Assembly (NCBI GenBank): GCA_028248455.1
Contig: JAOKHV010000001.1
Span: 1-64,000 of the forward strand
Direction of reading: 5' to 3'
Source: Ascidiaceihabitans sp.
GTDB taxonomy: Bacteria > Pseudomonadota > Alphaproteobacteria > Rhodobacterales > Rhodobacteraceae
DNA length: 64,000 nucleotides
How positions within the stretch are numbered: position 1 is the stretch's first letter; each line of letters opens with the position of its first letter. Position numbers and translations under genes: made by a program. Below are positions 1 to 64,000 of this stretch, piece after piece. Below the pieces are notes generated by a model, which searched no databases, was not told the DNA's origin, and saw nothing but the letters and a program-made list of their open reading frames with translations.

Positions 1-134
1 ACGCCATCTCTGTTCACGTACTAATTTTAAGCTAAACCGTGCCGCTGCTATCGCTGAGTGGCGTCAATTACTGAGCGCATAGATTTCGATTGCCCCATCA
101 ATCTGATGTTTGCAATTATTAGTCTGACAGCACC
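1..134 (+). pseudogene. IS6-family element, 3' remnant (right end)
   Basis: The first codons translate in frame to the last 26 residues of an IS6-type transposase (ending EWRQLLSA, stop at 80-82). They match the C-terminus of the intact element at 2498-3205 at about 22 of 26 positions. The non-coding tail ends in TGACAGCACC, the same right terminal inverted repeat as the intact copy. The rest of this copy lies left of the window or is lost, so it may be a whole element cut by the window edge. It has the same orientation as the intact copy. Confidence 0.85.
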
Positions 135-697
135 GCCACCATCCCTTATTGTTAAAATATTCAGTAAAATAAGGGGTTTTGGCTATTGTGTCAAAATAGT
201 TACCACACCTGTTTACCACACCTAATACCACACGCTTCCCCACACGTTTACAAAAATAACCAAAGTAGCAACACAACAATCTTTACTGTGCTGGTCTGCT
301 AAAGGTCTTGATGGTGATTTCTTAGGTACATTAGCCACTACAGTGCAGCGAATGAAGCACGTTGGTAGAAGACCGTAGCGCCTCACTGAGCAGCAGGAGC
401 TCTGGGTCACATGATTCACTTGAGGCTGCTGTGAGCATCTAGGGTGCATCTGAGGGGGCGTTGGACCTCCAGGAAATACCCGAATGTATCCGTCGGCCTC
501 CTTATCGACCTATGAATCCAAGACAAAGATTTATTTTTGATGGATGGTACATTTTGTTACTCGTAGGTCAGCTTTATTTCTGGAGAACGTTCGATGTTTG
601 AATTTGCCATCATTAACTCAAATAAAAATTCTCAACTCACCAAATAATGCTTTATGATGAACTGAAACAACCAAAAAAATAGCAATTGAGACAGCCC
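135..697. other. Gene-free accessory stretch
   Basis: Between the IS remnant and the first gene I see no coding region I can support. The ORFs listed here on the minus strand have no recognisable domain. The only structure noted is a short direct repeat near 202-236, annotated separately. The stretch looks like decayed intergenic or mobile-element DNA. Confidence 0.5.
202..236. repeat. Three ACCACACCT direct repeats, 13-bp period
   Basis: ACCACACCT occurs at 202-210 and 215-223, and a near copy (ACCACACGC) at 228-236, each start 13 bp after the last. Three short copies with a fixed period resemble a protein-binding array or iteron-like patch, but could also be a small slippage product. No origin gene or recombinase gene is visible beside it. 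Confidence 0.45.
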
Positions 698-994
698 ATG
701 AAGAAGGTAATCGTTTACTGCTGGAGTTTTATATTTGACTCTAAAGTGAGTCCCCTTCGGCATATCTCTGACGTAGCGGTGCGGCATTACGTGTTGCAAG
801 CTCTCGCACTCATGTGGGCAATTAGTTTTGCAGTGGCACTCGGTAGTTATACTGTTTTGGCAGCAAGTATTATTGGCCATACGATCCTAATAGCTGCGGC
901 GGCAATTACAGTGGCAACCTACACCATAGCAGCAAAAAAACCCAATTTATTTACCCGTGGCTCAGGTCGTCGGAGTGATGGCGAACATGAGTAA
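698..994 (+). CDS. Small two-helix membrane protein, function unknown
   Basis: A protein of about 98 residues with a short polar N-terminus, two adjacent hydrophobic segments (around WAISFAVALGSYTVLAASII and HTILIAAAAITVATYTIAA) and a polar tail ending GRRSDGEHE. I recall this arrangement and C-terminus from conserved hypothetical proteins of Rhodobacteraceae, but no function is known to me. The ORF track begins at a TTG (686). I prefer the ATG at 698 (MKKVIVYCW), which has GAGA a few bases upstream. It stands alone, with no operon partner. Confidence 0.65.
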   Translation: MKKVIVYCWSFIFDSKVSPLRHISDVAVRHYVLQALALMWAISFAVALGSYTVLAASIIGHTILIAAAAITVATYTIAAKKPNLFTRGSGRRSDGEHE

Positions 995-1223
995 GCAACT
1001 AAATTGTCATTTTTTGACGTAGCAGGTAGAAGCTATTGCGGGGCCAGTATCCAAACGAGATACGATGCAATCGCTAAACTTGATGTATCTTGGCTTAAGT
1101 GATTCCAACCCAATACCCTTGTTTACTTAGGATAACCCCACTCACTCCACCTCTGGGGTCAACGACATCACCATTACGCCTTGGGATCAAGTGTACGTGT
1201 ACATGAAACACAGAGTGAACGAG

Positions 1224-2135
1224 TTAAAACACTTCGGTTACAGAATGAAATATAGATAGGTGCCGCTGTGCAATTTTGGTATCAGACGGGTCGTAACCAC
1301 CGCCAATTACGGTCGCAACTGGAATATTGCGATTCTTGAAGTGTTCTAAAACGCAACAATCTCGTTTAAAAATGCCGTCTAGCGTTAAATCTAAATTACC
1401 TAATCGGTCACCAAAGAATACATCGACCCCAGCGTCATATAGCACGATGTCAGGAGTGAATTCTCTCGAGATATCGTTTAGGGTGCGGTACAATTGATGG
1501 AGGTAGGCTTTGTCTTCCAGGTGACTATTGAGTGGTACATCACGAGTGCCTTGACGTTTTGGGAATGGATAGTTTTGCTCGCAGTGCAATGAACAGGTGT
1601 AGATACCAGCCTTGTCACGACATATGTCGATTGTTCCATCGCCTTGGTGCACGTCCAAGTCTAAGATTAGAACATTGTCAACCAATCCATGTTCGATCAT
1701 GTTCACAGCAGTAAATGCCAAGTCATTGAATACACAGAAACCTGAACCGTAAGAGTAATGTGCATGATGTGTCCCACCAGCTGCATGACATGCAACACCA
1801 GTTTCTAAAGCCTTCAGGGCTGTTTTATAGGTTCCTTCCAATGCAAGAAAACTACGTTTAATCAATTGAGCGTTTATCGGTAAGTTTATTTGCCTAATTT
1901 CCTCTGGCAATAAAGCTTCTGTTGTCACCCGCTGGACATAATCACTTGCATGGGTGCGTAAAATATCACGGTAGCGAACTGGAGAAGACTGCGTGAAATC
2001 TAATTTATTGGCAAAGCTACTGCCATGAAGGCATTTTAATAGTTCTGAAAACTTGGTTCCATTAAAGCGATGTATTGGTGGCACAGAAATATCATAGGCA
2101 TTATTATAAATCACCGGAATTTTTGATATGCTCAC
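1224..2135 (-). CDS. Histone deacetylase family protein
   Basis: 303 residues, the usual length for bacterial class II/IV-like deacetylases (the arginase/deacetylase fold, related to acetoin-utilisation AcuC and acetylpolyamine amidohydrolases). Visible signature motifs are the His-His pair in GGTHHAHYSYGSGFC, the metal ligands in LDLDVHQGDGT, and DAGVD followed by GNLDLT; the C-terminus carries VIGGGY. These support a Zn-dependent amidohydrolase removing acetyl groups from lysine, a polyamine or a small molecule; the substrate cannot be read from the sequence. It starts with GTG directly after the TAG of the upstream 78-residue gene, so the two are probably co-transcribed. It lies between two IS6-type ends. 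Confidence 0.9.
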   Translation of the reverse strand: MSISKIPVIYNNAYDISVPPIHRFNGTKFSELLKCLHGSSFANKLDFTQSSPVRYRDILRTHASDYVQRVTTEALLPEEIRQINLPINAQLIKRSFLALEGTYKTALKALETGVACHAAGGTHHAHYSYGSGFCVFNDLAFTAVNMIEHGLVDNVLILDLDVHQGDGTIDICRDKAGIYTCSLHCEQNYPFPKRQGTRDVPLNSHLEDKAYLHQLYRTLNDISREFTPDIVLYDAGVDVFFGDRLGNLDLTLDGIFKRDCCVLEHFKNRNIPVATVIGGGYDPSDTKIAQRHLSIFHSVTEVF

Positions 2136-2372
2136 CTACCACCAGCCCAGTGTTCGACCATTACCAGCAACAATCATTACGCAGGTAGTTACATGGAGAA
2201 CTATCCAAAAGGTTCGGAAGGCGAGAGCCTTGTTAACATCGGACTGCTTGATAGGAAGAAACTCAGGTTTGTCTTCATCGGTAGCTCCGACTGGCATACC
2301 GACTGTTCTGGCCCAAACTTTGATCCACCGTCTTTGTTCACTCACGTGAAACCCCACATATTGCTCAACCAC
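2136..2372 (-). CDS. Small single-pass membrane protein, function unknown
   Basis: 78 residues: a basic/aromatic N-terminal half and one hydrophobic segment near the C-terminus (FWIVLHVTTCVMIVAG), ending in GRTLGWW. Its stop codon abuts the GTG start of the deacetylase gene, which argues that it is a real, translationally coupled gene rather than a chance ORF. I do not recognise a named domain. It could tether or partner the deacetylase; that is only inference from gene order. Confidence 0.6.
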   Translation of the reverse strand: MVEQYVGFHVSEQRRWIKVWARTVGMPVGATDEDKPEFLPIKQSDVNKALAFRTFWIVLHVTTCVMIVAGNGRTLGWW

Positions 2373-2441
2373 TATTTATCACAAGTTTCACAGGTTCGAG
2401 CGCAATGGAAGATAGTTTAGAAGGATAAAAGCCCAGCAAGT

Positions 2442-3257
2442 GGTACTGTCAGAGAAAACCGGTTGATGCGGGCAGGGCGGGCGCCTAACATCACTGGATG
2501 ACAAAACATTCTCCATTTCGCTACTTTAAAACCAGCCCGGAGATCATCCGCCTAGCGGTGATGCTTTACGTTCGCTACCCTCTGTCGCTGCGGAATGTGG
2601 TGGATTTGCTGCATGAGCAGGGCATCGATATTAGCCATGAGACGGTTCGGTTTTGGTGGAATAGATTTGGCCCGATGTTTGCCGCCGAAATCCGTCGTAA
2701 TCGGGCGATCCGGATGCGGGCTCACTCGAATTGGCAGTGGCATCTGGACGAAGTTTTCGTGAAAATCAACGGTGGAACCCACTATCTGTGGCGTGCCGTT
2801 GATCATGAGGGTGAGGTGCTTGAAAGCTATGTCACCAAGCGCCGGGATCGCAAAGCAGCATTGAAATTTCTAAGAAAATCAATGAAGCGATACGGCAATC
2901 CAGAGATCATCGTGACCGACAAACTGCGATCTTATGGTGCTGCGATGAAGGTCATCGGCAATGCTGATCGGCAGGAAACCGGCCGCTGGGTAAACAACAG
3001 AGCTGAGAATTCCCACTTGCCGTTTCGACGACGAGAACGAGCCATGCTGCGCTTTCGGCAGATGCGAAGTTTGCAGAAATTCGTCTCCGTCCACGCCTCG
3101 GTCCAGAACCATTTCAATCAGGAACGCCATCTTTATTCACGCATCAATTTCAAGCTGAACCGTGCTGCTGCTCTCGCTGAGTGGCGTCAATTATTGAACG
3201 CATAGATTTAGGCTGTGCTAGTAATCTGATGCGAGTTTTGATTGGTTTGACAGCACC
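2442..3257 (+). mobile_element. IS6-family insertion sequence, complete
   Basis: An 816-bp element with imperfect terminal inverted repeats: left end GGTACTGTCAGAGAAAAC, right end (reverse complement) GGTGCTGTCAAACCAATC. It holds one transposase gene covering most of its length, typical for IS6. The 8 bases on each side (CAGCAAGT and TTGAAAAC) do not match, so there is no target-site duplication. That suggests recombination or deletion next to the element after insertion, which IS6 elements often cause. Confidence 0.93.
2498..3205 (+). CDS. IS6-family transposase
   Basis: 235 residues, standard length for IS6/IS26-type DDE transposases. It starts MTKHSPFRYFKTSPEIIRLA, with an HTH segment (RNVVDLLHEQGIDISHETV). 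The catalytic triad is visible as D in WHLDEVF, D in VTDKL and E in RAENSH, followed by the family's FRRRERAMLRFR motif. The reading frame is intact, so the element may still be active. Related right-end fragments lie at 1-134 and about 6990-7138. Confidence 0.95.
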   Translation: MTKHSPFRYFKTSPEIIRLAVMLYVRYPLSLRNVVDLLHEQGIDISHETVRFWWNRFGPMFAAEIRRNRAIRMRAHSNWQWHLDEVFVKINGGTHYLWRAVDHEGEVLESYVTKRRDRKAALKFLRKSMKRYGNPEIIVTDKLRSYGAAMKVIGNADRQETGRWVNNRAENSHLPFRRRERAMLRFRQMRSLQKFVSVHASVQNHFNQERHLYSRINFKLNRAAALAEWRQLLNA

Positions 3258-3463
3258 TTGAAAACTGTTTTGCGCATGATGCTGCAAAATGGAGAGAGTA
3301 TTGGGCAATAATAATAATGAGCGCGTTCCGAACGTAAACTTCTTGCTTCAGGTTAAAGGTTTTAAGTAATCCATGGAACATTCAGGTTTGTGTTGAGTCG
3401 TTTTACAGGTCTATCGCAACACATAACTTTAACGCGGGCAATTGAAACTCAACCAAATTGGTT

Positions 3464-3494
3464 AAGGTGGGCAAACTAAAAATATGCCCACCTT
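3464..3494 (-). terminator. Stem-loop downstream of htpG
   Basis: A perfect 10-bp inverted repeat (AAGGTGGGCA / TGCCCACCTT) with an 11-base A/T-rich loop, 6 bp beyond the htpG stop. Its position fits a transcription end for htpG, but the T-tract on the minus strand is poor, so it may act as an RNA-stabilising hairpin instead. Confidence 0.6.
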
Positions 3495-3499
3495 GAAAA

Positions 3500-5341
3500 T
3501 TAGAGAGAACTTCCGATTGCAATTAAGTCTTTCGAGAATTGCTGTGGATCAGTTGGCATTTCACCATCCAGTACCCTCGCTTGTTCAAACAACATTCTGC
3601 TTATAGCTTCTTGTAATTCGACTGAGAGGTTTGGAATCCTTTTAACTAATTCGTGATTGCAATTCACTTCTAAGATTTTCGTACTATCCTTAAAGTCTGG
3701 ATTTTGAGCTTTCATAATACGCTCCAAGTTGAAGTCTAATCCACCTTCACCTGCGACCAGTCGTACGGGGCTTTCGACCAATTCTGAGGTTGATTTAACA
3801 TCCTCAATTAGGTCACCAAGACAATCTTTGATAAGGGTAGTTATTGTGTTTTTTGCCTCATCGTCTGCTTTGTCTTCTGCTTGCTCCTCAGACAGTGCAG
3901 CCAGATCGTATTTGTCACGGGAAATAGATAAGAAGGATTTTTCTTTGTATGCTCCCATTTGTGACATCCAGAAGGCATCAATGGGGTCTGTCATAAGCAG
4001 GACATCAATACCTTTTGCTTTAAAACCTTCTAGGTGAGGGCTTGATTTTGCCTGTTTCAAAGTATCTGTTGTAAGATAATAGATTTTATCTTGCTTCTCC
4101 GCCATTTCTTCAATGTAGGAGTTTAGATTGATCAACTTCTCGTGTTTGAACGAGTATACACGGGTGATCTCTGCGATCTTTTCACGATTTTCGAAGTCCT
4201 CATACAATCCTTCTTTTAGAACTTTACCGAATTGACCCCAAAAGGCATCGTAATTCTCGTCATCCTTTTTCATCTTCTTTTTAAGCTCAGAAAGAATACG
4301 CTTTGTAACTGACTTTGAGATTTTCTTGATTACTGGACTGCTTTGAACCATTTCCCTGCTCACGTTGAGGTCCAAACTCGTCGTGTCCAGGACTCCTTTT
4401 ACAAAGCGAAGCCATGAGGGAATAATACCATCTACATCTTGACTGATGAACACACGATTAATGTATAAACTGACTTTTGCTTTTCTCTCAGGCTCAAACA
4501 GATCAAAAGGTGCTGTCTTAGGAATGAACAACAGATTGGTGAAATCAATCGAGCCTTCGGTCCGATTGTGTAGCGTAATGTACGGATCATCGAAGGAACC
4601 TAAGGTACTTTTGTAAAAATCGAAATATTCCTCCTTGGAAACGTCTGAAGGTGACTTAGTCCATAAAGCTTGCGCACTATTAGCTTGCTCTTTTTCTACA
4701 TCCTTGGATTGAACAAAAATTGGAACTAATATGTGATCTGAGTATTTTTTAATCAGAGATTTGATCTTATTCAAATCTGCATATTCTTTTGCACTTTTTC
4801 GTAGATGTAATTTTATTGAAGTTCCTATTTCGTGTTCGTTTTCTGATTTATAAATAGTGTAACCTGATTGGCCGTCACTTTCCCAAATATTTGCATCCTT
4901 TTCGCCTGCTTTTCTGGTTGTTACGCTTACTTTTTCAGCGACCATGAAAGCAGAATAGAAACCAACGCCGAATTTTCCAATGAGTGCCTTGGCTGCATCC
5001 TTGGAGTCAGTTGCTTCATCGATACTGTCTAAGAAAGAAGATGTACCTGAGCGGGCAATGGTACCCAATGTTTCTATTAGCTCATCTGAGCTTAGCCCAA
5101 TTCCAGTATCTACAAGCTCAATTGTTTTTTTCTTTTCATCGACATGGACAAAGATTTCGTTCTCGCCAGAGTTCAAAATACTTGGCTCAGTCTGTCCTAA
5201 AAACTTCCGTTTGTGGATGGCATCGGAAGCGTTTGATAAAAGCTCACGAAGGAAGATATCGGGATCGGAATAAAGTGAATTGATGACAATGTTTAGGATT
5301 TTGCCAGTATCGGCTTCAAAATTGTGAGTTTGTGCGGTCAT
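3500..5341 (-). CDS. htpG: Molecular chaperone HtpG (bacterial Hsp90)
   Basis: 613 residues from MTAQTHNF, close to the family's usual 610-640. The N-terminal GHKL ATPase domain shows ELLSNASDAI, VDTGIGLS and GKFGVGFYSAFMVA; the middle domain has the LPLN-like region LDLNVSREMVQSS; a C-terminal dimerisation domain follows. It is a cytosolic ATP-dependent chaperone for stress-labile clients. The ORF track starts four codons earlier (MEAN), but GGAGG inside that extension sits 5 bases before the ATG at 5341, which marks that ATG as the real start. Monocistronic; a stem-loop follows the stop. Confidence 0.97.
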   Translation of the reverse strand: MTAQTHNFEADTGKILNIVINSLYSDPDIFLRELLSNASDAIHKRKFLGQTEPSILNSGENEIFVHVDEKKKTIELVDTGIGLSSDELIETLGTIARSGTSSFLDSIDEATDSKDAAKALIGKFGVGFYSAFMVAEKVSVTTRKAGEKDANIWESDGQSGYTIYKSENEHEIGTSIKLHLRKSAKEYADLNKIKSLIKKYSDHILVPIFVQSKDVEKEQANSAQALWTKSPSDVSKEEYFDFYKSTLGSFDDPYITLHNRTEGSIDFTNLLFIPKTAPFDLFEPERKAKVSLYINRVFISQDVDGIIPSWLRFVKGVLDTTSLDLNVSREMVQSSPVIKKISKSVTKRILSELKKKMKKDDENYDAFWGQFGKVLKEGLYEDFENREKIAEITRVYSFKHEKLINLNSYIEEMAEKQDKIYYLTTDTLKQAKSSPHLEGFKAKGIDVLLMTDPIDAFWMSQMGAYKEKSFLSISRDKYDLAALSEEQAEDKADDEAKNTITTLIKDCLGDLIEDVKSTSELVESPVRLVAGEGGLDFNLERIMKAQNPDFKDSTKILEVNCNHELVKRIPNLSVELQEAISRMLFEQARVLDGEMPTDPQQFSKDLIAIGSSL

Positions 5342-5353
5342 GTTTGCCTCCAT

Positions 5354-5815
5354 TATTTATAAAGTTAGCTAACAATTTGGTAAGGCAATGCAAGAGCTAA
5401 CTATGGTTTAAAACAGCAAGAAATTGCGGTTGAGCTGATCTTTCGCGAAATAAGTACTCGTTAATAGAGCCGCAAACGGCGCTGTCAGATTTTAAATTTT
5501 CGAGGTGAGCAGGGCAGAGCAGGTTTGTTGTATCGTGGGATAATTACACATCCTTTATTAATCTATTCTTTCACTTGTCCTGACCTTTTTGTTCGTAATG
5601 TGGAGTATCTTTACCACGTAAGTTTAGGGCTATCGCATTTCAGAAATATTGTCCTCCAAGTATTACCTACAAAACAGTAGGTTGGACGACTTATAGCGTG
5701 GGGCAGGGGTATGGTTCAGGCTATTCGATAAGCGTGCTTCAGTAATGGCTAGATAAGGCTATTTAACAACTTTTAAATGGTTGTATCAATCTGAAGGCTG
5801 GAGCAATCTAACAAT
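5354..5815. other. Intergenic region between htpG and the DUF3047 gene
   Basis: About 460 bp without a supportable gene. It must hold the divergent htpG and DUF3047 promoters, but I cannot assign a confident -35/-10 pair or a heat-shock element. At 5478 the sequence GGCGCTGTCAG resembles the IS6-type left end, followed by a G-rich GCAGGGCAGAGCAGG stretch like that of the intact IS; it may be a degraded left terminus. Confidence 0.4.
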
Positions 5816-6472
5816 ATGTATCAGATACAGAAAAAATTAAGACTATTCATGCTGGCCGCTTCAATCTTTTCTTGCAGCTTGGCAGAAGCTGAACAGGTCA
5901 CTTTTTCTGGTAACTGGACCGAACAGGCTTTTTCTTTGTTTTCCAGTAATGAGTTTGTTCTGAATGCTGATACCCTCAATATAAGTTCTGAAGGCACCGT
6001 ATCCATTTTGTGGAAAAAGTTACCTCCTTCAATGTGGGAGGCCAATCAAGCAAATTGGGATTGGGCCGTCGAAGCATCAGTGCCTGCTACAGACCTCACT
6101 GTGAAAGGTGGTGATGATCGAAATCTGTCCCTTTATTTTGTGTTTTTGCCTCAAGAATATTTACCTGAATCGAGAGATAAACTGACTGATCTTCTCAATA
6201 ATGAAAATGTACGTGTGTTGATGTACGTCTGGGGAGGGGATCACGATCGAGAAGAAGTGCTGCCTTCACCATATTTGGAAGAGTTTGGTAAAAGTATTAT
6301 TTTACAAAGTGCGGGCACAGGCAGGGCCAGTGAGCAAGTTAACTTAGAAAATGACTTCCGTAGGGCATTTGGACACAATCCAGAAAAACTAGTTGGAATA
6401 GCTATCTCTGCAGACAGTGATGATACCCGTTCAACAATAATTTCCAGCATATCTAACTTGCAGGTAAATTAA
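5816..6472 (+). CDS. DUF3047 family secreted protein
   Basis: 218 residues with a signal peptide (hydrophobic LFMLAASIFSCSLAEAE, cleavage likely after AEA). The mature part has the pattern of the DUF3047 family: WDWAVEASVPATDLTVKGGDDRNLSLYF near the middle, then VRVLMYVWGG, the G-rich GKSIILQSAGTGRASEQV, and GIAISADSDDTRS near the end. Family members are periplasmic or outer-membrane associated proteins of unknown activity. Start ATG with GGAG about 11 bases upstream. It stands alone in an accessory stretch with IS-end-like sequence on both sides. Confidence 0.8.
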   Translation: MYQIQKKLRLFMLAASIFSCSLAEAEQVTFSGNWTEQAFSLFSSNEFVLNADTLNISSEGTVSILWKKLPPSMWEANQANWDWAVEASVPATDLTVKGGDDRNLSLYFVFLPQEYLPESRDKLTDLLNNENVRVLMYVWGGDHDREEVLPSPYLEEFGKSIILQSAGTGRASEQVNLENDFRRAFGHNPEKLVGIAISADSDDTRSTIISSISNLQVN

Positions 6473-6598
6473 AAAGTCTTCAAAAAGTTTTCAGCAAGTT
6501 GGTCAGTACCCACATGCGACATAACAAGTGTCGAACCTCAATAAGTGAGTAGCAGCTGATTCTTACCTGAGGTTTGTCACTGCTAGTAAGGCAGTTTG

Positions 6599-6770
6599 TG
6601 GCGGATCGACAGTGAGTTCGATTCCTATCTCACACACCAAAAATCAGTTAAAACTATGTAATATATGGGTAAATATTACCTTAGTTCACTATAATAAGGC
6701 GCATAGTTCACTATAATAAGGCGCATATTGGTTACTAATCTGGTAGTAATTCGTTGAGATGTATTTGGGC
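6599..6770 (+). repeat. Dispersed repeat, copy A (inverted relative to copy B)
   Basis: From GTGGCGGATCGACAGTGAG to GATGTATTTGGGC this stretch aligns with the reverse complement of 20897-21034. Long shared blocks include GATCGACAGTGAG, AATCAGTTAA, AATAAGGCGCATATTGGT and GTTGAGATGTATTTGGGC, with many substitutions between them. This copy is longer because of a 22-bp tandem duplication and a small insertion. No terminal inverted repeats or coding capacity were recognised. Confidence 0.8.
6683..6726 (+). repeat. Perfect 22-bp tandem duplication
   Basis: A 22-base unit beginning AGTTCACTATAATAAGG and ending GCGCAT is present twice, head to tail, without a mismatch. The sister repeat at 20897-21034 has the unit once, so the duplication arose in this copy and is recent compared with the divergence of the two copies. 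Confidence 0.9.
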
Positions 6771-6920
6771 ACCTGAATACAAAATTTACTCTTTATATGT
6801 TCAGCATTCATTAGTGTTGTTTGAGTCCAATCAGCGTTGCTCGGTCCGCGGTCTGTGGACCAACGGCAGAAGGGGTAATGTATTCTATCTAGTGCAATTG
6901 AGCCGCAGGTCCAAGGTCAG

Positions 6921-6941
6921 GGGGCCCTGTCGTAGGGCCCC
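6921..6941. other. GC-rich perfect hairpin
   Basis: GGGGCCCT, a 5-base loop GTCGT, then AGGGCCCC: an 8-bp all-perfect stem in a GC-rich island (about 6840-6960) inside AT-rich DNA. No T-tract follows on either strand, so it is not a normal intrinsic terminator. A weaker GGTCC/GGACC pair lies near 6850. It may be a leftover of a mobile-element end or a structured RNA fragment. Confidence 0.55.
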
Positions 6942-6989
6942 GCGCCTCGAACCACGGGCCTTTAGTATTAGCCTTGTAAATTCATTCGG

Positions 6990-7138
6990 GCGTAATTTTG
7001 TTCAGAAGCCTTCTCTATTTACGCCTCAATTTCAAAATGAACCGAGCTGCTGCTCTCGATGAGTGGCGTCGATTATTCAGCGCATAGATTTATGCTGTGC
7101 GAGCAATCAGATGCTTGTTATGATTAAGTTGATAACAC
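6990..7138 (+). pseudogene. IS6-family element, decayed 3' remnant
   Basis: The segment carries the last ~24 residues of an IS6 transposase in one frame (LNFKMNRAAALDEWRRLFSA, stop at 7085-7087), followed by a tail like that of the intact IS and ending in a worn terminal repeat (GATAACAC in place of GACAGCACC). It is more diverged than the remnant at position 1, hence older or from another subtype. No transposase N-terminus is present. Confidence 0.75.
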
Positions 7139-7258
7139 TTCATTTAATAATAAAGTCTGAACCTCACCGCTCATTTCGCACACTTTCTGTTCAGTTCTGC
7201 GCATTTCCTTAGAGAACGCGGTGGTCTATATTTTTGACAGAATGCAAAGGAGACTACG

Positions 7259-8170
7259 ATGACTTTTCGACCTGTAGTGGAGACCACAAAAGCCCAACCT
7301 GCCATGGAGGGCGCTGGCGTGCATTTGCACCGTGTTTTTGGTTTTGGTGATACAATGCAAACTGATCCATTTTTGATGATGGATGATTTTCGTAATGATG
7401 TGCCTGCACATTACGAGCGCGGTTTCCCTTGGCATCCCCACCGCGGAATTGAGACGATTACCTACGTTCTCGAAGGCGAAGTCGCCCATGGAGATTCGCT
7501 TGGTAATAATGGTGTGTTGGGTGCCGGATCAGTGCAATGGATGACCGCAGGATCTGGAATTTTGCATCAAGAGATGCCGAAAGGGAATGCGGCCGGACAG
7601 ATGCACGGGTTTCAGTTGTGGGCGAATTTGCCGTCTGCGCTGAAGATGACGGATCCACGCTATCAAGATATTACGGGCAATGATGTGCCGCAGATTATTG
7701 ATGATGACGGTACGGTGGTGAAGATCATCACCGGTAACTTCTGGGGCAAAGCTGGCCCTGTTGATGGCATTGCGGCCGACCCGTTGTTCTTGGATGTGTC
7801 TATTCCGCCAAATGGGCGCAAGACTTTACCTGTAGATACTCGTGCTAATGCGTTTGCCTATGTCTTTGCCGGACAGGGAAGCTTTGTAGACGCGTCCACG
7901 CCCGTTGGTGTGCGCGTGGAGAAAGAGGTCGCAGGCGAAGAGCTGAACATCCGCGATATGACTGGCAACAGGACGTTGGTGCGTTTTGGTAATGGCGACG
8001 ATGTGACTATACAGGCGGGGCCGGATGGTGTGCGATTTTTGTTGATTGCTGGCCGCCCTTTGCAGGAACCTGTCGCGTGGCATGGCCCGATCGTGATGAA
8101 CACACAGGCCGAGTTGCAGCAAGCGATTCGTGATTTGCAGAATGGGAATTTTATCAAGGCCGCCCACTAG
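7259..8170 (+). CDS. Pirin family protein
   Basis: 303 residues, normal for pirins: two cupin barrels with a single metal site in the N-terminal one. Metal-ligand histidines are visible in HPHRGIETITYVLEGEVAHGDS and in GSGILHQEMP. The C-terminal cupin ends with AGRPLQEPVAWHGPIVMNT, a typical pirin motif. Bacterial pirins include quercetin dioxygenases and enzyme-interacting regulators; the role here cannot be decided. A strong AAAGGAGA ribosome site precedes the ATG. It is a single gene, with ~500 non-coding bases before glgB. Confidence 0.93.
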   Translation: MTFRPVVETTKAQPAMEGAGVHLHRVFGFGDTMQTDPFLMMDDFRNDVPAHYERGFPWHPHRGIETITYVLEGEVAHGDSLGNNGVLGAGSVQWMTAGSGILHQEMPKGNAAGQMHGFQLWANLPSALKMTDPRYQDITGNDVPQIIDDDGTVVKIITGNFWGKAGPVDGIAADPLFLDVSIPPNGRKTLPVDTRANAFAYVFAGQGSFVDASTPVGVRVEKEVAGEELNIRDMTGNRTLVRFGNGDDVTIQAGPDGVRFLLIAGRPLQEPVAWHGPIVMNTQAELQQAIRDLQNGNFIKAAH

Positions 8171-8665
8171 AACGTGTATACGCCCACGCAATTGCGTACA
8201 TTTAACCCACCACGTTCTGTTGCTGCTTACACCCAGCGACATTCACTCCCGCCTGCCATTCTTGTAGCTAGAGTCGCTACATTGGCTGGGTGTGGGATTA
8301 GATCGGTTATGTGGTGTTGCATGTGTCAATTCCGATGGCCAGATGCCGACCAATCACTCTATTTGCTATTCTGTGGCTGTCTGGGGCGATTACTCCAAAT
8401 GGTTCAACAGCATGGGATCAGATGATCCATTCTTCAAAGTTAATGACCTTATGCCATGACTGAGATGGACAACTACCTTCATCCAGCCAACGCCCATAAG
8501 CAACGCTGCCCTTGATTTTAGTCACTTTTGAGCACTGTCGTTGTCCATGATAACCTGCGCCCCAAAAGCTCTGAAGACCGGCACTGTTGTCTACCTTGAA
8601 GCAATCGTCTAAATATCAATGAAGAGCATCGATTACACATTTTTTGGTCGGCTTAGGGGGCATAA
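8171..8665. other. Intergenic region pirin-glgB with a long stem-loop
   Basis: About 495 bp. The short ORF at 8174-8425 has no recognisable domain and is left out. A composite stem-loop spans 8229-8293: an outer 9-bp perfect repeat (ACACCCAGC / GCTGGGTGT) with an inner 5-bp hairpin (GTAGC / GCTAC). It has no T-tract. The promoter of the glycogen operon must lie in this region; I could not assign it. A TTAGGGGG ribosome site precedes glgB. Confidence 0.5.
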
Positions 8666-10870
8666 ATGGTGCAAGAAGAGCAAATTCAAAACGCATTTCA
8701 TGTATCGCAAAGTGCCATGGATGCTTTGCATAGCGGTACACACACTGCACCGTTTGATGTTTTGGGCCCCCACGTGATCGATGGTGATGTTTGGCTGACA
8801 ACGTTCCATCCTGCGGTGGTAAGTGTTTGCGTCATTTACGATGGAATACGTACCAAATTAACCCGCATTCAGGGCGATATTTTTTCTGCTAAGATCCCTA
8901 ACAAGCCTTATTCTCTCCGTATGCAGTATGCGGATGGTTCCGATCATACCACTGCTGATCCTTACTCTTTTGGTCCGGTTTTGACAGATCTTGACCATTA
9001 CCTGATCGGGGAAGGCACGCATAAGCAGCTTTGGCGCGTCCTCGGTGCGAATGTCAAAACACATCAGAGCATGGCCGGTGTTCATTTTGCAGTTTGGGCA
9101 CCCAATGCATTGCGTGTCAGCGTGGCGGGTGATTTCAATTCATGGGATGAACGTCGCCACATGTTGCGCCCATCGGGTCAATCAGGTGTGTGGGAAACTT
9201 TCATTCCCGGATTGACGGATGGTGCGTTGTATAAGTTCCACGTTGCGGGCGCAGACGGACAGGTGCGCATCAAGGCAGACCCCGTAGGTTTTGGATCACA
9301 ACACCCGCCCGAACAAGCATCTGTGGTTCGCGATATTTCTGAATATGCGTGGACAGATGGCGACTGGATGAATGGGCGCGGAACGAAGGCGGACCGTAAC
9401 CAACCCATGTCCACTTATGAGGTTCACCTGGGATCATGGCGCAGGCGTTATGATGATCACGGCAGATCCCTTTCGTACGAAGAACTGGCACGCGACCTCA
9501 TCGGATATGTCACGTATATGGGCTTTACTCATATTGAACTGATGCCGGTTTCCGAATTTCCCTTCGATGGATCATGGGGTTATCAGCCTGTTGGTCTTTA
9601 TGCTCCCACAATTCGGTTTGGCCCCCCTGACGCGTTCCGTGCGTTTGTGGATACGGCCCATGCCGCTGGGATCGGCGTCTTGCTAGACTGGGTCCCAGGT
9701 CACTTTCCCACGGATGCACATGGCCTGGCCCATTTCGATGGTACCGCGCTGTACGAACATGCGGACCCTCGTGAAGGCTTCCATCAAGACTGGAACACTT
9801 TGATACCGAATTATGGTCGACGTGAGGTCAAGAACTACTACGTCGCTAACGCCCTATACTGGTTAGAAGAATATCATCTGGACGGTCTACGCGTCGATGC
9901 CGTGGCGTCTATGTTGTACCGTGATTATTCACGCGACGCAGACAAATGGGTTCCGAACCAGGATGGCGGGCGTGAAAATTACGAAGCAATTGCATTTCTG
10001 CAGGAAATGAACGCGGCTGCCTATGGGCAGGATACCAATATTATGACTGTGGCCGAAGAAAGCACGTCTTTCCCCGGTGTGTCGCAGCCTGTGCATATCG
10101 GCGGTTTAGGGTTTGGATATAAATGGAACATGGGGTGGATGAACGACACTCTGCGGTACATGGAAACTGATCCAATCCATCGCAAGCATGATCATCATTT
10201 GATGACGTTTCCTTTAGACTGGGCTTTTTCTGAAAATTTTATATTGCCCATCAGCCACGATGAAGTGGTGCATGGCAAAGGGTCGATGATCAACAAGATG
10301 CCCGGCAATGACTGGGAAAAGTTTGCAAACCTGAGAGCGTATTACGCTTTCATGTGGACTCAACCGGGCAAAAAACTTTTGTTCATGGGATGCGAATTTG
10401 CCCAACCCGAAGAATGGAACCACGATTCGGAACTGAATTGGGGCGCAGCAGAACAGCCCGCCAACAGAGGTGTCCAGCGTTTGGTTCAGGATCTGAACCG
10501 TATGTACCGCGACACTCCATCACTTTATGTCAAAGATTGCGACCCTGACGGGTTTCAGTGGGTCTGCAATGATCCGGCCCAATCCGTCACTGCATATCTG
10601 CGCAAAGGCGGGGATGCTGATGTTTTGGTTGTCTGTAACTTTGCGGGCGTCGAACGGTCCGATTTTCGGATCGGCGTACCCTATGCAGGCAAGTGGTCGG
10701 AAATACTGAACACTGATTCCGCAATCTATGGCGGGGATGATCGCGGCAACATGGGGGAAAGTGTGACCCACAATCATGAACCCCACGAGTTTGATCAGTC
10801 GTTGTTTCTGACAATACCACCGCTTTCTGTCATCGTTCTGAAACACGATCCTTGTCAAAAAAATCAATAA
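8666..10870 (+). CDS. glgB: 1,4-alpha-glucan branching enzyme GlgB
   Basis: 734 residues, the long form with an N-terminal extra domain and a CBM48 module ([21 protein letters not shown]). The GH13 core has the nucleophile Asp in [17 protein letters not shown], the acid/base Glu in [11 protein letters not shown], and [12 protein letters not shown]. It cuts alpha-1,4 chains and re-attaches them by alpha-1,6 links during glycogen synthesis in the cytosol. First gene of the glg operon; glgC follows after 13 bp. Confidence 0.97.
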
Positions 10871-10883
10871 CGGAGTATTTTTC

Positions 10884-12140
10884 ATGCGACCCAAACGTAT
10901 CACCCAGAGAACCATGGCATTTGTGTTGGCAGGGGGACGTGGCAGTCGCTTGAAAGAACTAACAGATCTACGGGTGAAACCTGCTGTTCCTTTTGGTGGC
11001 AAGGCCCGGATAATCGATTTTGCACTATCCAATGCCGTGAATTCGGGCATTCGCAAGATTGCGGTGGCGACCCAGTACAAAGCCCACAGCCTGATCCGCC
11101 ACACCCAAAGAGGGTGGAATTTCTTTCAGGCAGATCGCAATGAATTTTTGGATGTGTTGCCTGCGTCTCAACGGGACGGAACGGAAAATTGGTATAAGGG
11201 AACAGCAGACGCTGTGGCCCAAAACATAGACATCGTCGACAGTTATAATGTCGATTACATCATCATTCTTGCTGGCGATCATATCTATAAAATGGATTAT
11301 GAAATAATGCTGCGTCAGCACGTTGATGCGGGTGCGGATGTCACAGTTGGTTGCTTGACGGTGCCACGCGACGAAGCGTCGGCCTTTGGAGTGATGGATA
11401 CCGACAAAGACGGACGGATCATCAGTTTTCAGGAAAAGCCTTCTGACCCGCCGGGCACACCGGAAGATCCTAATGTCACGCTCGCTTCGATGGGAATTTA
11501 TGTTTTTAATTGGGATTATTTGCGCAATTTGTTGCAAGATGATGCACACAATGAAGCGTCCAGCCACGATTTCGGGAGCGACTTGATCCCGCATATCGTT
11601 GAAAACGGCAAAGCAATCGCGCATCGATTTGACGAAAGCTGCGTTCGTGATGAAGCGGCACCTGTATATTGGAAAGATGTGGGAACGATTGATGCGTTTT
11701 GGCAGGCCCATGTTGATCTGACTGGCTTTACGCCGGAACTGGACCTTTGGGACAAAGATTGGCCGATCTGGACCTACAATGAAGCAGTTCCTCCGGCGAA
11801 GTTTATTCATAATGAACATGGTCGGCGCGGCACTGCTATATCGTCATTGATTGCGGGCGGCTGTGTGATTTCAGGTACTGAAGTGCGGAATTCTATACTG
11901 TTCACCAACGTAAACACGAATTCCTATGCTGTTCTTGACCATGCTGTGATCTTGCCCAGTGTTGTGGTCAACCGGTCCGCGATATTACGCAATGTGGTTG
12001 TGGATCGTGGGGTGATTATTCCCGAGGGTCTGGTTGTGGGCGAAGACCCGGTCGAAGATGCAAAGTGGTTCCGGGTCACCGATCGCGGCATTGCGTTGAT
12101 CACCCAAGACATGCTGGACAAGCGGGCCGCGCAAAAATGA
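10884..12140 (+). CDS. glgC: Glucose-1-phosphate adenylyltransferase GlgC
   Basis: 418 residues, typical for bacterial ADP-glucose pyrophosphorylase. The N-terminal nucleotidyltransferase domain shows [36 protein letters not shown] and [11 protein letters not shown]; a left-handed beta-helix (hexapeptide-like) follows, ending [17 protein letters not shown]. It makes ADP-glucose from ATP and glucose-1-phosphate, the committed and allosterically controlled step of glycogen synthesis. A ribosome site (CGGAG) precedes the ATG. Its stop overlaps the start of glgA (ATGA). Confidence 0.97.
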
Positions 12141-13555
12141 CCAAGGTACTGTTTGTAGTTTCAGAATGCGCACCCTTGGTTAAAACTGGCGGTCTGGCGG
12201 ATGTGGCGGGCGCGTTGCCCGCCGCATTGGCACAATATGATGTAAATGTGCGTGTCCTGTTGCCCGGCTATCGCACCGTCATGGCGCAGGTTCAGAAATC
12301 CAAACCGGTTGCGACGTACAATAACCTGTTTGGCAATTCTGCGGATGTGATCGCCTGTCAAATCGCGGGTGTCGATTTTCTAATACTGGATGCGCCGCAT
12401 TTGTATGATCGCGATGGATCAATTTACGGGGACGCCACAGGGGCGGACTGGCCAGATAACCCAGAACGATTTGCAGCCTTGTGCAAGGTCGGGGCAGGGA
12501 TCGCGGCGGGTGATTTGCCCGATTGGCAACCTGATATCGTACATGGCCACGATTGGCATGCGGGTCTTACGCCAGAATATTTGCGAAGAGCGGGGCTTGA
12601 GACGCCGTTTGTATTCACAATTCACAATATCGCATTTCATGGCAACGCCCCAGCGCAAAAGCTGGCAGATTTGAGCCTTGATGCGGATCGGTTCACGTCG
12701 GATCATTTTGAATTCTGGGGCCAGATATCAGCCTTAAAGGCTGGTCTGATGGGCGCTACAAAAATTAACACCGTTTCGCAAACCTATGCCGATGAATTGA
12801 TGACGCCGGAATTTGGTCTTGGCATGGATGGCATTTTACAGGCGCGTCAGTCAGATATGTCGGGTATTGTGAACGGTATTGATTTGGACGCATGGAATCC
12901 GCAAACGGACCCAAATATTACGAAGTTTAAATCCCCCGCCGGCAAATCAAAAAACAAGACGGCCCTACAAAAGACGTTCGGACTGGGGAAAGCTGATGGT
13001 CCATTGTGTGTACTCGTGTCGCGATTGACCGAGCAAAAGGGTATCGATTTGCTGTTGGATGCATTACCTGCGCTGTTAGATAATGGCGGTCAATTGGCTC
13101 TTTTGGGATCCGGTGATCCTGCGCTCGAAGTTGCATTGTTAAAAGCTGCCGCGAAACATCAAAACCTGTCTGTCAAAATCGGATATAATGAAAAGCTGTC
13201 GCATCAGATGATGGCAGGTGGTGATGCAATCCTAGTGCCGTCACGTTTTGAACCATGTGGCCTGACCCAACTCTATGGTTTGCGCTATGGTACCGTGCCG
13301 TTGGTAGCGTTGACGGGTGGATTGGCGGATACGGTGATTAATGCATCTCCCGCTGCTATGGCGCGAAAAGTTGCGACCGGCATCCAATTTTTTCCAATCA
13401 ATGCACATGCTTTTGCTAATGCGTTTAATCGGTTACTGACGCTGTATTCCGATAAAGATGTATGGCGCTCCATTCAACGCAATGCGATGAAGCAACCGGT
13501 AGGATGGGAAGCAGCCGCCCAAACATACAAAGATTTGTATGAATCTGTACTTTAA
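12137..13555 (+). CDS. glgA: Glycogen synthase GlgA (ADP-glucose, GT5)
   Basis: 472 residues from [28 protein letters not shown], which carries the ADP-glucose-binding KTGGLADV motif. The C-terminal GT-B half shows [17 protein letters not shown] and [21 protein letters not shown], with the catalytic Glu of the retaining family. The ORF track extends 24 codons upstream into glgC; the true start is the ATG overlapping the glgC stop (ATGA at 12137-12140). It elongates alpha-1,4-glucan chains. glgX follows after 14 bp. Confidence 0.97.
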
Positions 13556-13569
13556 TCACGATAGGCAAC

Positions 13570-15639
13570 ATGACATTTTCTAATATCATTGCAGGAAAGG
13601 CATCCCCATTGGGTGCCACCCTAGACCCCGATGGGGTGAACTTTGCCGTGTTTTCTCGCCATGCCACAACGGTAACTTTGTGCTTATTCGATAGCGCGGG
13701 GATCGAGGTTCGCCAGATTGTTTTGCCTGAAAGACAAGGTCATGTCTGGCATGGTTATATCCCCGGACTTAGAAAGGGGCAGCAGTACGGTTTCCGGATG
13801 GACGGCCCGTATAAGCCAGAGCAAGGTCACAGGTTCAATCATAACAAACTGCTGATTGATCCCTATGCTAAGCAACTGACCGGGCACCCCACGTGGAATG
13901 ATGCGTTGTTCAGTTATCAACCGGGCCATAAGAACAAAGACCTCAGTTTCAACAAACAGGACAGTGGACCATATATGCCGCGTAGCGTGGTTGTTGATCC
14001 GTATTTCGATTGGGGCACAGTGACGGCCCCGGGTCATCATTTGAAAGACACCATTGTTTACGAGGCTCATGTTAAAGGGTTGACCGCAGGGCATCCAAGG
14101 ATTCCAAGTCCTGGAACCTATGCGGCCATGGCGTCTGATCCAATGTTAGAACACCTGAACAAATTGGGAGTTACGGCGGTGGAGCTGTTGCCTGTTCAGG
14201 CTTTCATGAACGACAAGTTTTTACTGGATCGAGGGCTCACGAATTACTGGGGGTACATGACTTACGGCTTTTTTGCCCCTGACCCGCGTTACATGAAGGG
14301 GGGCGATATTGCTGAGTTTCAGCAAATGGTCCGCCGTTTTCATTCTGCTGATATCGAAGTGATTCTGGACGTCGTTTACAACCATACTGCCGAAGGGTCC
14401 GAACTGGGTCCGACGCTGATGTTCCGTGGTTTGGACAATGCCAGCTACTACCGCCTACACGAAAACCGGCGCTACTATACTGATGATTCCGGTTGCGGGA
14501 ACACGCTGGATTTTGAAAACCCGTTTGTCATCCGTCTTGTGATGGACAGCTTACGGTACTGGGTCGAAGTCATGAAGGTCGATGGCTTCCGGTTTGATTT
14601 GTGTTCCACCCTGGGACGCACCGCACGCGGGTTTGAACGCGATGGCCCGTTTTTTCGCGCCATCGGGCAGGACCCTGTGCTCAACAAGGTCAAGTTGATT
14701 GCTGAACCGTGGGACATTGGCCCAGGCGGGTATCAATTGGGGGCCTATCCGTCGCCGTTTTTGGAATGGAATGATAAATACCGCGACGACACCCGAGAAT
14801 TTTGGCGCAGGGGCAGTGGTACGTTTACGCGTATGGCTGAACGTTTGGTAGGATCTGCACCCTATTTTGACCATGATGGGCGGCGCGCGAACAGTTCATT
14901 GAACTTTGTGACTGCTCACGATGGATTTACGCTGCAAGATACGGTCAGCTATAATAGTAAACATAATCTGGCCAACGGCGAAGACAACCGCGATGGCCAT
15001 TCCAACAACCAGTCGGACAATATGGGCGTTGAAGGTCCGACTGATGATCCCGCCATCCGTGCGGCCCGTCAACAGCGCAAGCGAAACTTGATCACGACAC
15101 TTATGCTGTCGCAAGGCACGCCGATGATCTTGGCCGGTGACGAGTTGGGGAATTCGCAGCAGGGTAACAATAATGCCTATTGCCAGGACAGTGAAATCGG
15201 CTGGGTTGATTGGTCGGGCATCGACGAAGAGTTTTTGGAGTTCTGCCAGCAGGCTATTTTTCTACGCAGGTCACACCCGATCCTGCGCCAGACGCGGTTC
15301 TTGCATTCACGTCAACGCAAATATGATGGGGAATCCGATCTGTTCTGGCGACGCGCTGATGGAAAGCCAATGCAGGAATCAGATTGGGACAATTCTGATC
15401 TAGGAACTTTGATTGTGGAACTCCGCACCGCTGCAGGATCGCCGACTTACGTAAATCGCCAACGCGCAATGCTGGTCGTTCTGAACCGTGGTCCTGCGGT
15501 TGAAGTGATCCTGCCGGGTTTGCGCGAAGGTGATATCTGGACGCGTAGTTTTGATACTGCGCACAATCAGTCCTTAGACGGCACGTATATTGATGCGGAC
15601 AGCATTGTCGTGTTCACCAATGAGGCTGATGCGACATAA
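13570..15639 (+). CDS. glgX: Glycogen debranching enzyme GlgX
   Basis: 689 residues, standard for GlgX/isoamylase-type GH13_11. An N-terminal CBM48 (GKASPLGATLDPDGVNFAVFSRHA) leads into the catalytic barrel with DVVYNHTAEGSE, the nucleophile Asp in GFRFDLCSTLGR, the acid/base Glu in LIAEPWDIGPGGYQLG and the stabilising Asp in VTAHDGFTLQD. It hydrolyses alpha-1,6 branches, mainly of phosphorylase-trimmed chains. No glgP is in this window, so the phosphorylase must be elsewhere or absent. Confidence 0.97.
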   Translation: MTFSNIIAGKASPLGATLDPDGVNFAVFSRHATTVTLCLFDSAGIEVRQIVLPERQGHVWHGYIPGLRKGQQYGFRMDGPYKPEQGHRFNHNKLLIDPYAKQLTGHPTWNDALFSYQPGHKNKDLSFNKQDSGPYMPRSVVVDPYFDWGTVTAPGHHLKDTIVYEAHVKGLTAGHPRIPSPGTYAAMASDPMLEHLNKLGVTAVELLPVQAFMNDKFLLDRGLTNYWGYMTYGFFAPDPRYMKGGDIAEFQQMVRRFHSADIEVILDVVYNHTAEGSELGPTLMFRGLDNASYYRLHENRRYYTDDSGCGNTLDFENPFVIRLVMDSLRYWVEVMKVDGFRFDLCSTLGRTARGFERDGPFFRAIGQDPVLNKVKLIAEPWDIGPGGYQLGAYPSPFLEWNDKYRDDTREFWRRGSGTFTRMAERLVGSAPYFDHDGRRANSSLNFVTAHDGFTLQDTVSYNSKHNLANGEDNRDGHSNNQSDNMGVEGPTDDPAIRAARQQRKRNLITTLMLSQGTPMILAGDELGNSQQGNNNAYCQDSEIGWVDWSGIDEEFLEFCQQAIFLRRSHPILRQTRFLHSRQRKYDGESDLFWRRADGKPMQESDWDNSDLGTLIVELRTAAGSPTYVNRQRAMLVVLNRGPAVEVILPGLREGDIWTRSFDTAHNQSLDGTYIDADSIVVFTNEADAT

Positions 15640-15674
15640 CGTAAAACCCACCCTTGACCGACGGAGATTACACC

Positions 15675-17306
15675 ATGCCAATGCAAACTGTTCGAACGAC
15701 TGCCATCGAAGGTCAGAAACCCGGAACCAGTGGATTGCGTAAAAAGACGGCGGTATTCCGATTGCCTCATTTTCTGGAAAATTATGTACAATCAACTTTT
15801 GATGGAATAGGTGGCATCGAAGGAAAGACGTTGGTCGTGGGCGGTGATGGTCGCTTCTTTAACGACGATGCGATCCAGATCATTTTGCGGATGGCATCGG
15901 CAAATGGGGCCGTCCGGTGTATTGTGGGGCAAGACGGCATCCTTTCTACACCCGCGGCGTCTCATTTGATCCGCCTGTTAGAATCTGACGGTGGGCTAAT
16001 CCTATCGGCCAGTCACAATCCTGGCGGGCCAGACGCAGACTTCGGATTAAAGTATAATGGCAAAAACGGCGGACCAGCGTCGGAGGCCATAACGGACAAG
16101 ATTTTCGCCCGAACCCAAACGATAGATTGTTACAAGATTGTCGCCGCAGACAATATAGACCTGTCAACGCTTGGCACGCTGCATATCGAAGGCATGGCGG
16201 TGGAGATCGTCGACCCTGTTTCTGATTATGCAGCCTTGATGGAAACAATTTTTGATTTCGATAAAATCCGCGCGTTGTTCGCGGGTGGGTTCACCATGTG
16301 CTTTGACGCAATGCATGCCGTCACTGGACCTTATGCGCATACTATTCTGGAAGACATGTTGGGGGCAGATAAAGGAACTGTAATCAATGGTTTGCCTCGT
16401 TCTGATTTCGGCAAAGGTCATCCTGATCCCAACCCAATTTGGGCAAAGGAACTGATGGACAAAATGTATAGTGGGGATGCCCCAGATTTTGGGGCAGCGT
16501 CCGACGGGGATGGCGATCGCAATATGATCGTGGGACCTGGTACCTATATTACACCGTCTGACAGCTTGGCCCTGTTGACTTTCAAGGCGCATTTGGCCCC
16601 TGCTTATCGAGCTGGGTTATCGGGTGTGGCGCGATCCATGCCCACATCGCGCGCTGTAGATCGCGTGGCCGAAGGGCTAGGCATTCCCTGTTTTGAAACA
16701 CCCACTGGATGGAAATTTTTTGGAAATCTGTTGGATGCAGGTAAAGTCACACTGTGTGGCGAAGAAAGTGCAGGTACCGGGTCTGATCACGTTCGTGAAA
16801 AAGACGGGCTATGGGCTGTGTTACTTTGGCTGAACATTTTGGCAGAAACAAAGACGTCTGTAACCGGTTTGATGACAGATTTGTGGGCGACGTACGGACG
16901 CTATTATTATTCTCGTTTGGATTATGAAAATGTGGATAGCGATAAAGCCATGCAGTTATTTGCCTCTCTGCGAGCAAAACTTGGCGATTTATCGGGTCAA
17001 AACGTTGGCGATCTTGAAGTCGAAAATGCAGACGAGTTTGAATATTTGGATCCTGTGGACGGATCAACTTCAGCCGGCCAAGGCTTGCGCGTTTCATTTA
17101 TAGGGCAGTCGCGCGCTGTGTTCCGTTTATCTGGTACCGGAACCAGTGGTGCCACAATCCGAATTTATCTGGAACAGCTGCAAACGGATGCAAATCACCT
17201 GGATGATGATCCAACGCAGGTGCTGCACCCGGTTCGGGATGCAGCTTTGGAACTGTCAGATCTGGCTGCAATCACCGGCCGCACGAAACCCGATGTGATA
17301 ACGTGA
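15675..17306 (+). CDS. pgm: Alpha-D-glucose phosphate-specific phosphoglucomutase
   Basis: 543 residues from MPMQTVRTTAIEG. The phosphoserine loop is LSASHNPGG, the metal loop is DGDGDRN, the sugar-binding loop GEESAGTGSDH, and the phosphate-binding loop near the C-terminus RLSGTGTSGATIR. It interconverts glucose-1- and glucose-6-phosphate, feeding GlgC or draining glycogen. The ORF track begins at an upstream TTG; the ATG at 15675 has GGAG about 10 bases before it. Last gene of the glg operon; it ends 1 bp from the convergent GH13 gene. Confidence 0.96.
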   Translation: MPMQTVRTTAIEGQKPGTSGLRKKTAVFRLPHFLENYVQSTFDGIGGIEGKTLVVGGDGRFFNDDAIQIILRMASANGAVRCIVGQDGILSTPAASHLIRLLESDGGLILSASHNPGGPDADFGLKYNGKNGGPASEAITDKIFARTQTIDCYKIVAADNIDLSTLGTLHIEGMAVEIVDPVSDYAALMETIFDFDKIRALFAGGFTMCFDAMHAVTGPYAHTILEDMLGADKGTVINGLPRSDFGKGHPDPNPIWAKELMDKMYSGDAPDFGAASDGDGDRNMIVGPGTYITPSDSLALLTFKAHLAPAYRAGLSGVARSMPTSRAVDRVAEGLGIPCFETPTGWKFFGNLLDAGKVTLCGEESAGTGSDHVREKDGLWAVLLWLNILAETKTSVTGLMTDLWATYGRYYYSRLDYENVDSDKAMQLFASLRAKLGDLSGQNVGDLEVENADEFEYLDPVDGSTSAGQGLRVSFIGQSRAVFRLSGTGTSGATIRIYLEQLQTDANHLDDDPTQVLHPVRDAALELSDLAAITGRTKPDVIT

Positions 17307-17307
17307 C

Positions 17308-18915
17308 CTAAATAACCGCCATGTCACTGTGGGTCAGATAAGCAAACCCGTTGCCATCCAAAGTTAGGGTGGAACTATTGATGGATGCGCTTGACCCACA
17401 GATGATATCAGCCGCACCTATCAACGAAATGATGTGCTTGTCTTTGGACAGGTTGAAGACGCAGGTGATATGTTCAGCACCCAGCGTACGGGTGAATGCC
17501 AACAAGGGTTCCGCCAACGTGATGAAACGCGTCGAACCATGCGAGAGAACAGAGCTGTTTTTGCGAAACGCAATCATGGATTTGTAGAATACCATAATGC
17601 CGTCATCGAGTTGTTGTTCAACTGCATTTGCGGTTTGCGGTGGTTTTACCGGTAACCATGGAACGCTATTGGAAAACCCTGCATTCGCTGCGTTCGCGTC
17701 CCAAACCATCGGTGTGCGGCATCCGTCACGCCCTTTGACAGCTGGCCAATACCGAATGGCGGGGGGGTCGGTCAGTTCTTCGAACACCAATTCGGTCTCG
17801 GTCTGCCCAAGCTCTTCGCCCTGATAGATTCCAATCGTACCTTCGAACGACATTAACATTGCGCAGGCTAGACGTGCCATCGCGTCTTCGGAAACGGAAT
17901 AACCTCCCCAACGGGACACCTGCCGTGGCACATCATGGTTGCTGAACGACCAATAGGGATGGCCGTCGGGTGCGCCTTCTTGAAAACCTTCGATGCAATT
18001 GCGGAAATGCTCGGCGTTGAAATCGGGCCCCAACATCGCAAAGCTGTAGGCCATGTGCAGACGGTCGGTACCTTGCGTGTATTCGCCCATAATCTCGATT
18101 GATCGTCGTCCCATTTCACCAACTTCGCCGACCATCATGATATCTTCGTACTGATCGGTCAGCGCACGCAGGCGTTCCAGAAATTTCAAATTCTCGGGGC
18201 GTGTTTTATTATAAATGTTGTTTTGCATCCCGTACAAATCGGTCGCCATGACCTGAGGTGCTGCCTGTGCAGGTGGGTTAGACCGTAGTTTCTCATCGTG
18301 GAAATAGTAGTTTACGGTGTCTAATCTGAAGCCGTCCAATCCACGATCCAACCAAAACTTACAGGTGTCCAGAATGGCATCCACCACATCGGGGTTGTGA
18401 AAATTCAGATCAGGCTGTGAGGCAAGGAAATTATGCAAATAATATTGTCCCCGCTGTGGGTCAAATTCCCAAGCTGGACCACCGAAATGGCTGTGCCAGT
18501 TTGTAGGCGGTGAACCATCTGGCTGCGGATCAGCCCAAACGTACCAGTCCGCTCTGTCATTTTGGCGGCTCCGACGAGATTGTTTGAACCAGGCATGCTG
18601 ATCTGACGTATGTGATAGGACCTGATCAACAATCACCTTCAACCCACGTGCATGGGCACCTGCAATCAGATCGTCAAATGCCGCCAAATCTCCGAACAAT
18701 GGATCGACAGACAAGTAGTCGGATACATCGTACCCCATATCCGCTTGGGGGGATGCAAAGATTGGCGATAGCCAAATGCAATCCACACCTAGGTTGGCAA
18801 TATGGTCCAACCGATGAGTGATACCCGCAAGATCACCTATCCCGTTTCCAGTGCTATCCTGATACGAACGTGGGTAAACTTGATATATAACGGCGCTGCG
18901 CCACCATTCTTTCAT
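17308..18915 (-). CDS. GH13 alpha-glucosidase / oligo-1,6-glucosidase-like enzyme
   Basis: 535 residues beginning WWRSAVIYQVYPRSYQDSTGNGIGDLAGI, the classic GH13 alpha-glucosidase N-terminus. Visible catalytic residues: Asp in GFRLDTVN, Glu in MMVGEVGE and Asp in SFSNHDVPR. The calcium-site-like DSTGNGIGDL and the loop DQVLSHTSDQHAWF are typical of GH13 subfamily 17/23 enzymes that cut short alpha-glucosides from the non-reducing end. No signal peptide, so cytosolic. Convergent with the glg operon. No sugar ABC transporter (agl-type) lies next to it, so the substrate source is open. Confidence 0.92.
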   Translation of the reverse strand: MKEWWRSAVIYQVYPRSYQDSTGNGIGDLAGITHRLDHIANLGVDCIWLSPIFASPQADMGYDVSDYLSVDPLFGDLAAFDDLIAGAHARGLKVIVDQVLSHTSDQHAWFKQSRRSRQNDRADWYVWADPQPDGSPPTNWHSHFGGPAWEFDPQRGQYYLHNFLASQPDLNFHNPDVVDAILDTCKFWLDRGLDGFRLDTVNYYFHDEKLRSNPPAQAAPQVMATDLYGMQNNIYNKTRPENLKFLERLRALTDQYEDIMMVGEVGEMGRRSIEIMGEYTQGTDRLHMAYSFAMLGPDFNAEHFRNCIEGFQEGAPDGHPYWSFSNHDVPRQVSRWGGYSVSEDAMARLACAMLMSFEGTIGIYQGEELGQTETELVFEELTDPPAIRYWPAVKGRDGCRTPMVWDANAANAGFSNSVPWLPVKPPQTANAVEQQLDDGIMVFYKSMIAFRKNSSVLSHGSTRFITLAEPLLAFTRTLGAEHITCVFNLSKDKHIISLIGAADIICGSSASINSSTLTLDGNGFAYLTHSDMAVI

Positions 18916-19117
18916 TAGAAATCCCTTCTATTTTCTCCTTCTTAGATGGAATATTCTATAGGGTACATGGTTCAATTTCCCTATGCAAAGCTGGAACAAT
19001 TCTCTGCTTGTCTCCGTTATTGATCTGCAAATCCAAGACGAATATTCGCTTTTGATCGGCTACAGAAACTTAATGGGTATTGAATGTGTCAAGGTTTGAA
19101 TCACCTATGAAAATACG

Positions 19118-19318
19118 CTAACCTGCAAATTGCCATCGCTGTAGCACAATAATCATTTGGTCAGCTTTGAATGCGTTTGTACTTGCAGAAGTAGCCTCAG
19201 AGGAAATACCGTAAGCCTCCTCAAACTTGCAATCAAGACAAGCTATCTTGGTCGCATCGTATGTCACGGTCCGTCCGTTACACACTGGGCAAATGGCCTG
19301 AACATCATCGTTGAACAT
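19118..19318 (-). CDS. Small zinc-ribbon-like protein
   Basis: 66 residues with two CxxC knuckles (ICPVC and ACLDC, 15 residues between the pairs), the spacing of a zinc ribbon. The rest has no recognisable domain. The ribosome site is weak, and it lies alone in an AT-rich accessory stretch, so a chance ORF is not excluded; the paired CxxC motifs are the main support. Confidence 0.45.
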   Translation of the reverse strand: MFNDDVQAICPVCNGRTVTYDATKIACLDCKFEEAYGISSEATSASTNAFKADQMIIVLQRWQFAG

Positions 19319-19444
19319 AATGGAACTTTTCTTTGCATTTATAGGTTTTATTATTTTAGTGGATGACCCTAAAGGCTCTCCACATGATAAGCTATTGACT
19401 TGTTATCCAAACAAGGCAGAGTTATCAAATGTATGGGGAATTTT

Positions 19445-20383
19445 ATGAAAAAATCGATATATATTTTAAATCTTGGACTTTTCATTTTTGGTTGGACCAT
19501 TCCTGCCACTGCTCAGAATGTTCCCCAAACAGAAGACCTAGCTGGATCAGTGGTAGCTCATAACAAGTCTCGATTGTCTTATGAGGCTCGAGGCTGCATC
19601 ACAGGGTTGTCGAAAATAGCAGTAAAAACTGGTACGACTACCGCAGGGCAAATGTTAGTAGAGCTTGATAACCGTACTGCTAAGTTAGCAGTTAGGACTG
19701 CCCAAGCAAGAGTGAATGATCTTGAAGATGCACTAAGTGAAGCCGATTTTGCGATTGATGTTGCCAAGTCAAATGTAACAAGAGTGAATGAAGAACGAAA
19801 TTTTGTTAAAAAAGAATTTGAACGCACACGTGTGCTATTCAAACGTGGCTTAGTTAACGAAACAGCATTGGAAGTTGTCGAACGCAGTAAGCTGAATGCG
19901 ACATTCGCTGTTGAACGGTCGGAGGAAGAACTTACGCGTACCGTGGCAGCTAGATTGCGTGCTAAAACTGCTTTGGAAATTGGTGAATTGGACGTCCTAG
20001 GCCGTGAATTAGAGCTTGAATCATTGACAGTAAATTCGCCGTTCGATGGTGTATTGTTAAATTTTGAACCCAAAATTGGTGATTGTGTTTTAGCGGGAGC
20101 ATTGGTGGCGCAAATCTATGCTCCAACTGAAAAGAATGTAGAGACATTTCTCTTTGTTAACCAATTGGTTGATACAGTGGAGGGTGGAGTTACTGTCGGC
20201 ACAGAAGTAAATGTAAAACGCGTGAACGGGGAAACTTGCCCGGGAGTTTTTTCGCTAATTAGCACAGAGGCGGATTTGGAGTCTCAGCACGTAAAAACAA
20301 CTATTGAGTTAGCTGCATCATGCGCACCAAATATGTTTTTAAACGAATTTGTTGGGATAGAAATTTTGCCAATCGATCGCTGA
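19445..20383 (+). CDS. HlyD-type membrane-fusion (periplasmic adaptor) protein, orphan
   Basis: About 312 residues from MKKSIYILNLGLFIFGWTIPATAQ, a clear signal peptide. It has split lipoyl/barrel-sandwich segments (GCITGLSKIAVKTGTTTAGQMLVELDN and LTVNSPFDGVLLNFEPKIGD) either side of a long alpha-hairpin (roughly residues 85-190, Glu/Arg-rich coiled coil), then a beta-barrel domain. This is the layout of adaptors for RND or ABC efflux pumps. The ORF track starts 15 codons earlier; GGGGAA before the ATG at 19445 decides the start. No pump or outer-membrane channel gene lies nearby, so its partner is unknown. AT-rich and unlike the adjacent glg genes. Confidence 0.82.
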   Translation: MKKSIYILNLGLFIFGWTIPATAQNVPQTEDLAGSVVAHNKSRLSYEARGCITGLSKIAVKTGTTTAGQMLVELDNRTAKLAVRTAQARVNDLEDALSEADFAIDVAKSNVTRVNEERNFVKKEFERTRVLFKRGLVNETALEVVERSKLNATFAVERSEEELTRTVAARLRAKTALEIGELDVLGRELELESLTVNSPFDGVLLNFEPKIGDCVLAGALVAQIYAPTEKNVETFLFVNQLVDTVEGGVTVGTEVNVKRVNGETCPGVFSLISTEADLESQHVKTTIELAASCAPNMFLNEFVGIEILPIDR

Positions 20384-20816
20384 GCTTCAGAAAATGTCAA
20401 ATAATATTTTGATGGCAATTGTAGGCTTGTTTGACATAGCAAGGCCATTTTTTTGAAACAAGCCAAATAGTTGTTGAAAGACACTTGCGTTTAGAATCTC
20501 TTGGGTATTCCTCCATGTTGTTAGTTATTTAATGTTCGTGGCTGGCAACGCTAGTACATTGGGCAGTTGGTAGGTGGGTAATCAAAACTGCATTGCACTA
20601 ATTACACTTTTCATAGCTCCCACAGTGGAAATTGATAAGTTGGACTTACCTGTCAATTCGTAGACCTGTTGGAGAGCCAAGTGGAATATTATAATTTATT
20701 AATGACTGTTATTTATTAGTTTAAGATATATTTATCATCATATTGAATTTTATAGATTTTTGTCTCTATTCCATTACTAGAACCTACTAATTTGCAGAAC
20801 ACTAGATCAACACGAC

Positions 20817-20834
20817 AGGTCTCGAATGAGACCT
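20817..20834. other. Short perfect hairpin
   Basis: AGGTCTC, a 4-base loop GAAT, GAGACCT. A 7-bp perfect stem without a T-tract on the plus strand. It lies over 400 bp past the membrane-fusion gene, so it is unlikely to be that gene's terminator. Confidence 0.4.
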
Positions 20835-20896
20835 CCTAGAAGTCCATCTTACCTCCTGAAGTTTACTTTTGGGTCGGTAATTTAATGAAGACTCTA

Positions 20897-21034
20897 GCCC
20901 AAATACATCTCAACAAATTACTGACCAATATGCGCCTTATTGCAGTGAGCTAAGGTACGCCGTATCCAATGATTGCAGAGTGTTAACTGATTGTTGGTGG
21001 ATGAGATAGTAGCCGAGCTCACTGTCGATCGGCC
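20897..21034 (-). repeat. Dispersed repeat, copy B (inverted relative to copy A)
   Basis: The reverse complement of this stretch aligns with 6599-6770 along its whole length, from GGCCGATCGACAGTGAG to GATGTATTTGGGC. It has the 22-bp unit once, where copy A has it twice. The two copies face each other across about 14 kb containing the pirin gene, the glycogen operon, the GH13 gene and the membrane-fusion gene. Confidence 0.8.
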
Positions 21035-21107
21035 ACTACCCTCTACTATGGCTTAGTACCCTATTCTTATCATGGAAATTTCGGCTGCAAACTAATTCAT
21101 TGGATAC
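20962..21107. repeat. 11-bp perfect inverted repeat ends, MITE-like
   Basis: GTATCCAATGA (20962-20972) and TCATTGGATAC (21097-21107) are exact inverted copies about 125 bp apart. Such a pair bounds a ~146-bp interval that overlaps repeat copy B. It could be the terminal repeats of a small non-autonomous element, but no flanking duplication was recognised and copy A lacks a clear equivalent. Confidence 0.35.
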
Positions 21108-21200
21108 ATCGGACTGCTTTTTGATCATCAAATGCAACGCTGTAGACATCTACATGCTAACAGCCTAAGTTCTGCTCAACACGTATATTTGGGTAAGAAT

Positions 21201-22016
21201 ATGATCAAAAAAATCACAATTACTGCTGTATCAGCTACTTTGATGGCTTCAACTGCATTTGCAGGTGGACACTGTTCAGCTGGCAAGACTTTGACCGAGG
21301 GAAAGTTGACCATTGCAACTGGTAACCCTGCTTATTTCCCCTGGGTTCTTGATGATGCTCCCGAAAGTGGTCAAGGCTTTGAAGCCGCAGTGGCATATGC
21401 TGTAGCCAGCGAGATGGGGTTTGCAAATACCGATGTGGTTTGGGTGCGTTCGTCATTTGACGAAGCTATCCAGCCGGGTGCAAAGAATTTTGATTTCAAC
21501 ATGCAGCAATTTTCTATCACGTCAGAACGTGATGAAGTGGTCGATTTTTCGGCCCCTTATTTTATCGCACCAATGGCGGTTCTTGTTGGGCCGGGTGCTG
21601 TCGACACTGCGCCATCCATGGCAGCGCTTAAAGAGCTGAAATGGGGGGCATCTGGGTCTCATACATCAGTGCAGAAGTTGATGAACGAGATTGTCCCGAC
21701 AAGCGATCCGCTTTTGTATGGTGATAACGCTGATATTAATGCTGCGATTGCAGCAAACCAGATTGATGCGGCGCTGTTTGATCTTCCAACGGCCTTATTC
21801 TTGAGTGCTGTTATGATCGAGGGATCAAAGGTTATTGGACAATTCTCTGTCGACGAATCTGAAGGTGGGGATCAATTTGGTATGTTGCTCGAAGATGGTA
21901 ACCCATTGAAAGCCTGCATCGATGACGCACTGGCTGTAATGACATCCAATGGCACTTTGGCTGGTATTGAATCCATTTGGCTGCAGGACACCACTGGTGT
22001 TCCATTGATCAAGTAA
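21201..22016 (+). CDS. Amino-acid ABC transporter, periplasmic binding protein
   Basis: 271 residues from MIKKITITAVSATLMASTAFAGG, a signal peptide with an AFA cleavage site. The mature part is a family 3 solute-binding protein (EGKLTIATGNPAYFPWVL, GFEAAVAYAVASEMGF, DFNMQQFSITSERDEVVDFSAPYF), the clade for polar amino acids and related small molecules. The ligand is not evident. The ORF track starts 23 codons too early; the ATG at 21201 follows GGGTAAG. Permease and ATPase genes follow with minimal gaps. Confidence 0.92.
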   Translation: MIKKITITAVSATLMASTAFAGGHCSAGKTLTEGKLTIATGNPAYFPWVLDDAPESGQGFEAAVAYAVASEMGFANTDVVWVRSSFDEAIQPGAKNFDFNMQQFSITSERDEVVDFSAPYFIAPMAVLVGPGAVDTAPSMAALKELKWGASGSHTSVQKLMNEIVPTSDPLLYGDNADINAAIAANQIDAALFDLPTALFLSAVMIEGSKVIGQFSVDESEGGDQFGMLLEDGNPLKACIDDALAVMTSNGTLAGIESIWLQDTTGVPLIK

Positions 22017-22018
22017 AC

Positions 22019-22852
22019 ATGAGCAAAACTGAGGCGGCGGTATTAACCCGTCGTGCATCTTTCGAGCAACGCCAAAGGAGACGATCCATCGTGATCGCCA
22101 CAACAAGCACTGTGTTGGTGCTTGTTGCTTTAATTGTTCTTGTCCCCATGACCCCAGGTTGGGAAAAAGTTCAAAAGAGCTTTTTTAACGGTCCGATTTT
22201 AATCAAAACATTTCCCAAACTGATCGAGGCGTTCAAGCTTAACGTGATGATCTTTTTGTGGTCAGCTCCGATGATCGCAATTTTGGGTTTGCTGGTTGCT
22301 TTGGCACGTAATGCAAAATCACCAGCGATGTTCCCACTACGTATTTTAGGTGCAACGTTTACAGATGTGTTTCGTGGGGTTCCCGTGATTTTGACGGTTT
22401 ATCTGATCGGGTTTGGGATTCCGGGCCTTGGCTTGCCGCGTCCTTGGAACTCCCCATATATCTGGGGATCCATAGCGTTGATCTTAACGTACTCAGCTTA
22501 CGTAGCAGAGATTTTTAGGGCAGGGATCGACAGTGTCCATCCGAGTCAACGCGCTGCCGCATTGTCGCTAGGCCTGTCAGAACAGCAGGTAATGCGTGAA
22601 GTTGTTTTGCCCCAAGCTGTCCGGAATGTTGTCCCCTCACAAATGAACATGTTGATTGCACTTCAGAAAGACGTGTCGCTTCTAAGCTTCATTGGTCCAG
22701 TTGAGATTTTCAGGCAAGCTGGGGTCTTCAAATCGTTGATGGCTAATTTCACCCCTTATGTTGGTGCCGCGATCATTTTCTTGCTCGTGACTATACCTGC
22801 AACGCGTTACGCAGATTATTTGATGGAACGCCAATCGCGGGAACGTAGCTGA
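22019..22852 (+). CDS. Amino-acid ABC transporter permease (HisM/GlnP type)
   Basis: 277 residues from MSKTEAAVLTRRASFEQRQRR. A basic cytosolic N-terminus, then about five to six membrane spans. The EAA loop contacting the ATPase is seen around SQRAAALSLGLSEQQVMREVVLPQAVRNVVPS. The family signature RGVPVILTVYLIGFG is present. It begins 2 bp after the binding-protein stop and its TGA overlaps the ATG of the ATPase gene. A single permease gene implies a homodimeric channel. Confidence 0.93.
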   Translation: MSKTEAAVLTRRASFEQRQRRRSIVIATTSTVLVLVALIVLVPMTPGWEKVQKSFFNGPILIKTFPKLIEAFKLNVMIFLWSAPMIAILGLLVALARNAKSPAMFPLRILGATFTDVFRGVPVILTVYLIGFGIPGLGLPRPWNSPYIWGSIALILTYSAYVAEIFRAGIDSVHPSQRAAALSLGLSEQQVMREVVLPQAVRNVVPSQMNMLIALQKDVSLLSFIGPVEIFRQAGVFKSLMANFTPYVGAAIIFLLVTIPATRYADYLMERQSRERS

Positions 22853-23583
22853 TGGCAAAACTCAAATTGCGTAATGTTGTGAAACGCTTTGGTGATATCA
22901 CGGTATGTAATGGCGTCAATTTGGACGTTGATGATGGTCAAATGGTTTGCTTGATCGGTGCCTCTGGGGCTGGGAAGTCCACCCTGTTGCGGTGTATAAA
23001 CTTGTTGGAACACACCGAAGATGGTGAGATCTTTTTAGACGGCGAAGATATCGCAGTTCCCGGTTTAAATCCGCAAGCAGCACGCAAAAAGATTGGGATG
23101 GTTTTTCAGAACTTCAATCTGTTTCCGCATATGACCGCGTTAGAAAACGTGATGTTGGCACCGAGGCGCGTCTATAAGAAGTCGCGCACAGACATTGAGG
23201 CAGAGGTTGTCTCGCTGTTCAACCGTTTTGGATTGGCGGATAGGATGGAAAACTACCCTGATCAGCTTTCTGGGGGGCAACAACAACGTGTGGCAATCAT
23301 ACGTGCACTGGCGATGCGCCCTGAGGTTATCTTGTTTGATGAGATTACTTCAGCGCTTGATCCACAGCTTGTAGGCGAAGTATTGGATGTGTTGTTGGAG
23401 TTAAAAAAACAGGGCATGACCATGGTATTGGCGACCCATGAAATGCAATTTGCGCGTCAGACTGCTGACAAAATTTGTTTTCTAAAAGATGGTGAGATAA
23501 TCGAAGAAGGCCCACCTGATCAAATTTTTGATGCTCCCACTCAGGCCGCTACCAAGGAATTTCTAATGCGGGTCCTTAAATAG
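22852..23583 (+). CDS. Amino-acid ABC transporter ATP-binding protein (GlnQ type)
   Basis: 243 residues with Walker A GASGAGKST, Q-loop VFQNFNLFPHMTALENV, signature LSGGQQQR, Walker B VILFDEITSALDP and switch His in LATHEMQFA. These are the hallmarks of polar amino-acid import ATPases. Translationally coupled to the permease (TGATG). It completes a three-gene importer. About 250 bp later comes recA. Confidence 0.95.
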   Translation: MAKLKLRNVVKRFGDITVCNGVNLDVDDGQMVCLIGASGAGKSTLLRCINLLEHTEDGEIFLDGEDIAVPGLNPQAARKKIGMVFQNFNLFPHMTALENVMLAPRRVYKKSRTDIEAEVVSLFNRFGLADRMENYPDQLSGGQQQRVAIIRALAMRPEVILFDEITSALDPQLVGEVLDVLLELKKQGMTMVLATHEMQFARQTADKICFLKDGEIIEEGPPDQIFDAPTQAATKEFLMRVLK

Positions 23584-23741
23584 GGATTGCCGGTCTAAGG
23601 GCCTGTTCGACTTGCATCACCATTAACATGTTCCTTGTTCAGCTCTTATTAACCAAACAAGCTCTATTTAGGGGCAACCGTGATTATGTGGATTGCAGAT
23701 GGTTAACAAGTTACTTGCAGTGTTCTCTTTTTGGTCTTATG

Positions 23742-23756
23742 GAACATAATAGGAAC
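23742..23756. promoter_or_regulatory. LexA (SOS) box upstream of recA
   Basis: GAACATAATAGGAAC is an exact GAAC-N7-GAAC, i.e. GTTC-N7-GTTC on the other strand, the LexA operator of alphaproteobacteria. It lies about 78 bp before the recA start, where it can block the recA promoter. A second, imperfect GTTC-N7-GGTC lies just upstream (about 23721-23735). Confidence 0.85.
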
Positions 23757-23833
23757 ATAAATGAAATACCCTGATGATAGGTGAGGCAATCATTGCCGCC
23801 ACATCATGGGTGTGACACTAAGGGATGAACGCA

Positions 23834-24913
23834 ATGGCAACGGCAGATCTTTTAACTATGACAGACAAAAAATCAGCAGATAAGCAAAAGGCGCTAGACA
23901 GCGCATTGGCACAAATCGAACGCCAGTTTGGCAAAGGCTCGATCATGAAATTGGGCGCAGAAGGTGCCGTTCAAGACATCGTAGCCAGTTCAACTGGTTC
24001 CCTTGGGTTGGACATTGCATTGGGCATAGGCGGCCTACCAATGGGGCGGATCATTGAGATCTATGGCCCTGAATCATCGGGAAAAACCACGCTGACACTG
24101 CATTGTATTGCAGAACAGCAGAAGAAAGGCGGCGTATGCGCATTTGTGGATGCTGAGCACGCACTTGACCCACAATACGCGAAAAAACTTGGCATCGATA
24201 TCGATGAGTTACTGATTTCACAGCCTGATACAGGTGAGCAAGCGCTTGAAATTACTGACACGTTGGTGCGCTCTGGTGCGGTAAACATGGTTGTTGTGGA
24301 CTCGGTTGCTGCTTTGACGCCGAAATCAGAACTTGAAGGTGATATGGGCGACAGCTCTGTTGGTGTTCAGGCACGCCTTATGTCTCAGGCTATGCGTAAA
24401 CTGACAGGTTCTATCAGCCGTTCTAACTGCATGGTTATTTTCATCAACCAAATCCGTATGAAAATCGGCGTCATGTTTGGCTCTCCTGAAACGACTTCAG
24501 GCGGCAATGCGCTAAAGTTCTATTCATCTGTTCGTCTAGATATTCGCCGTATTGGCGCTTTGAAGGACCGTGAAGAAGTGATAGGCAACGCTACACGTGT
24601 TAAAGTCGTTAAAAACAAAGTGGCAGCACCGTTCAAGAAAGTTGAATTCGACATCATGTATGGCGAAGGCATTTCAAAAATGGGAGAACTGCTTGATTTG
24701 GGCGTTGTAGCAGGCATCGTTGACAAATCAGGTGCTTGGTTCAGCTATGGTGATGAACGACTTGGGCAAGGGCGTGAAAACTCTAAAGTCTTCTTGAAAG
24801 AGAACGAGAGCATCGCACTAGAGATCGAAGATAAAATCCGCGCATCGCACGGCTTGGATTTCGACATACCAGAGCGCGAGAAAAAAGAGGATGATGGCGT
24901 TCTAGAAGGTTAA
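23834..24913 (+). CDS. recA: Recombinase RecA
   Basis: 359 residues from [13 protein letters not shown]. Walker A is [22 protein letters not shown] and the DNA-binding L1/L2 loops ([44 protein letters not shown]) are intact. It forms the ATP-dependent filament for homologous recombination and LexA cleavage. The ORF track starts three codons earlier (MNA), but AAGGG lies directly against that ATG and at the right spacing for the ATG at 23834. Controlled by the SOS box upstream; a terminator follows. Confidence 0.97.
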
Positions 24914-24954
24914 GATCTTGTTCTTCGACCAATTTGGGTCACGAATAGAATGAT

Positions 24955-24979
24955 AAGGCGTCCCAGAGTGGGGCGCCTT
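24955..24979 (+). terminator. Intrinsic terminator after recA
   Basis: A 10-bp stem with one G-T pair (AAGGCGTCCC / GGGGCGCCTT) and a 5-base loop, followed by GTTGCATTCT. The tract is only moderately T-rich. It lies about 40 bp past the recA stop and before alaS. Confidence 0.7.
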
Positions 24980-25082
24980 GTTGCATTCTATGGCCTGTGC
25001 ACTGTGGACAGTTGTTGGGTGGGGCGGTATTTCTGATCCTAACAGACTAATAACGCAATATTTGCCATAAGGCGCACGACAT

Positions 25083-27740
25083 ATGCCCACGTTAAATGAT
25101 ATCCGCTCGACCTTCTTGAACTACTTTGAAAAGCAGGGGCACCAAATCGTGCCTTCCAGCCCATTGGTGCCGCGCAACGATCCAACGTTGATGTTCGTTA
25201 ACTCTGGTATGGTGCAGTTCAAAAACCTGTTCACAGGCGTTGAAACTCGCGACTATAGCCGCGCAACATCTGCGCAAAAATGCGTACGTGCTGGCGGCAA
25301 GCACAACGATCTGGACAACGTGGGCTACACCGCACGTCATCACACGTTCTTTGAAATGCTTGGTAATTTTAGCTTTGGCAATTACTTCAAAACGGAGGCC
25401 ATTCCGTTTGCTTGGGAATTGCTGACAAAAGAATTCGACATCCCAAAAGACCGGCTGTTGGTGACCGTTTATCACACCGATGACGAAGCTGCGAACATGT
25501 GGAAGAAGGTTGCAGGTCTTTCTGATGACCGGATCATTCGCATTCCGACAGATGATAACTTCTGGCGTATGGGCCCAACAGGTCCATGTGGTCCATGTAC
25601 TGAAATTTTCTTCGACCACGGCGATCACATTTGGGGCGGCCCTCCCGGTTCCCCTGAGGAAGACGGCGATCGTTTTATTGAAATTTGGAACCTTGTGTTC
25701 ATGCAGAACGAACAGTTCGCTGACGGCAGTATGGTTCCGCTGGATATGCAGTCTATTGACACCGGCATGGGCCTTGAGCGAATTGGTGCGCTTTTGCAAG
25801 GCAAGCACGACAACTACGATACTGACCTGATGCGCAACTTGATCGAGGCCAGTGCGGATGCCTCCAGCTCTGATCCGGATGGACCGGGCAACACGCATCA
25901 CCGCGTTATTGCCGACCACCTGCGGTCGACATCATTCCTGATGGCCGATGGTGTTATGCCGTCAAACGAGGGCCGTGGTTATGTGCTGCGCCGCATCATG
26001 CGCCGCGCCATGCGTCACGCGCATCTTTTGGGTGTCAAAGACCCGATGATGCACCAGCTGGTACCAGCCTTGGTTCAACAAATGGGCGCGGCTTATCCTG
26101 AGTTGGGTCAGGCGCAGTCCTTGATCACAGAAACCCTGCATCAAGAAGAAACACGTTTCAAACAGACGTTGGATCGTGGTTTGAAATTGCTGGATGACGA
26201 AGTTGAAGGTTTGGCTGAAGGTGCTGATCTTTCTGGTGCGTCTGCATTTAAACTGTATGACACATATGGTTTCCCACTTGATTTGACCCAAGATGCATTG
26301 CGCGAAAAGGGTCGTGGTGTGGACACTGTCGGCTTTGACACTGCTATGGCAGAGCAAAAGGCTAAGGCGCGCGCGGCGTGGTCTGGGTCTGGTGAAGCGG
26401 CAGATTCGACCGTTTGGTTTGACGTGGTGGACGAGTCCGGCACGACTGACTTCCTTGGCTATGACACTGAAACAGCTGAAGGCCAGATTGTTGGCTTGGT
26501 TTCTGATGGTGCTTTGGTTGACGCCGTTGAAACAGGTGGCGAGGTTCAGATCGCTTTGAACCAAACATCGTTTTACGCTGAAAGCGGTGGACAAGTCGGC
26601 GACACAGGCGTGATCCGCACGGAAAGCGGAACGGCCCGTGTAACGGATACCCGCAAGTCAGCTGGCGTGTTTATCCACATTGCGACAGTCGAAAAAGGTA
26701 GCATTACCAAAGGACAGGCGGCTGTTCTAGATGTTGATAACGCCCGTCGTACATCCATTCGTGCCAACCATTCTGTGACCCACTTGTTGCACGAAGCGCT
26801 TCGCGTTGCCTTGGGTGATCATGTGGCCCAACGTGGATCGTTGAATGCAGCCGATCGTCTGCGGTTTGATTTCAGTCACTCAAAAGCCCTAAGTGTTGAA
26901 GAACAGCGCAAGGTTGAGGCAGAGGTAAACGCCTACATTCGTCAGAATACCACCGTTGAAACACGCATCATGACGCCAGACGATGCGCGTGATCTGGGGG
27001 CGCAGGCTTTGTTCGGTGAAAAATATGGCGACGAAGTTCGTGTTGTGTCTATGGGTACCCAAGCCGGATCAGGCAAAGGGGCCGATGGTCAGACCTATTC
27101 ACTTGAGTTGTGCGGCGGTACGCATGTGCGCCAAACGGGCGATATTGGTGCCTTTGCATTGCTCAGCGATAGTGCGTCCAGTTCCGGTGTGCGCAGGATC
27201 GAGGCGCTGACAGGTGCGGATGCGATCGCGTATTTACGTGGCCAAGATAAGTTGCTGGCCGACACTGCGGCTGAGTTGAAAACTGCCGTTTCGGATGTGC
27301 CTGTTCGGGTCAAAGCGTTGATGGACGAGCGCAAAGTCCTGGCTAATGAAGTGGCACAGTTGCGCCGTGAACTCGCGATGTCTGGCGGTGCTGCTGCGCC
27401 CGCTGAGGCGGAAGACGTGAACGGCGTGGCCTTCCTTGCACAATCATTGACTGGTGTGACGGGTAAAGACCTGCCAGCTCTGATTGACGAGCATAAAACA
27501 CGTATCGGCTCAGGTGCTGTTCTGTTGATCGCGGATGCAGACGGCAAGGTGGCTGTGGCTGCTGGTGTTACTGCGGATAAGACTGACAGCGTCAGTGCTG
27601 TCGATCTGGTAAAGGTGGCAGTCGCCGAATTGGGCGGTAAAGGCGGCGGCGGTCGTGTGGATATGGCCCAAGGTGGGGCCAAAGATGCAACAAACGCAGA
27701 AGCAGCAATCAACGCGGCTAAGGCCATCATCAAAGGATAA
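25083..27740 (+). CDS. alaS: Alanyl-tRNA synthetase
   Basis: 885 residues, full length. The class II catalytic domain starts [40 protein letters not shown]; the editing domain carries the zinc ligands [12 protein letters not shown] and [13 protein letters not shown]; the C-terminal C-Ala domain ends [17 protein letters not shown]. It charges tRNA-Ala and removes mis-charged Ser/Gly. It lies 169 bp past recA, the common recA-alaS order in alphaproteobacteria. Confidence 0.98.
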
Positions 27741-27745
27741 GTATC

Positions 27746-28033
27746 ATGGGCGCACTTTGGATCGCACACGTCACCGTCACCGATGAAGAGGCGTATAAAA
27801 AATACGCCGCTGGCGCGACGGTTGCCATTGCAGAGCACGGCGGTGAATTTATCGCGCGTGCGGGTCGCTTTGTTCAGCTAGAGGGCAAAGAACGTCCGCG
27901 CAACGTGGTAGCAAGGTTCCCAGACGTTGAAACGGCAGAGAAATGTTATCAATCAGACACATATCAAGCTGCACTGGAGTTTGCTCGAGAGGCATCAGAG
28001 CGAGAGCTGATGATTATCGAAACCACTGAATAA
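27746..28033 (+). CDS. DUF1330 family protein
   Basis: 95 residues in the ferredoxin-like dimeric alpha-beta barrel family DUF1330: WIAHVTVTDEEAYKKYAAGATVAIAEHGGEFIARAGR and RNVVARFPDVETAEKCYQSDTYQAA are the typical halves. Biochemical role unknown for the family. It starts 5 bp after alaS and is probably co-transcribed with it. Confidence 0.88.
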   Translation: MGALWIAHVTVTDEEAYKKYAAGATVAIAEHGGEFIARAGRFVQLEGKERPRNVVARFPDVETAEKCYQSDTYQAALEFAREASERELMIIETTE

Positions 28034-28043
28034 TAAAAATGAA

Positions 28044-28068
28044 AGGGCGCTCCAATTTGGAGCGCCCT
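28044..28068 (-). terminator. Terminator between the alaS unit and typA
   Basis: A perfect 10-bp stem (AGGGCGCTCC / GGAGCGCCCT) with loop AATTT. On the minus strand it is followed by TTTCATTTTTA, so it should end typA transcripts; it could also stop read-through from alaS on the plus strand. Confidence 0.8.
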
Positions 28069-28084
28069 AATTCGTCAAGCTGTT

Positions 28085-28114
28085 GAAGGTTGGGACATAT
28101 TCGCCCCAACCTTC
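28085..28114 (-). terminator. Second hairpin directly after the typA stop
   Basis: A perfect 10-bp repeat (GAAGGTTGGG / CCCAACCTTC) with a 10-base loop, 9 bp past the typA stop and 16 bp from the next hairpin. No T-tract, so it is more likely a 3'-end stabiliser or an accessory terminator arm. Confidence 0.5.
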
Positions 28115-28123
28115 GAATTCAAT

Positions 28124-29941
28124 TTAACCAGCTTTTGCCATGCGCTTACGCTCGTTCGGATCCAAGTAACGCTTACGCATCCGAATGTTGTTTGGCGTAA
28201 CTTCTACCAACTCATCGTTGTCGATGTAGGCGATAGCCTCTTCGAGCGACAATGTGATTGGCGTAGTCAACTTAACGGCTTCGTCTGTACCGGACGCACG
28301 AACGTTGGTCAGTTTCTTACCTTTAAGCGGGTTCACTTCCAGATCGTTTTCACGGCTGTGCTGACCAATGACCATGCCTGTGTAAACTTCTGTTTGTGCA
28401 CCGATCATCATTCTGCCGCGATCTTCCAAGTTCCACAACGCAAACGCCACTGCTGTGCCGTTTTCCATTGAGATAAGAACGCCTTGACGACGACCAGGGA
28501 TAGTACCTTTGTGTGGTGCCCATGCGTGGAACACACGGTTCATAACGCCAGTACCGCGGGTGTCTGTTAGGAACTCGCCGTGGTAACCGATAAGGCCACG
28601 TGATGGTACGTGAGCCACGATGCGGGTTTTGCCTACACCGGCTGGCTTCATCTCAACCAATTCACCTTTGCGCACACCAGTGATCTTTTCGATAACTGCG
28701 CCGGAGTATTCGTCATCAACGTCGATTGTGGCTTCTTCGATCGGCTCCATACGAACGCCATCGATTTCTTGGAACAAAACCTGTGGACGTGAGATCGAAA
28801 GTTCAAAGCCTTCGCGACGCATATTTTCAATTAAAACACCCATCTGCAATTCGCCGCGACCCGCAACTTCAAACGCGTCACCACCTGGTGTGTCGCTGAT
28901 TTTAACAGCAACGTTTGATTCTGCTTCTTTCATCAGACGGTCACGGATGACACGTGATTGAACTTTTTTACCGTCACGACCCGCAAGTGGGGAGTCGTTG
29001 ATGCCAAAAGTCACAGTAATGGTTGGTGGATCGATTGGCTGTGCTTCGATCGCATCATTCACAGATGCATCTGCCAATGTGTCCGCAACGGTTGCTTTGG
29101 TCATACCAGCGATGGATACGATATCGCCCGCTTCAGCTAAGTCGATTGCAGTTTGTTCTAGACCACGGAAGCCCAAGATTTTTGTGCAACGGAAGTTTTC
29201 AATCAATGTGCCATCGCGTGACATTGCTTTGATCGTTTGACCGGCTTTCAAAGTACCTGTCTCAACGCGACCTGTAAGCAAGCGGCCCAAGAATGGGTCA
29301 CCACCAAGTGTTGTTGCAAGCATTGTGAATGGCTTGTCTGTCTCAGTAATTTGAGCAGGGGATGGAACGTGCTCAAGGATTAGGTCAAATAATGCGTCTA
29401 GCCCATCACGTTTGCCGTCCAGCTCCATGTCAGCCCAACCATTACGGCCCGAAGCATACATTGTTGGGAAATCAAGTTGGTCGTCTGTTGCGTCCAAGTT
29501 GGCGAACAGATCGAAACACTCGTTCAAAGCGCGATCAGGCTCAGCGTCTGATTTGTCTACTTTGTTCACAACAACGATTGGACGTAGGCCCAATTTCAAT
29601 GCTTTGGATGTCACAAACTTTGTTTGTGGCATTGGGCCCTCAGCCGCATCTACCAACAAAACAACACCGTCAACCATGGACAGAATACGTTCTACTTCGC
29701 CACCAAAGTCAGCGTGGCCTGGCGTATCAACGATATTGATACGTGTGCCTTTCCACTCAACTGAAGTCGGCTTGGCAAAAATAGTAATGCCGCGCTCGCG
29801 CTCTAGGTCATTGCTGTCCATAGCGCGCTCAGTCGTCGCTTGGTTTTCACGGTATGTACCGGATTGTTTCAACAGTTCGTCAACAAGTGTCGTTTTGCCG
29901 TGGTCAACGTGTGCGATAATCGCGATATTGCGAATGTCCAT
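28124..29941 (-). CDS. typA: Translational GTPase TypA/BipA
   Basis: 605 residues, typical of TypA. The GTPase domain shows AHVDHGKTTLVDELL, the G2 region around ERERGITIFAK, DTPGHADFGGEVER and NKVDKSDA; EF-G-like domains II, III and V and the BipA-specific C-terminal domain follow (ending MRKRYLDPNERKRMAKAG). It is a ribosome-binding GTPase used in stress and cold adaptation and late 50S assembly. Monocistronic, with strong hairpins after the stop. Confidence 0.97.
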   Translation of the reverse strand: MDIRNIAIIAHVDHGKTTLVDELLKQSGTYRENQATTERAMDSNDLERERGITIFAKPTSVEWKGTRINIVDTPGHADFGGEVERILSMVDGVVLLVDAAEGPMPQTKFVTSKALKLGLRPIVVVNKVDKSDAEPDRALNECFDLFANLDATDDQLDFPTMYASGRNGWADMELDGKRDGLDALFDLILEHVPSPAQITETDKPFTMLATTLGGDPFLGRLLTGRVETGTLKAGQTIKAMSRDGTLIENFRCTKILGFRGLEQTAIDLAEAGDIVSIAGMTKATVADTLADASVNDAIEAQPIDPPTITVTFGINDSPLAGRDGKKVQSRVIRDRLMKEAESNVAVKISDTPGGDAFEVAGRGELQMGVLIENMRREGFELSISRPQVLFQEIDGVRMEPIEEATIDVDDEYSGAVIEKITGVRKGELVEMKPAGVGKTRIVAHVPSRGLIGYHGEFLTDTRGTGVMNRVFHAWAPHKGTIPGRRQGVLISMENGTAVAFALWNLEDRGRMMIGAQTEVYTGMVIGQHSRENDLEVNPLKGKKLTNVRASGTDEAVKLTTPITLSLEEAIAYIDNDELVEVTPNNIRMRKRYLDPNERKRMAKAG

Positions 29942-30014
29942 ATTTCTAGCCTCTCGTGCGTTTGGGGGCGCTTAACGTGCCACGGCGCAGAAAGCTAGGG
30001 GGAAATGCGTATCC

Positions 30015-30344
30015 CTAGTGGCTAGTGGTGTTGGAAAACATCTGAATGACAACAATGCCCGCAATAATGAGGGTTAACCCAGCAATAGCGGCTGCATCTA
30101 ACCGCTGCCCGAAGATCACAAAGCCGATGATCGTGATGGTCATGATCCCAAGGCCTGACCACAATGCGTATACAATCCCTACGGGCATGTATTTAAGTGT
30201 TAATCCTAGAAAATAAAACGCCCCCATATAGGCAACAATAGCTATGAGCGTTGGCCAAGGACGTGTGAACTGCTGGCTAGCTTGAAGGGCCGTCGTGCCG
30301 ATAGTTTCCATCACAACTGCGACAAATAGGATGATATACTGCAT
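30015..30344 (-). CDS. Small multidrug resistance (SMR) family transporter
   Basis: 109 residues with four membrane helices. The conserved membrane Glu lies in FVAVVMETIGTTALQAS (Glu at about position 13), and YALWSGLGIMTITIIGFVIFGQ is the helix 3-4 signature. Members exchange protons for cationic drugs or guanidinium as dual-topology dimers. It is close to the Lrp-type gene upstream on the same strand, which might regulate it. Confidence 0.92.
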   Translation of the reverse strand: MQYIILFVAVVMETIGTTALQASQQFTRPWPTLIAIVAYMGAFYFLGLTLKYMPVGIVYALWSGLGIMTITIIGFVIFGQRLDAAAIAGLTLIIAGIVVIQMFSNTTSH

Positions 30345-30400
30345 TTACGGCCTTTCGGGCATTTGAAGTACTGTGGCCCAGCACTTTGGTGCCGTCTACC

Positions 30401-30859
30401 TCAAAGCGTCAAAGTGGTGCTGTCTTTAATTTCTTCCATCACAAAACTGGCGGCAATGTCTGCAATGTGGAGACGCGTGATCAATTGTTGATATAGGCGG
30501 TCATAGTCAGCCATATCACTCACGCGCGCACGGATCAGGTAATCAAGGTCCCCAGTCATGCGATAGACGCTCAGAATGCCCGAAATCGCGTTTGTTGCGT
30601 TTGAGAAATCTTGCTGCCATTTAGGGTCGTGGCTGTTGGTACGTACCTGCATAAACACCATCAGGCCAAGATCGACCTTAATGGGGTCAATCAGTGCCAC
30701 GCGTTTGGTAATAACACCTGATGTTTCCATCGCCTTAACGCGGCGCCAGCAAGCGTTGCGCGACAGACCGATGGTTTCGCCCAGCTGATCAAGCGAAATT
30801 GCGGCATCTGCTTGTAGGGCATTTAGTATTTTACGGTCAAGTTCGTCCAGTTTATCCAT
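30401..30859 (-). CDS. Lrp/AsnC family transcriptional regulator
   Basis: 152 residues. The N-terminal HTH is LDELDRKILNALQADAAISLDQLGETIGLSRNACWRRVKAME; the C-terminal RAM (amino-acid-sensing) domain has GILSVYRMTGDLDYLIRARVSDMADYDRLYQQLI. It is expected to bind DNA as an octamer or dimer set and respond to an amino acid. It is divergent from the small gene at 30977 and followed by the SMR gene. Confidence 0.93.
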   Translation of the reverse strand: MDKLDELDRKILNALQADAAISLDQLGETIGLSRNACWRRVKAMETSGVITKRVALIDPIKVDLGLMVFMQVRTNSHDPKWQQDFSNATNAISGILSVYRMTGDLDYLIRARVSDMADYDRLYQQLITRLHIADIAASFVMEEIKDSTTLTL

Positions 30860-30976
30860 ATGTCATCAATAGTCGGGATAATATCCCAGCGCAACGTTCA
30901 GAATGCGTGCACTTTGGGACCGATAGTAAACAGATGTCTGCGATAAAGACCTTAAAACAATATTAGGAGATGGATT

Positions 30977-31177
30977 ATGTTTGGTCGTTTGTTCTTGGAT
31001 CACCCGCGCAGCGTCGATGAGAGCTATTTTGAGCACCTGTTGTTTGCAGGTGGCTTTGCGCTGCGTTTATTGGGGGCAGGAGTAGCGGCGCTGGTGCACG
31101 CGTTGGTCCCATGTCTGTTTGAAAAGACTGCAAGCCAGATGATCACGCAAATGCATGATCAAATTCACAACCGTTGA
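30977..31177 (+). CDS. DUF6356-like small membrane-associated protein
   Basis: 66 residues beginning MFGRLFLDHPRSVDESYFEHLLFAGGFALRLLGAGVAALVHALVP, a pattern I recall as DUF6356: an N-terminal LDHPRSVxESYxEH motif and one hydrophobic segment. Function unknown. AGGAG precedes the ATG. It ends directly against the stop of the convergent HD gene (no gap). Confidence 0.75.
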   Translation: MFGRLFLDHPRSVDESYFEHLLFAGGFALRLLGAGVAALVHALVPCLFEKTASQMITQMHDQIHNR

Positions 31178-31759
31178 TCAGTTGGCAGTCTTAAAAAAGG
31201 CAGATATTTTAACGTGTGCGTAATCCCAAAGAGCCGGCGCACCGATCTTGATCTTTGAGCCAACACGATCTTCGATCATTTGTTCGGTAACGTTGTAGTC
31301 TGTCCAGCTGCCACCACCGGCTGCGAGGTTCAGCATTGGGGGTTGGAAGCGATCCAATGATTTTGCGAATTGTGCATCATCGGTTTCTGCGGCCTCAAAC
31401 TCTTCCCATATAGCACGTAGTTCATCGCGCAGGTCGTTGGGAAGTAATCCAAATATGCGATCTGCAGCAATTTTTTCGGCGGCTTCCATTGCGGCCACAT
31501 CGACGTCGTCAAAAATCGGATTATCACCTGCATCGATCTCAACCAGATCATGTAGGATCAGCATTTTAATTACGCGCTCGATATCCACACCTGATTTGGC
31601 CTGATCAGACAGCACCAGCGCATATAGCGTCAGGTGCCATGAATGTTCGGCACTATTTTCCGCACGCGAGTGGTCTGCAAGTACAGTTGCGCGATAAATA
31701 GATTTGAGTTTGTCCGCCTCATTAAGAAAGGCGATTTGCTGGTCTAGACGGGCTGTCAT
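31178..31759 (-). CDS. HD-domain phosphohydrolase (HDDC2/YfbR-like 5'-nucleotidase)
   Basis: 193 residues of a single HD domain. Metal ligands: His in NSAEHSWHLTLYALVL, the HD pair in MLILHDLVEIDAGD, and a distal Asp. The E-H-S-W and HDLVEIDAGD motifs match the HDDC2/YfbR group, which dephosphorylates nucleoside monophosphates. It starts 20 bp after the 78-residue gene and is probably in one unit with it and the hydrolase upstream. Confidence 0.88.
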   Translation of the reverse strand: MTARLDQQIAFLNEADKLKSIYRATVLADHSRAENSAEHSWHLTLYALVLSDQAKSGVDIERVIKMLILHDLVEIDAGDNPIFDDVDVAAMEAAEKIAADRIFGLLPNDLRDELRAIWEEFEAAETDDAQFAKSLDRFQPPMLNLAAGGGSWTDYNVTEQMIEDRVGSKIKIGAPALWDYAHVKISAFFKTAN

Positions 31760-31778
31760 CTATATCTGCCTGCCTAAC

Positions 31779-32015
31779 TTATTTAGCTTTGTTGGCGCTT
31801 TGCGCCCTGATTTGTTTTGCTAAGAAGTCGCGCCCTAGAATTTCGGCCATCCGCGTACGGATGGCCGTCAAAAATGCTTCTTCCAGCGTTTGGCTGGATG
31901 CGCCTAAAACTTCACAAACCTTCATAAACAGACGGTCGCCGCCAACCTCTTTTCGGACGGCTAGACATTCAACAGCCAGTTTGTTGGCCATTTTTGTTAC
32001 GGCTGGATCACTCAA
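31779..32015 (-). CDS. Conserved small helical protein, function unknown
   Basis: 78 residues, almost wholly helical, no signal peptide (MSDPAVTKMANKLAVECLAVRKEVGG). I do not recognise a named family. It starts one base after the hydrolase stop and is followed by the HD gene, so it is part of a three-gene unit, which supports its being real. Confidence 0.7.
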   Translation of the reverse strand: MSDPAVTKMANKLAVECLAVRKEVGGDRLFMKVCEVLGASSQTLEEAFLTAIRTRMAEILGRDFLAKQIRAQSANKAK

Positions 32016-32669
32016 TTAGCGGGTGTTTTCAGTCAAGCGGCGCTTCACGTAGTCAGTGGTGTGACCGATCATCGTGTCCAGGTGTGGTTCTTCAAAGAAG
32101 TGGCCAGCACCTTCAACTTCGGTGTGTGTGACAGTGATGCCTTTTTGCTCATGCAACTTTCCAACAAGGGTGTGGGTGTCTGCAGGCGGTGCCACGCGGT
32201 CAGCTGTACCGTTGATGACCAAGCCAGAAGACGGGCAGGGTGCAAGGAACGAGAAGTCATACATGTTCGCAGGTGGCGCAACCGAGATGAAACCAGTAAT
32301 TTCGGGGCGCCGCATGAGCAATTGCATGCCAATCCAAGCGCCAAACGAGAAACCAGCAACCCAGCAATGCTTGGAGTTGTTGTTCATCGATTGAAGGTAA
32401 TCCAGCGCAGATGCTGCATCCGACAATTCGCCAATACCTTGATCGTATTCGCCTTGCGAACGGCCAACGCCGCGAAAGTTGAAGCGAAGGACTGTGAACC
32501 CCATATTGTAAAAGGCATAATGCAGTGAGTGCACAACTTTGTGGTTCATAGTGCCACCAAATTGCGGGTGCGGGTGCAAAACGATCGCGATCGGTGCGTC
32601 ACGTTCTTTTTGAGGGTGGTAGCGGCCTTCAAGGCGGCCTTCGGGTCCAGGGAAAATGACCTCGGGCAT
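32016..32669 (-). CDS. Alpha/beta hydrolase
   Basis: 217 residues of a compact alpha/beta hydrolase with the nucleophile elbow in WVAGFSFGAWIG (GFSFG), the oxyanion-side motif HPHPQFGGTMNHKVV near the N-terminus, NGTADRVAPP with the acid Asp, and His in GAGHFFEEP. This is the group of short serine hydrolases annotated as dienelactone-hydrolase-like or KANL3/Tex30-like; substrate unknown. Divergent from iscR. Confidence 0.88.
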   Translation of the reverse strand: MPEVIFPGPEGRLEGRYHPQKERDAPIAIVLHPHPQFGGTMNHKVVHSLHYAFYNMGFTVLRFNFRGVGRSQGEYDQGIGELSDAASALDYLQSMNNNSKHCWVAGFSFGAWIGMQLLMRRPEITGFISVAPPANMYDFSFLAPCPSSGLVINGTADRVAPPADTHTLVGKLHEQKGITVTHTEVEGAGHFFEEPHLDTMIGHTTDYVKRRLTENTR

Positions 32670-32713
32670 GAGCGTCCTTGCATTTTTGAGTTCAACGGAT
32701 GGTGGTTCAATTC

Positions 32714-32742
32714 TTGACGAATATAACCGGTTACCTTAGAAC
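32714..32742 (+). promoter_or_regulatory. Probable iscR-suf promoter
   Basis: TTGACG at 32714-32719, a 17-bp spacer, then TAGAAC at 32737-32742 as a weak -10. The -10 lies inside the Irr-type box, a placement that would allow direct repression. The leader to iscR is about 95 nt. Confidence 0.5.
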
Positions 32743-32750
32743 GTTTCTAA
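32736..32750. promoter_or_regulatory. Irr-type iron control element upstream of iscR-suf
   Basis: TTAGAACGTTTCTAA is a perfect TTAGAA-N3-TTCTAA dyad, matching the iron-control-element consensus bound by Irr in alphaproteobacteria (TTTAGAA-N3-TTCTAAA class). It lies about 93-107 bp before iscR. Irr sites before suf operons are established for this group; binding here is inferred. Confidence 0.7.
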
Positions 32751-32842
32751 ATTATGTGCGCGCAGGGCTTGCGCGTTTATTGCGATGTATGGCGTTGAGT
32801 GCGAAACGTCAATCAAATCTAGCGAAAGCAAGGGATTTTGCG

Positions 32843-33301
32843 ATGAAACTGTCAACGAAAGGACGCTATGCAATGGTTGCGTTGGCTGACATCGCGTTGC
32901 AGCCCGAGGAGAATCTAGTGAGCCTCGGCGATATAGCTGAACGTCAGAGCATCTCACTACCTTACCTTGAACAATTATTCGTGAAGTTGCGCCGCTCTGA
33001 GTTGGTTTCGTCTGTGCGTGGCCCGGGTGGCGGTTACCGTCTGGCCCGTTCACCGTCCGACATCCGGGTTGTGGACATTTTGTCTGCTGTCGATGAGTCC
33101 GTTGATGCCATGCGCAAGGGGGCTGGTGCATCTGGTGGTGCTTCGGGTTCACGTGCGCAGTCCTTGACCAATCGGTTGTGGGAAGGCCTAAGCGCGAATG
33201 TTTATGTGTATTTGCACCAAACGCGGTTGTCGGATGTGATTTCCAATGAGTTGGCACCGTGCCCGGCTGTTCCAAATCTGTTTGATGTTGTGGATGTTTG
33301 A
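32843..33301 (+). CDS. iscR: Rrf2-family regulator IscR (cysteine-poor type)
   Basis: 152 residues from MKLSTKGRYAMVALADIAL. The winged HTH (ISLPYLEQLFVKLRRSELVSSVRGPGGGYRLAR) is well conserved. The place where E. coli IscR has its three Fe-S cysteines reads AMRKGAGASGGASGSRAQSLTNRLW, with none; the only cysteine is in APCPAVPNLF near the end. Single-cysteine IscR with an unusual Fe-S site is known from Rhodobacter. The ORF track starts 48 codons too early. First gene of the suf operon. Confidence 0.93.
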   Translation: MKLSTKGRYAMVALADIALQPEENLVSLGDIAERQSISLPYLEQLFVKLRRSELVSSVRGPGGGYRLARSPSDIRVVDILSAVDESVDAMRKGAGASGGASGSRAQSLTNRLWEGLSANVYVYLHQTRLSDVISNELAPCPAVPNLFDVVDV

Positions 33302-33376
33302 TCTGTTGAAAGGGGGCCAGCCCCCGTCCTGCGGTTTCCCCCGGAGTTTGTTTTGTAAGATGAAGAGGGATGTGTC

Positions 33377-34426
33377 GTGAGCCGAGTGTACTTCGATCAT
33401 AATGCGACAACGCCTTTGCGCGATGCGGCGCGTGCGGCGATGGTGACCGCTATGGATGTTGTGGGGAATCCTTCGTCTGTGCATTCCGAGGGGCGTGCAG
33501 CTAAGATGATGGTCGAGCGCGCCCGTGTGCAGGTTGCTGAGTTGGTCGGCTGTTTGCCGACACAAATTGTTTTTACCGGGTCAGCGACTGAGGCGGCTGC
33601 TTTGGCGGTTGCTCAGAAAGATCGTCATGGTGGTCAGTTTGTATCGTTGGAGACCGAACATGATTGTTTTTTAGCTTGGGATGAGGCGGCAAAGGAGGGT
33701 CCTGCTTTGTATGCGATTTCTGCGGCTAATTCTGAGACTGGAGTTATGAAGCCAGCAGTGGTTTCAAACGTGAGCGTATCTGGTGCCGTGGTGTGCGATA
33801 TCACGCAGATCGCTGGGAAGATGCCTGTGATATATGATGAAAGTGGCAAGCCGTCTTACATGATCCTGTCCGCGCATAAGTTGGGTGGCCCTAAAGGTGT
33901 TGGGGCGCTGGTTAACTTTACCGCAGATGATCCACTGGCGATTTTGCGTGGTGGTGGGCAAGAAATGGGCCGTCGTTCTGGAACCGAAAATGTTATTGGT
34001 ATCGCTGGATTTGGCGCGGCGGCAGTCGCGGCTAGGAAAGATGTAGCCAATGGTGCATGGGAACGGGTTGCGAAACTTAGAAATATTCTAGAAAAGGCCC
34101 TTGAGACCGCGTCAACGAAGGCTATTTTTGTAGGGAATGACCAACAACGCTTACCGAACACTTCTTGCATCCTGACGCCGGGATGGAAGGGAGAGACGCA
34201 GGTGATGCAAATGGATTTGGCTGGCTTTGCAGTTTCTGCGGGCTCTGCTTGCTCATCGGGCAAAGTGCGCGCCAGTCGCGTCCTGACGGCGATGGGCTAT
34301 GAAGATGGGTTGGCAGCTTGTGCGATCCGTGTGTCGCTAGGGTTGTCAAATACTGAAGATGAAATTCTGCGCTTTGCCGATGTTTGGGCGCAAAAACTTA
34401 AGAAACATGAGGCACGCGCGGCGTAA
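33377..34426 (+). CDS. Cysteine desulfurase, IscS/NifS type
   Basis: 349 residues of a class V aminotransferase fold. It begins with GTG (AGAGGGA upstream) and YFDHNATTPL; PLP-Lys is in LSAHKLGGPKGVGAL; the catalytic Cys loop is SAGSACSSGKVRASRVL. It moves sulfur from cysteine to the Fe-S scaffold. The protein is somewhat shorter than E. coli IscS (404). Second gene of the suf operon, in addition to sufS at the end. Confidence 0.93.
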   Translation: MSRVYFDHNATTPLRDAARAAMVTAMDVVGNPSSVHSEGRAAKMMVERARVQVAELVGCLPTQIVFTGSATEAAALAVAQKDRHGGQFVSLETEHDCFLAWDEAAKEGPALYAISAANSETGVMKPAVVSNVSVSGAVVCDITQIAGKMPVIYDESGKPSYMILSAHKLGGPKGVGALVNFTADDPLAILRGGGQEMGRRSGTENVIGIAGFGAAAVAARKDVANGAWERVAKLRNILEKALETASTKAIFVGNDQQRLPNTSCILTPGWKGETQVMQMDLAGFAVSAGSACSSGKVRASRVLTAMGYEDGLAACAIRVSLGLSNTEDEILRFADVWAQKLKKHEARAA

Positions 34427-34456
34427 CGCTGTGAGCCAACAAGAGGAAATCTGAGC

Positions 34457-35956
34457 ATGGACAATATGGTCAAAGATGGCGTCGATCAGGATACCGTCGA
34501 CGCAGTACGCGAAGTTGGTGGAGCCTATAAGCACGGGTGGAACACTGACATTGAAATGGAATACGCCCCAAAGGGTCTTTCCACAGATATCGTGCGTTTG
34601 ATTTCTGAAAAGAATGAAGAACCTGAGTGGATGCTGGAGTGGCGTTTGGCCGCTTATGATCGTTGGTTGAAGTTGGAAGAGCCTGATTGGGCGATGGTCG
34701 ACTACCCCAAAATCGATTTCCAAGACCAGTATTATTATGCCCGTCCAAAATCTATGGAAGTGAAGCCAAAGTCATTGGATGAGGTCGATCCTAAATTGTT
34801 GGAAACCTACAAAAAGCTAGGCATTCCCTTGAAAGAACAAGCATTGCTTGCTGGTGTTGAAGCACCAGAAGGCGAACGTAAGGTTGCTGTGGATGCGGTG
34901 TTTGACTCAGTTTCTGTTGGCACAACCTTTAAGGACGAGCTGCTGAAGGCGGGCGTGATTTTTTGCTCAATCTCAGAGGCAATCAAAGACTACCCTGAAT
35001 TGGTTAAAAAGTACCTTGGTACCGTGGTTCCTGTTTCAGACAACTACTATGCCACTTTAAATTCTGCCGTGTTCTCCGATGGGTCGTTCGTTTACATCCC
35101 GCCAAACACACGGTGCCCAATGGAGCTGTCCACGTATTTCCGCATCAATGCAGAAAACACGGGTCAGTTTGAGCGCACGTTGATCATCGCCGACAAGGGT
35201 TCCTACGTTTCATACCTTGAGGGCTGTACAGCACCGCAACGAGATATCGCACAATTGCACGCCGCTGTTGTTGAGTTGGTTCTGCTGGATGACGCTGAAA
35301 TCAAGTACTCAACCGTTCAAAACTGGTTTCCAGGGGATGAGAATGGCAAGGGCGGCATCTATAACTTCGTGACGAAACGTGCGGATTGTCGTGGTGATCG
35401 TTCAAAAGTGATGTGGACCCAAGTTGAAACTGGTTCTGCGGTTACTTGGAAATACCCGTCCTGTGTATTGCGCGGCGATGACAGCCAAGGCGAGTTCTAT
35501 TCAATAGCTATTGCGAACAATATGCAGCAGGCTGACACGGGCACCAAAATGATCCACTTGGGCAAACGCACCAAGTCGCGAATCGTGTCCAAAGGTATCT
35601 CTGCAGGCAAGGCCCAGAACACATATCGTGGGCTGGTTTCTATGCACCCTAAAGCCAAGGAATCGCGCAACTATACACAGTGCGATAGCTTGTTGATCGG
35701 TGATAAATGCGGGGCGCACACGGTGCCGTATATCGAGGTGAAAAATAATTCATCACGCGTTGAGCACGAAGCCACCACGTCCAAAGTGGATGACGATCAG
35801 CTGTTCTATTGCCGCTCGCGCGGGATGGACGAAGAAGAGGCGGTTGCCTTGGTCGTCAACGGGTTCTGCAAGGACGTGCTTCAGGCACTTCCGATGGAAT
35901 TCGCAATGGAAGCACAGGCGCTTGTCGCAATTTCGCTTGAAGGGTCTGTTGGCTAA
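34457..35956 (+). CDS. sufB: Fe-S assembly scaffold SufB
   Basis: 499 residues, full length. Typical blocks are [56 protein letters not shown], the sulfur-accepting region around [20 protein letters not shown], and [23 protein letters not shown]. With SufC and SufD it forms the SufBC2D scaffold on which clusters are built. It lies 30 bp after the desulfurase gene. Confidence 0.97.
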
Positions 35957-35958
35957 TC

Positions 35959-36558
35959 ATGGTCGAGGAAGCCCACAAACGTCCAGACCTCACAATACTG
36001 GAGGCCGAAGTAGATTTTTTGCGCCAGCATTATGAGGAAGCGGATGTGATCCTTGGATACGGATCAGGTGCTTCGACGGTTATGGCGTCGGAAATGGAAG
36101 GCAAGCACATCACAAGTGTCGAAAGCGACAAGGCGTGGTGGAAAATGATGATGGAATGGTTTGAAACCAATCCAGCATCAAACGGGTCCACTGTCGATAT
36201 GCTTTATGCCGACATTGGACCAACCCGCGAGTGGGGGCACCCCAAGGATGAGCGGGCTTGAAAACAGTTTGCGCAGTGTCCGCTGGCTGTGTGGGAAATG
36301 GATGAGCTACGCGCCCCAGACGTCGTTTTGGTTGACGGGCGTTTCCGTGTCGGATGTGCCTTTGCCACGGCATACAATATAAAGCAGCTAACTGTGCTGC
36401 TGTTTGACTATTATACGCCACATAAGTGGATGCACGCGACCGAGGGCTTTCTTGGTCAACTAGAAATTACGGGCCGTATGGCCACGTTTAAACTTGAACC
36501 GCAGCCGTTCCCAACGGGACGTATGCTTGAAATTATTGATTACATGCTGCGCCCATGA
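35959..36558 (+). pseudogene. Conserved suf-operon gene with an in-frame TGA
   Basis: Two ORFs (35959-36261 and 36289-36558) lie in the same frame and join across one TGA at 36259-36261 with only nine codons between them. Together they give a ~199-residue protein: VDFLRQHYEEADVILGYGSGASTVMASEMEGKHITSVESD (a SAM-methyltransferase-like Rossmann start) through PDVVLVDGRFRVGCAFATAY to a normal C-terminus. Such a gene sits between sufB and sufC in other Rhodobacteraceae. The TGA lies in HPKDERA-stop-KQF, where a Trp (TGG) is a plausible ancestor. The rest is intact, so this is a fresh nonsense mutation, a read-through site or a sequence error. Confidence 0.75.
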
Positions 36559-36578
36559 TTGGGCAGTGAGGGAATAAA

Positions 36579-37334
36579 ATGCTGAAGATTGAAAACCTGC
36601 ACGTCAAACTTGAAGACGAAGAAAAGCAAATCTTGAAAGGTGTAAACCTTGAGGTTGGCGCGGGCCAAGTGCACGCGATCATGGGCCCAAACGGTTCTGG
36701 TAAGTCCACGTTGTCCTATGTTTTGTCTGGCCGCGAAGGTTACGAAGTAACGGATGGCGAAGCGCATTTGGGTGACGTTGACTTGCTTGACATCGAACCA
36801 GAAGAGCGTGCGGCAGCTGGCCTGTTCTTGGCTTTCCAATACCCTGTAGAGATTCCAGGCGTTGGCAACATGACTTTCCTGCGTACAGCCGTAAACGCAC
36901 AGCGTAAAGCGCGCGGTGAAGAAGAAATGTCTGCTGCTGAATTCCTTAAAGTTGTTCGCGCAAAAGCTAAGACACTGAAGATCGACTCTGACATGTTGAA
37001 GCGTCCAGTCAACGTTGGCTTTTCCGGTGGTGAGAAAAAGCGCAACGAGATTTTGCAGATGGCGATGCTTGAGCCAAAGATGTGCATCTTGGACGAGACA
37101 GACTCGGGTCTAGATGTTGATGCGATGAAATTGGTCTCTGAAGGCGTGAATGCTTTGCGTTCTGAAGGTCGCTCTTTTTTGGTCATCACGCACTACCAGC
37201 GTCTTTTGGACCATATCAAGCCTGACGTGGTTCACATCATGGCAAACGGCCGTATCATCAAATCTGGCGGCCCTGAGTTGGCTTTAGAAGTTGAACAGAA
37301 CGGTTACGCCGACATCTTGGCAGAGGTTTCCTAA
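36579..37334 (+). CDS. sufC: Fe-S assembly ATPase SufC
   Basis: 251 residues, ABC-type ATPase. Walker A is GPNGSGKST, the SufC-type signature GFSGGEKKRNEI, Walker B CILDETDSGLDVDAM, and the H-motif VITHYQRLL. Soluble, partner of SufB and SufD. Its TAA overlaps the ATG of sufD. Confidence 0.97.
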   Translation: MLKIENLHVKLEDEEKQILKGVNLEVGAGQVHAIMGPNGSGKSTLSYVLSGREGYEVTDGEAHLGDVDLLDIEPEERAAAGLFLAFQYPVEIPGVGNMTFLRTAVNAQRKARGEEEMSAAEFLKVVRAKAKTLKIDSDMLKRPVNVGFSGGEKKRNEILQMAMLEPKMCILDETDSGLDVDAMKLVSEGVNALRSEGRSFLVITHYQRLLDHIKPDVVHIMANGRIIKSGGPELALEVEQNGYADILAEVS

Positions 37335-38614
37335 TGAGCGCTGTTGCTGAAACGATGAATGTCACTGACGAGCGTTTGGCGGGTTTGACCCTGCCAGCGG
37401 GCGGATGGTCTGACGCGGCGCGCAAGGATGCGTTGTCACGTGTTCAGATGATGGGGTTGCCAAGCCGTCGTGATGAATATTGGAAATACACACGTCCAGA
37501 TACTTTGACCCAAGCGGTTGCTGTGCCTGCGGCCCTGTTTCACAATGACGAAGCTGCACTGTTTGACGATATTGAACGCCTCAAAATCGTATTTATAGAC
37601 GGTGTATTTGATGCGGATGCCTCTGATGACCTGTCCCTTGAGGGTGTAAGCATCGAACGTCTCGCAACTGCGGATGCCGATATCCACTGGGCCCGCGATG
37701 TTTACGGTGTGCTAGAAACCAACGGTCAAAAGCCTGTTGAGCGTCCTTTGGCCGCTTTGAACACTGCCTTTGCAACGGATGGTGTTTTGATCCACGTGAC
37801 GGGTGCAGCAAGCAAGCCGATCAACATGATCTACCTTCACAACTCAGAAACATCTGATGTGATGTTACACAACGTGATCAAGTTGGACGCAGGCGCTAGC
37901 CTAACTGTTCTTGAAACAGGACCCGCTGCTGCACGTATTAATATGGTGACCGAAGTTGAAGTTGCTGACACCGCAGCTTTCCACCACATTCGTGCTCAAG
38001 GGCGCGATCATGAACGCCGCGCGGCGACGCATATTTTTGCACGTTTGGGCACTGAATCAGTGTTCAAATCCTTTACGCTTACTGCAAACGGCGTAATGAC
38101 GCGCAACGAATGTGTGCTTGAGCTGACAGGTAACGATGCAAAAGCAACCGTCGGTGGCGCATGTATAGGCGACGGTGATTTTCACCACGACGACACAGTG
38201 TTCATCACCCATGACGCAGAAAACTGCGAAAGCCGTCAGGTGTTCAAAAAGGTTCTGCGCAACGGTGCGACAGGCGTTTTCCAAGGCAAAATCTTGGTCA
38301 AAGCCGGTGCACAGAAGACAGATGGCTATCAGATCAGCCAATCATTGCTTTTGGATGGTGACAGCCAGTTCTTGGCCAAGCCTGAGCTTGAAATCTACGC
38401 CGATGACGTGATCTGTTCACACGGATCTACCTCTGGTGCGATTGATGAAACCGCATTGTTCTATCTACAATCTCGCGGGATCAGCAAACCAGTGGCGACT
38501 GACTTGTTGACCTTGTCGTTCTTGGCTGAAGCCGTGGACGAGATCGAAGATGAAACACTGCGCGAGCAAATCAACGAACGCATGGCGTCTTGGTTGGAAC
38601 GGCGTCGCGGCTGA
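37334..38614 (+). CDS. sufD: Fe-S assembly protein SufD
   Basis: 426 residues, a SufB paralogue. N-terminal helical part (LPSRRDEYWKYTRPDTL), beta-helix core, and the conserved end around KTDGYQISQSLLLDGDSQFLAKPELEIYADDVICSHGSTSGAIDETALFYLQSRGI, which includes the Cys and His used with SufB. Overlaps sufC by one base and the next gene by one base. Confidence 0.96.
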   Translation: MSAVAETMNVTDERLAGLTLPAGGWSDAARKDALSRVQMMGLPSRRDEYWKYTRPDTLTQAVAVPAALFHNDEAALFDDIERLKIVFIDGVFDADASDDLSLEGVSIERLATADADIHWARDVYGVLETNGQKPVERPLAALNTAFATDGVLIHVTGAASKPINMIYLHNSETSDVMLHNVIKLDAGASLTVLETGPAAARINMVTEVEVADTAAFHHIRAQGRDHERRAATHIFARLGTESVFKSFTLTANGVMTRNECVLELTGNDAKATVGGACIGDGDFHHDDTVFITHDAENCESRQVFKKVLRNGATGVFQGKILVKAGAQKTDGYQISQSLLLDGDSQFLAKPELEIYADDVICSHGSTSGAIDETALFYLQSRGISKPVATDLLTLSFLAEAVDEIEDETLREQINERMASWLERRRG

Positions 38615-39102
38615 TGTCTGTTACTGCAGATATTCGGGCCAGTTATCGTGGACCGGGTCGCGTGGTTGCGCGGCTTTTGGGGCAGGGACGGCGTGAAGGT
38701 TTCGCGCTGAACATCCTGCTGTTCGCATGCATCATGATGTTCATCGCGCAAGCACCATATCAAGCACGCGAAGCTCATTTCGATCCAGACGTTCCTTTGA
38801 TGGCGCGGATGTATTGGAGCGCTTTTTTGTGGATCTTCTTGGTTCCGTTGCTGCTGTATGGCTTTGCGGCCTTCATGTACGGCCTCGCACTTTTGGCAGG
38901 ACGCAACATCACAGGGTATGGCGTGCGCCTTAGCTTGTTTTGGGCTCTACTTGCCAGCAGCCCGATGTTTTTGCTGTTGGGGTTAATTGCAGCCTTCATC
39001 GGTCCAGGTGCTGGTTTGCAATTGGTCGGCATTCTATGGCTCGCCAACATCTTATGGTTTTGGATCGCTGGGATGCGCGCAGCAGAAAGCGTCGAACTAT
39101 GA
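38614..39102 (+). CDS. Yip1-like integral membrane protein (first of two)
   Basis: 162 residues from MSVTADIRASYRGPGRVVARLLGQGRREGFALNILLFACIMMFIAQ. About four hydrophobic helices and an amphipathic N-terminus, matching short Yip1-domain proteins. The ORF track starts 8 codons early; the ATG at 38614 overlaps the sufD stop (TGATG). It sits inside the suf operon as in other Rhodobacteraceae; its role in Fe-S assembly is unknown. Confidence 0.8.
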   Translation: MSVTADIRASYRGPGRVVARLLGQGRREGFALNILLFACIMMFIAQAPYQAREAHFDPDVPLMARMYWSAFLWIFLVPLLLYGFAAFMYGLALLAGRNITGYGVRLSLFWALLASSPMFLLLGLIAAFIGPGAGLQLVGILWLANILWFWIAGMRAAESVEL

Positions 39103-39719
39103 AACTGGACGTCCAATCACTTAGCATGCTTGTTGCTTTGACCCTTCGTGATCCCGCCAATGCGGCAAGATTGGTTATCAACTCAGGTTATCGCCGTGGT
39201 GTTTTATGGACGTTGCTGTTACTTGTCAGCATCGCAAATGCAGCCCTTGTATGGTTGTCCAATGCGTTAACTGGACCAACCCCAGAACAATTGGCGCAAA
39301 TGCCAATCCAAATTCCGCAGATCATCTTTAGCCCACTATTTGCGTTTGTGTTTCTGGCGGGTGCCTTGGTGATCACGGTCCATGTTTTGCATTGGATCGG
39401 CGCTGCTATCGGTGGGAAGGGCAGCTTGGATGACATGTTGTCCGTCTTGGTGTGGCTACAAGCCATGCGTGTCTTAGCCCAAGTTGTCTTGTTGGTTTTA
39501 CTAATCGTTGCGCCAGCGATTGCCGGCTTGTTTGGCTTGGGTGTTGCTTTGATTAGCCTTTGGATACTGGTGAACTTTGTAAATGAGGGCGCGGGCCTTG
39601 GCTCAGTTTTCAAAACCGTTGGCGTTCTGCTGTCCGCAACCGTGGGCATGATAATGGGCCTTAGCTTTATCCTGACCGTTACTGGTCTTGCCTCAATGGG
39701 AATTTCTCCGAATGTATGA
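39099..39719 (+). CDS. Yip1-like integral membrane protein (second of two)
   Basis: 206 residues from MKLDVQSLSMLVALTLRDPANAARLVI, with about five hydrophobic helices and the amphipathic DPANAARLVI start typical of the Yip1 family. It overlaps the gene before it (ATGA) and its end overlaps the sufS start by 8 bases, so it is tightly coupled in the operon. The ORF track's start at 38940 is wrong. Function unknown. Confidence 0.82.
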   Translation: MKLDVQSLSMLVALTLRDPANAARLVINSGYRRGVLWTLLLLVSIANAALVWLSNALTGPTPEQLAQMPIQIPQIIFSPLFAFVFLAGALVITVHVLHWIGAAIGGKGSLDDMLSVLVWLQAMRVLAQVVLLVLLIVAPAIAGLFGLGVALISLWILVNFVNEGAGLGSVFKTVGVLLSATVGMIMGLSFILTVTGLASMGISPNV

Positions 39720-40932
39720 TGTTATAAAAGTACGTGCTGACTTCCCGATCCTTTCACGAGAAGTGAATGGTAAGCCACTGGTATACCTAGATAATGGCGC
39801 TTCAGCGCAAAAGCCGCAGGTCGTGATTGATACGATCACACGCGCTTATGCAGAAGAGTATGCAAATGTGCATCGTGGCCTTCATTTCTTGTCGAACCTT
39901 GCAACAGACAATTATGAGGCTGTGCGCGGAAAAATCGCCAAATTCATGAACGCGGGTTCAGAAAACGAAATCGTTTTCAACTCAGGCACCACCGAGGGTA
40001 TCAATATGGTTGCCTATGGTTGGGCTATGCCGAACCTAAAATCTGGTGATGAAATCATCCTAAGTGTCATGGAGCACCACGCCAATATCGTGCCTTGGCA
40101 CTTTCTGCGTGAACGCCAAGGTGTCGTGATCAAATGGGTGGATGTGGATGCAACTGGCGCCTTGGACCCTCAGGCCGTTCTTGATGCAATCACACCAAAA
40201 ACAAAACTTATTGCAATTACACATATGTCCAACGTTCTGGGCACTAAAGTCGATGTAAAAACCATTTGCGCGGGCGCACGTGCAAAAGGCGTGCGCGTCT
40301 TGGTGGATGGGTCACAAGCGGCGGTACACATGCCAGTAGATGTTCAAGATATCGATGCAGATTTTTATGTTGTAACGGGTCACAAATTATACGGTCCATC
40401 AGGTTCTGGCGCGATCCACATCAAACCAGAACGGATGGCTGAGATGCAGCCATTCATCGGCGGTGGTGATATGATCCGCGAGGTGTCTAAATCAGGTGTG
40501 ATCTATAATGACGCCCCGATGAAGTTCGAAGCAGGCACACCGGGGATCGTTCAAATGATTGGTCTGGGCACGGCCGTCGATTACATGATGGACACTGGAA
40601 TGGACGCAATTGCGGTTCATGAGAATAGCCTACGTGATTACGCCGTTGCAAAACTTGAAGGTTTGAATTGGATCCAAGTCCAAGGAACAACCGCTGACAA
40701 AGGAGCCATCTTTAGCTTCACAATGGATGGTGCTGCACATGCACATGACATCTCGACTATCCTTGATAAAAAAGGCGTTGCAGTGCGGGCAGGGCAGCAT
40801 TGTACTGGTCCATTGATGGAACACCTTGGTCTCACTGCCACATGCCGTGCGTCTTTTGCGATGTATAACACAACTGATGAAGTTGATGTTTGGATCGATG
40901 CGTTGGAACTTGCACACGATCTTTTCGCTTAA
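39712..40932 (+). CDS. sufS: Cysteine desulfurase SufS
   Basis: 406 residues from [38 protein letters not shown]-Lys is in [16 protein letters not shown]; the active-site Cys lies in [15 protein letters not shown], the type II (SufS/CsdA) loop. It normally works with SufE or SufU, neither of which is next to it. The operon ends here; the DUF59 SufT and the A-type carrier often found after sufS in relatives are absent, and tRNA-Arg follows. Confidence 0.96.
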
Positions 40933-40999
40933 GGTGCAAACTCTTCGCGTCATTTAGCAATTGCAGCGCAACAGCTGCAAAGCTATACCGCGAATGTAT

Positions 41000-41076
41000 G
41001 GTCCCATAGCTCAGCTGGATAGAGTACTCGCCTCCGAAGCGAGGGGTCGCTGGTTCAAATCCAGCTGGGACCACCA
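41000..41076 (+). tRNA. tRNA-Arg (anticodon CCG)
   Basis: 77 nt with a full cloverleaf. Acceptor GGTCCCA pairs with TGGGACC before A-CCA, the D-loop is AGCTCAGCTGGATAGAG, the anticodon arm CTCGC-CTCCGAA-GCGAG gives CCG, and the T-arm is CTGG-TTCAAAT-CCAG. CCA is encoded. It reads CGG codons. Confidence 0.97.
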
Positions 41077-41096
41077 TTTTTTAGATTCTTAACAAA

Positions 41097-41124
41097 ACGA
41101 AAGCGCCCCAAAAGGCGCTTTCGT
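41097..41124. terminator. Bidirectional terminator after tRNA-Arg
   Basis: An 11-bp perfect stem (ACGAAAGCGCC / GGCGCTTTCGT) with a 6-base loop. TTGTATCTT follows on the plus strand and TTTTGTT on the minus strand. It sits between the convergent tRNA and peptidase genes and can serve both. Confidence 0.85.
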
Positions 41125-41153
41125 TTGTATCTTCATGATAGCTGTTTGAAAAC

Positions 41154-41726
41154 TCAGCTGCCCCATGTGCGGACAACACCGCAGTCCATATGGACAAAGT
41201 TGGAACTGGAATAACGTCCAACACCACCACCACGACAAGCTGCTGCTGCACGGGCCATTTGGCCAACAGAGCGGGTCGATAGACGCAAATCAGCGGCCTT
41301 GCCTTCCATGTGTAAAGAATTCTTAGCAACGCCTTTTAAGCGTGAACGCAGCATAGCATTGGTTTTAGGGCTGCGGTATCCAGACAACAACGTATATGGT
41401 TCGTTGGCATCCATCAGATTGTGGGCGGCAGCCATAACATCGATTGTGCGTAAATTTATAGATTTCACACTACCAGTACGCCAGTCACGCATGAAATAAT
41501 CCACCTCTTTTAAAGCGTCTTTGATGTACTCGCCTTCAATCCAATAGATCATATCGATACGCTCACCGGTTCGACCCGAAAACATACGAATACGACGAAT
41601 ATCGCCAGCACCACGTAAAATACCTGTTGCATTTGAGAAAGTGGGGGCGGCTGTTACGGTTGTCGCGGCAAATGCCCCCAACAGCACGCGGCGGGTCAAA
41701 GAACCCGAATTGCCATTAATCGTCAT
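41154..41726 (-). CDS. DUF882 / YcbK-like M15 peptidase, Tat-exported
   Basis: 190 residues from MTINGNSGSLTRRVLLGAFAATTVTAAP, a twin-arginine (TRRVLL) signal. The catalytic domain shows TLLSGYRSPKTNAML, the zinc motif NSLHMEGKAADLRL and the last ligand in NFVHMDCG, as in YcbK/DUF882 murein peptidases. The role is likely peptidoglycan trimming in the periplasm. The ORF track's GTG start at 41768 would put 14 extra residues before the signal. It is divergent from the L,D-transpeptidase gene. Confidence 0.88.
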   Translation of the reverse strand: MTINGNSGSLTRRVLLGAFAATTVTAAPTFSNATGILRGAGDIRRIRMFSGRTGERIDMIYWIEGEYIKDALKEVDYFMRDWRTGSVKSINLRTIDVMAAAHNLMDANEPYTLLSGYRSPKTNAMLRSRLKGVAKNSLHMEGKAADLRLSTRSVGQMARAAAACRGGGVGRYSSSNFVHMDCGVVRTWGS

Positions 41727-42048
41727 AGTATAACGTGTCCCTGTTTCCCGCGGTGCAAGCACGGGCAATTAATCTTGTCCCCAGATTCACCATCCTTATT
41801 GCATAAGCCGAATCGTTAACCAAGCAATGAATTTCCAGCACCAAAACTTTCGATTATTTTAGGCGATTTTATGCGCAGCTTATAGAGAATGTGGCCGAAT
41901 TACCGAAACAACGGCGGCAACATGCAACACTTCGTCCATCTGAACATAATCTTAAGGGTGTGGCGTGAATGTGAATGGACAACTCTTTGTGCATCCAACA
42001 AAGTGCCAGAAATTCGTACGAGTGCATTTTTCTAGAGGGGCGGATACG

Positions 42049-43653
42049 TTGCAACGCATATTCAAGATGACATCTGTTCTGGTTTTGACGCTAATAGTTC
42101 TGGGGCTTTTCATTGCTCCGAAACCTGCTGACGCACAAGCCAAAGCATTCGAACAAGCTGTGGCCGAAGCTGCAGCGCTCGATAAAGACATCGCAGCATT
42201 CTATCAGGCCTTTAGTTACAAGAGCGTTTGGACAGGCCGCTCTGGTCGCGAACGCTCTCGCCGTAAGGCGTTGATCAAAGCGTTGGCAAACGCTTCATCT
42301 CACGGTTTGCCAGCTGGGCGTTACGATACCGAAGGGCTTCAAGCGAAGATGAAAGCCGCGCGTGGCCCAGGAGAGCGTGGTGCTGTTGAGGTCGAAATCA
42401 GCCGTGTCTTTTTGCAATATGCGCGTGATCTTCAAACTGGTGTCTTGATCCCCAGCCGTGTGAACAGCGCAATTGTACGTAAAGTGCCTTACCGAGATCG
42501 CACATCTTACCTTGTCAATTTAGTCAAATCTTCACCCTCGGAATTTTTTGAATCCTTGGCTCCCAAGACCATTGAATACGACGCATTGTTAAAAGAAAAG
42601 CTACGTCTTGAACGTCTACTTGGTAAAGGTGGATGGGGTATTACTGTTCCTGCTAAGTCATTGAAACCTGGTCAATCTGGCGGATCTGTCGTGGCACTTC
42701 GCAATCGATTGAGGCTGATGGGCTTTATGAATCGTAGTTCAACACAGACCTATGATGACACCATAAAATCAGCAGTTCAAAAGTTTCAAGCTGCTCATGG
42801 CCTGTCTACAGATGGCATTGCTGGCCAAGCCACTATGCCAGAGCTAAACAAAAGTTTAAGTACTCGGCTCCAATCCGTAATCGTTGCGATGGAACGTGAG
42901 CGTTGGTTTAACAGAGAACGTGGCGAGCGGCACATTTTGGTAAACATTCCAGACTTTACAGCCAAGATCGTCGATAATCAGAAAGTTACGTTTGAAACGC
43001 GTTCCGTTGTTGGTTCAATTGAAACAGATCGTTCAACAGTCGAGTTCTCCGATTTAATGGAATATATGGTCATTAATCCAAGCTGGTACGTCCCATCTTC
43101 CATTGCGACACTAGAGTATCTGCCTAAGTTACAAATTGATAACAGCTCCATGCCTCAAATTGAAATAACAAACAAGGAAGGCTTGGTAGTAGACAGTGCT
43201 AACGTGAATTTTTCCTTATTTGATGTAGAAAATTTTCCATTTACTATGCGACAACCTCCGTCCAATGAGAATGCTTTAGGATTAGTAAAATTTATTTTCC
43301 CTAATCCTTACAACATCTATTTACATGACACGCCTGCAAAAAACCTATTTTCGCGTGAAGTTCGCGCGTTCAGCCACGGTTGTGTTCGTTTGGCGGACCC
43401 TTTTGATTTTGCCTATGCATTGTTGGCAAAAGACATTCGGAACCCGAAAGAATTTTTCCAAGAGCAGTTGGCAACGGGGGAAGAGCAGCAGGTATACCTA
43501 GAATCCCCCGTTCCCGTACACATTATTTACCGAACCGCGTTTATCAATGCCAAAGGCCACATACAGTATCGCCGAGATGTTTATGGCCGTGATGCACAAG
43601 TTTGGAAGGCTTTGGCCAAGGCAGGGGTGGCATTGCGCGCCGTACAAGGTTAA
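42049..43653 (+). CDS. L,D-transpeptidase (YcbB/LdtD-like)
   Basis: 534 residues from a TTG start (MQRIFKMTSVLVLTLIVLGLFIAPKPADAQA, signal peptide). AGAGGGGCGG lies 6 bases before this TTG and decides it over the ATG six codons in or the ORF-track start. An N-terminal helical domain, a peptidoglycan-binding domain (GGSVVALRNRLRLMG...VQKFQAAHGLSTDGIAGQAT), then the YkuD domain with its catalytic RAFSHGCVRLADP. It makes 3-3 cross-links in murein. Together with the divergent M15 peptidase it forms a cell-wall pair. Confidence 0.9.
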   Translation: MQRIFKMTSVLVLTLIVLGLFIAPKPADAQAKAFEQAVAEAAALDKDIAAFYQAFSYKSVWTGRSGRERSRRKALIKALANASSHGLPAGRYDTEGLQAKMKAARGPGERGAVEVEISRVFLQYARDLQTGVLIPSRVNSAIVRKVPYRDRTSYLVNLVKSSPSEFFESLAPKTIEYDALLKEKLRLERLLGKGGWGITVPAKSLKPGQSGGSVVALRNRLRLMGFMNRSSTQTYDDTIKSAVQKFQAAHGLSTDGIAGQATMPELNKSLSTRLQSVIVAMERERWFNRERGERHILVNIPDFTAKIVDNQKVTFETRSVVGSIETDRSTVEFSDLMEYMVINPSWYVPSSIATLEYLPKLQIDNSSMPQIEITNKEGLVVDSANVNFSLFDVENFPFTMRQPPSNENALGLVKFIFPNPYNIYLHDTPAKNLFSREVRAFSHGCVRLADPFDFAYALLAKDIRNPKEFFQEQLATGEEQQVYLESPVPVHIIYRTAFINAKGHIQYRRDVYGRDAQVWKALAKAGVALRAVQG

Positions 43654-43686
43654 TTCAGGTCTTGTAATTTACGGGACGCTGATCAC

Positions 43687-44775
43687 ATGAGTCATTCCAT
43701 TAAAGACATCGCAGCGGCACTCGGGGCACAAGCCTTCGGCGCCGTTGACCGTTTGATCACATCGGTTCAGGAACCAGCACGCGCAGGACCTGACGATCTG
43801 GCTCTGGCTATGGATGTAAAATACGCCGAAAGCCTATCAAGTGGGAAAGCCCGCGCTGCAATGGTCTGGGAAGGCGCTGATTGGGAGGCGATGGGACTTG
43901 ATGCTGCGATCATTCCAAAACGTGCCCGTTTCGCAATGGCACCCCTGACGGCCTTAATGGATCAGGGTCAGGGCTTTGGTGCAGGCATTCACCCAAGTGC
44001 GGTTATCGATCCATCTGCTGAACTGGCTGATGACGTTTCTGTTGGACCGCTGGCTGTGATTGGCCCACGCGCCAAGATTGGCGCAGGCAGTGTTATTGGG
44101 CCGCAGTGTTATATCGGTATGGACGTAACGATAGGTAAAGATGCCTATTTGCGCGAACAGGTCAGCATCGGCGCACGCGTCCGGATCGGCGAGCGTTTCA
44201 TCGCGCAGCCGGGTGCTAAGATCGGTGGTGATGGTTTCAGTTTCACCTCTGCCGAAAAGTCTGGCATCGAAGCGGTTCGTGAAAGCCTTGGTGATCAACA
44301 AGAGACTGAGGCACAATTATGGACCCGCATCCATTCGCTAGGCTCTGTTGTGATTGGTAATGACGTTGAAATCGGAGCAATTACAACCGTGGACAGCGGA
44401 ACCATCCGTGACACAGTCATTGGCGATGGGTGCAAGTTCGACAACATGGCCCAGATTGGCCACAACGTGCGTATCGGTCGTGATTGTATGATTTGCGGTC
44501 ACGTGGCCGTTGCCGGTTCAACCGTTGTGGGAAACAACGTGGTCCTCGGAGGCATGACTGGGGTAACCGACAATATCTTTATTGGTGATCGCGTGATCAC
44601 TGGCGGCGCAACCAAAATCCTAAGCAACGTGCCTGCGGGCCGTGTGATGTTGGGCTATCCAGCCACACAAATGGACAAACAATTGGAGATTTACAAACTA
44701 ATTCGTCGTTTGCCACGCTTGTTCCGTGATGTGACAGCGCTTAAAAACCAAACGTCTGATGACAGCAAAGACTAA
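43687..44775 (+). CDS. lpxD: UDP-3-O-acylglucosamine N-acyltransferase LpxD
   Basis: 362 residues. An N-terminal uridine-binding domain (ALAMDVKYAESLSSGKARAAMVW), then a long left-handed beta-helix of hexapeptide repeats (VSVGPLAVIGPRAKIGAGSVIGPQCYIG) with the catalytic His in IGHNVRIGRDCMICGHV. It adds the N-linked hydroxy-acyl chain in lipid A synthesis. An acyl carrier protein gene follows after 11 bp. Confidence 0.93.
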   Translation: MSHSIKDIAAALGAQAFGAVDRLITSVQEPARAGPDDLALAMDVKYAESLSSGKARAAMVWEGADWEAMGLDAAIIPKRARFAMAPLTALMDQGQGFGAGIHPSAVIDPSAELADDVSVGPLAVIGPRAKIGAGSVIGPQCYIGMDVTIGKDAYLREQVSIGARVRIGERFIAQPGAKIGGDGFSFTSAEKSGIEAVRESLGDQQETEAQLWTRIHSLGSVVIGNDVEIGAITTVDSGTIRDTVIGDGCKFDNMAQIGHNVRIGRDCMICGHVAVAGSTVVGNNVVLGGMTGVTDNIFIGDRVITGGATKILSNVPAGRVMLGYPATQMDKQLEIYKLIRRLPRLFRDVTALKNQTSDDSKD

Positions 44776-44786
44776 AAGGTAAAATC

Positions 44787-45047
44787 ATGAGTGTGACTGA
44801 TAAGATAATCGAGATTATTGCAGAACAAGCAGTTCTTGAAACCTCCGATGTGACGATGGAAAGCACGCTTGAGGATCTAGGGATTGATAGCCTTGGTCTG
44901 GTAGAAAGCATTTTCGCCATTGAGGAAGAGTTTGATATCACAGTCCCTTTCAATGCGAATGAACCGACCAACAGTGATTTTGACATTTCAAGCGTCTCAA
45001 AGATCATTGAGGACGTAGAACGTCTATTGAAAGAGCAGGCAGGTTAA
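44787..45047 (+). CDS. Acyl carrier protein
   Basis: 86 residues, with the phosphopantetheine site Ser in LEDLGIDSLGLVESIF and the acidic helix II of ACPs. It is longer at the C-terminus than housekeeping AcpP and sits between lpxD and a ketosynthase, so it is more likely a specialised ACP for lipid A or envelope acyl chains than the general fatty-acid ACP. That role is inference from context. Confidence 0.9.
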   Translation: MSVTDKIIEIIAEQAVLETSDVTMESTLEDLGIDSLGLVESIFAIEEEFDITVPFNANEPTNSDFDISSVSKIIEDVERLLKEQAG

Positions 45048-45051
45048 CCTG

Positions 45052-46260
45052 ATGAAACGCGTTGTCATCACGGGTGCTGGGACCATCAACGCTTTGGGTC
45101 ACAATGTTGCCGATACGATGACAGCTATGGCAGAGGGTCGCTGTGGCATTGGTCCGTTGGCATTTCGTGATGTCGAACGCCTGTCAATCCAAATAGGCGG
45201 ACAGGTGCGTGGGTTTGAGGCCGAAGGGCGTTACAACCGCCAACAGATGTCGCTGTATGACCGTTTCACGCAGTTCACGCTTGCCGCTGCTGCTGAGGCA
45301 ATCGCCCAATCAGGTATTTCCTTCAGCGGTGAATTAGCCTCTAAATCGGGCGTTGTTCTCGGGACCGCCGGTGGTGGCGTAAGCACATGGGACGACAACT
45401 ATCGTTCGGTTTATGAGGACGGCAAAAACCGTGTTCACCCCTTTGTTGTGCCCAAACTGATGAACAACGCAGCGGCCAGCCACGTCAGCATGGAATACAA
45501 CCTTAAGGGTCCGTCCTTTACCGTTTCCACCGCCTGTGCCTCATCCAACCATGCAATGGCGCAAGCCTTTCAAATGGTACGCACTGGGATGGCCCCTGCA
45601 ATGGTTACGGGTGGATCTGAATCCATGTTATGCTTTGGTGGTGTGAAAGCGTGGGAAGGTTTGCGCGTCATGTCCAAGGACGCCTGCCGTCCGTTTTCTG
45701 CCAATCGAAATGGTATGGTACAGGGTGAAGGCGCAGGCCTCTTTGTGTTTGAAGAATACGAACACGCACGCGCACGCGGCGCTGACATCTTATGTGAAGT
45801 TGCAGGTTTCGCTATGTCGTCAGATGCCACAGACATCGTCATGCCGTCCAAAAACGGGGCCGCGCGGGCAATTGCGGGTGCGCTAAATGATGCAAGGCTC
45901 AATCCAGAAAACATCGGCTATATCAACGCTCACGGAACTGGAACAGCTGCCAATGACAAAACAGAATGTGCCGCGGTAGCCGATGTGTTTGGACCGCATG
46001 CGGATAAGTTGATGATATCGTCAACCAAATCCATGCACGGTCACTTGATTGGTGGTACGGGCGCTGTAGAGTTGTTGGCTTGCATCATGGCACTTCGTGA
46101 TGGCGTGATCGCACCTACCATAGGCTATGAAGAAGCTGACCCTGAATGTGCCCTTGATGTGGTGCCTAATGAGGCACGCAATGCTAGGGTTGATGTGGTT
46201 CTTTCCAACGCGTTTGCCTTTGGGGGAATGAACGCTGTCTTAGCGCTTCGCAAAGTCTAG
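45052..46260 (+). CDS. Beta-ketoacyl-ACP synthase (FabF/KAS II type)
   Basis: 402 residues of a thiolase-fold ketosynthase with the Cys-His-His triad: TVSTACASSNHAM, NAHGTGTAANDKTE and STKSMHGHLIGGTGAVE. Slightly shorter than FabF (413). It starts 4 bp after the ACP gene. The lpxD-acp-ketosynthase order suggests it extends the chain carried by the neighbouring ACP. A terminator follows. Confidence 0.93.
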   Translation: MKRVVITGAGTINALGHNVADTMTAMAEGRCGIGPLAFRDVERLSIQIGGQVRGFEAEGRYNRQQMSLYDRFTQFTLAAAAEAIAQSGISFSGELASKSGVVLGTAGGGVSTWDDNYRSVYEDGKNRVHPFVVPKLMNNAAASHVSMEYNLKGPSFTVSTACASSNHAMAQAFQMVRTGMAPAMVTGGSESMLCFGGVKAWEGLRVMSKDACRPFSANRNGMVQGEGAGLFVFEEYEHARARGADILCEVAGFAMSSDATDIVMPSKNGAARAIAGALNDARLNPENIGYINAHGTGTAANDKTECAAVADVFGPHADKLMISSTKSMHGHLIGGTGAVELLACIMALRDGVIAPTIGYEEADPECALDVVPNEARNARVDVVLSNAFAFGGMNAVLALRKV

Positions 46261-46270
46261 AAGCGCAAAA

Positions 46271-46294
46271 GGCCGCCTGTAAAAACAGACGGCC
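46271..46294 (+). terminator. Terminator after the ketosynthase gene
   Basis: A 10-position stem with one mismatch (GGCCGCCTGT / ACAGACGGCC), loop AAAA, followed by CTTCGTTT. It ends the lpxD-acp-ketosynthase unit and faces the convergent ialB-like gene. Confidence 0.75.
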
Positions 46295-46316
46295 CTTCGT
46301 TTAAGTTATGTTTGGA

Positions 46317-46985
46317 TTACGGCTCGACGATAGATGCGTTGTCATAGGCAGCTGTGAAACCAGTCAACGACAAGACAAGCTCAACCTTTTGATCTGGTGC
46401 TAATGCCGGAACGATTGTGACCGTCGCAGCATTGCCGCGTTTGAAGCTTGCTATATCCTCGGATGTAAATCCAACCCGTGCATAGCAACCAACTTGGCTA
46501 CAGAACGAATATGGGTATCTGCGTGCTTTGCCACCATCCACTGAAAGCGTGATCTGTTGTGTTAGCGAAGTTTCAAGCGGCACGACGATTGTTGCGCCTG
46601 CTTTCGCGCGACCACCATCTTTTAAACGAAAGATTGAGACCTCAGCGACGGGTGACCCTTCGCCGTCGTCCATCAGTTGATACATCTGACAAGGGTCTTC
46701 TGTGCCTTCTTCGCCTTTGACGCAGCGCATTTGCCAATCGCCAACTGCTTCCTTGACGTAAAGCTGTCCAACCACTGGTTCTGGTTGCGCTTCTTCACCA
46801 AGGCTTAAGTCTGTTTTGTTTTCTTCAGTTGCTGCAGCTACGCCACCATCAGATTGTGTTTCAACAGCTTCGGCTTCTACGGCTGTTTCAGTTTCTGCCT
46901 GTGCTGTTCCTTGGGCAAAGGTCGCACCAGTGGTCCCAAAAACTAGTGCTGTGCTTAAAAATACTGCATTGCGAAAATTGGTCAT
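46317..46985 (-). CDS. Invasion-associated locus B (IalB) family protein
   Basis: 222 residues from MTNFRNAVFLSTALVFGTTGATFAQ, a signal peptide. After an acidic low-complexity linker (AQAETETAVEAEAVETQSDGG) comes the IalB domain: VGDWQMRCV, DPCQMYQLM, and the paired cysteines of YSFCSQVGCYARVGF. These are periplasmic proteins of alphaproteobacteria with unclear function. An ATG six codons upstream (47003) is the alternative start. Confidence 0.88.
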   Translation of the reverse strand: MTNFRNAVFLSTALVFGTTGATFAQGTAQAETETAVEAEAVETQSDGGVAAATEENKTDLSLGEEAQPEPVVGQLYVKEAVGDWQMRCVKGEEGTEDPCQMYQLMDDGEGSPVAEVSIFRLKDGGRAKAGATIVVPLETSLTQQITLSVDGGKARRYPYSFCSQVGCYARVGFTSEDIASFKRGNAATVTIVPALAPDQKVELVLSLTGFTAAYDNASIVEP

Positions 46986-47120
46986 TAGATATCCATTATT
47001 CATTGCTTTGTGTGCGTTTCTAACATGACAAAATAAGCATGTCAGTTACGAACCGCATCAGACTTTTCTAATTTGGGCAGATTTTTGCTGGTTTAACTGT
47101 TTAAACCAACCGGTTCATAC

Positions 47121-47195
47121 AAAAAAGAAAAGAGAGCTTCGTTGAGCTCTCTTTTCCAATTTATTCTCCCCATCGGACTGAGCCGACTTATGGGG
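47121..47195 (-). ncRNA. Candidate small RNA 1 with an intrinsic terminator
   Basis: Read on the minus strand: a hairpin CCCCAT...ATGGGG (47168-47195, inner CGG/CCG pairing), a short A/T-rich linker, then a 12-bp perfect terminator stem (GAAAAGAGAGCT / AGCTCTCTTTTC, 47127-47156) followed by TTTTTT. Upstream lie TTGACC (47221-47226) and TAGCGT (47198-47203), exactly 17 bp apart. No gene on this strand ends here, so the terminator needs another transcript. The expected length is ~75 nt; the exact start is uncertain because the first hairpin begins very near the predicted start point. Confidence 0.6.
47127..47156 (-). terminator. Strong intrinsic terminator of candidate sRNA 1
   Basis: A 12-bp perfect stem, 6-base loop, and six T on the minus strand. 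It lies upstream of ialB and ends no protein-coding gene. Confidence 0.8.
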
Positions 47196-47197
47196 TG

Positions 47198-47226
47198 ACG
47201 CTACGAAACGATATGAGGTTGGTCAA
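47198..47226 (-). promoter_or_regulatory. Putative promoter of candidate sRNA 1
   Basis: On the minus strand: TTGACC, a 17-bp spacer, TAGCGT. The -35 is near consensus and the -10 is weak. Confidence 0.45.
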
Positions 47227-47274
47227 CAGCTAGTTTGGACTAAAATGGCCAAAGGACTACGGGGTCTTTAACGT

Positions 47275-47360
47275 AAAAAGGGCCGTACCCTAGGGCACGG
47301 CCAGTCTTACAGGGAGGAAGTGTTCCAAACCCGAAGGACATTTAGGTTTGGAACAAAAAA
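47275..47360 (-). ncRNA. Candidate small RNA 2 with an anti-Shine-Dalgarno segment
   Basis: Read on the minus strand: a 10-bp hairpin (GTTCCAAACC / GGTTTGGAAC, 47322-47354), a single-stranded CTTCCTCCCT segment (47311-47320), then a terminator hairpin (GGCCGT / ACGGCC, 47281-47302) ending in CTTTTT. The CU-rich segment is complementary to ribosome-binding sites and resembles the CCUCCUCCC-type motifs of stress sRNAs in Rhodobacter. No clear promoter was found; CATATT near 47365 could be a -10. About 85-90 nt. Confidence 0.55.
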
Positions 47361-47431
47361 CAATATGAGCCCCAAAGGTTAAGTTTGTATGGTGGTTACG
47401 AATAAAGATTTTGAACAAAAGGTTAACGCAT

Positions 47432-48775
47432 ATGAAATCCGAACTATTTATTGGCGGCGGAGGCGGCGGCGGCGGTGATTACGCGGTAATGCAAGGCCTT
47501 GGACTAAAGTATGGGAACCGCCATGGTTTGATCGCTGGCGCTACAGGCACGGTTAAAACCGTTACTTTTCACATCCTTGCCTAAGGGTTGTCCAATGCTG
47601 GCGTTCCAGTATTCTTATCGGATGTAAAAGCTGATCTTTCTGGTCTCGCTAAATCAGGCAGTGTGGATCACAAGTTATACGACGCATTCATGAAACGCGC
47701 AGGCATCATCAATATTGCCTTCCGGCTGTCGAACGAAGAAGGTCTACCATTGCTTGATATTAAAGATCTTCAAGCGCTGTTGGTTTAGATCGGAGAACAC
47801 GCCAAAGATCTTTCGCTGCGTTATGGCAATGTCTCGAATTCTTCAATCGGTGCGATCCAGCGCCTTTATTTGTTTTGGAAAACAAGGTGGCAACAACCAG
47901 TATGGTGAACCTGCGCTGGAACTTTCTGACGTCATCCCCAGTCCTATACGCAACATTCCTATTGTGGCTGTTGTCTGAATTGTTTGAAGAACTGCCGGAG
48001 GTTGGCAACCCTGACAAACCAATATTAGTATTCTTCTTTTACGAAGCCCACTTGCTGTTTGAAGACGCACCAAAAGTGCTCGTGAACAAGGTTGAGCAAG
48101 TTGCCCGCCTAATCCGTTCTAAAGGTGTGGGCGTTTATTTTATCACGCAAACCCCTACAAATGTGCCTGACGATATTTTGTGCCAACTTGGAAATTGTTT
48201 TCAACACGCTTTGCGTGCCTTTGCAGCTAAAGACCGCAAAGAACTGCGTCTTGCGGCTGAAACCTACCGCGAGAACCCGTGCTTTGACACCGAAGAAGCC
48301 ATCCGCGAAGTTGGCGTTGGTGAGGCCGTTACCTCCATGCTGCAGAAAAAAGGCGTTCCGGAGATTCTTGAATGCACTTTGATTAGTCCACCGTCGTCTC
48401 AACTTGGTCCGATCATCAAAGTAGAACCCGCAGATATCACGGCAGTCTTGCCGATGGCGGGTAAATACGACGAAACACTTGATCGTAAATCTGCATTTGA
48501 AATTATATCCAAACGGGCAGAAGCCGCAGCGCTTGAAGTTGAACAAGTAGAGGCAAAGGCTGAGGAAGAAGACTATCCATTAATCCGCGAGTTCAACGCA
48601 GGGCGCCGTTACGATGGAACACGTGTTTCACGCTCAACCTCGCGCCCAACCCGTAAACGCAAACCTGACGGTTTGGGTGCGGCAGTGGTGTCTGTTATCT
48701 TGAAGGAACTCAAAAGGGACAACAGGGCGCCGCACTGTGAGCGGTATCTTGGGCAGTCTGTTTAGGGGGCGCTGA
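47432..48775 (+). pseudogene. HerA-like / DUF853 ATPase, decayed
   Basis: The three frames together spell a DUF853 (HerA-like) ATPase: ELFIGGG...GLKYGNRHGLIAGATGT, FLSDVKADLSGLAKSGSVDHKL, ILNIAFRL-like text, LYATFLLWLLSELFEELPEVG and QVARLIRSKGVGVYFITQ. Damage: a TAA in place of Glu at 47582, a TAG in place of Trp near 47786, a frameshift near 47870, loss of the middle of the protein after AFMKRAG and again after LELSD, and a final frameshift near 48712 (original end SGILGSLFRGR). Walker A reads GATGTVKT (Gly to Val), Walker B FFFYEAH (Asp to Tyr). Not functional. Confidence 0.9.
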
Positions 48776-48777
48776 GT

Positions 48778-49159
48778 ATGATTGTTGCAGACGCAAATGA
48801 TCTGCGCGGCTGCGTCCGCGATGCCTCTGGTCCGGGCTGGAGCAGCCTGTGGATGTTGGTGAAATCCGACAACATGGGTTTTCCATGAACAAAAACATCG
48901 TGCAGGCGGGTGCTTCGCTGATCTTGGAATACAAGAACCACCTCAAGGAGTGTTATTGCGTTTCAGGTACAGGGCGCGTGACGGATCATGCCACTGGCAA
49001 CGTACATGAAATCAAAGCGGGCGTTTTGTATGGGCTGGACCAGTACGATAACCACACGTGATGGAGGATGACGGGATGGATATGTTTCTTATCTCAGTCT
49101 TCAATCCCGCCTGGTAAGGGGATGAAGTCCACTGTGAGGATGGCAGTTACTCTGCCTAA
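48778..49159 (+). pseudogene. ectC: Ectoine synthase ectC, decayed
   Basis: The reading begins MIVADANDLRGCVRDASGPGWSSL, continues after a one-base loss in a T-run near 48890 with GFSMNKNIVQAGASLILEYKNHLKECYCVSGTGRV, then EIKAGVLYGLDQYDNHT, and after another shift LISVFNPAW-stop-GDEVHCEDGSYS. This is the cupin EctC that closes the ectoine ring. There are at least two frameshifts and a stop. No ectA, ectB or ask gene is beside it. It starts two bases after the herA-like pseudogene. Confidence 0.88.
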
Positions 49160-49179
49160 ACCACTAAAGCCTATAAACG

Positions 49180-49211
49180 AAAAAAGGCCCCACAGTTTCC
49201 TGACGAGGCCT
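49180..49211 (-). terminator. Terminator of the liv operon (after livM)
   Basis: On the minus strand AGGCC...GGCCT with an inner CAG/CTG pairing, followed by TTTTTTCG. It lies 24 bp past the livM stop. Confidence 0.7.
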
Positions 49212-49234
49212 CTTCTATGTCTTGTGATCTGATC

Positions 49235-50539
49235 CTATTTTTCAGGGATCAAACCACGTGGGCTGAACCGAAGGACCAGCAACAAAACCAGACCCATCGT
49301 CAAAAGACGCATGTGTGCGACGCTTTCGAGCAGGTGATCTTTCAACCAATAACCATCGGTCATTCCATATGTGACAAAGTTCATCAAGACACTGCCCATC
49401 GGTTCAACCATGACCCACAACCACCAGATCAAGAAGCCACCAAGGACGGACCCAAGGTTGTTCCCAGATCCACCAACGATGACCATTACCCAGACCAGGA
49501 AGGTAAAGCGCAGCGGCTGATATGTGCCCGGCGTCAACTGACCGTCCAGGGTTGTCATCATTGCACCAGCGATCCCACATACAGCGGAACCAAGCACAAA
49601 GATTTGTAAATGACGGGCGGTGACGTTTTTGCCCATAGCTTCGGCCGCAAACTCGTTGTCGCGAATGGCGCGCATCATACGGCCCCATGGGCTGTGCAAC
49701 GCTCGCTGTGCCATGACGAACAGGATGACCAAGACGACAGTGAACAAACCTGCATAGATCAGTTTGACCCACAGGGTCGAGGCAGTCACAGCGTCAAAAC
49801 CCAAGCCATTCGCGCGCTCGATAAAGGCCGCGTTGCTTTGCAGGTCAACCTCATAAGGGGCAGGGCGCGGTAAGCCGACAACGTTCTTAACGCCGCGTCC
49901 CAACCAGTCTTCGTTTTTCATCACCGCAATGATGATTTCCGAAATACCCAAAGTAGCAATTGCCAGATAGTCAGAGCGTAAACCAAGTGCTGTCTTACCA
50001 ATCAACCAAGCAACAACAGCGGCCAACAGACCACCCGCAGGCCAAGCCAATAACACAGGCAAGCCAAGACCACCAAGGTAGCCAGTCGCTGCTGGATCAA
50101 TTTCTTCGATTAGGCCAACCGCAGGATCAAACAATCCGCGATAGACGAAGAAGCCAACAACCAAGACACCAAAGACGCTAAAGCTGCGTAATTTGCCGGC
50201 TTTCATTTTGGTCATTAGAATTACTGCGGCCACAACAGTCGCAGCGCCCAACACCAACGCACCAATCACAGATGCGCCGCCCGCTTGCCATGCGCCCGGC
50301 GTGGCAGGCATGGATACCAACACAGTTGCCAAACCACCAAGAGCGACAAAGCCCATGATACCAACGTTAAACAGGCCAGCAAAACCCCATTGCAGGTTCA
50401 CACCCAAAGCCATGATCGCGCTGATCAGGCCAAAGTTCAGGATGAACAAAGCAGTGTTCCAGCTTTGGACAAACCCAGTGATGATGATCAGCAGGGCAAC
50501 GCCTGCAAAATAAATCGTGTTTCTGACTGAATCGCTCAT
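49235..50539 (-). CDS. livM: Branched-chain amino acid ABC permease LivM
   Basis: 434 residues, at the long end for LivM, with about ten hydrophobic segments. The conserved block SDYLAIATLGISEIIIAVMKNEDWLGRG, then RDNEFAAEAMGKNVTARHLQIFVLGSAVCGIAGAMMTTL (the ATPase-contacting loop), is typical. Its start overlaps the livH stop by 4 bases. Part of an importer for branched-chain amino acids or related amides; the true ligand is not evident. Confidence 0.93.
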   Translation of the reverse strand: MSDSVRNTIYFAGVALLIIITGFVQSWNTALFILNFGLISAIMALGVNLQWGFAGLFNVGIMGFVALGGLATVLVSMPATPGAWQAGGASVIGALVLGAATVVAAVILMTKMKAGKLRSFSVFGVLVVGFFVYRGLFDPAVGLIEEIDPAATGYLGGLGLPVLLAWPAGGLLAAVVAWLIGKTALGLRSDYLAIATLGISEIIIAVMKNEDWLGRGVKNVVGLPRPAPYEVDLQSNAAFIERANGLGFDAVTASTLWVKLIYAGLFTVVLVILFVMAQRALHSPWGRMMRAIRDNEFAAEAMGKNVTARHLQIFVLGSAVCGIAGAMMTTLDGQLTPGTYQPLRFTFLVWVMVIVGGSGNNLGSVLGGFLIWWLWVMVEPMGSVLMNFVTYGMTDGYWLKDHLLESVAHMRLLTMGLVLLLVLRFSPRGLIPEK

Positions 50540-51549
50540 ACTGATTTCCCCGCGAACAAGCCTGTTGGCCTAAACAGCAGCACGATGATCAAGATCACAA
50601 AGCTAACTGCGAATTTATAGTCTGTAGACAACAACTGGACTAATGTGTCCGGTGCCCAAGATTCTGGCACCACATAGGTCGCAACCTTTTTCCACGCATA
50701 AGTGATCATCACCTCAGAGAATGCGATGGTGAAACCACCTGCAATCGCACCCAATGGACTGCCCAAACCACCAACGATGGCCGCGGCAAAGACTGGCAGC
50801 AACAATTGCAAGAAGATGAAAGGTTTGAACGATTTATCTAGGCCGTACAGCGTACCAGCGATGGTCGCCAAAGCGGCAACGATCAACCATGTCACCATAA
50901 CAACACGCTCTGGATTGATACCGGACAACAACGCCAAATCTTCGTTATCAGAATAGGCGCGCATGGATTTACCAGTGCGGGTGCGGTTCAGGAACCAGAA
51001 CAGGGCAATCACAACAATCACAGCAGTGACAATGGTAATACCTTGGGTGGTTTTGAACGCTAAACCTTCTTTTAGACCGGTCAACGCCTTGAATTCACGT
51101 ACAGAGATGATGAACCGCTCACCGTCAGAGAAACGTTGATCGTTTGGACCAATGATAAAACGTACCAGACCGTTCAGAATGAACATTACACCCAAGCTGA
51201 CGATCACAAGGATCACAGGCTTGGCTTTTTGCTCACGATAGAACTTGTACACATAACGATCGGTGAACAGTACCAAACCCATAGTCGCCAATATACCAAA
51301 CGGCATAGCGAGTAGGGCGGTTGGAAGCGGCCCGAACGAGATGCCCCAACTTTGGAACAACCACGTCACAAGGATCGTACACATCGCGCCAAAGGCCATC
51401 GTATCACCGTGGGCAAAGTTTGAGAAACGCAAGATACCATAGATCAGCGTGACACCCAGCGCGCCAAGGGCCAGCTGAGCACCATATGAAATGGCAGGGA
51501 TCAATACGAAGTTAGAGAGCGCCACAAAGGCGTTTAGGAAATCTATCAT
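50536..51549 (-). CDS. livH: Branched-chain amino acid ABC permease LivH
   Basis: 337 residues from MIDFLNAFVALSNFVLIPAISYGAQLALGALGVTLIYGILRFSNFAHGD, the classic LivH start. The loop RAYSDNEDLALLSGINPERVVMVTWLI contacts the ATPase. The ORF track extends 31 codons too far; GGGAGGA just before this ATG settles the start. It follows livF after one base. Confidence 0.94.
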   Translation of the reverse strand: MIDFLNAFVALSNFVLIPAISYGAQLALGALGVTLIYGILRFSNFAHGDTMAFGAMCTILVTWLFQSWGISFGPLPTALLAMPFGILATMGLVLFTDRYVYKFYREQKAKPVILVIVSLGVMFILNGLVRFIIGPNDQRFSDGERFIISVREFKALTGLKEGLAFKTTQGITIVTAVIVVIALFWFLNRTRTGKSMRAYSDNEDLALLSGINPERVVMVTWLIVAALATIAGTLYGLDKSFKPFIFLQLLLPVFAAAIVGGLGSPLGAIAGGFTIAFSEVMITYAWKKVATYVVPESWAPDTLVQLLSTDYKFAVSFVILIIVLLFRPTGLFAGKSV

Positions 51550-51550
51550 T

Positions 51551-52264
51551 TTATCCTCCCAAGAAGGATTTGCGCACTTCAGGATCCGCCAGCAATTCCT
51601 TGCCAGTGCCTGTAAATGCATTCGCGCCTTGAACCAGAACATAGCCTTTGTCGGCGATCTCTAGGGCTTGGCGCGCGTTTTGTTCAACCATCAGGATCGG
51701 AATGCCTGTGCGGGCTACCTCAATAATCCGGTCAAACAGTTCGTCCATTACGATCGGCGACACACCCGCCGTCGGCTCGTCCAACATCAGAACCTTTGGC
51801 TGTGTCATCAACGCACGACCCACGGCCACTTGTTGACGCTGACCACCAGACAATTCACCAGCTGCCTGATACCGTTTCTCTTTCAAGATCGGAAACAGGT
51901 CATAGATCTGTGTCATCGTGTCTTTGTAATCGTCACGACGGATGAAGGCGCCCATCTCTAGGTTTTCTTCAACGGTCATCGATGTGAAGATATTTGAGGT
52001 TTGCGGAACAAACCCCATGCCTTTTACAACGCGATCTTGTGGGGACAAGGCAGTGATGTCTTCACCATCAAGACGCACAGAACCTTTGTTCAGGTTCAAC
52101 ATGCCAAAGACAGCTTTCATGCCTGTGGATTTACCAGCACCGTTGGGGCCAACAATCACGGCGATCTCGCCTTTGTTCACCGCAATTGTGCAGTCGTGCA
52201 GAATGTCAGGGCCATTGCCATAGCCGCCTGTCATGCTGTCACCAATTAGGAATGGTTCGCTCAT
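51551..52264 (-). CDS. livF: Branched-chain amino acid ABC ATPase LivF
   Basis: 237 residues. Walker A GPNGAGKST, signature LSGGQRQQVAVGRALM, Walker B VLMLDEPTAGVSP and switch region PILMVEQNARQAL. The SLGMVPQ-type element reads GMGFVPQTSNIFTSMTVEENLEMG. With LivG it powers LivHM. Confidence 0.95.
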   Translation of the reverse strand: MSEPFLIGDSMTGGYGNGPDILHDCTIAVNKGEIAVIVGPNGAGKSTGMKAVFGMLNLNKGSVRLDGEDITALSPQDRVVKGMGFVPQTSNIFTSMTVEENLEMGAFIRRDDYKDTMTQIYDLFPILKEKRYQAAGELSGGQRQQVAVGRALMTQPKVLMLDEPTAGVSPIVMDELFDRIIEVARTGIPILMVEQNARQALEIADKGYVLVQGANAFTGTGKELLADPEVRKSFLGG

Positions 52265-52355
52265 GTGCGGGCTTCCTTAACTGAAGGGGATAGGTGCGCG
52301 GCACCTACGCAATACCGAAGTAATACCGACGTCATACCGATGTGTGCTTTTGACA

Positions 52356-53138
52356 TTATGCACCCACCTTGTCTTTGTTCTTCAAACCGGTGCCAAGATA
52401 GGCCTCGATCACCTGTTCGTTGGCTTTGATTTCGGCCAACGACCCTTCGGCCAATACCTTACCTTCAGCCATGCAGATGACCGGACCACAGATTTTACCG
52501 ATGAAATCCATGTCGTGTTCAATCACCACAAAGGTGTAACCACGGTCTTGGTTCAGGCGCAAAATGGCGTCACCAATGGTGTTCAGGAGGGTGCGGTTTA
52601 CACCTGCGCCAACCTCATCAAGGAATACGATTTTGGCATCAACCATCATCGTACGTCCCAGTTCCAAAAGCTTTTTCTGACCGCCAGAGATTTGGCCAGC
52701 CTTTTGCTCAGCCAGATGTTCGACCGTCAGGAATTCCAAAACCTCGTCAGCTTTGGCTTTCAATGCGCGTTCTTCATCTGCAATGCGTTTGCGTCCAAAC
52801 CAGGTGTTCCAAAGGGTCTCACCCGATTGGGCCCCTGGAACCATCATCAGGTTCTCACGACAAGTCATTGAACTGAATTCATGTGCAATCTGGAAAGTGC
52901 GCAGCAGTCCCTTGTGGAACAACTCATGAGGCGGCAGACCCGTAATGTCCTCGCCCAGCATGTGCACGGACCCAGATGTCGGAGGTAGCACCCCGGCTAT
53001 CACATTGAAAAGAGTTGTTTTTCCGGCCCCATTAGGACCAATCAGACCTGTAATTGAATTTTCTTCAATTGTCAGGCTGGCACCATCAACAGCTTTAAAA
53101 CCGCCGAATTGTTTGTGTATATCATCAACGACGATCAT
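52356..53138 (-). CDS. livG: Branched-chain amino acid ABC ATPase LivG
   Basis: 260 residues. Walker A GPNGAGKTT, signature ISGGQKKLLELGR, Walker B IVFLDEVGAGV (normally DEPxAG; here Val replaces Pro), switch His VIEHDMDFI, and a LivG-type C-terminus (EVIEAYLGTG-like, here QVIEAYLGTGLKNKDK). About 90 bp separate it from livF. Confidence 0.95.
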   Translation of the reverse strand: MIVVDDIHKQFGGFKAVDGASLTIEENSITGLIGPNGAGKTTLFNVIAGVLPPTSGSVHMLGEDITGLPPHELFHKGLLRTFQIAHEFSSMTCRENLMMVPGAQSGETLWNTWFGRKRIADEERALKAKADEVLEFLTVEHLAEQKAGQISGGQKKLLELGRTMMVDAKIVFLDEVGAGVNRTLLNTIGDAILRLNQDRGYTFVVIEHDMDFIGKICGPVICMAEGKVLAEGSLAEIKANEQVIEAYLGTGLKNKDKVGA

Positions 53139-53183
53139 ACGAATTCCCCCGCCACATTAAATATGGGCTATAACATGTTGAAA

Positions 53184-53207
53184 CAGCCCGCGGAAAACCA
53201 CGGGCTG
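53184..53207 (-). terminator. Hairpin between livK and livG
   Basis: CAGCCCG / CGGGCTG plus inner GG/CC around an AAAA loop. On the minus strand it follows livK directly. Such hairpins often cut transcription partly so that the binding protein is made in excess over the membrane parts. Confidence 0.65.
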
Positions 53208-53228
53208 CTCAATTAATTTAGACAGTGA

Positions 53229-54425
53229 TTAACGGTAGCCGATTGTGGAATACACGCCATCTTTGAATTCGATTTCTTGGTAGTTACCAGCAGATTCACC
53301 AGCACCAATCAATTCAACCGCAGAAGCACCAACATAGTCGATTGCTGTACCCGCTTTTAGCAATTCTAGACCTTTTGCCAACTCACCTGGGAAGATTTCA
53401 ACGCCTGGTGCGTTTGCAACGTCCATCACGTGGTCTTTAAAATCAGCCGAGTCTTTGCTGTCAGCAGCTTGCATTGCCAACATGATCAAAGCAGCAGCGT
53501 CATAGCTCTCTGGTGAGAACGCGCCAGTGCCGTCGAAACCAGCAGCTTCTGCCATTTCAACGAATTTCGCGGAACCGATGCTGTCCGTACCTGGGTACGC
53601 GCCGTAAGAACCGTTCAATTCAGCACCGAAGTTTTCGTTCAATTTAGAACCAACCATGCCGTCTGGAACGTAGAATGTTTCAAACGCGCCAGTGTCGATC
53701 GCTGCACGGATAACGCCAGAACCGCCTTGGTCAACATAACCAGCGACAACAAGAACTTCGCCGCCAGCTGATGCCAATGCACCAACTTCAGCAGAGTAGT
53801 CTGCTTTGCCGTCTTCGTGTGCTGCAGAGATAGTTACTGTGCCGCCAGCTGCTTCGAAAGAAGCTTGGAATGCGTCAGCCAAACCTTTGCCGTAGTCGTT
53901 GTTCGTATAAGTCAAAGCAACTGACTCAACACCACGATCTTGCAAGATGTTTGTGATGATTACGCCTTGGCGTGCATCAGATGGCGCTGTGCGAAAGAAC
54001 AAGCCATCGTCTTCAGCAGTAGATAGGCCAGGGGATGTCGCTGATGGTGAAATCATAACCACGCCGTTTGCGCGTGCAACGTTTGCCAAGATCGCGCCAG
54101 TAACGCCTGAACAGTCAGCACCCATGATGGCGTCAACTTTGTCTGCTGTTACAAGACGTTCAGCTGCGGATGTTGCCGCGCCTGCGTCGATGCATGTGCT
54201 GTCTGCACGTACAGAGATTACTTTTGCTGCATCAAGTAACATGCCAGAAGCCGTAACTTCGGCCATCGCCATTTCAGCGCCCGCACCCATCGCCGGTGTG
54301 ATTGACTCAAGTGGGCCAGTAAATCCCAAGATTACGCCGATTTTTACTTCTTTGCCGTGACCACCCGCAATCGCGGAACCAGTCATCAAGGCTGTGGCTG
54401 CAGTAGCCATTAGTAGTTTTTTCAT
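53229..54425 (-). CDS. Branched-chain amino acid ABC binding protein
   Basis: 398 residues with a signal peptide (KKLLMATAATALMTGSAIAGGHG) and the type I periplasmic binding fold (VKIGVILGFTGPLESITPAMGAGAEMA, SPSATSPGLS, DYGKGLADAF). The family binds branched-chain amino acids, amides, urea or aromatic compounds; the ligand cannot be set. First gene of the liv unit; an intergenic hairpin separates it from the ATPase and permease genes. Confidence 0.93.
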   Translation of the reverse strand: MKKLLMATAATALMTGSAIAGGHGKEVKIGVILGFTGPLESITPAMGAGAEMAMAEVTASGMLLDAAKVISVRADSTCIDAGAATSAAERLVTADKVDAIMGADCSGVTGAILANVARANGVVMISPSATSPGLSTAEDDGLFFRTAPSDARQGVIITNILQDRGVESVALTYTNNDYGKGLADAFQASFEAAGGTVTISAAHEDGKADYSAEVGALASAGGEVLVVAGYVDQGGSGVIRAAIDTGAFETFYVPDGMVGSKLNENFGAELNGSYGAYPGTDSIGSAKFVEMAEAAGFDGTGAFSPESYDAAALIMLAMQAADSKDSADFKDHVMDVANAPGVEIFPGELAKGLELLKAGTAIDYVGASAVELIGAGESAGNYQEIEFKDGVYSTIGYR

Positions 54426-54632
54426 GTGTCTCTCCCTTAAGGATCTAATATCCTGATAGAAGAGACTAATGTCGGATTGCTAAAAAGAAAAGTCCTATAA
54501 CCGGCCACTTACTAGTCGTTTAACCTGATAATCGGTCGTTTTTTCGAAAAACGTCCTGATCTACCCTAGCGTAATGCGACATGATCTAACTTTAATGAGA
54601 TTGCTGCGATCAGAATCGGATCGATTGCGCCG

Positions 54633-55634
54633 TTAGATCGATAGCCGTCCAGCATGGCTGCCGCGCTCTCGGTAAGGAGTTGTATCATAGTGCGCTCGGT
54701 AGCACTTTGAGAAGTGAGATGGCGAGGCAAAGCCACAAGCAAGTGCTACATTGATCACACTCATGTCTGTCTGCATCAGAAGGTTACGCGCTTTTTGAAG
54801 CCGCAGTTCCATATAATATCGTTTGGGCGAACGGTTCAGGTACCGGCGGAACAAACGCTCCAGCTGACGCGTCGACATGCCGACGTCTTTTGCAAGAAAA
54901 GAAGGGCTGATCGGTTCCTCGATATTGCTTTCCATAATTTGGATCACTTGGCTTAGCTTTGGATGGCGTACGCCAATCCGTGTTGGAACCGACAAGCGTT
55001 GGGTGTCCTGATCTGTACGGATAGATGAATAGATTAACTGGTCAGCAACCGCATTAGCAAGATCTTCGCCCAAGTCCTTAGCGATCAACTTTAGCATCAA
55101 GTCCAAAGAAGAGGTACCGCCAGCTGTTGTTAGCCGATTGCCATCCACTACAAAAACAGACTTGGTAAGTTCAACTTCTGGAAACTCTTCTGAAAAGCTA
55201 TCGTGATTTTCCCAGTGAATGGTTGCCCGCTTGTCATCCAGTAATCCAGCTTTCGCCAGTGTATATGCAGCCGTACAAAGGCCAGCAACAGGTATCCCTT
55301 TGCGCGCTTCACGTCTGACCCAACCAAGTAGCTTTTTTGTGGTAAACTGTTGAACGTTCACACCACTGCAAATCATCATAGTGTCGTCGCGCGATAATTC
55401 ATCCAAATCACCGTCCAACTTAAAGACACTACCTGCGGAACAGCGAACCTCTTCGCCGCCCTCACCAATGATGCGCCACTGATATGCCTCATGGCCCGCC
55501 ATGCGATTTGCAATGCGCAAGCTTTCAAGGGCAGATGCGAAACTAAGAAGGGTGAAATCTTCGAGCAAGACGAAGACATACCGCTTTGGCTTAGCTTCGG
55601 TTTCGATCTTGGTCGCCATGCGCGGATTTGACAT
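54633..55634 (-). CDS. GlxA-type AraC family transcriptional regulator
   Basis: 333 residues: an N-terminal DJ-1/PfpI-like domain (YVFVLLEDFTLLSFASALESLRIANRMAG, with VAGLCTAAYTLAKAGLLDDKRATIHWENHDSF) and a C-terminal double HTH (SPSFLAKDVGMSTRQLERLFRRYLNRSPKRYYMELRLQKAR, VALACGFASPSHFSKCYRAHY). The GlxA/GbdR/CdhR group controls use of betaine, carnitine, arginine and similar compounds. It lies upstream of livK on the same strand and could control it. Start choice (MSNPRM or MATKIE) is open. Confidence 0.9.
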   Translation of the reverse strand: MSNPRMATKIETEAKPKRYVFVLLEDFTLLSFASALESLRIANRMAGHEAYQWRIIGEGGEEVRCSAGSVFKLDGDLDELSRDDTMMICSGVNVQQFTTKKLLGWVRREARKGIPVAGLCTAAYTLAKAGLLDDKRATIHWENHDSFSEEFPEVELTKSVFVVDGNRLTTAGGTSSLDLMLKLIAKDLGEDLANAVADQLIYSSIRTDQDTQRLSVPTRIGVRHPKLSQVIQIMESNIEEPISPSFLAKDVGMSTRQLERLFRRYLNRSPKRYYMELRLQKARNLLMQTDMSVINVALACGFASPSHFSKCYRAHYDTTPYRERGSHAGRLSI

Positions 55635-55826
55635 CGCGGCTTGTCCTTAATGGGGGCGCAAAAGCGCGAAGTTTGGGACGGTTCTTTTGCAGTACGTTGA
55701 TTGACCTTGGACATGCAAATTGCATTCCGTCAAGAGGTGTAAATCAGATGTGGTCACTTCAATTAAGCTTTTGTATAGATGGCAGCTCAATACAGCCTAA
55801 ATGGGCTTAACCAACGGAGAAGACAG

Positions 55827-57185
55827 ATGAGCGATTGGACCAAATCAAGCTGGCGCAACAAGCCACGGATTCAGATGCCCGATTATACAGACGCTGCAGC
55901 ACTTAACGCTGTAGAGGCCCAACTGTCTCAGTATCCATTGTTGGTATTTGCAGGCGAAGCACGCCGCTTGAAAACACAGTTGGCTGCAGCATCTCGTGGC
56001 GAAGCGTTCCTTTTGCAAGGCGGCGACTGTGCCGAGGCATTCGACCAATTCAATTCAGACAGCATCCGCGACACATTTAAAGTGATGTTGCAAATGGCGA
56101 TGGTTCTGACTTACGGCGCGAAAGTACCAGTGGTTAAAGTTGGCCGTATGGCTGGTCAATTTGCCAAGCCACGCAGCGCAAACACAGAGACTGTAGGCGG
56201 CGTTGAGTTACCAAGCTACCGCGGTGATATCATCAACGGTTTGGATTTCACACCAGAAGCCCGTATCCCTGATCCACAGCGTATGTTGCAGGCCTATACA
56301 CAATCTGCGGCGACATTGAACTTGTTGCGCGCGTTCTCGACCGGCGGGTTCGCTGACATGAAACGCGTCAATGCATGGACACTTGGCTTCACCGACAGCC
56401 AAGAAATTCAAAAATACCGTGACTTGGCAAGCCGTATCCAAGACAGCATCGATTTCATGGGCGCTGCTGGGATCAACTCTGACACTACGCATGAATTCTC
56501 GTCTGTTGAGTATTACACCAGCCATGAATCACTTCTGCTGGAATACGAAGAAGCACTGACACGTGTTGATTCTACTTCGGGCAAATGGTTGGCGGGTTCC
56601 TCGCACATGATCTGGATCGGGGATCGCACACGCCAGCCAGACGGCGCGCACGTTGAATTTGCAAGTGGTGTTCAAAACCCAATTGGTTTGAAATGTGGCC
56701 CAACAACAACTGCTGAAGACTTAAAGGTATTGATGGCAAAGTTGAACCCAGAGAACGAAGAGGGTCGCTTAACCCTTATCGCGCGCTTTGGTGCGGGCAG
56801 TGTTGGTGATCACTTGCCGCGTTTGATCAAAGCTGTTCAGGAAGAAGGCGCTAACGTGCTTTGGACCTGTGACGCGATGCATGGCAATACGATCAAATCT
56901 GAAAGTGGCTACAAAACACGTCCGTTCGCATCTGTTCTTCGTGAAGTTCGTGAATTCTTTGGTATTCACCAAGCTGAGGGCACGATCCCAGGTGGCGTAC
57001 ACTTTGAGATGACTGGCCAAGATGTGACCGAATGTACCGGTGGCGTACGCGCGGTGAGTGACGAAGACTTATCAGATCGTTATCACACTGCGTGCGATCC
57101 ACGCCTAAACGCCAGCCAATCTCTTGAATTGGCGTTCTTGGTTGCGGAGGAATTGTCTGCTTTGCGCGAGTCTCGTTCAGTCTAG
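55827..57185 (+). CDS. Class II 3-deoxy-7-phosphoheptulonate (DAHP) synthase
   Basis: 452 residues from [20 protein letters not shown]. Class II (plant-type) motifs: [49 protein letters not shown], and metal-binding residues around [11 protein letters not shown] and [18 protein letters not shown]. It makes DAHP from PEP and erythrose-4-phosphate, the entry to aromatic amino acids. The ORF-track start is 16 codons early; GAGAAGACAG precedes the chosen ATG. A terminator follows. Confidence 0.96.
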
Positions 57186-57209
57186 GTCTACAGATTTGAA
57201 ATTGAAGAG

Positions 57210-57237
57210 GGCGGCGCAGAATAAGCGTCGCCTTTTT
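57210..57237 (+). terminator. Intrinsic terminator after the DAHP synthase gene
   Basis: GGCGGCGC / GCGTCGCC (8 positions, one G-T pair), a 7-base loop AGAATAA, then TTTTT. A textbook rho-independent terminator 25 bp past the stop. Confidence 0.88.
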
Positions 57238-57374
57238 CCGTTCTTAGCTCAATTGGCAGTTTTAATTAGCCGCAGGTGTGGGGCCTTTGTCAGAACGCTC
57301 GCGTGATTGAAATCTGTTGGCTGTTCTCGAAATCCACTGGGTTGCACAACGATTTCGCAATGTTGTGGCACATA

Positions 57375-57929
57375 TTATTCAATTTTATCGGCGCTAAGGC
57401 ACCGCAGCTTGGTCGTCACAATTTCAAACCGGCGTGGTTGTGTGCCCAATTCGCCTTTGGCAACAAAACAACCCAATATGCGACTGACATCGCCCAAGTC
57501 ACTGCGCAACGGCATCAGCACCATTCGTTCTTCCACCGCTGACTTTTTACGACCGACTTCTGCCACCATCTCAAGCCCACAGGCCGAGGGGCGTTGGAAA
57601 ACGTCTTCCAAAACACTGCCCAACGTTTCGCGCCCTGAGGGCGTGATGAAGGAACTCAGCGGCATTCCACGTACTTCCATGCCCATGATATTGCAAAGAT
57701 GACTGCCGGCGATGCGGAAACGGGCCATGCCGATCGCAATTCGCTCCAACACAGAGGTATATTCTAACGCATGTTCAATTCCACGTGGATCGATTTCCGA
57801 CCGCTTCGGGACCAAGCGTGAGCCGCGCAACGCCTCCCAATAGGACTCGACTTGGGACAACGCGGAAAAACCAGTATCTGTTCGATAGTTGTACATTTTG
57901 ACAACATTCTGTTCATTGGTTTGTTTCAT
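57375..57929 (-). CDS. PAS-domain protein
   Basis: 184 residues in the PAS_5 type family of alphaproteobacteria: SQVESYWEALRGSRLVPKRSEIDPRGIEHALEYTSVLERIAIGMARFRIAGSHLCNIMGMEVRGMPLSSF is the usual core. No kinase, GGDEF or HTH partner domain is attached, so it is a single-domain sensor or regulator of unknown target. The two divergent neighbours are unrelated in function. Confidence 0.85.
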   Translation of the reverse strand: MKQTNEQNVVKMYNYRTDTGFSALSQVESYWEALRGSRLVPKRSEIDPRGIEHALEYTSVLERIAIGMARFRIAGSHLCNIMGMEVRGMPLSSFITPSGRETLGSVLEDVFQRPSACGLEMVAEVGRKKSAVEERMVLMPLRSDLGDVSRILGCFVAKGELGTQPRRFEIVTTKLRCLSADKIE

Positions 57930-58161
57930 CGAGCTTCCACCGTAGAGTTAACATACAATTTTCCCTGCGGCCTGTGTGACAAGCATATGGGATAGGTTGA
58001 TGAAAGATTAATATTACATTTTAATCGAAATATGGTGTTTAAACTTAACAATTGGTTAATGGGCCAATGCACCTCGCTCGTATTGGCGTGATATGGCCGC
58101 AGGGTTGCGATAAGGGCGGGTTTAACCTTATGCACAGCGAAAAACGAAAGGGGACTTTGAT

Positions 58162-59052
58162 ATGCTGAAATCGATGACAGGATTCGCTTCTGCAACTGGT
58201 GCGCTTGATGGCTGGAGCTGGGCATGGGAATTGCGCAGCGTTAATGGCAAGGGCCTTGATCTACGTTTGCGTGTGCCCGATTGGGTTGATGGTTTAGAGA
58301 TAGGCCTGCGCAAAGCGCTGGCTGCGGTGACTGCGCGTGGCAATGTCACCTTGTCACTGCGTATCAACCGCGAAGAGACCTCTGGCGCAGCTAAAGTGAA
58401 CGATGCAGTCTTACGCGATATCCTCGACGCGATGACGGAAATTGAGACCCAAGCGATGGATGCAGGCCTGTCTTTGGCACCATCCAAGGCATCAGATATT
58501 GTCGCGATGCGCGGTGTTCTAGATCAAAATGTGGTTGTGGAAGACACCACAGAGTTGAGTAAGGCGCTATTGGTGCAGGCTGACGAATTGATTGCTTCAT
58601 TCGATGCGATGCGATCAAGTGAAGGGGCGGCCCTAGAAAGGGTTCTGAGTGCTCAATTGTTAGAGGTCGAAACACGAACCCAATCTGCAGAAAACATTGC
58701 CCAAACACGTGCAATTGAGGTTGCTGCATCGCTCAAGAAGAATTTGGCCGTGATCATGGAAAATGCCGACAACCTTGATGAATCCCGGGTTGCGCAGGAA
58801 CTTGCATTGCTCGCTGTAAAGGCAGATGTGACTGAAGAAATCGACCGCCTGAATGCACATGTTGTCGCGACACAAGTGTTGTTAGATGAAACGACACCCG
58901 TTGGCCGTAAGATGGATTTTCTGATGCAAGAATTCAACCGCGAGGCAAATACCTTGTGTTCTAAAGCGCAGAATGCAGAACTGACACGCGAAGGCCTTGC
59001 CTTGAAGGTGCTGATAGACCAAATGCGTGAACAAGTTCAAAACGTGGAGTAA
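58162..59052 (+). CDS. yicC: YicC family endoribonuclease
   Basis: 296 residues with the YicC start [40 protein letters not shown] and the C-terminal DUF1732 block [28 protein letters not shown]. Family members cleave RNA, including sRNAs in E. coli. GGGGAC precedes the ATG. It is the first gene of yicC-gmk-gamma-carbonic-anhydrase; gmk follows after 5 bp. Confidence 0.94.
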
Positions 59053-59057
59053 ATGGC

Positions 59058-59699
59058 ATGAATGATCGCCGTGGCCTTTTAATCATCCTTAGTTCGCCGT
59101 CTGGCGCGGGCAAAAGTACATTGGCCAAACGGCTTCGTGTTTGGGATCCCGAATTGGATTTTTCAGTTTCCGCCACAACGCGTTCGCCGCGCAAAGGTGA
59201 GGTCGACGGAGCCGACTATCACTTTATAGAGGAGGCTGAATTTAAAGGTATGGTGGCGGATGGCGAGATGCTGGAACACGCCCACGTTTTTGGTAACTTT
59301 TACGGATCACCCAAAGGCCCAATTGAAGAAACTATAAACACTGGCCGAGATGTCCTCTTTGACATCGATTGGCAGGGGGCCCAACAGATCAATAATTCGG
59401 CCCTTGGTGCGCACACTTTGTCGATATTCCTATTGCCACCCTCTATTCCAGAGCTTCGCAACCGTCTCGAAAAACGTGGTCAAGATGATGCGGAAACCAT
59501 CGGCCGTCGTATGGAGAAAAGCTGGGATGAGATAAGTCACTGGGGTGGCTATGATTTTGTTTTGGTCAACGATGACTTGGATAAAACCGAGGAGCAGTTG
59601 AAGACGATCATCACGGCAACGCGCCTTCGTCGTAGCCAGCAACCACAGCTGACCGATCATGTTCGCACTCTGCAAACTCAGTTTGAGGAAACATCATGA
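59058..59699 (+). CDS. gmk: Guanylate kinase
   Basis: 213 residues. P-loop [10 protein letters not shown], the GMP-binding region [22 protein letters not shown] and [13 protein letters not shown], and the lid region [13 protein letters not shown]. It phosphorylates GMP to GDP. Its stop overlaps the next gene's ATG (ATGA). Confidence 0.97.
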
Positions 59700-60220
59700 C
59701 CCTATACGCACTAGGTGCTGACAAGCCTCAATTGCATGAAGACACTTGGGTCGCTGCAGATGCTAACCTTATTGGTAAGGTTGTTATGTTGGCAGGTTCG
59801 TCAGTTTGGTTCGGGTCAACTATTCGCGCTGATCACGAGGTCATCTTGATTGGTGAAGGTACCAATGTTCAAGAAAACACCGTTATGCATATTGATAAGG
59901 GGTTTCCACTAACAATCGGAACCAACTGCACTATCGGTCACAAGGTTATGCTGCATGGCTGTACCATTGGCGACAACACACTGATCGGAATGGGCGCAAC
60001 GGTTTTGAATGGGGCCAAGATCGGCAAAAACTGTCTGATTGGGGCAGGGGCATTGATTACGGAAGGCAAAGAGATTCCTGATGGGTCTTTGGTCATGGGG
60101 GTACCTGGAAAGGTTGTGCGTCAACTAGACGATGAAGCTATTGCCAAGCTTGAAGCCTCTGCTTTGCACTATCAAGAAAATATGCGTCGTTTTTGCGATA
60201 GCTTAAAGGTCGTAGAATAG
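59696..60220 (+). CDS. Gamma-carbonic anhydrase family protein
   Basis: 174 residues of a left-handed beta-helix. The zinc-type histidines are in VMHIDKG and [10 protein letters not shown], in the pattern of the gamma-CA/PaaY/YrdA group. Whether it hydrates CO2 or has another role is unknown. It overlaps gmk by 4 bases. In related genomes phoR follows, as its fragment does here. Confidence 0.93.
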
Positions 60221-60232
60221 GAACATCCCCGA

Positions 60233-60390
60233 ATGCAACCCGATGCTATCCAAGCCTTTCTGCGCGCGGTTCCAATGCCGGCTGTCGCGATAGGAACGGA
60301 TGAGAAGATTGTTGCGATGAATGATGGTGGCGTTGTCTTGTTGGGCCGGCAAGCCCTTCACCGCAACTACGTCACAATGGTACGCCAACC
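60233..60390 (+). pseudogene. phoR: phoR 5' fragment (first ~53 codons)
   Basis: The reading MQPDAIQAFLRAVPMPAVAIGTDEKIVAMNDGGVVLLGRQALHRNYVTMVRQPS is the N-terminal PAS start of a Rhodobacterales-type PhoR histidine kinase. After RQPS the homology stops and the DNA continues as phoB, in another frame. All kinase domains are missing. The original frame runs on to a stop at 60455-60457 through unrelated residues. Confidence 0.8.
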
Positions 60391-60807
60391 TTCGATGATC
60401 GTGTGCGAGGCCTTGAAACGGGTGCGGATGACTATGTGGTTAAGCCGTATTCTGTGATCGAGCTGATGGCGCGTGTGCGCAGTCAATTGCGGCGGGTGCG
60501 GCCATCTGTTGGACAGCAATTGACGTATGATGACATCACGCTGGATGCTGAGAGCCATAAAGTGACGCGTGATGGTAACGAGCTGAAACTTGGTCCAACA
60601 GAGTTTCGACTGCTGGTAACGTTTATGGAAAAACCATCTCGCGTTTGGGGCCGCGATCAGCTGCTGGATCGTGTCTGGGGGCGCGACAACTATGTTGATA
60701 CAAGAACGGTTGATGTTCACATTGGACGGCTACGCAAAGTGTTGATGCAGTGTGGTGGTAGCGATGTTGTAAGAACCGTTCGTGGGGCGGGATATGGTTT
60801 GATATAA
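60388..60807 (+). pseudogene. phoB: phoB 3' fragment (end of receiver plus DNA-binding domain)
   Basis: From about FDDRVRGLETGADDYVVKPYS the frame is PhoB: the last part of the receiver with its conserved Lys, then the full OmpR/PhoB winged helix (ELKLGPTEFRLLVTFMEKPSRVWGRDQLLDRVWG...DVHIGRLRKVL...TVRGAGYGLI). The first ~90 residues of the receiver, with the phosphorylated Asp, are gone. There is no ribosome site for the GTG at 60403. The fusion to phoR is out of frame. Confidence 0.85.
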
Positions 60808-61122
60808 AGGTACTTTAAAACAATACATTACGACAATTCTTATACATGATATCTGGAACGTTAAATTACTTATAATTGGTATTATGTAAACAAAGGGCAG
60901 TATAAAAACTGTTGTCCAAGGACAATCTCATGATGTGACGTTCCGTTCCACTGTATTGGCAGAAGGTAATATCCGTTCTAGCATTACACCAAGATGGGAC
61001 ACCAAATAACTCTTGAGGGTCGATACCCTGTAAGTCTTTGCTGGTGCCCAGAAAGAACGAACATCAACTTGGGTTGTTATCGCATTGTCTTTAATAACTT
61101 ATTCCACATCAAGGATCGCCGC
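60808..61122. other. Gene-free stretch after the phoB fragment
   Basis: About 315 bp. The ORF-track extension of the acyl-CoA dehydrogenase from 60994 has no family match and is not real. The only structure seen is a 6-bp hairpin (TTGTCC-AA-GGACAA) near 60912. It presumably carries the promoter for the dehydrogenase gene. Confidence 0.5.
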
Positions 61123-62433
61123 ATGACGGATAGCCAAACGCCACTCGATATGAACAATCTCGAAATGTCTGAAAAGAATAAACCGCTTTTGAACGCGGTG
61201 ATTAAACACATCCGCGAAAACGTTGATCCGATTGCAGACGAATTTTACCGCATGGGCGAAGGTCGTGCAGATCGTTGGTCTTATGCACCGGGCCAATTGG
61301 AATTGTTGGAGACGGTAAAACAGAAAGCTCGTGATGCAGGTCTGTGGAACTTCTTCTTGCCAAACGCTGAAACCGGCGAAGGGCTATCAAACCTTGATTA
61401 TGCATATATTGCTGCCGAATTGGGCAAGAGCCCCCTCGCCCCAGAGACCCTGAATTGTTCTGCACCTGACACTGGTAACATGGAAGTTTTGGAGCGCATT
61501 GGTACGCAGCAGCAAAAAGACATGTGGCTCAAGCCGCTGCTGGCTGGCGAAATTCGCTCTGCATTCGCAATGACTGAGCCAGATGTAGCTTCTTCGGATG
61601 CGAAGAATATTTCCACCTCAGCGGTTCTTGAGAACGGTGAATGGGTCATCAACGGTGAGAAATACTATATCTCAGGCGCCGGAGACCCGCGCTGTAAGAT
61701 CATGATTGTTATGGTGAAAACCTCACCAAATGCTGAAAGCTTTAGACAACAAAGCCAAATTTTGGTCCCGATGGATGCACCGGGTGTTAAGGTTCTTGGT
61801 CCAATGCATGTGTTTGGTCACGATGACGCGCCACATGGTCATATGCATATTCGCTTTACGAATGTTCGAGTTCCCGAAGAGAATATCCTATGGGGTGAAG
61901 GCCGCGGTTTTGAAATTTCACAAGTGCGATTGGGTCCAGGGCGAATTCACCACTGCATGCGATCAATTGGTCAGGCCGAAAAAGCGCTGGATTTACTGCT
62001 TGATCGTGCAATCAATCGCGAAGCCTTTGGTAAACCGATCATTGATCTCGGTAAGAACATGGAAACCGTTTCCCGGATGCGGATTGATATTGAATCTATG
62101 CGTTTGATGGTGCTGAAGGCGGCGAAAGCCATGGATGTGTTAGGAAACAAAGAAGCTCGGATTTGGGTCTCGATGATCAAGGCGTTGGTGCCAGAGCGGG
62201 TCTGTGAAATCATTGACCAATCCATGCAAGTGCATGGTGCGACTGGTATTTCTCAATGGTCCCCACTTTCAGGTATGTACGCGGGGCAGCGCACATTGCG
62301 TTATGCTGATGGTCCTGATGAAGTGCATCACCATGTCATTGCACGTGCTGAAGTTAAAGCATTTAAAGACAGTAACTCACGTCAGGCCGATACAAAACAA
62401 GCGACCAGCCGGTTAATGACTGGCGGTAAGTGA
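61123..62433 (+). CDS. Acyl-CoA dehydrogenase family protein
   Basis: 436 residues from MTDSQTPLDMNNLEMSEKN, with AAGGA before the ATG. Family blocks: AFAMTEPDVASSDAKNISTSAVLENGEWVINGEKYYISGA (FAD/substrate site), NVRVPEENILWGEGRGFEISQVRLGPGRIHHCMRSIGQAEKAL, and MQVHGATGISQWSPLSGMYAGQRTLRYADGPDEVH. It is closest to the ACAD10/11-like group that uses long or modified acyl-CoAs. Likely co-transcribed with the SDR and VOC genes. Confidence 0.93.
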   Translation: MTDSQTPLDMNNLEMSEKNKPLLNAVIKHIRENVDPIADEFYRMGEGRADRWSYAPGQLELLETVKQKARDAGLWNFFLPNAETGEGLSNLDYAYIAAELGKSPLAPETLNCSAPDTGNMEVLERIGTQQQKDMWLKPLLAGEIRSAFAMTEPDVASSDAKNISTSAVLENGEWVINGEKYYISGAGDPRCKIMIVMVKTSPNAESFRQQSQILVPMDAPGVKVLGPMHVFGHDDAPHGHMHIRFTNVRVPEENILWGEGRGFEISQVRLGPGRIHHCMRSIGQAEKALDLLLDRAINREAFGKPIIDLGKNMETVSRMRIDIESMRLMVLKAAKAMDVLGNKEARIWVSMIKALVPERVCEIIDQSMQVHGATGISQWSPLSGMYAGQRTLRYADGPDEVHHHVIARAEVKAFKDSNSRQADTKQATSRLMTGGK

Positions 62434-62442
62434 GCGTAAAAC

Positions 62443-63216
62443 GTGGATCTTAAAGATAAAGTTATTGTCGTGACTGGTGCCGCCCAAGGCATCGGTCGCG
62501 CGATGTGTCTGCGCTTTGCAGCCGAGGGTGCGAAGAATGTCGTGTGTGTTGACAATGATGGAGGTGGTGCGGCTGAAACAGCCATTAAAATCAATGGTAT
62601 ACACATCAAGATTGATGTGTCATCTGAATCTGAAATAAGGTCACTTATTGACTATGTTGAAGCCAATGTTGGTCCAATAGATCTGTTCTGCTCGAACGCA
62701 GGTATTTTCACCTTTGGTGGTGTCGAGGTGCCCAATGATGATTGGCAACGTATCTGGGATATCAATGTGATGAGCCACGTTTGGGCAGCCCGTCATTTGG
62801 TGCCGCTCATGGCAGCACGTGGCGGAGGTTATCTTCTGAACACGTCTTCTGCTGCAGGATTGCTTAACCAAATCGGTTCTGCCCCATACGGCGTTACAAA
62901 ACACGCCGCTGTTGGGTTGGCAGAGTGGATGGCAATGACATATGGCGATCAGGGGATCAAGGTTTCTGTATTATGCCCTCAGGCTGTACGTACCGAAATG
63001 ACCCGTGGTCTAGAAGAGCACGTCGCGGCCATTGATGGGATGATTGAACCTGATGATGTCGCAGAATGTTGTGTGCAGGCGATCAGGGATGAAACATTTC
63101 TGGTGCTGCCGCACAAATCTGTCACGGGTTACATGCAGGCCAAAACCGAAAATTATGAACGCTGGATTGGCGGCATGCGGAAATTGAACCGTCAGTTCAA
63201 TGATTTCGACGGCTGA
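62443..63216 (+). CDS. SDR family oxidoreductase
   Basis: 257 residues, classical short-chain dehydrogenase. It begins with GTG; the cofactor motif is VTGAAQGIGRAM; CSNAGIF is the NNAG-type motif; the catalytic Ser is in LNTSSAAGLL and Tyr-Lys in APYGVTKHAAV. The acidic residue after strand 2 (CVDNDGG) favours NAD(H). It starts 9 bp after the dehydrogenase gene. Substrate unknown. Confidence 0.93.
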   Translation: MDLKDKVIVVTGAAQGIGRAMCLRFAAEGAKNVVCVDNDGGGAAETAIKINGIHIKIDVSSESEIRSLIDYVEANVGPIDLFCSNAGIFTFGGVEVPNDDWQRIWDINVMSHVWAARHLVPLMAARGGGYLLNTSSAAGLLNQIGSAPYGVTKHAAVGLAEWMAMTYGDQGIKVSVLCPQAVRTEMTRGLEEHVAAIDGMIEPDDVAECCVQAIRDETFLVLPHKSVTGYMQAKTENYERWIGGMRKLNRQFNDFDG

Positions 63217-63234
63217 ACACATGGGATTAGAATT

Positions 63235-63606
63235 ATGATTGGGTACACCACAATTGGCGTTTCGGACATGGAAGCCGCCAAAACATTTTACACAGCCCTT
63301 TTCACTGACAAAGGCGCCAAGATAGTAACCGATATGGGACGTATCGCTTTTATTGGCACAAAACGTGGTGAACCAATGTTGGCGATTTGTAAGCCGTACG
63401 ACAAAAATGACCCAACACCAGGGAACGGTGCCATGACTGCGTTTCCAGCCAGCGATAAAAATGAAGTTGGTGTGTTATATGAAAAAGCAATCGCGCTTGG
63501 TGCCACGGATGATGGTGCGCCCGGACAGCGGATTCCTGACCGATTTTATGGCGCATATGTGCGTGATCCGGATAATAACAAGCTGTGTTTCTTTGTATTT
63601 GGGTGA
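63235..63606 (+). CDS. VOC family (glyoxalase-like) protein
   Basis: 123 residues with the paired beta-alpha-beta-beta-beta modules of the vicinal oxygen chelate fold: MIGYTTIGVSDMEAAKTFYTALF and YGAYVRDPDNNKLCFFVFG. Metal-binding activity and substrate unknown. It follows the SDR gene by 18 bp and ends directly against the stop of the convergent thioesterase gene. Confidence 0.9.
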   Translation: MIGYTTIGVSDMEAAKTFYTALFTDKGAKIVTDMGRIAFIGTKRGEPMLAICKPYDKNDPTPGNGAMTAFPASDKNEVGVLYEKAIALGATDDGAPGQRIPDRFYGAYVRDPDNNKLCFFVFG

Positions 63607-64000
63607 TCAGCTACGCGGTTTGATTGGACGGACAAGTCCTTCTTGTGCCGTTGAGGCTACCAATCGGCCACTACGGTCGTAGATCGCCCCACGGTTAAAT
63701 CCACGTCCGCCGCCAGTCCATGGGCTGTCCATTGTGTACAAATGCCAGTCTTGAAATTGTGGAGTGCCGTGGAACCACATAGCATGGTCTAAGCTGGCAG
63801 ACATAACTTCACCTTTAAACCACGTCAGGCCGTGTGGGCGCAGTGATGATCCCAACAGGTTCATGTCTGAGGCGTAGGCCAACAAGCAATGCTGCATTTG
63901 CGGCGTGCATCCAGCGGCTTCCCGCATCCGGAACCAAAGGTGGTTTTTGTCGCTGGTTGGTTCTGGATCAACGAAATCACGCGGTGCCACTTGGCGAATG
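63607..64000 (-). CDS. Acyl-CoA thioesterase II (TesB-like), partial
   Basis: The C-terminal ~130 residues of a double-hotdog thioesterase: HLWFRMREAAG, LLAYASDMNLLGSSLRPHGLTW, the catalytic-site strand ASLDHAMWFHG and ending GRGFNRGAIYDRSGRLVASTAQEGLVRPI. The frame is open to the window edge, and the first M of the ORF track (63990) is an internal GTG, so the gene starts beyond 64000. It hydrolyses medium or long acyl-CoA esters. Convergent with the VOC gene. Confidence 0.9.
   Translation of the reverse strand, partial: IRQVAPRDFVDPEPTSDKNHLWFRMREAAGCTPQMQHCLLAYASDMNLLGSSLRPHGLTWFKGEVMSASLDHAMWFHGTPQFQDWHLYTMDSPWTGGGRGFNRGAIYDRSGRLVASTAQEGLVRPIKPRS

Follow-up and report, generated by a model that had tools for sequence, protein, structure and literature searches.

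What does the gene-free gap between ialB and a herA-like gene of Ascidiaceihabitans sp. encode, and how would its product act? The window, which is the whole stretch of 64,000 nt that was analysed, had been described in an earlier note as holding, in a space without genes, a candidate small RNA (sRNA) with an exposed anti-Shine-Dalgarno (anti-SD) segment. The gap does house this element on the minus strand at 47355-47275 and, as claimed, the element contains no gene of its own. The locus, in which the element is called sRNA1, is laid out as follows.

46317..47003, minus strand: ialB (PF06776, Pfam E 2.5e-39), the syntenic downstream gene
47045-47040, minus strand: promoter-like CTGACA of ialB
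47275..47302, minus strand: intrinsic terminator of sRNA1, a 9-bp stem (47302-47281) followed by CUUUUU to 47275
47303..47320, minus strand: single-stranded linker CUUCCUCCCUGUAAGACU of sRNA1, containing the anti-SD stretch CUUCCUCCCU, the predicted seed
47321..47355, minus strand: 5' hairpin of sRNA1, 12 bp by fold, with loop AAAUGUCCUUC and its conserved UGUCCUYY
47361..47391, minus strand: promoter-like block CATACAAACTTAACCTTTGGGGCTCATATTG upstream of sRNA1, from an alignment of 10 genus members
47432..48765 (start about 47432), plus strand: herA-like helicase gene, the divergent upstream neighbour (PF05872, E 9.3e-96 on 47875-48765)

sRNA1 consists of a hairpin, an 18-nt unpaired linker and a terminator. 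This order is the one that the earlier note gave, and only its hairpin length of 10 bp has to be corrected to 12 bp. The fold energy is -34.8 kcal/mol compared with -19.3 (sd 2.8) for shuffled sequences (z = -5.6), and none of 200 shuffles folded as well. In the upstream block, TTAACC and CATA are invariant or nearly so within the genus, and a block resembling it is also present in other genera (L012, L016-L020). A sigma-70 scan upstream of sRNA1 recognised no -35/-10 pair. Between 47361 and 47425 on the minus strand there are also two copies of TTAACCTTT(T)G, a motif resembling a CtrA half-site, about 40 nt apart and conserved in the genus, and the nearer copy is kept in other genera too.

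By blastn, sRNA1 was matched in 19 of 61 genomes (its own and relatives), including 10 of the 12 genomes in the genus when its own is counted; phage and plasmid sequences gave no blastn match. Homologues occur throughout one family, which is of the Rhodobacteraceae type as judged by synteny with R. sphaeroides. Matches to the sRNA1 model (R1) were obtained in 125 of 150 family genomes, some of them being SorX copies. Nine genus sequences, aligned without fitting to the structure, have 95.2% of their cells paired and changes on both sides in 7 of 21 pairs; slid controls on the same alignment are paired in 29-46%. The 52 distinct family sequences, whose alignment was made with model R1 and so is fitted to the structure, are 95.9% paired and show both-side changes in 18 of the 21 pairs, and their covariation score is 0.614 against 0.209 for shuffled data. 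Divided by element, the changes compensate in 12 of 12 hairpin pairs and 6 of 9 terminator pairs. Between genera the 5' stem is almost wholly replaced with its pairing kept, and the linker ACTTCCTCCCTGTCAGACT is nearly invariant over 63 loci. From the compensatory stem changes together with the nearly invariant linker, we conclude that sRNA1 is an sRNA gene. The earlier claim of an sRNA with an exposed anti-SD segment is therefore well supported by conservation and covariation; the compensatory changes in both stems that it proposed as a check are found in the genus and the family alignments, with the linker kept. A plus-strand reading, in which GGGAGGAAG is followed by GTG and an ORF of 20 codons, was rejected, as the plus strand is the antisense of the compensating stems. 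The hairpin loop (47343-47333, minus strand) carries a second CU-rich motif, UGUCCUCU or UGUCCUUC, kept in most sequences. It is conserved while the surrounding stem changes, and may be a second seed of sRNA1.

To which known RNAs is sRNA1 related? The whole window scanned with Rfam at gathering cut-offs gave only a tRNA, and low-threshold scans were needed for this reason. The best match of sRNA1 is then SorX (RF02784) with 34.1 bits and E 1.3e-6, below the cut-off of 46.6, followed by suhB/MmgR (RF00519) with 20.6 bits and E 0.06, below the cut-off of 41, and SorY with 17.9 bits. SorX is induced by singlet oxygen and represses potA in an Hfq-dependent manner; together with MmgR/SisA, it belongs to the sRNAs through which alphaproteobacteria control their carbon metabolism and their resistance to oxidative stress. 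SorX and sRNA1 have in common, and in the same order, a hairpin, the CUCCCUGU linker and a GGCCG... terminator, while their 5' stems and loops differ. Since 10 of the 12 genus genomes hold a separate match to the SorX model above its cut-off elsewhere, sRNA1 is regarded as a paralogue of SorX, of which a genome contains up to 6 copies. SorX of R. sphaeroides, a member of the same bacterial family, is cut from the ompR-1 3' UTR (PMC6238624); unlike it, sRNA1 has a divergent herA upstream, ialB downstream and a conserved upstream block.

The second group to be compared is alphaR8, whose RNAs consist of a weak hairpin, a 10-nt single-stranded UUUCCUCCCU and then a terminator (PMC12559287). In sRNA1, CUUCCUCCCU agrees with 9 of these 10 bases (one substitution), and it is likewise unpaired with a hairpin before it and a terminator after it. 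On the other hand, the 5' stem of sRNA1 is a strong one of 12 bp, and its neighbours are ialB and herA, whereas alphaR8/MmgR genes are usually linked to the gene for N-formylglutamate amidohydrolase (FGase); paralogues of alphaR8 in Caulobacter also lack the linkage to the FGase gene (PMC12559287). When compared by description, the layout also fits that of RFMSmelC671, a family described in Rhizobiales only, in which a conserved single-stranded CUCCCUGU lies between two highly variable hairpins (PMC3927594). We are highly confident that sRNA1 is an anti-SD sRNA of the SorX/alphaR8 type. Judged from its sequence, it would work as these RNAs do, yet it is a formal member of neither group by Rfam cut-offs. 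SisA represses mRNAs through the alphaR8 core motif (PMC12559287), and because the studies of SisA and SorX show repression of target translation, this is by analogy the likely mode of sRNA1 as well. sRNA1 might be a broad translational regulator, as was suggested earlier.

The earlier note did not include a second minus-strand unit, at about 47191-47120, which lies 80 nt downstream of sRNA1. A sigma-70-type promoter of its own precedes a short hairpin, and a terminator closes the unit. The unit is called sRNA2 here, and its parts are the following.

47198..47226, minus strand: promoter TTGACC-N17-TAGCGT of sRNA2, from the genus alignment
47120..47191, minus strand: sRNA2, a predicted sponge, its 5' end placed from the promoter (+/- 3 nt)
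within 47120..47191, minus strand: hairpin GUCGG-CUCAGU-CCGAU
47179-47166, minus strand: sRNA2 core AGUCCGAUGGGGAG, followed by an A/U-rich spacer
47157-47126, minus strand: terminator with U tail

The promoter, the short hairpin, GGGGAGAA and the terminator are all conserved in the genus alignment, and each of the 63 loci has TTGAC at a distance of 36-46 nt ahead of the hairpin. In other genera the core reads TAAGTCGGCCAGTCCGACAGGGAG, with the consensus AGUCCGACRGGGAG. A distant Rfam match over sRNA2, to Yfr19 (25.9 bits against 70), was set aside because most of it stems from the A/U-rich terminator. When up to 3 mismatches are allowed, the core is present as a single copy in 102 of 150 family genomes, a count biased by this tolerance of only 3 mismatches. 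The reversed control pattern gave 0 matches in the family search and 1 in the class search, while the core itself was found in 0 of 381 genomes outside the family, the class-wide matches being confined to two genomes that belong to the family. We consider it very likely that sRNA2 is a separate, conserved RNA.

The tandem order is conserved as well. In 83 of the 102 genomes with the core, the sRNA1 model has a match just upstream of it, in the same orientation and usually at a distance of 54-130 nt. Inspection adds further tandem cases, R. sphaeroides included, and the tandem is present in 61 inspected loci. Within 120 named records, covering Ruegeria, Roseovarius, Shimia, Jannaschia, Leisingera, Tritonibacter and others, sRNA1 by the strict pattern lies upstream of sRNA2 in 96; the other 23 contain a diverged sRNA1 in a few cases and none recognisable in the rest. 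The flanks follow the same trend: ialB is downstream of the pair in 63 of 63 loci and in 102 of 103 named genomes, and the divergent herA is at the same place in 57 of 63 loci and upstream in 83 of 89 named genomes. Some genomes keep sRNA2 without a recognisable sRNA1 upstream (L203, L213, L222, L269, L270, L283 and others), so that the partner of sRNA2 is not only the adjacent sRNA1, and these genomes offer a natural experiment for finding the RNA on which sRNA2 acts. Furthermore, sRNA2 is present in 73 of the 79 genomes with the strongest SorX match and in none of the 8 without a SorX match, a co-occurrence that may in part reflect the relatedness of the genomes.

The core of sRNA2 is the reverse complement, or nearly so, of the linker and terminator arm of the SorX family, CUCCCUGUYRGACUGGCCG. 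Over 63 tandem pairs, the ungapped complementarity score has a median of 27.6 compared with 14.7 for dinucleotide shuffles, and in 52 of the 63 loci none of 40 shuffles reaches the observed value. We adopted this score because GC-rich terminators made the full-length RNAduplex test noisy; the latter gave a median z of -2.0, with no shuffle as good in 21 of 63 loci. The complementarity also extends to SorX encoded elsewhere. In all 27 genomes tested, sRNA2 pairs with 14-19 of 19 positions of SorX from the same genome, and the whole 13-nt single-stranded CUCCCUGUUGGAC of SorX is paired in nearly all of them, the end base being lost in G131. The full set of 13 linker pairs with SorX is formed by 98 of the 102 sRNA2 cores. 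Among the substituted core cells over the 19 positions, 86 preserve pairing as G-U and 16 disrupt it; most of these 16 are in the hairpin loop or opposite the terminator arm, with 4 at the end base. In the window genome the match is weaker than in its relatives: sRNA1 has GUAAG for GUCAG, and sRNA2 has CUCAG and two G-U pairs. Its ungapped score is 14.9 against 13.1 for shuffles, which is not significant as 4 of 40 shuffles reach 14.9, and its linker duplex of -21.0 kcal/mol is gapped and interrupted. Part of the 19-nt match falls in the terminator stem of sRNA1, where pairing would need unwinding.

Both elements, their conservation, their tandem order and their complementarity are read from the sequence, and from them we infer transcription, pairing in the cell, Hfq dependence, the direction of regulation and the targets. 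The explanation that accounts best for the whole, and which we hold to be probable, is that two trans-acting sRNAs are arranged in tandem, the second sponging SorX-type sRNAs. The unpaired CUUCCUCCCU of sRNA1 would pair with purine-rich ribosome-binding sites of target mRNAs and repress their translation, probably with Hfq. sRNA2, transcribed from its own sigma-70-type promoter, would mimic such sites with its 5' hairpin and the following GGGAG, pair over about 13-19 nt with the sRNA1 linker and with those of SorX copies encoded at other places in the genome, and thereby titrate or destabilise these sRNAs. Taken by itself, the role of sRNA2 as a sponge, or target mimic, of SorX-type sRNAs appears reasonably likely.

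A precedent exists in Caulobacter crescentus, where CrfA sponges SisA-D through the alphaR8 core motif (PMC12559287). CrfA is a purine-rich target mimic complementary to that motif, (PMC12559287), and sRNA2 is predicted to work likewise; the likeness drawn here is one of mode of action, by description. Unlike CrfA, sRNA2 forms a tandem with an sRNA of the matching family and would pair over 13-19 nt, and layout and context differ. The extended, conserved complementarity to the seed that is expected of a CrfA-like sponge was found for sRNA2, in weaker form in the window genome.

The position of the pair suggests another reading, in which sRNA2 is mainly an attenuated 5' leader of ialB, and sRNA1 and SorX act on this leader instead of being sponged. 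Besides the almost constant presence of ialB downstream on the same strand (63/63 and 102/103 loci), R. sphaeroides provides evidence for it. We took genome G086 to be R. sphaeroides because its SorX match at 2,598,225-2,598,299 agrees with the published SorX 5' end at 2,598,224. It contains both SorX (L031) and the sRNA1/sRNA2 locus (L151), the pair lying between ialB and katE, a catalase gene adjoining an oxyR-type regulator. On chromosome 1 of R. sphaeroides 2.4.1, sRNA1 is at about 1,426,700 and sRNA2 at about 1,426,590, both on the minus strand. In R. sphaeroides katE is RSP_2779 (PMC3413700), and RSP_2778 would then be ialB, an assignment made by neighbourhood and not from annotation. 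The published RNA RSs2778/UdsE lies in a 5' UTR, its 5' end coincides with a TSS, it gives a signal on northern blots, and it is reported as 5'-UTR-derived with sRNA-mRNA cotranscripts (PMC8625941). As the number of UdsE is that of RSP_2778, adjoining katE, UdsE is placed at the sRNA1/sRNA2 locus; it is probably one of the two RNAs, sRNA2 being likelier than sRNA1. The reported cotranscripts leave room for a leader role of sRNA2. Against it, sRNA2 is followed by a terminator and then by a conserved CTGACA-type promoter before ialB in 53 of 63 loci, where chance would give the hexamer alone about 0.09 times per locus; sRNA2 has no conserved start codon; the paired region includes neither the start codon nor the SD of ialB; and the complementarity is kept by SorX genes at other places in the genome. 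A leader as the main function is held to be unlikely, though not remote.

The complementarity could also be a relic. In this reading an inverted duplication of a SorX-type linker and terminator gave rise to sRNA2, and its present conservation has a different cause, such as its own hairpin or its own mRNA targets. An inverted copy would be expected to match beyond the linker, and the match does reach the terminator arm (GGCCG); the GUCGG/CCGAC hairpin alone could account for part of the conservation. However, GGGAG lies outside the hairpin and yet is among the most conserved positions, substitutions in GGGAG and in the stem keep the pairing with the linker, and the presence of sRNA2 tracks SorX strength. 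We regard such an origin as a quite improbable account of what is conserved today.

The kinship with the stress-induced CcsR-type sRNAs proposed in the earlier note has very little left in its favour, as only the CU-rich anti-SD character is shared. In CcsR RNAs it is the loops of two stem-loops that bear the anti-SD motif (RS0680a, PMC3927594), and these RNAs share a transcript with ccaF1 (PMC8307010), while sRNA1 has a single hairpin, its motif in the linker, herA and ialB instead of ccaF1 as neighbours, and SorX and suhB as library matches, so that architecture and context refute the assignment. A coding role of sRNA2, for a small leaderless peptide that reads M-T-K-S-A-S-P-T-G-S in some genomes, is hardly credible and was rejected, since an in-frame ATG just upstream of the core in 22 of 63 loci stands against no in-frame start codon in 39 of 63, and variation within the core agrees with RNA pairing and also affects non-synonymous first positions (A/G/C/T in the loop).

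Returning to the sponge reading, we lean towards the view that the Rhodobacteraceae, over about 100 genera, would carry a dedicated SorX/alphaR8 sponge directly behind one silenced member, as a self-contained unit, flanked by herA and ialB, through which the activity of every SorX-type sRNA in the cell is set. No description of such an sRNA/sponge pair in Rhodobacteraceae was found in a library of open-licence papers. If the sponge reading is true, a conserved, position-locked partner RNA would explain how the many SorX copies of a genome are controlled jointly, the unexplained R. sphaeroides RNA UdsE would gain a function, and sponging of the SorX/alphaR8 superfamily would occur in two orders, by RNAs without a demonstrated relation. 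Experimental work on SorX, on its target potA and on UdsE already exists for R. sphaeroides.

Some minor observations were also made. SorX-type tandem duplicates, with two copies within 300 nt, occur at G184:C3:795407-795620 and G033:C183:9526-9823. In the window genome, the herA-like gene is broken by in-frame stops and is open only over 47875-48765. At the predicted ialB promoter of the same genome there is an inverted repeat, TAACTGACATG-N8-GTCATGTTA (47024-47047, minus strand), which is possibly an operator.
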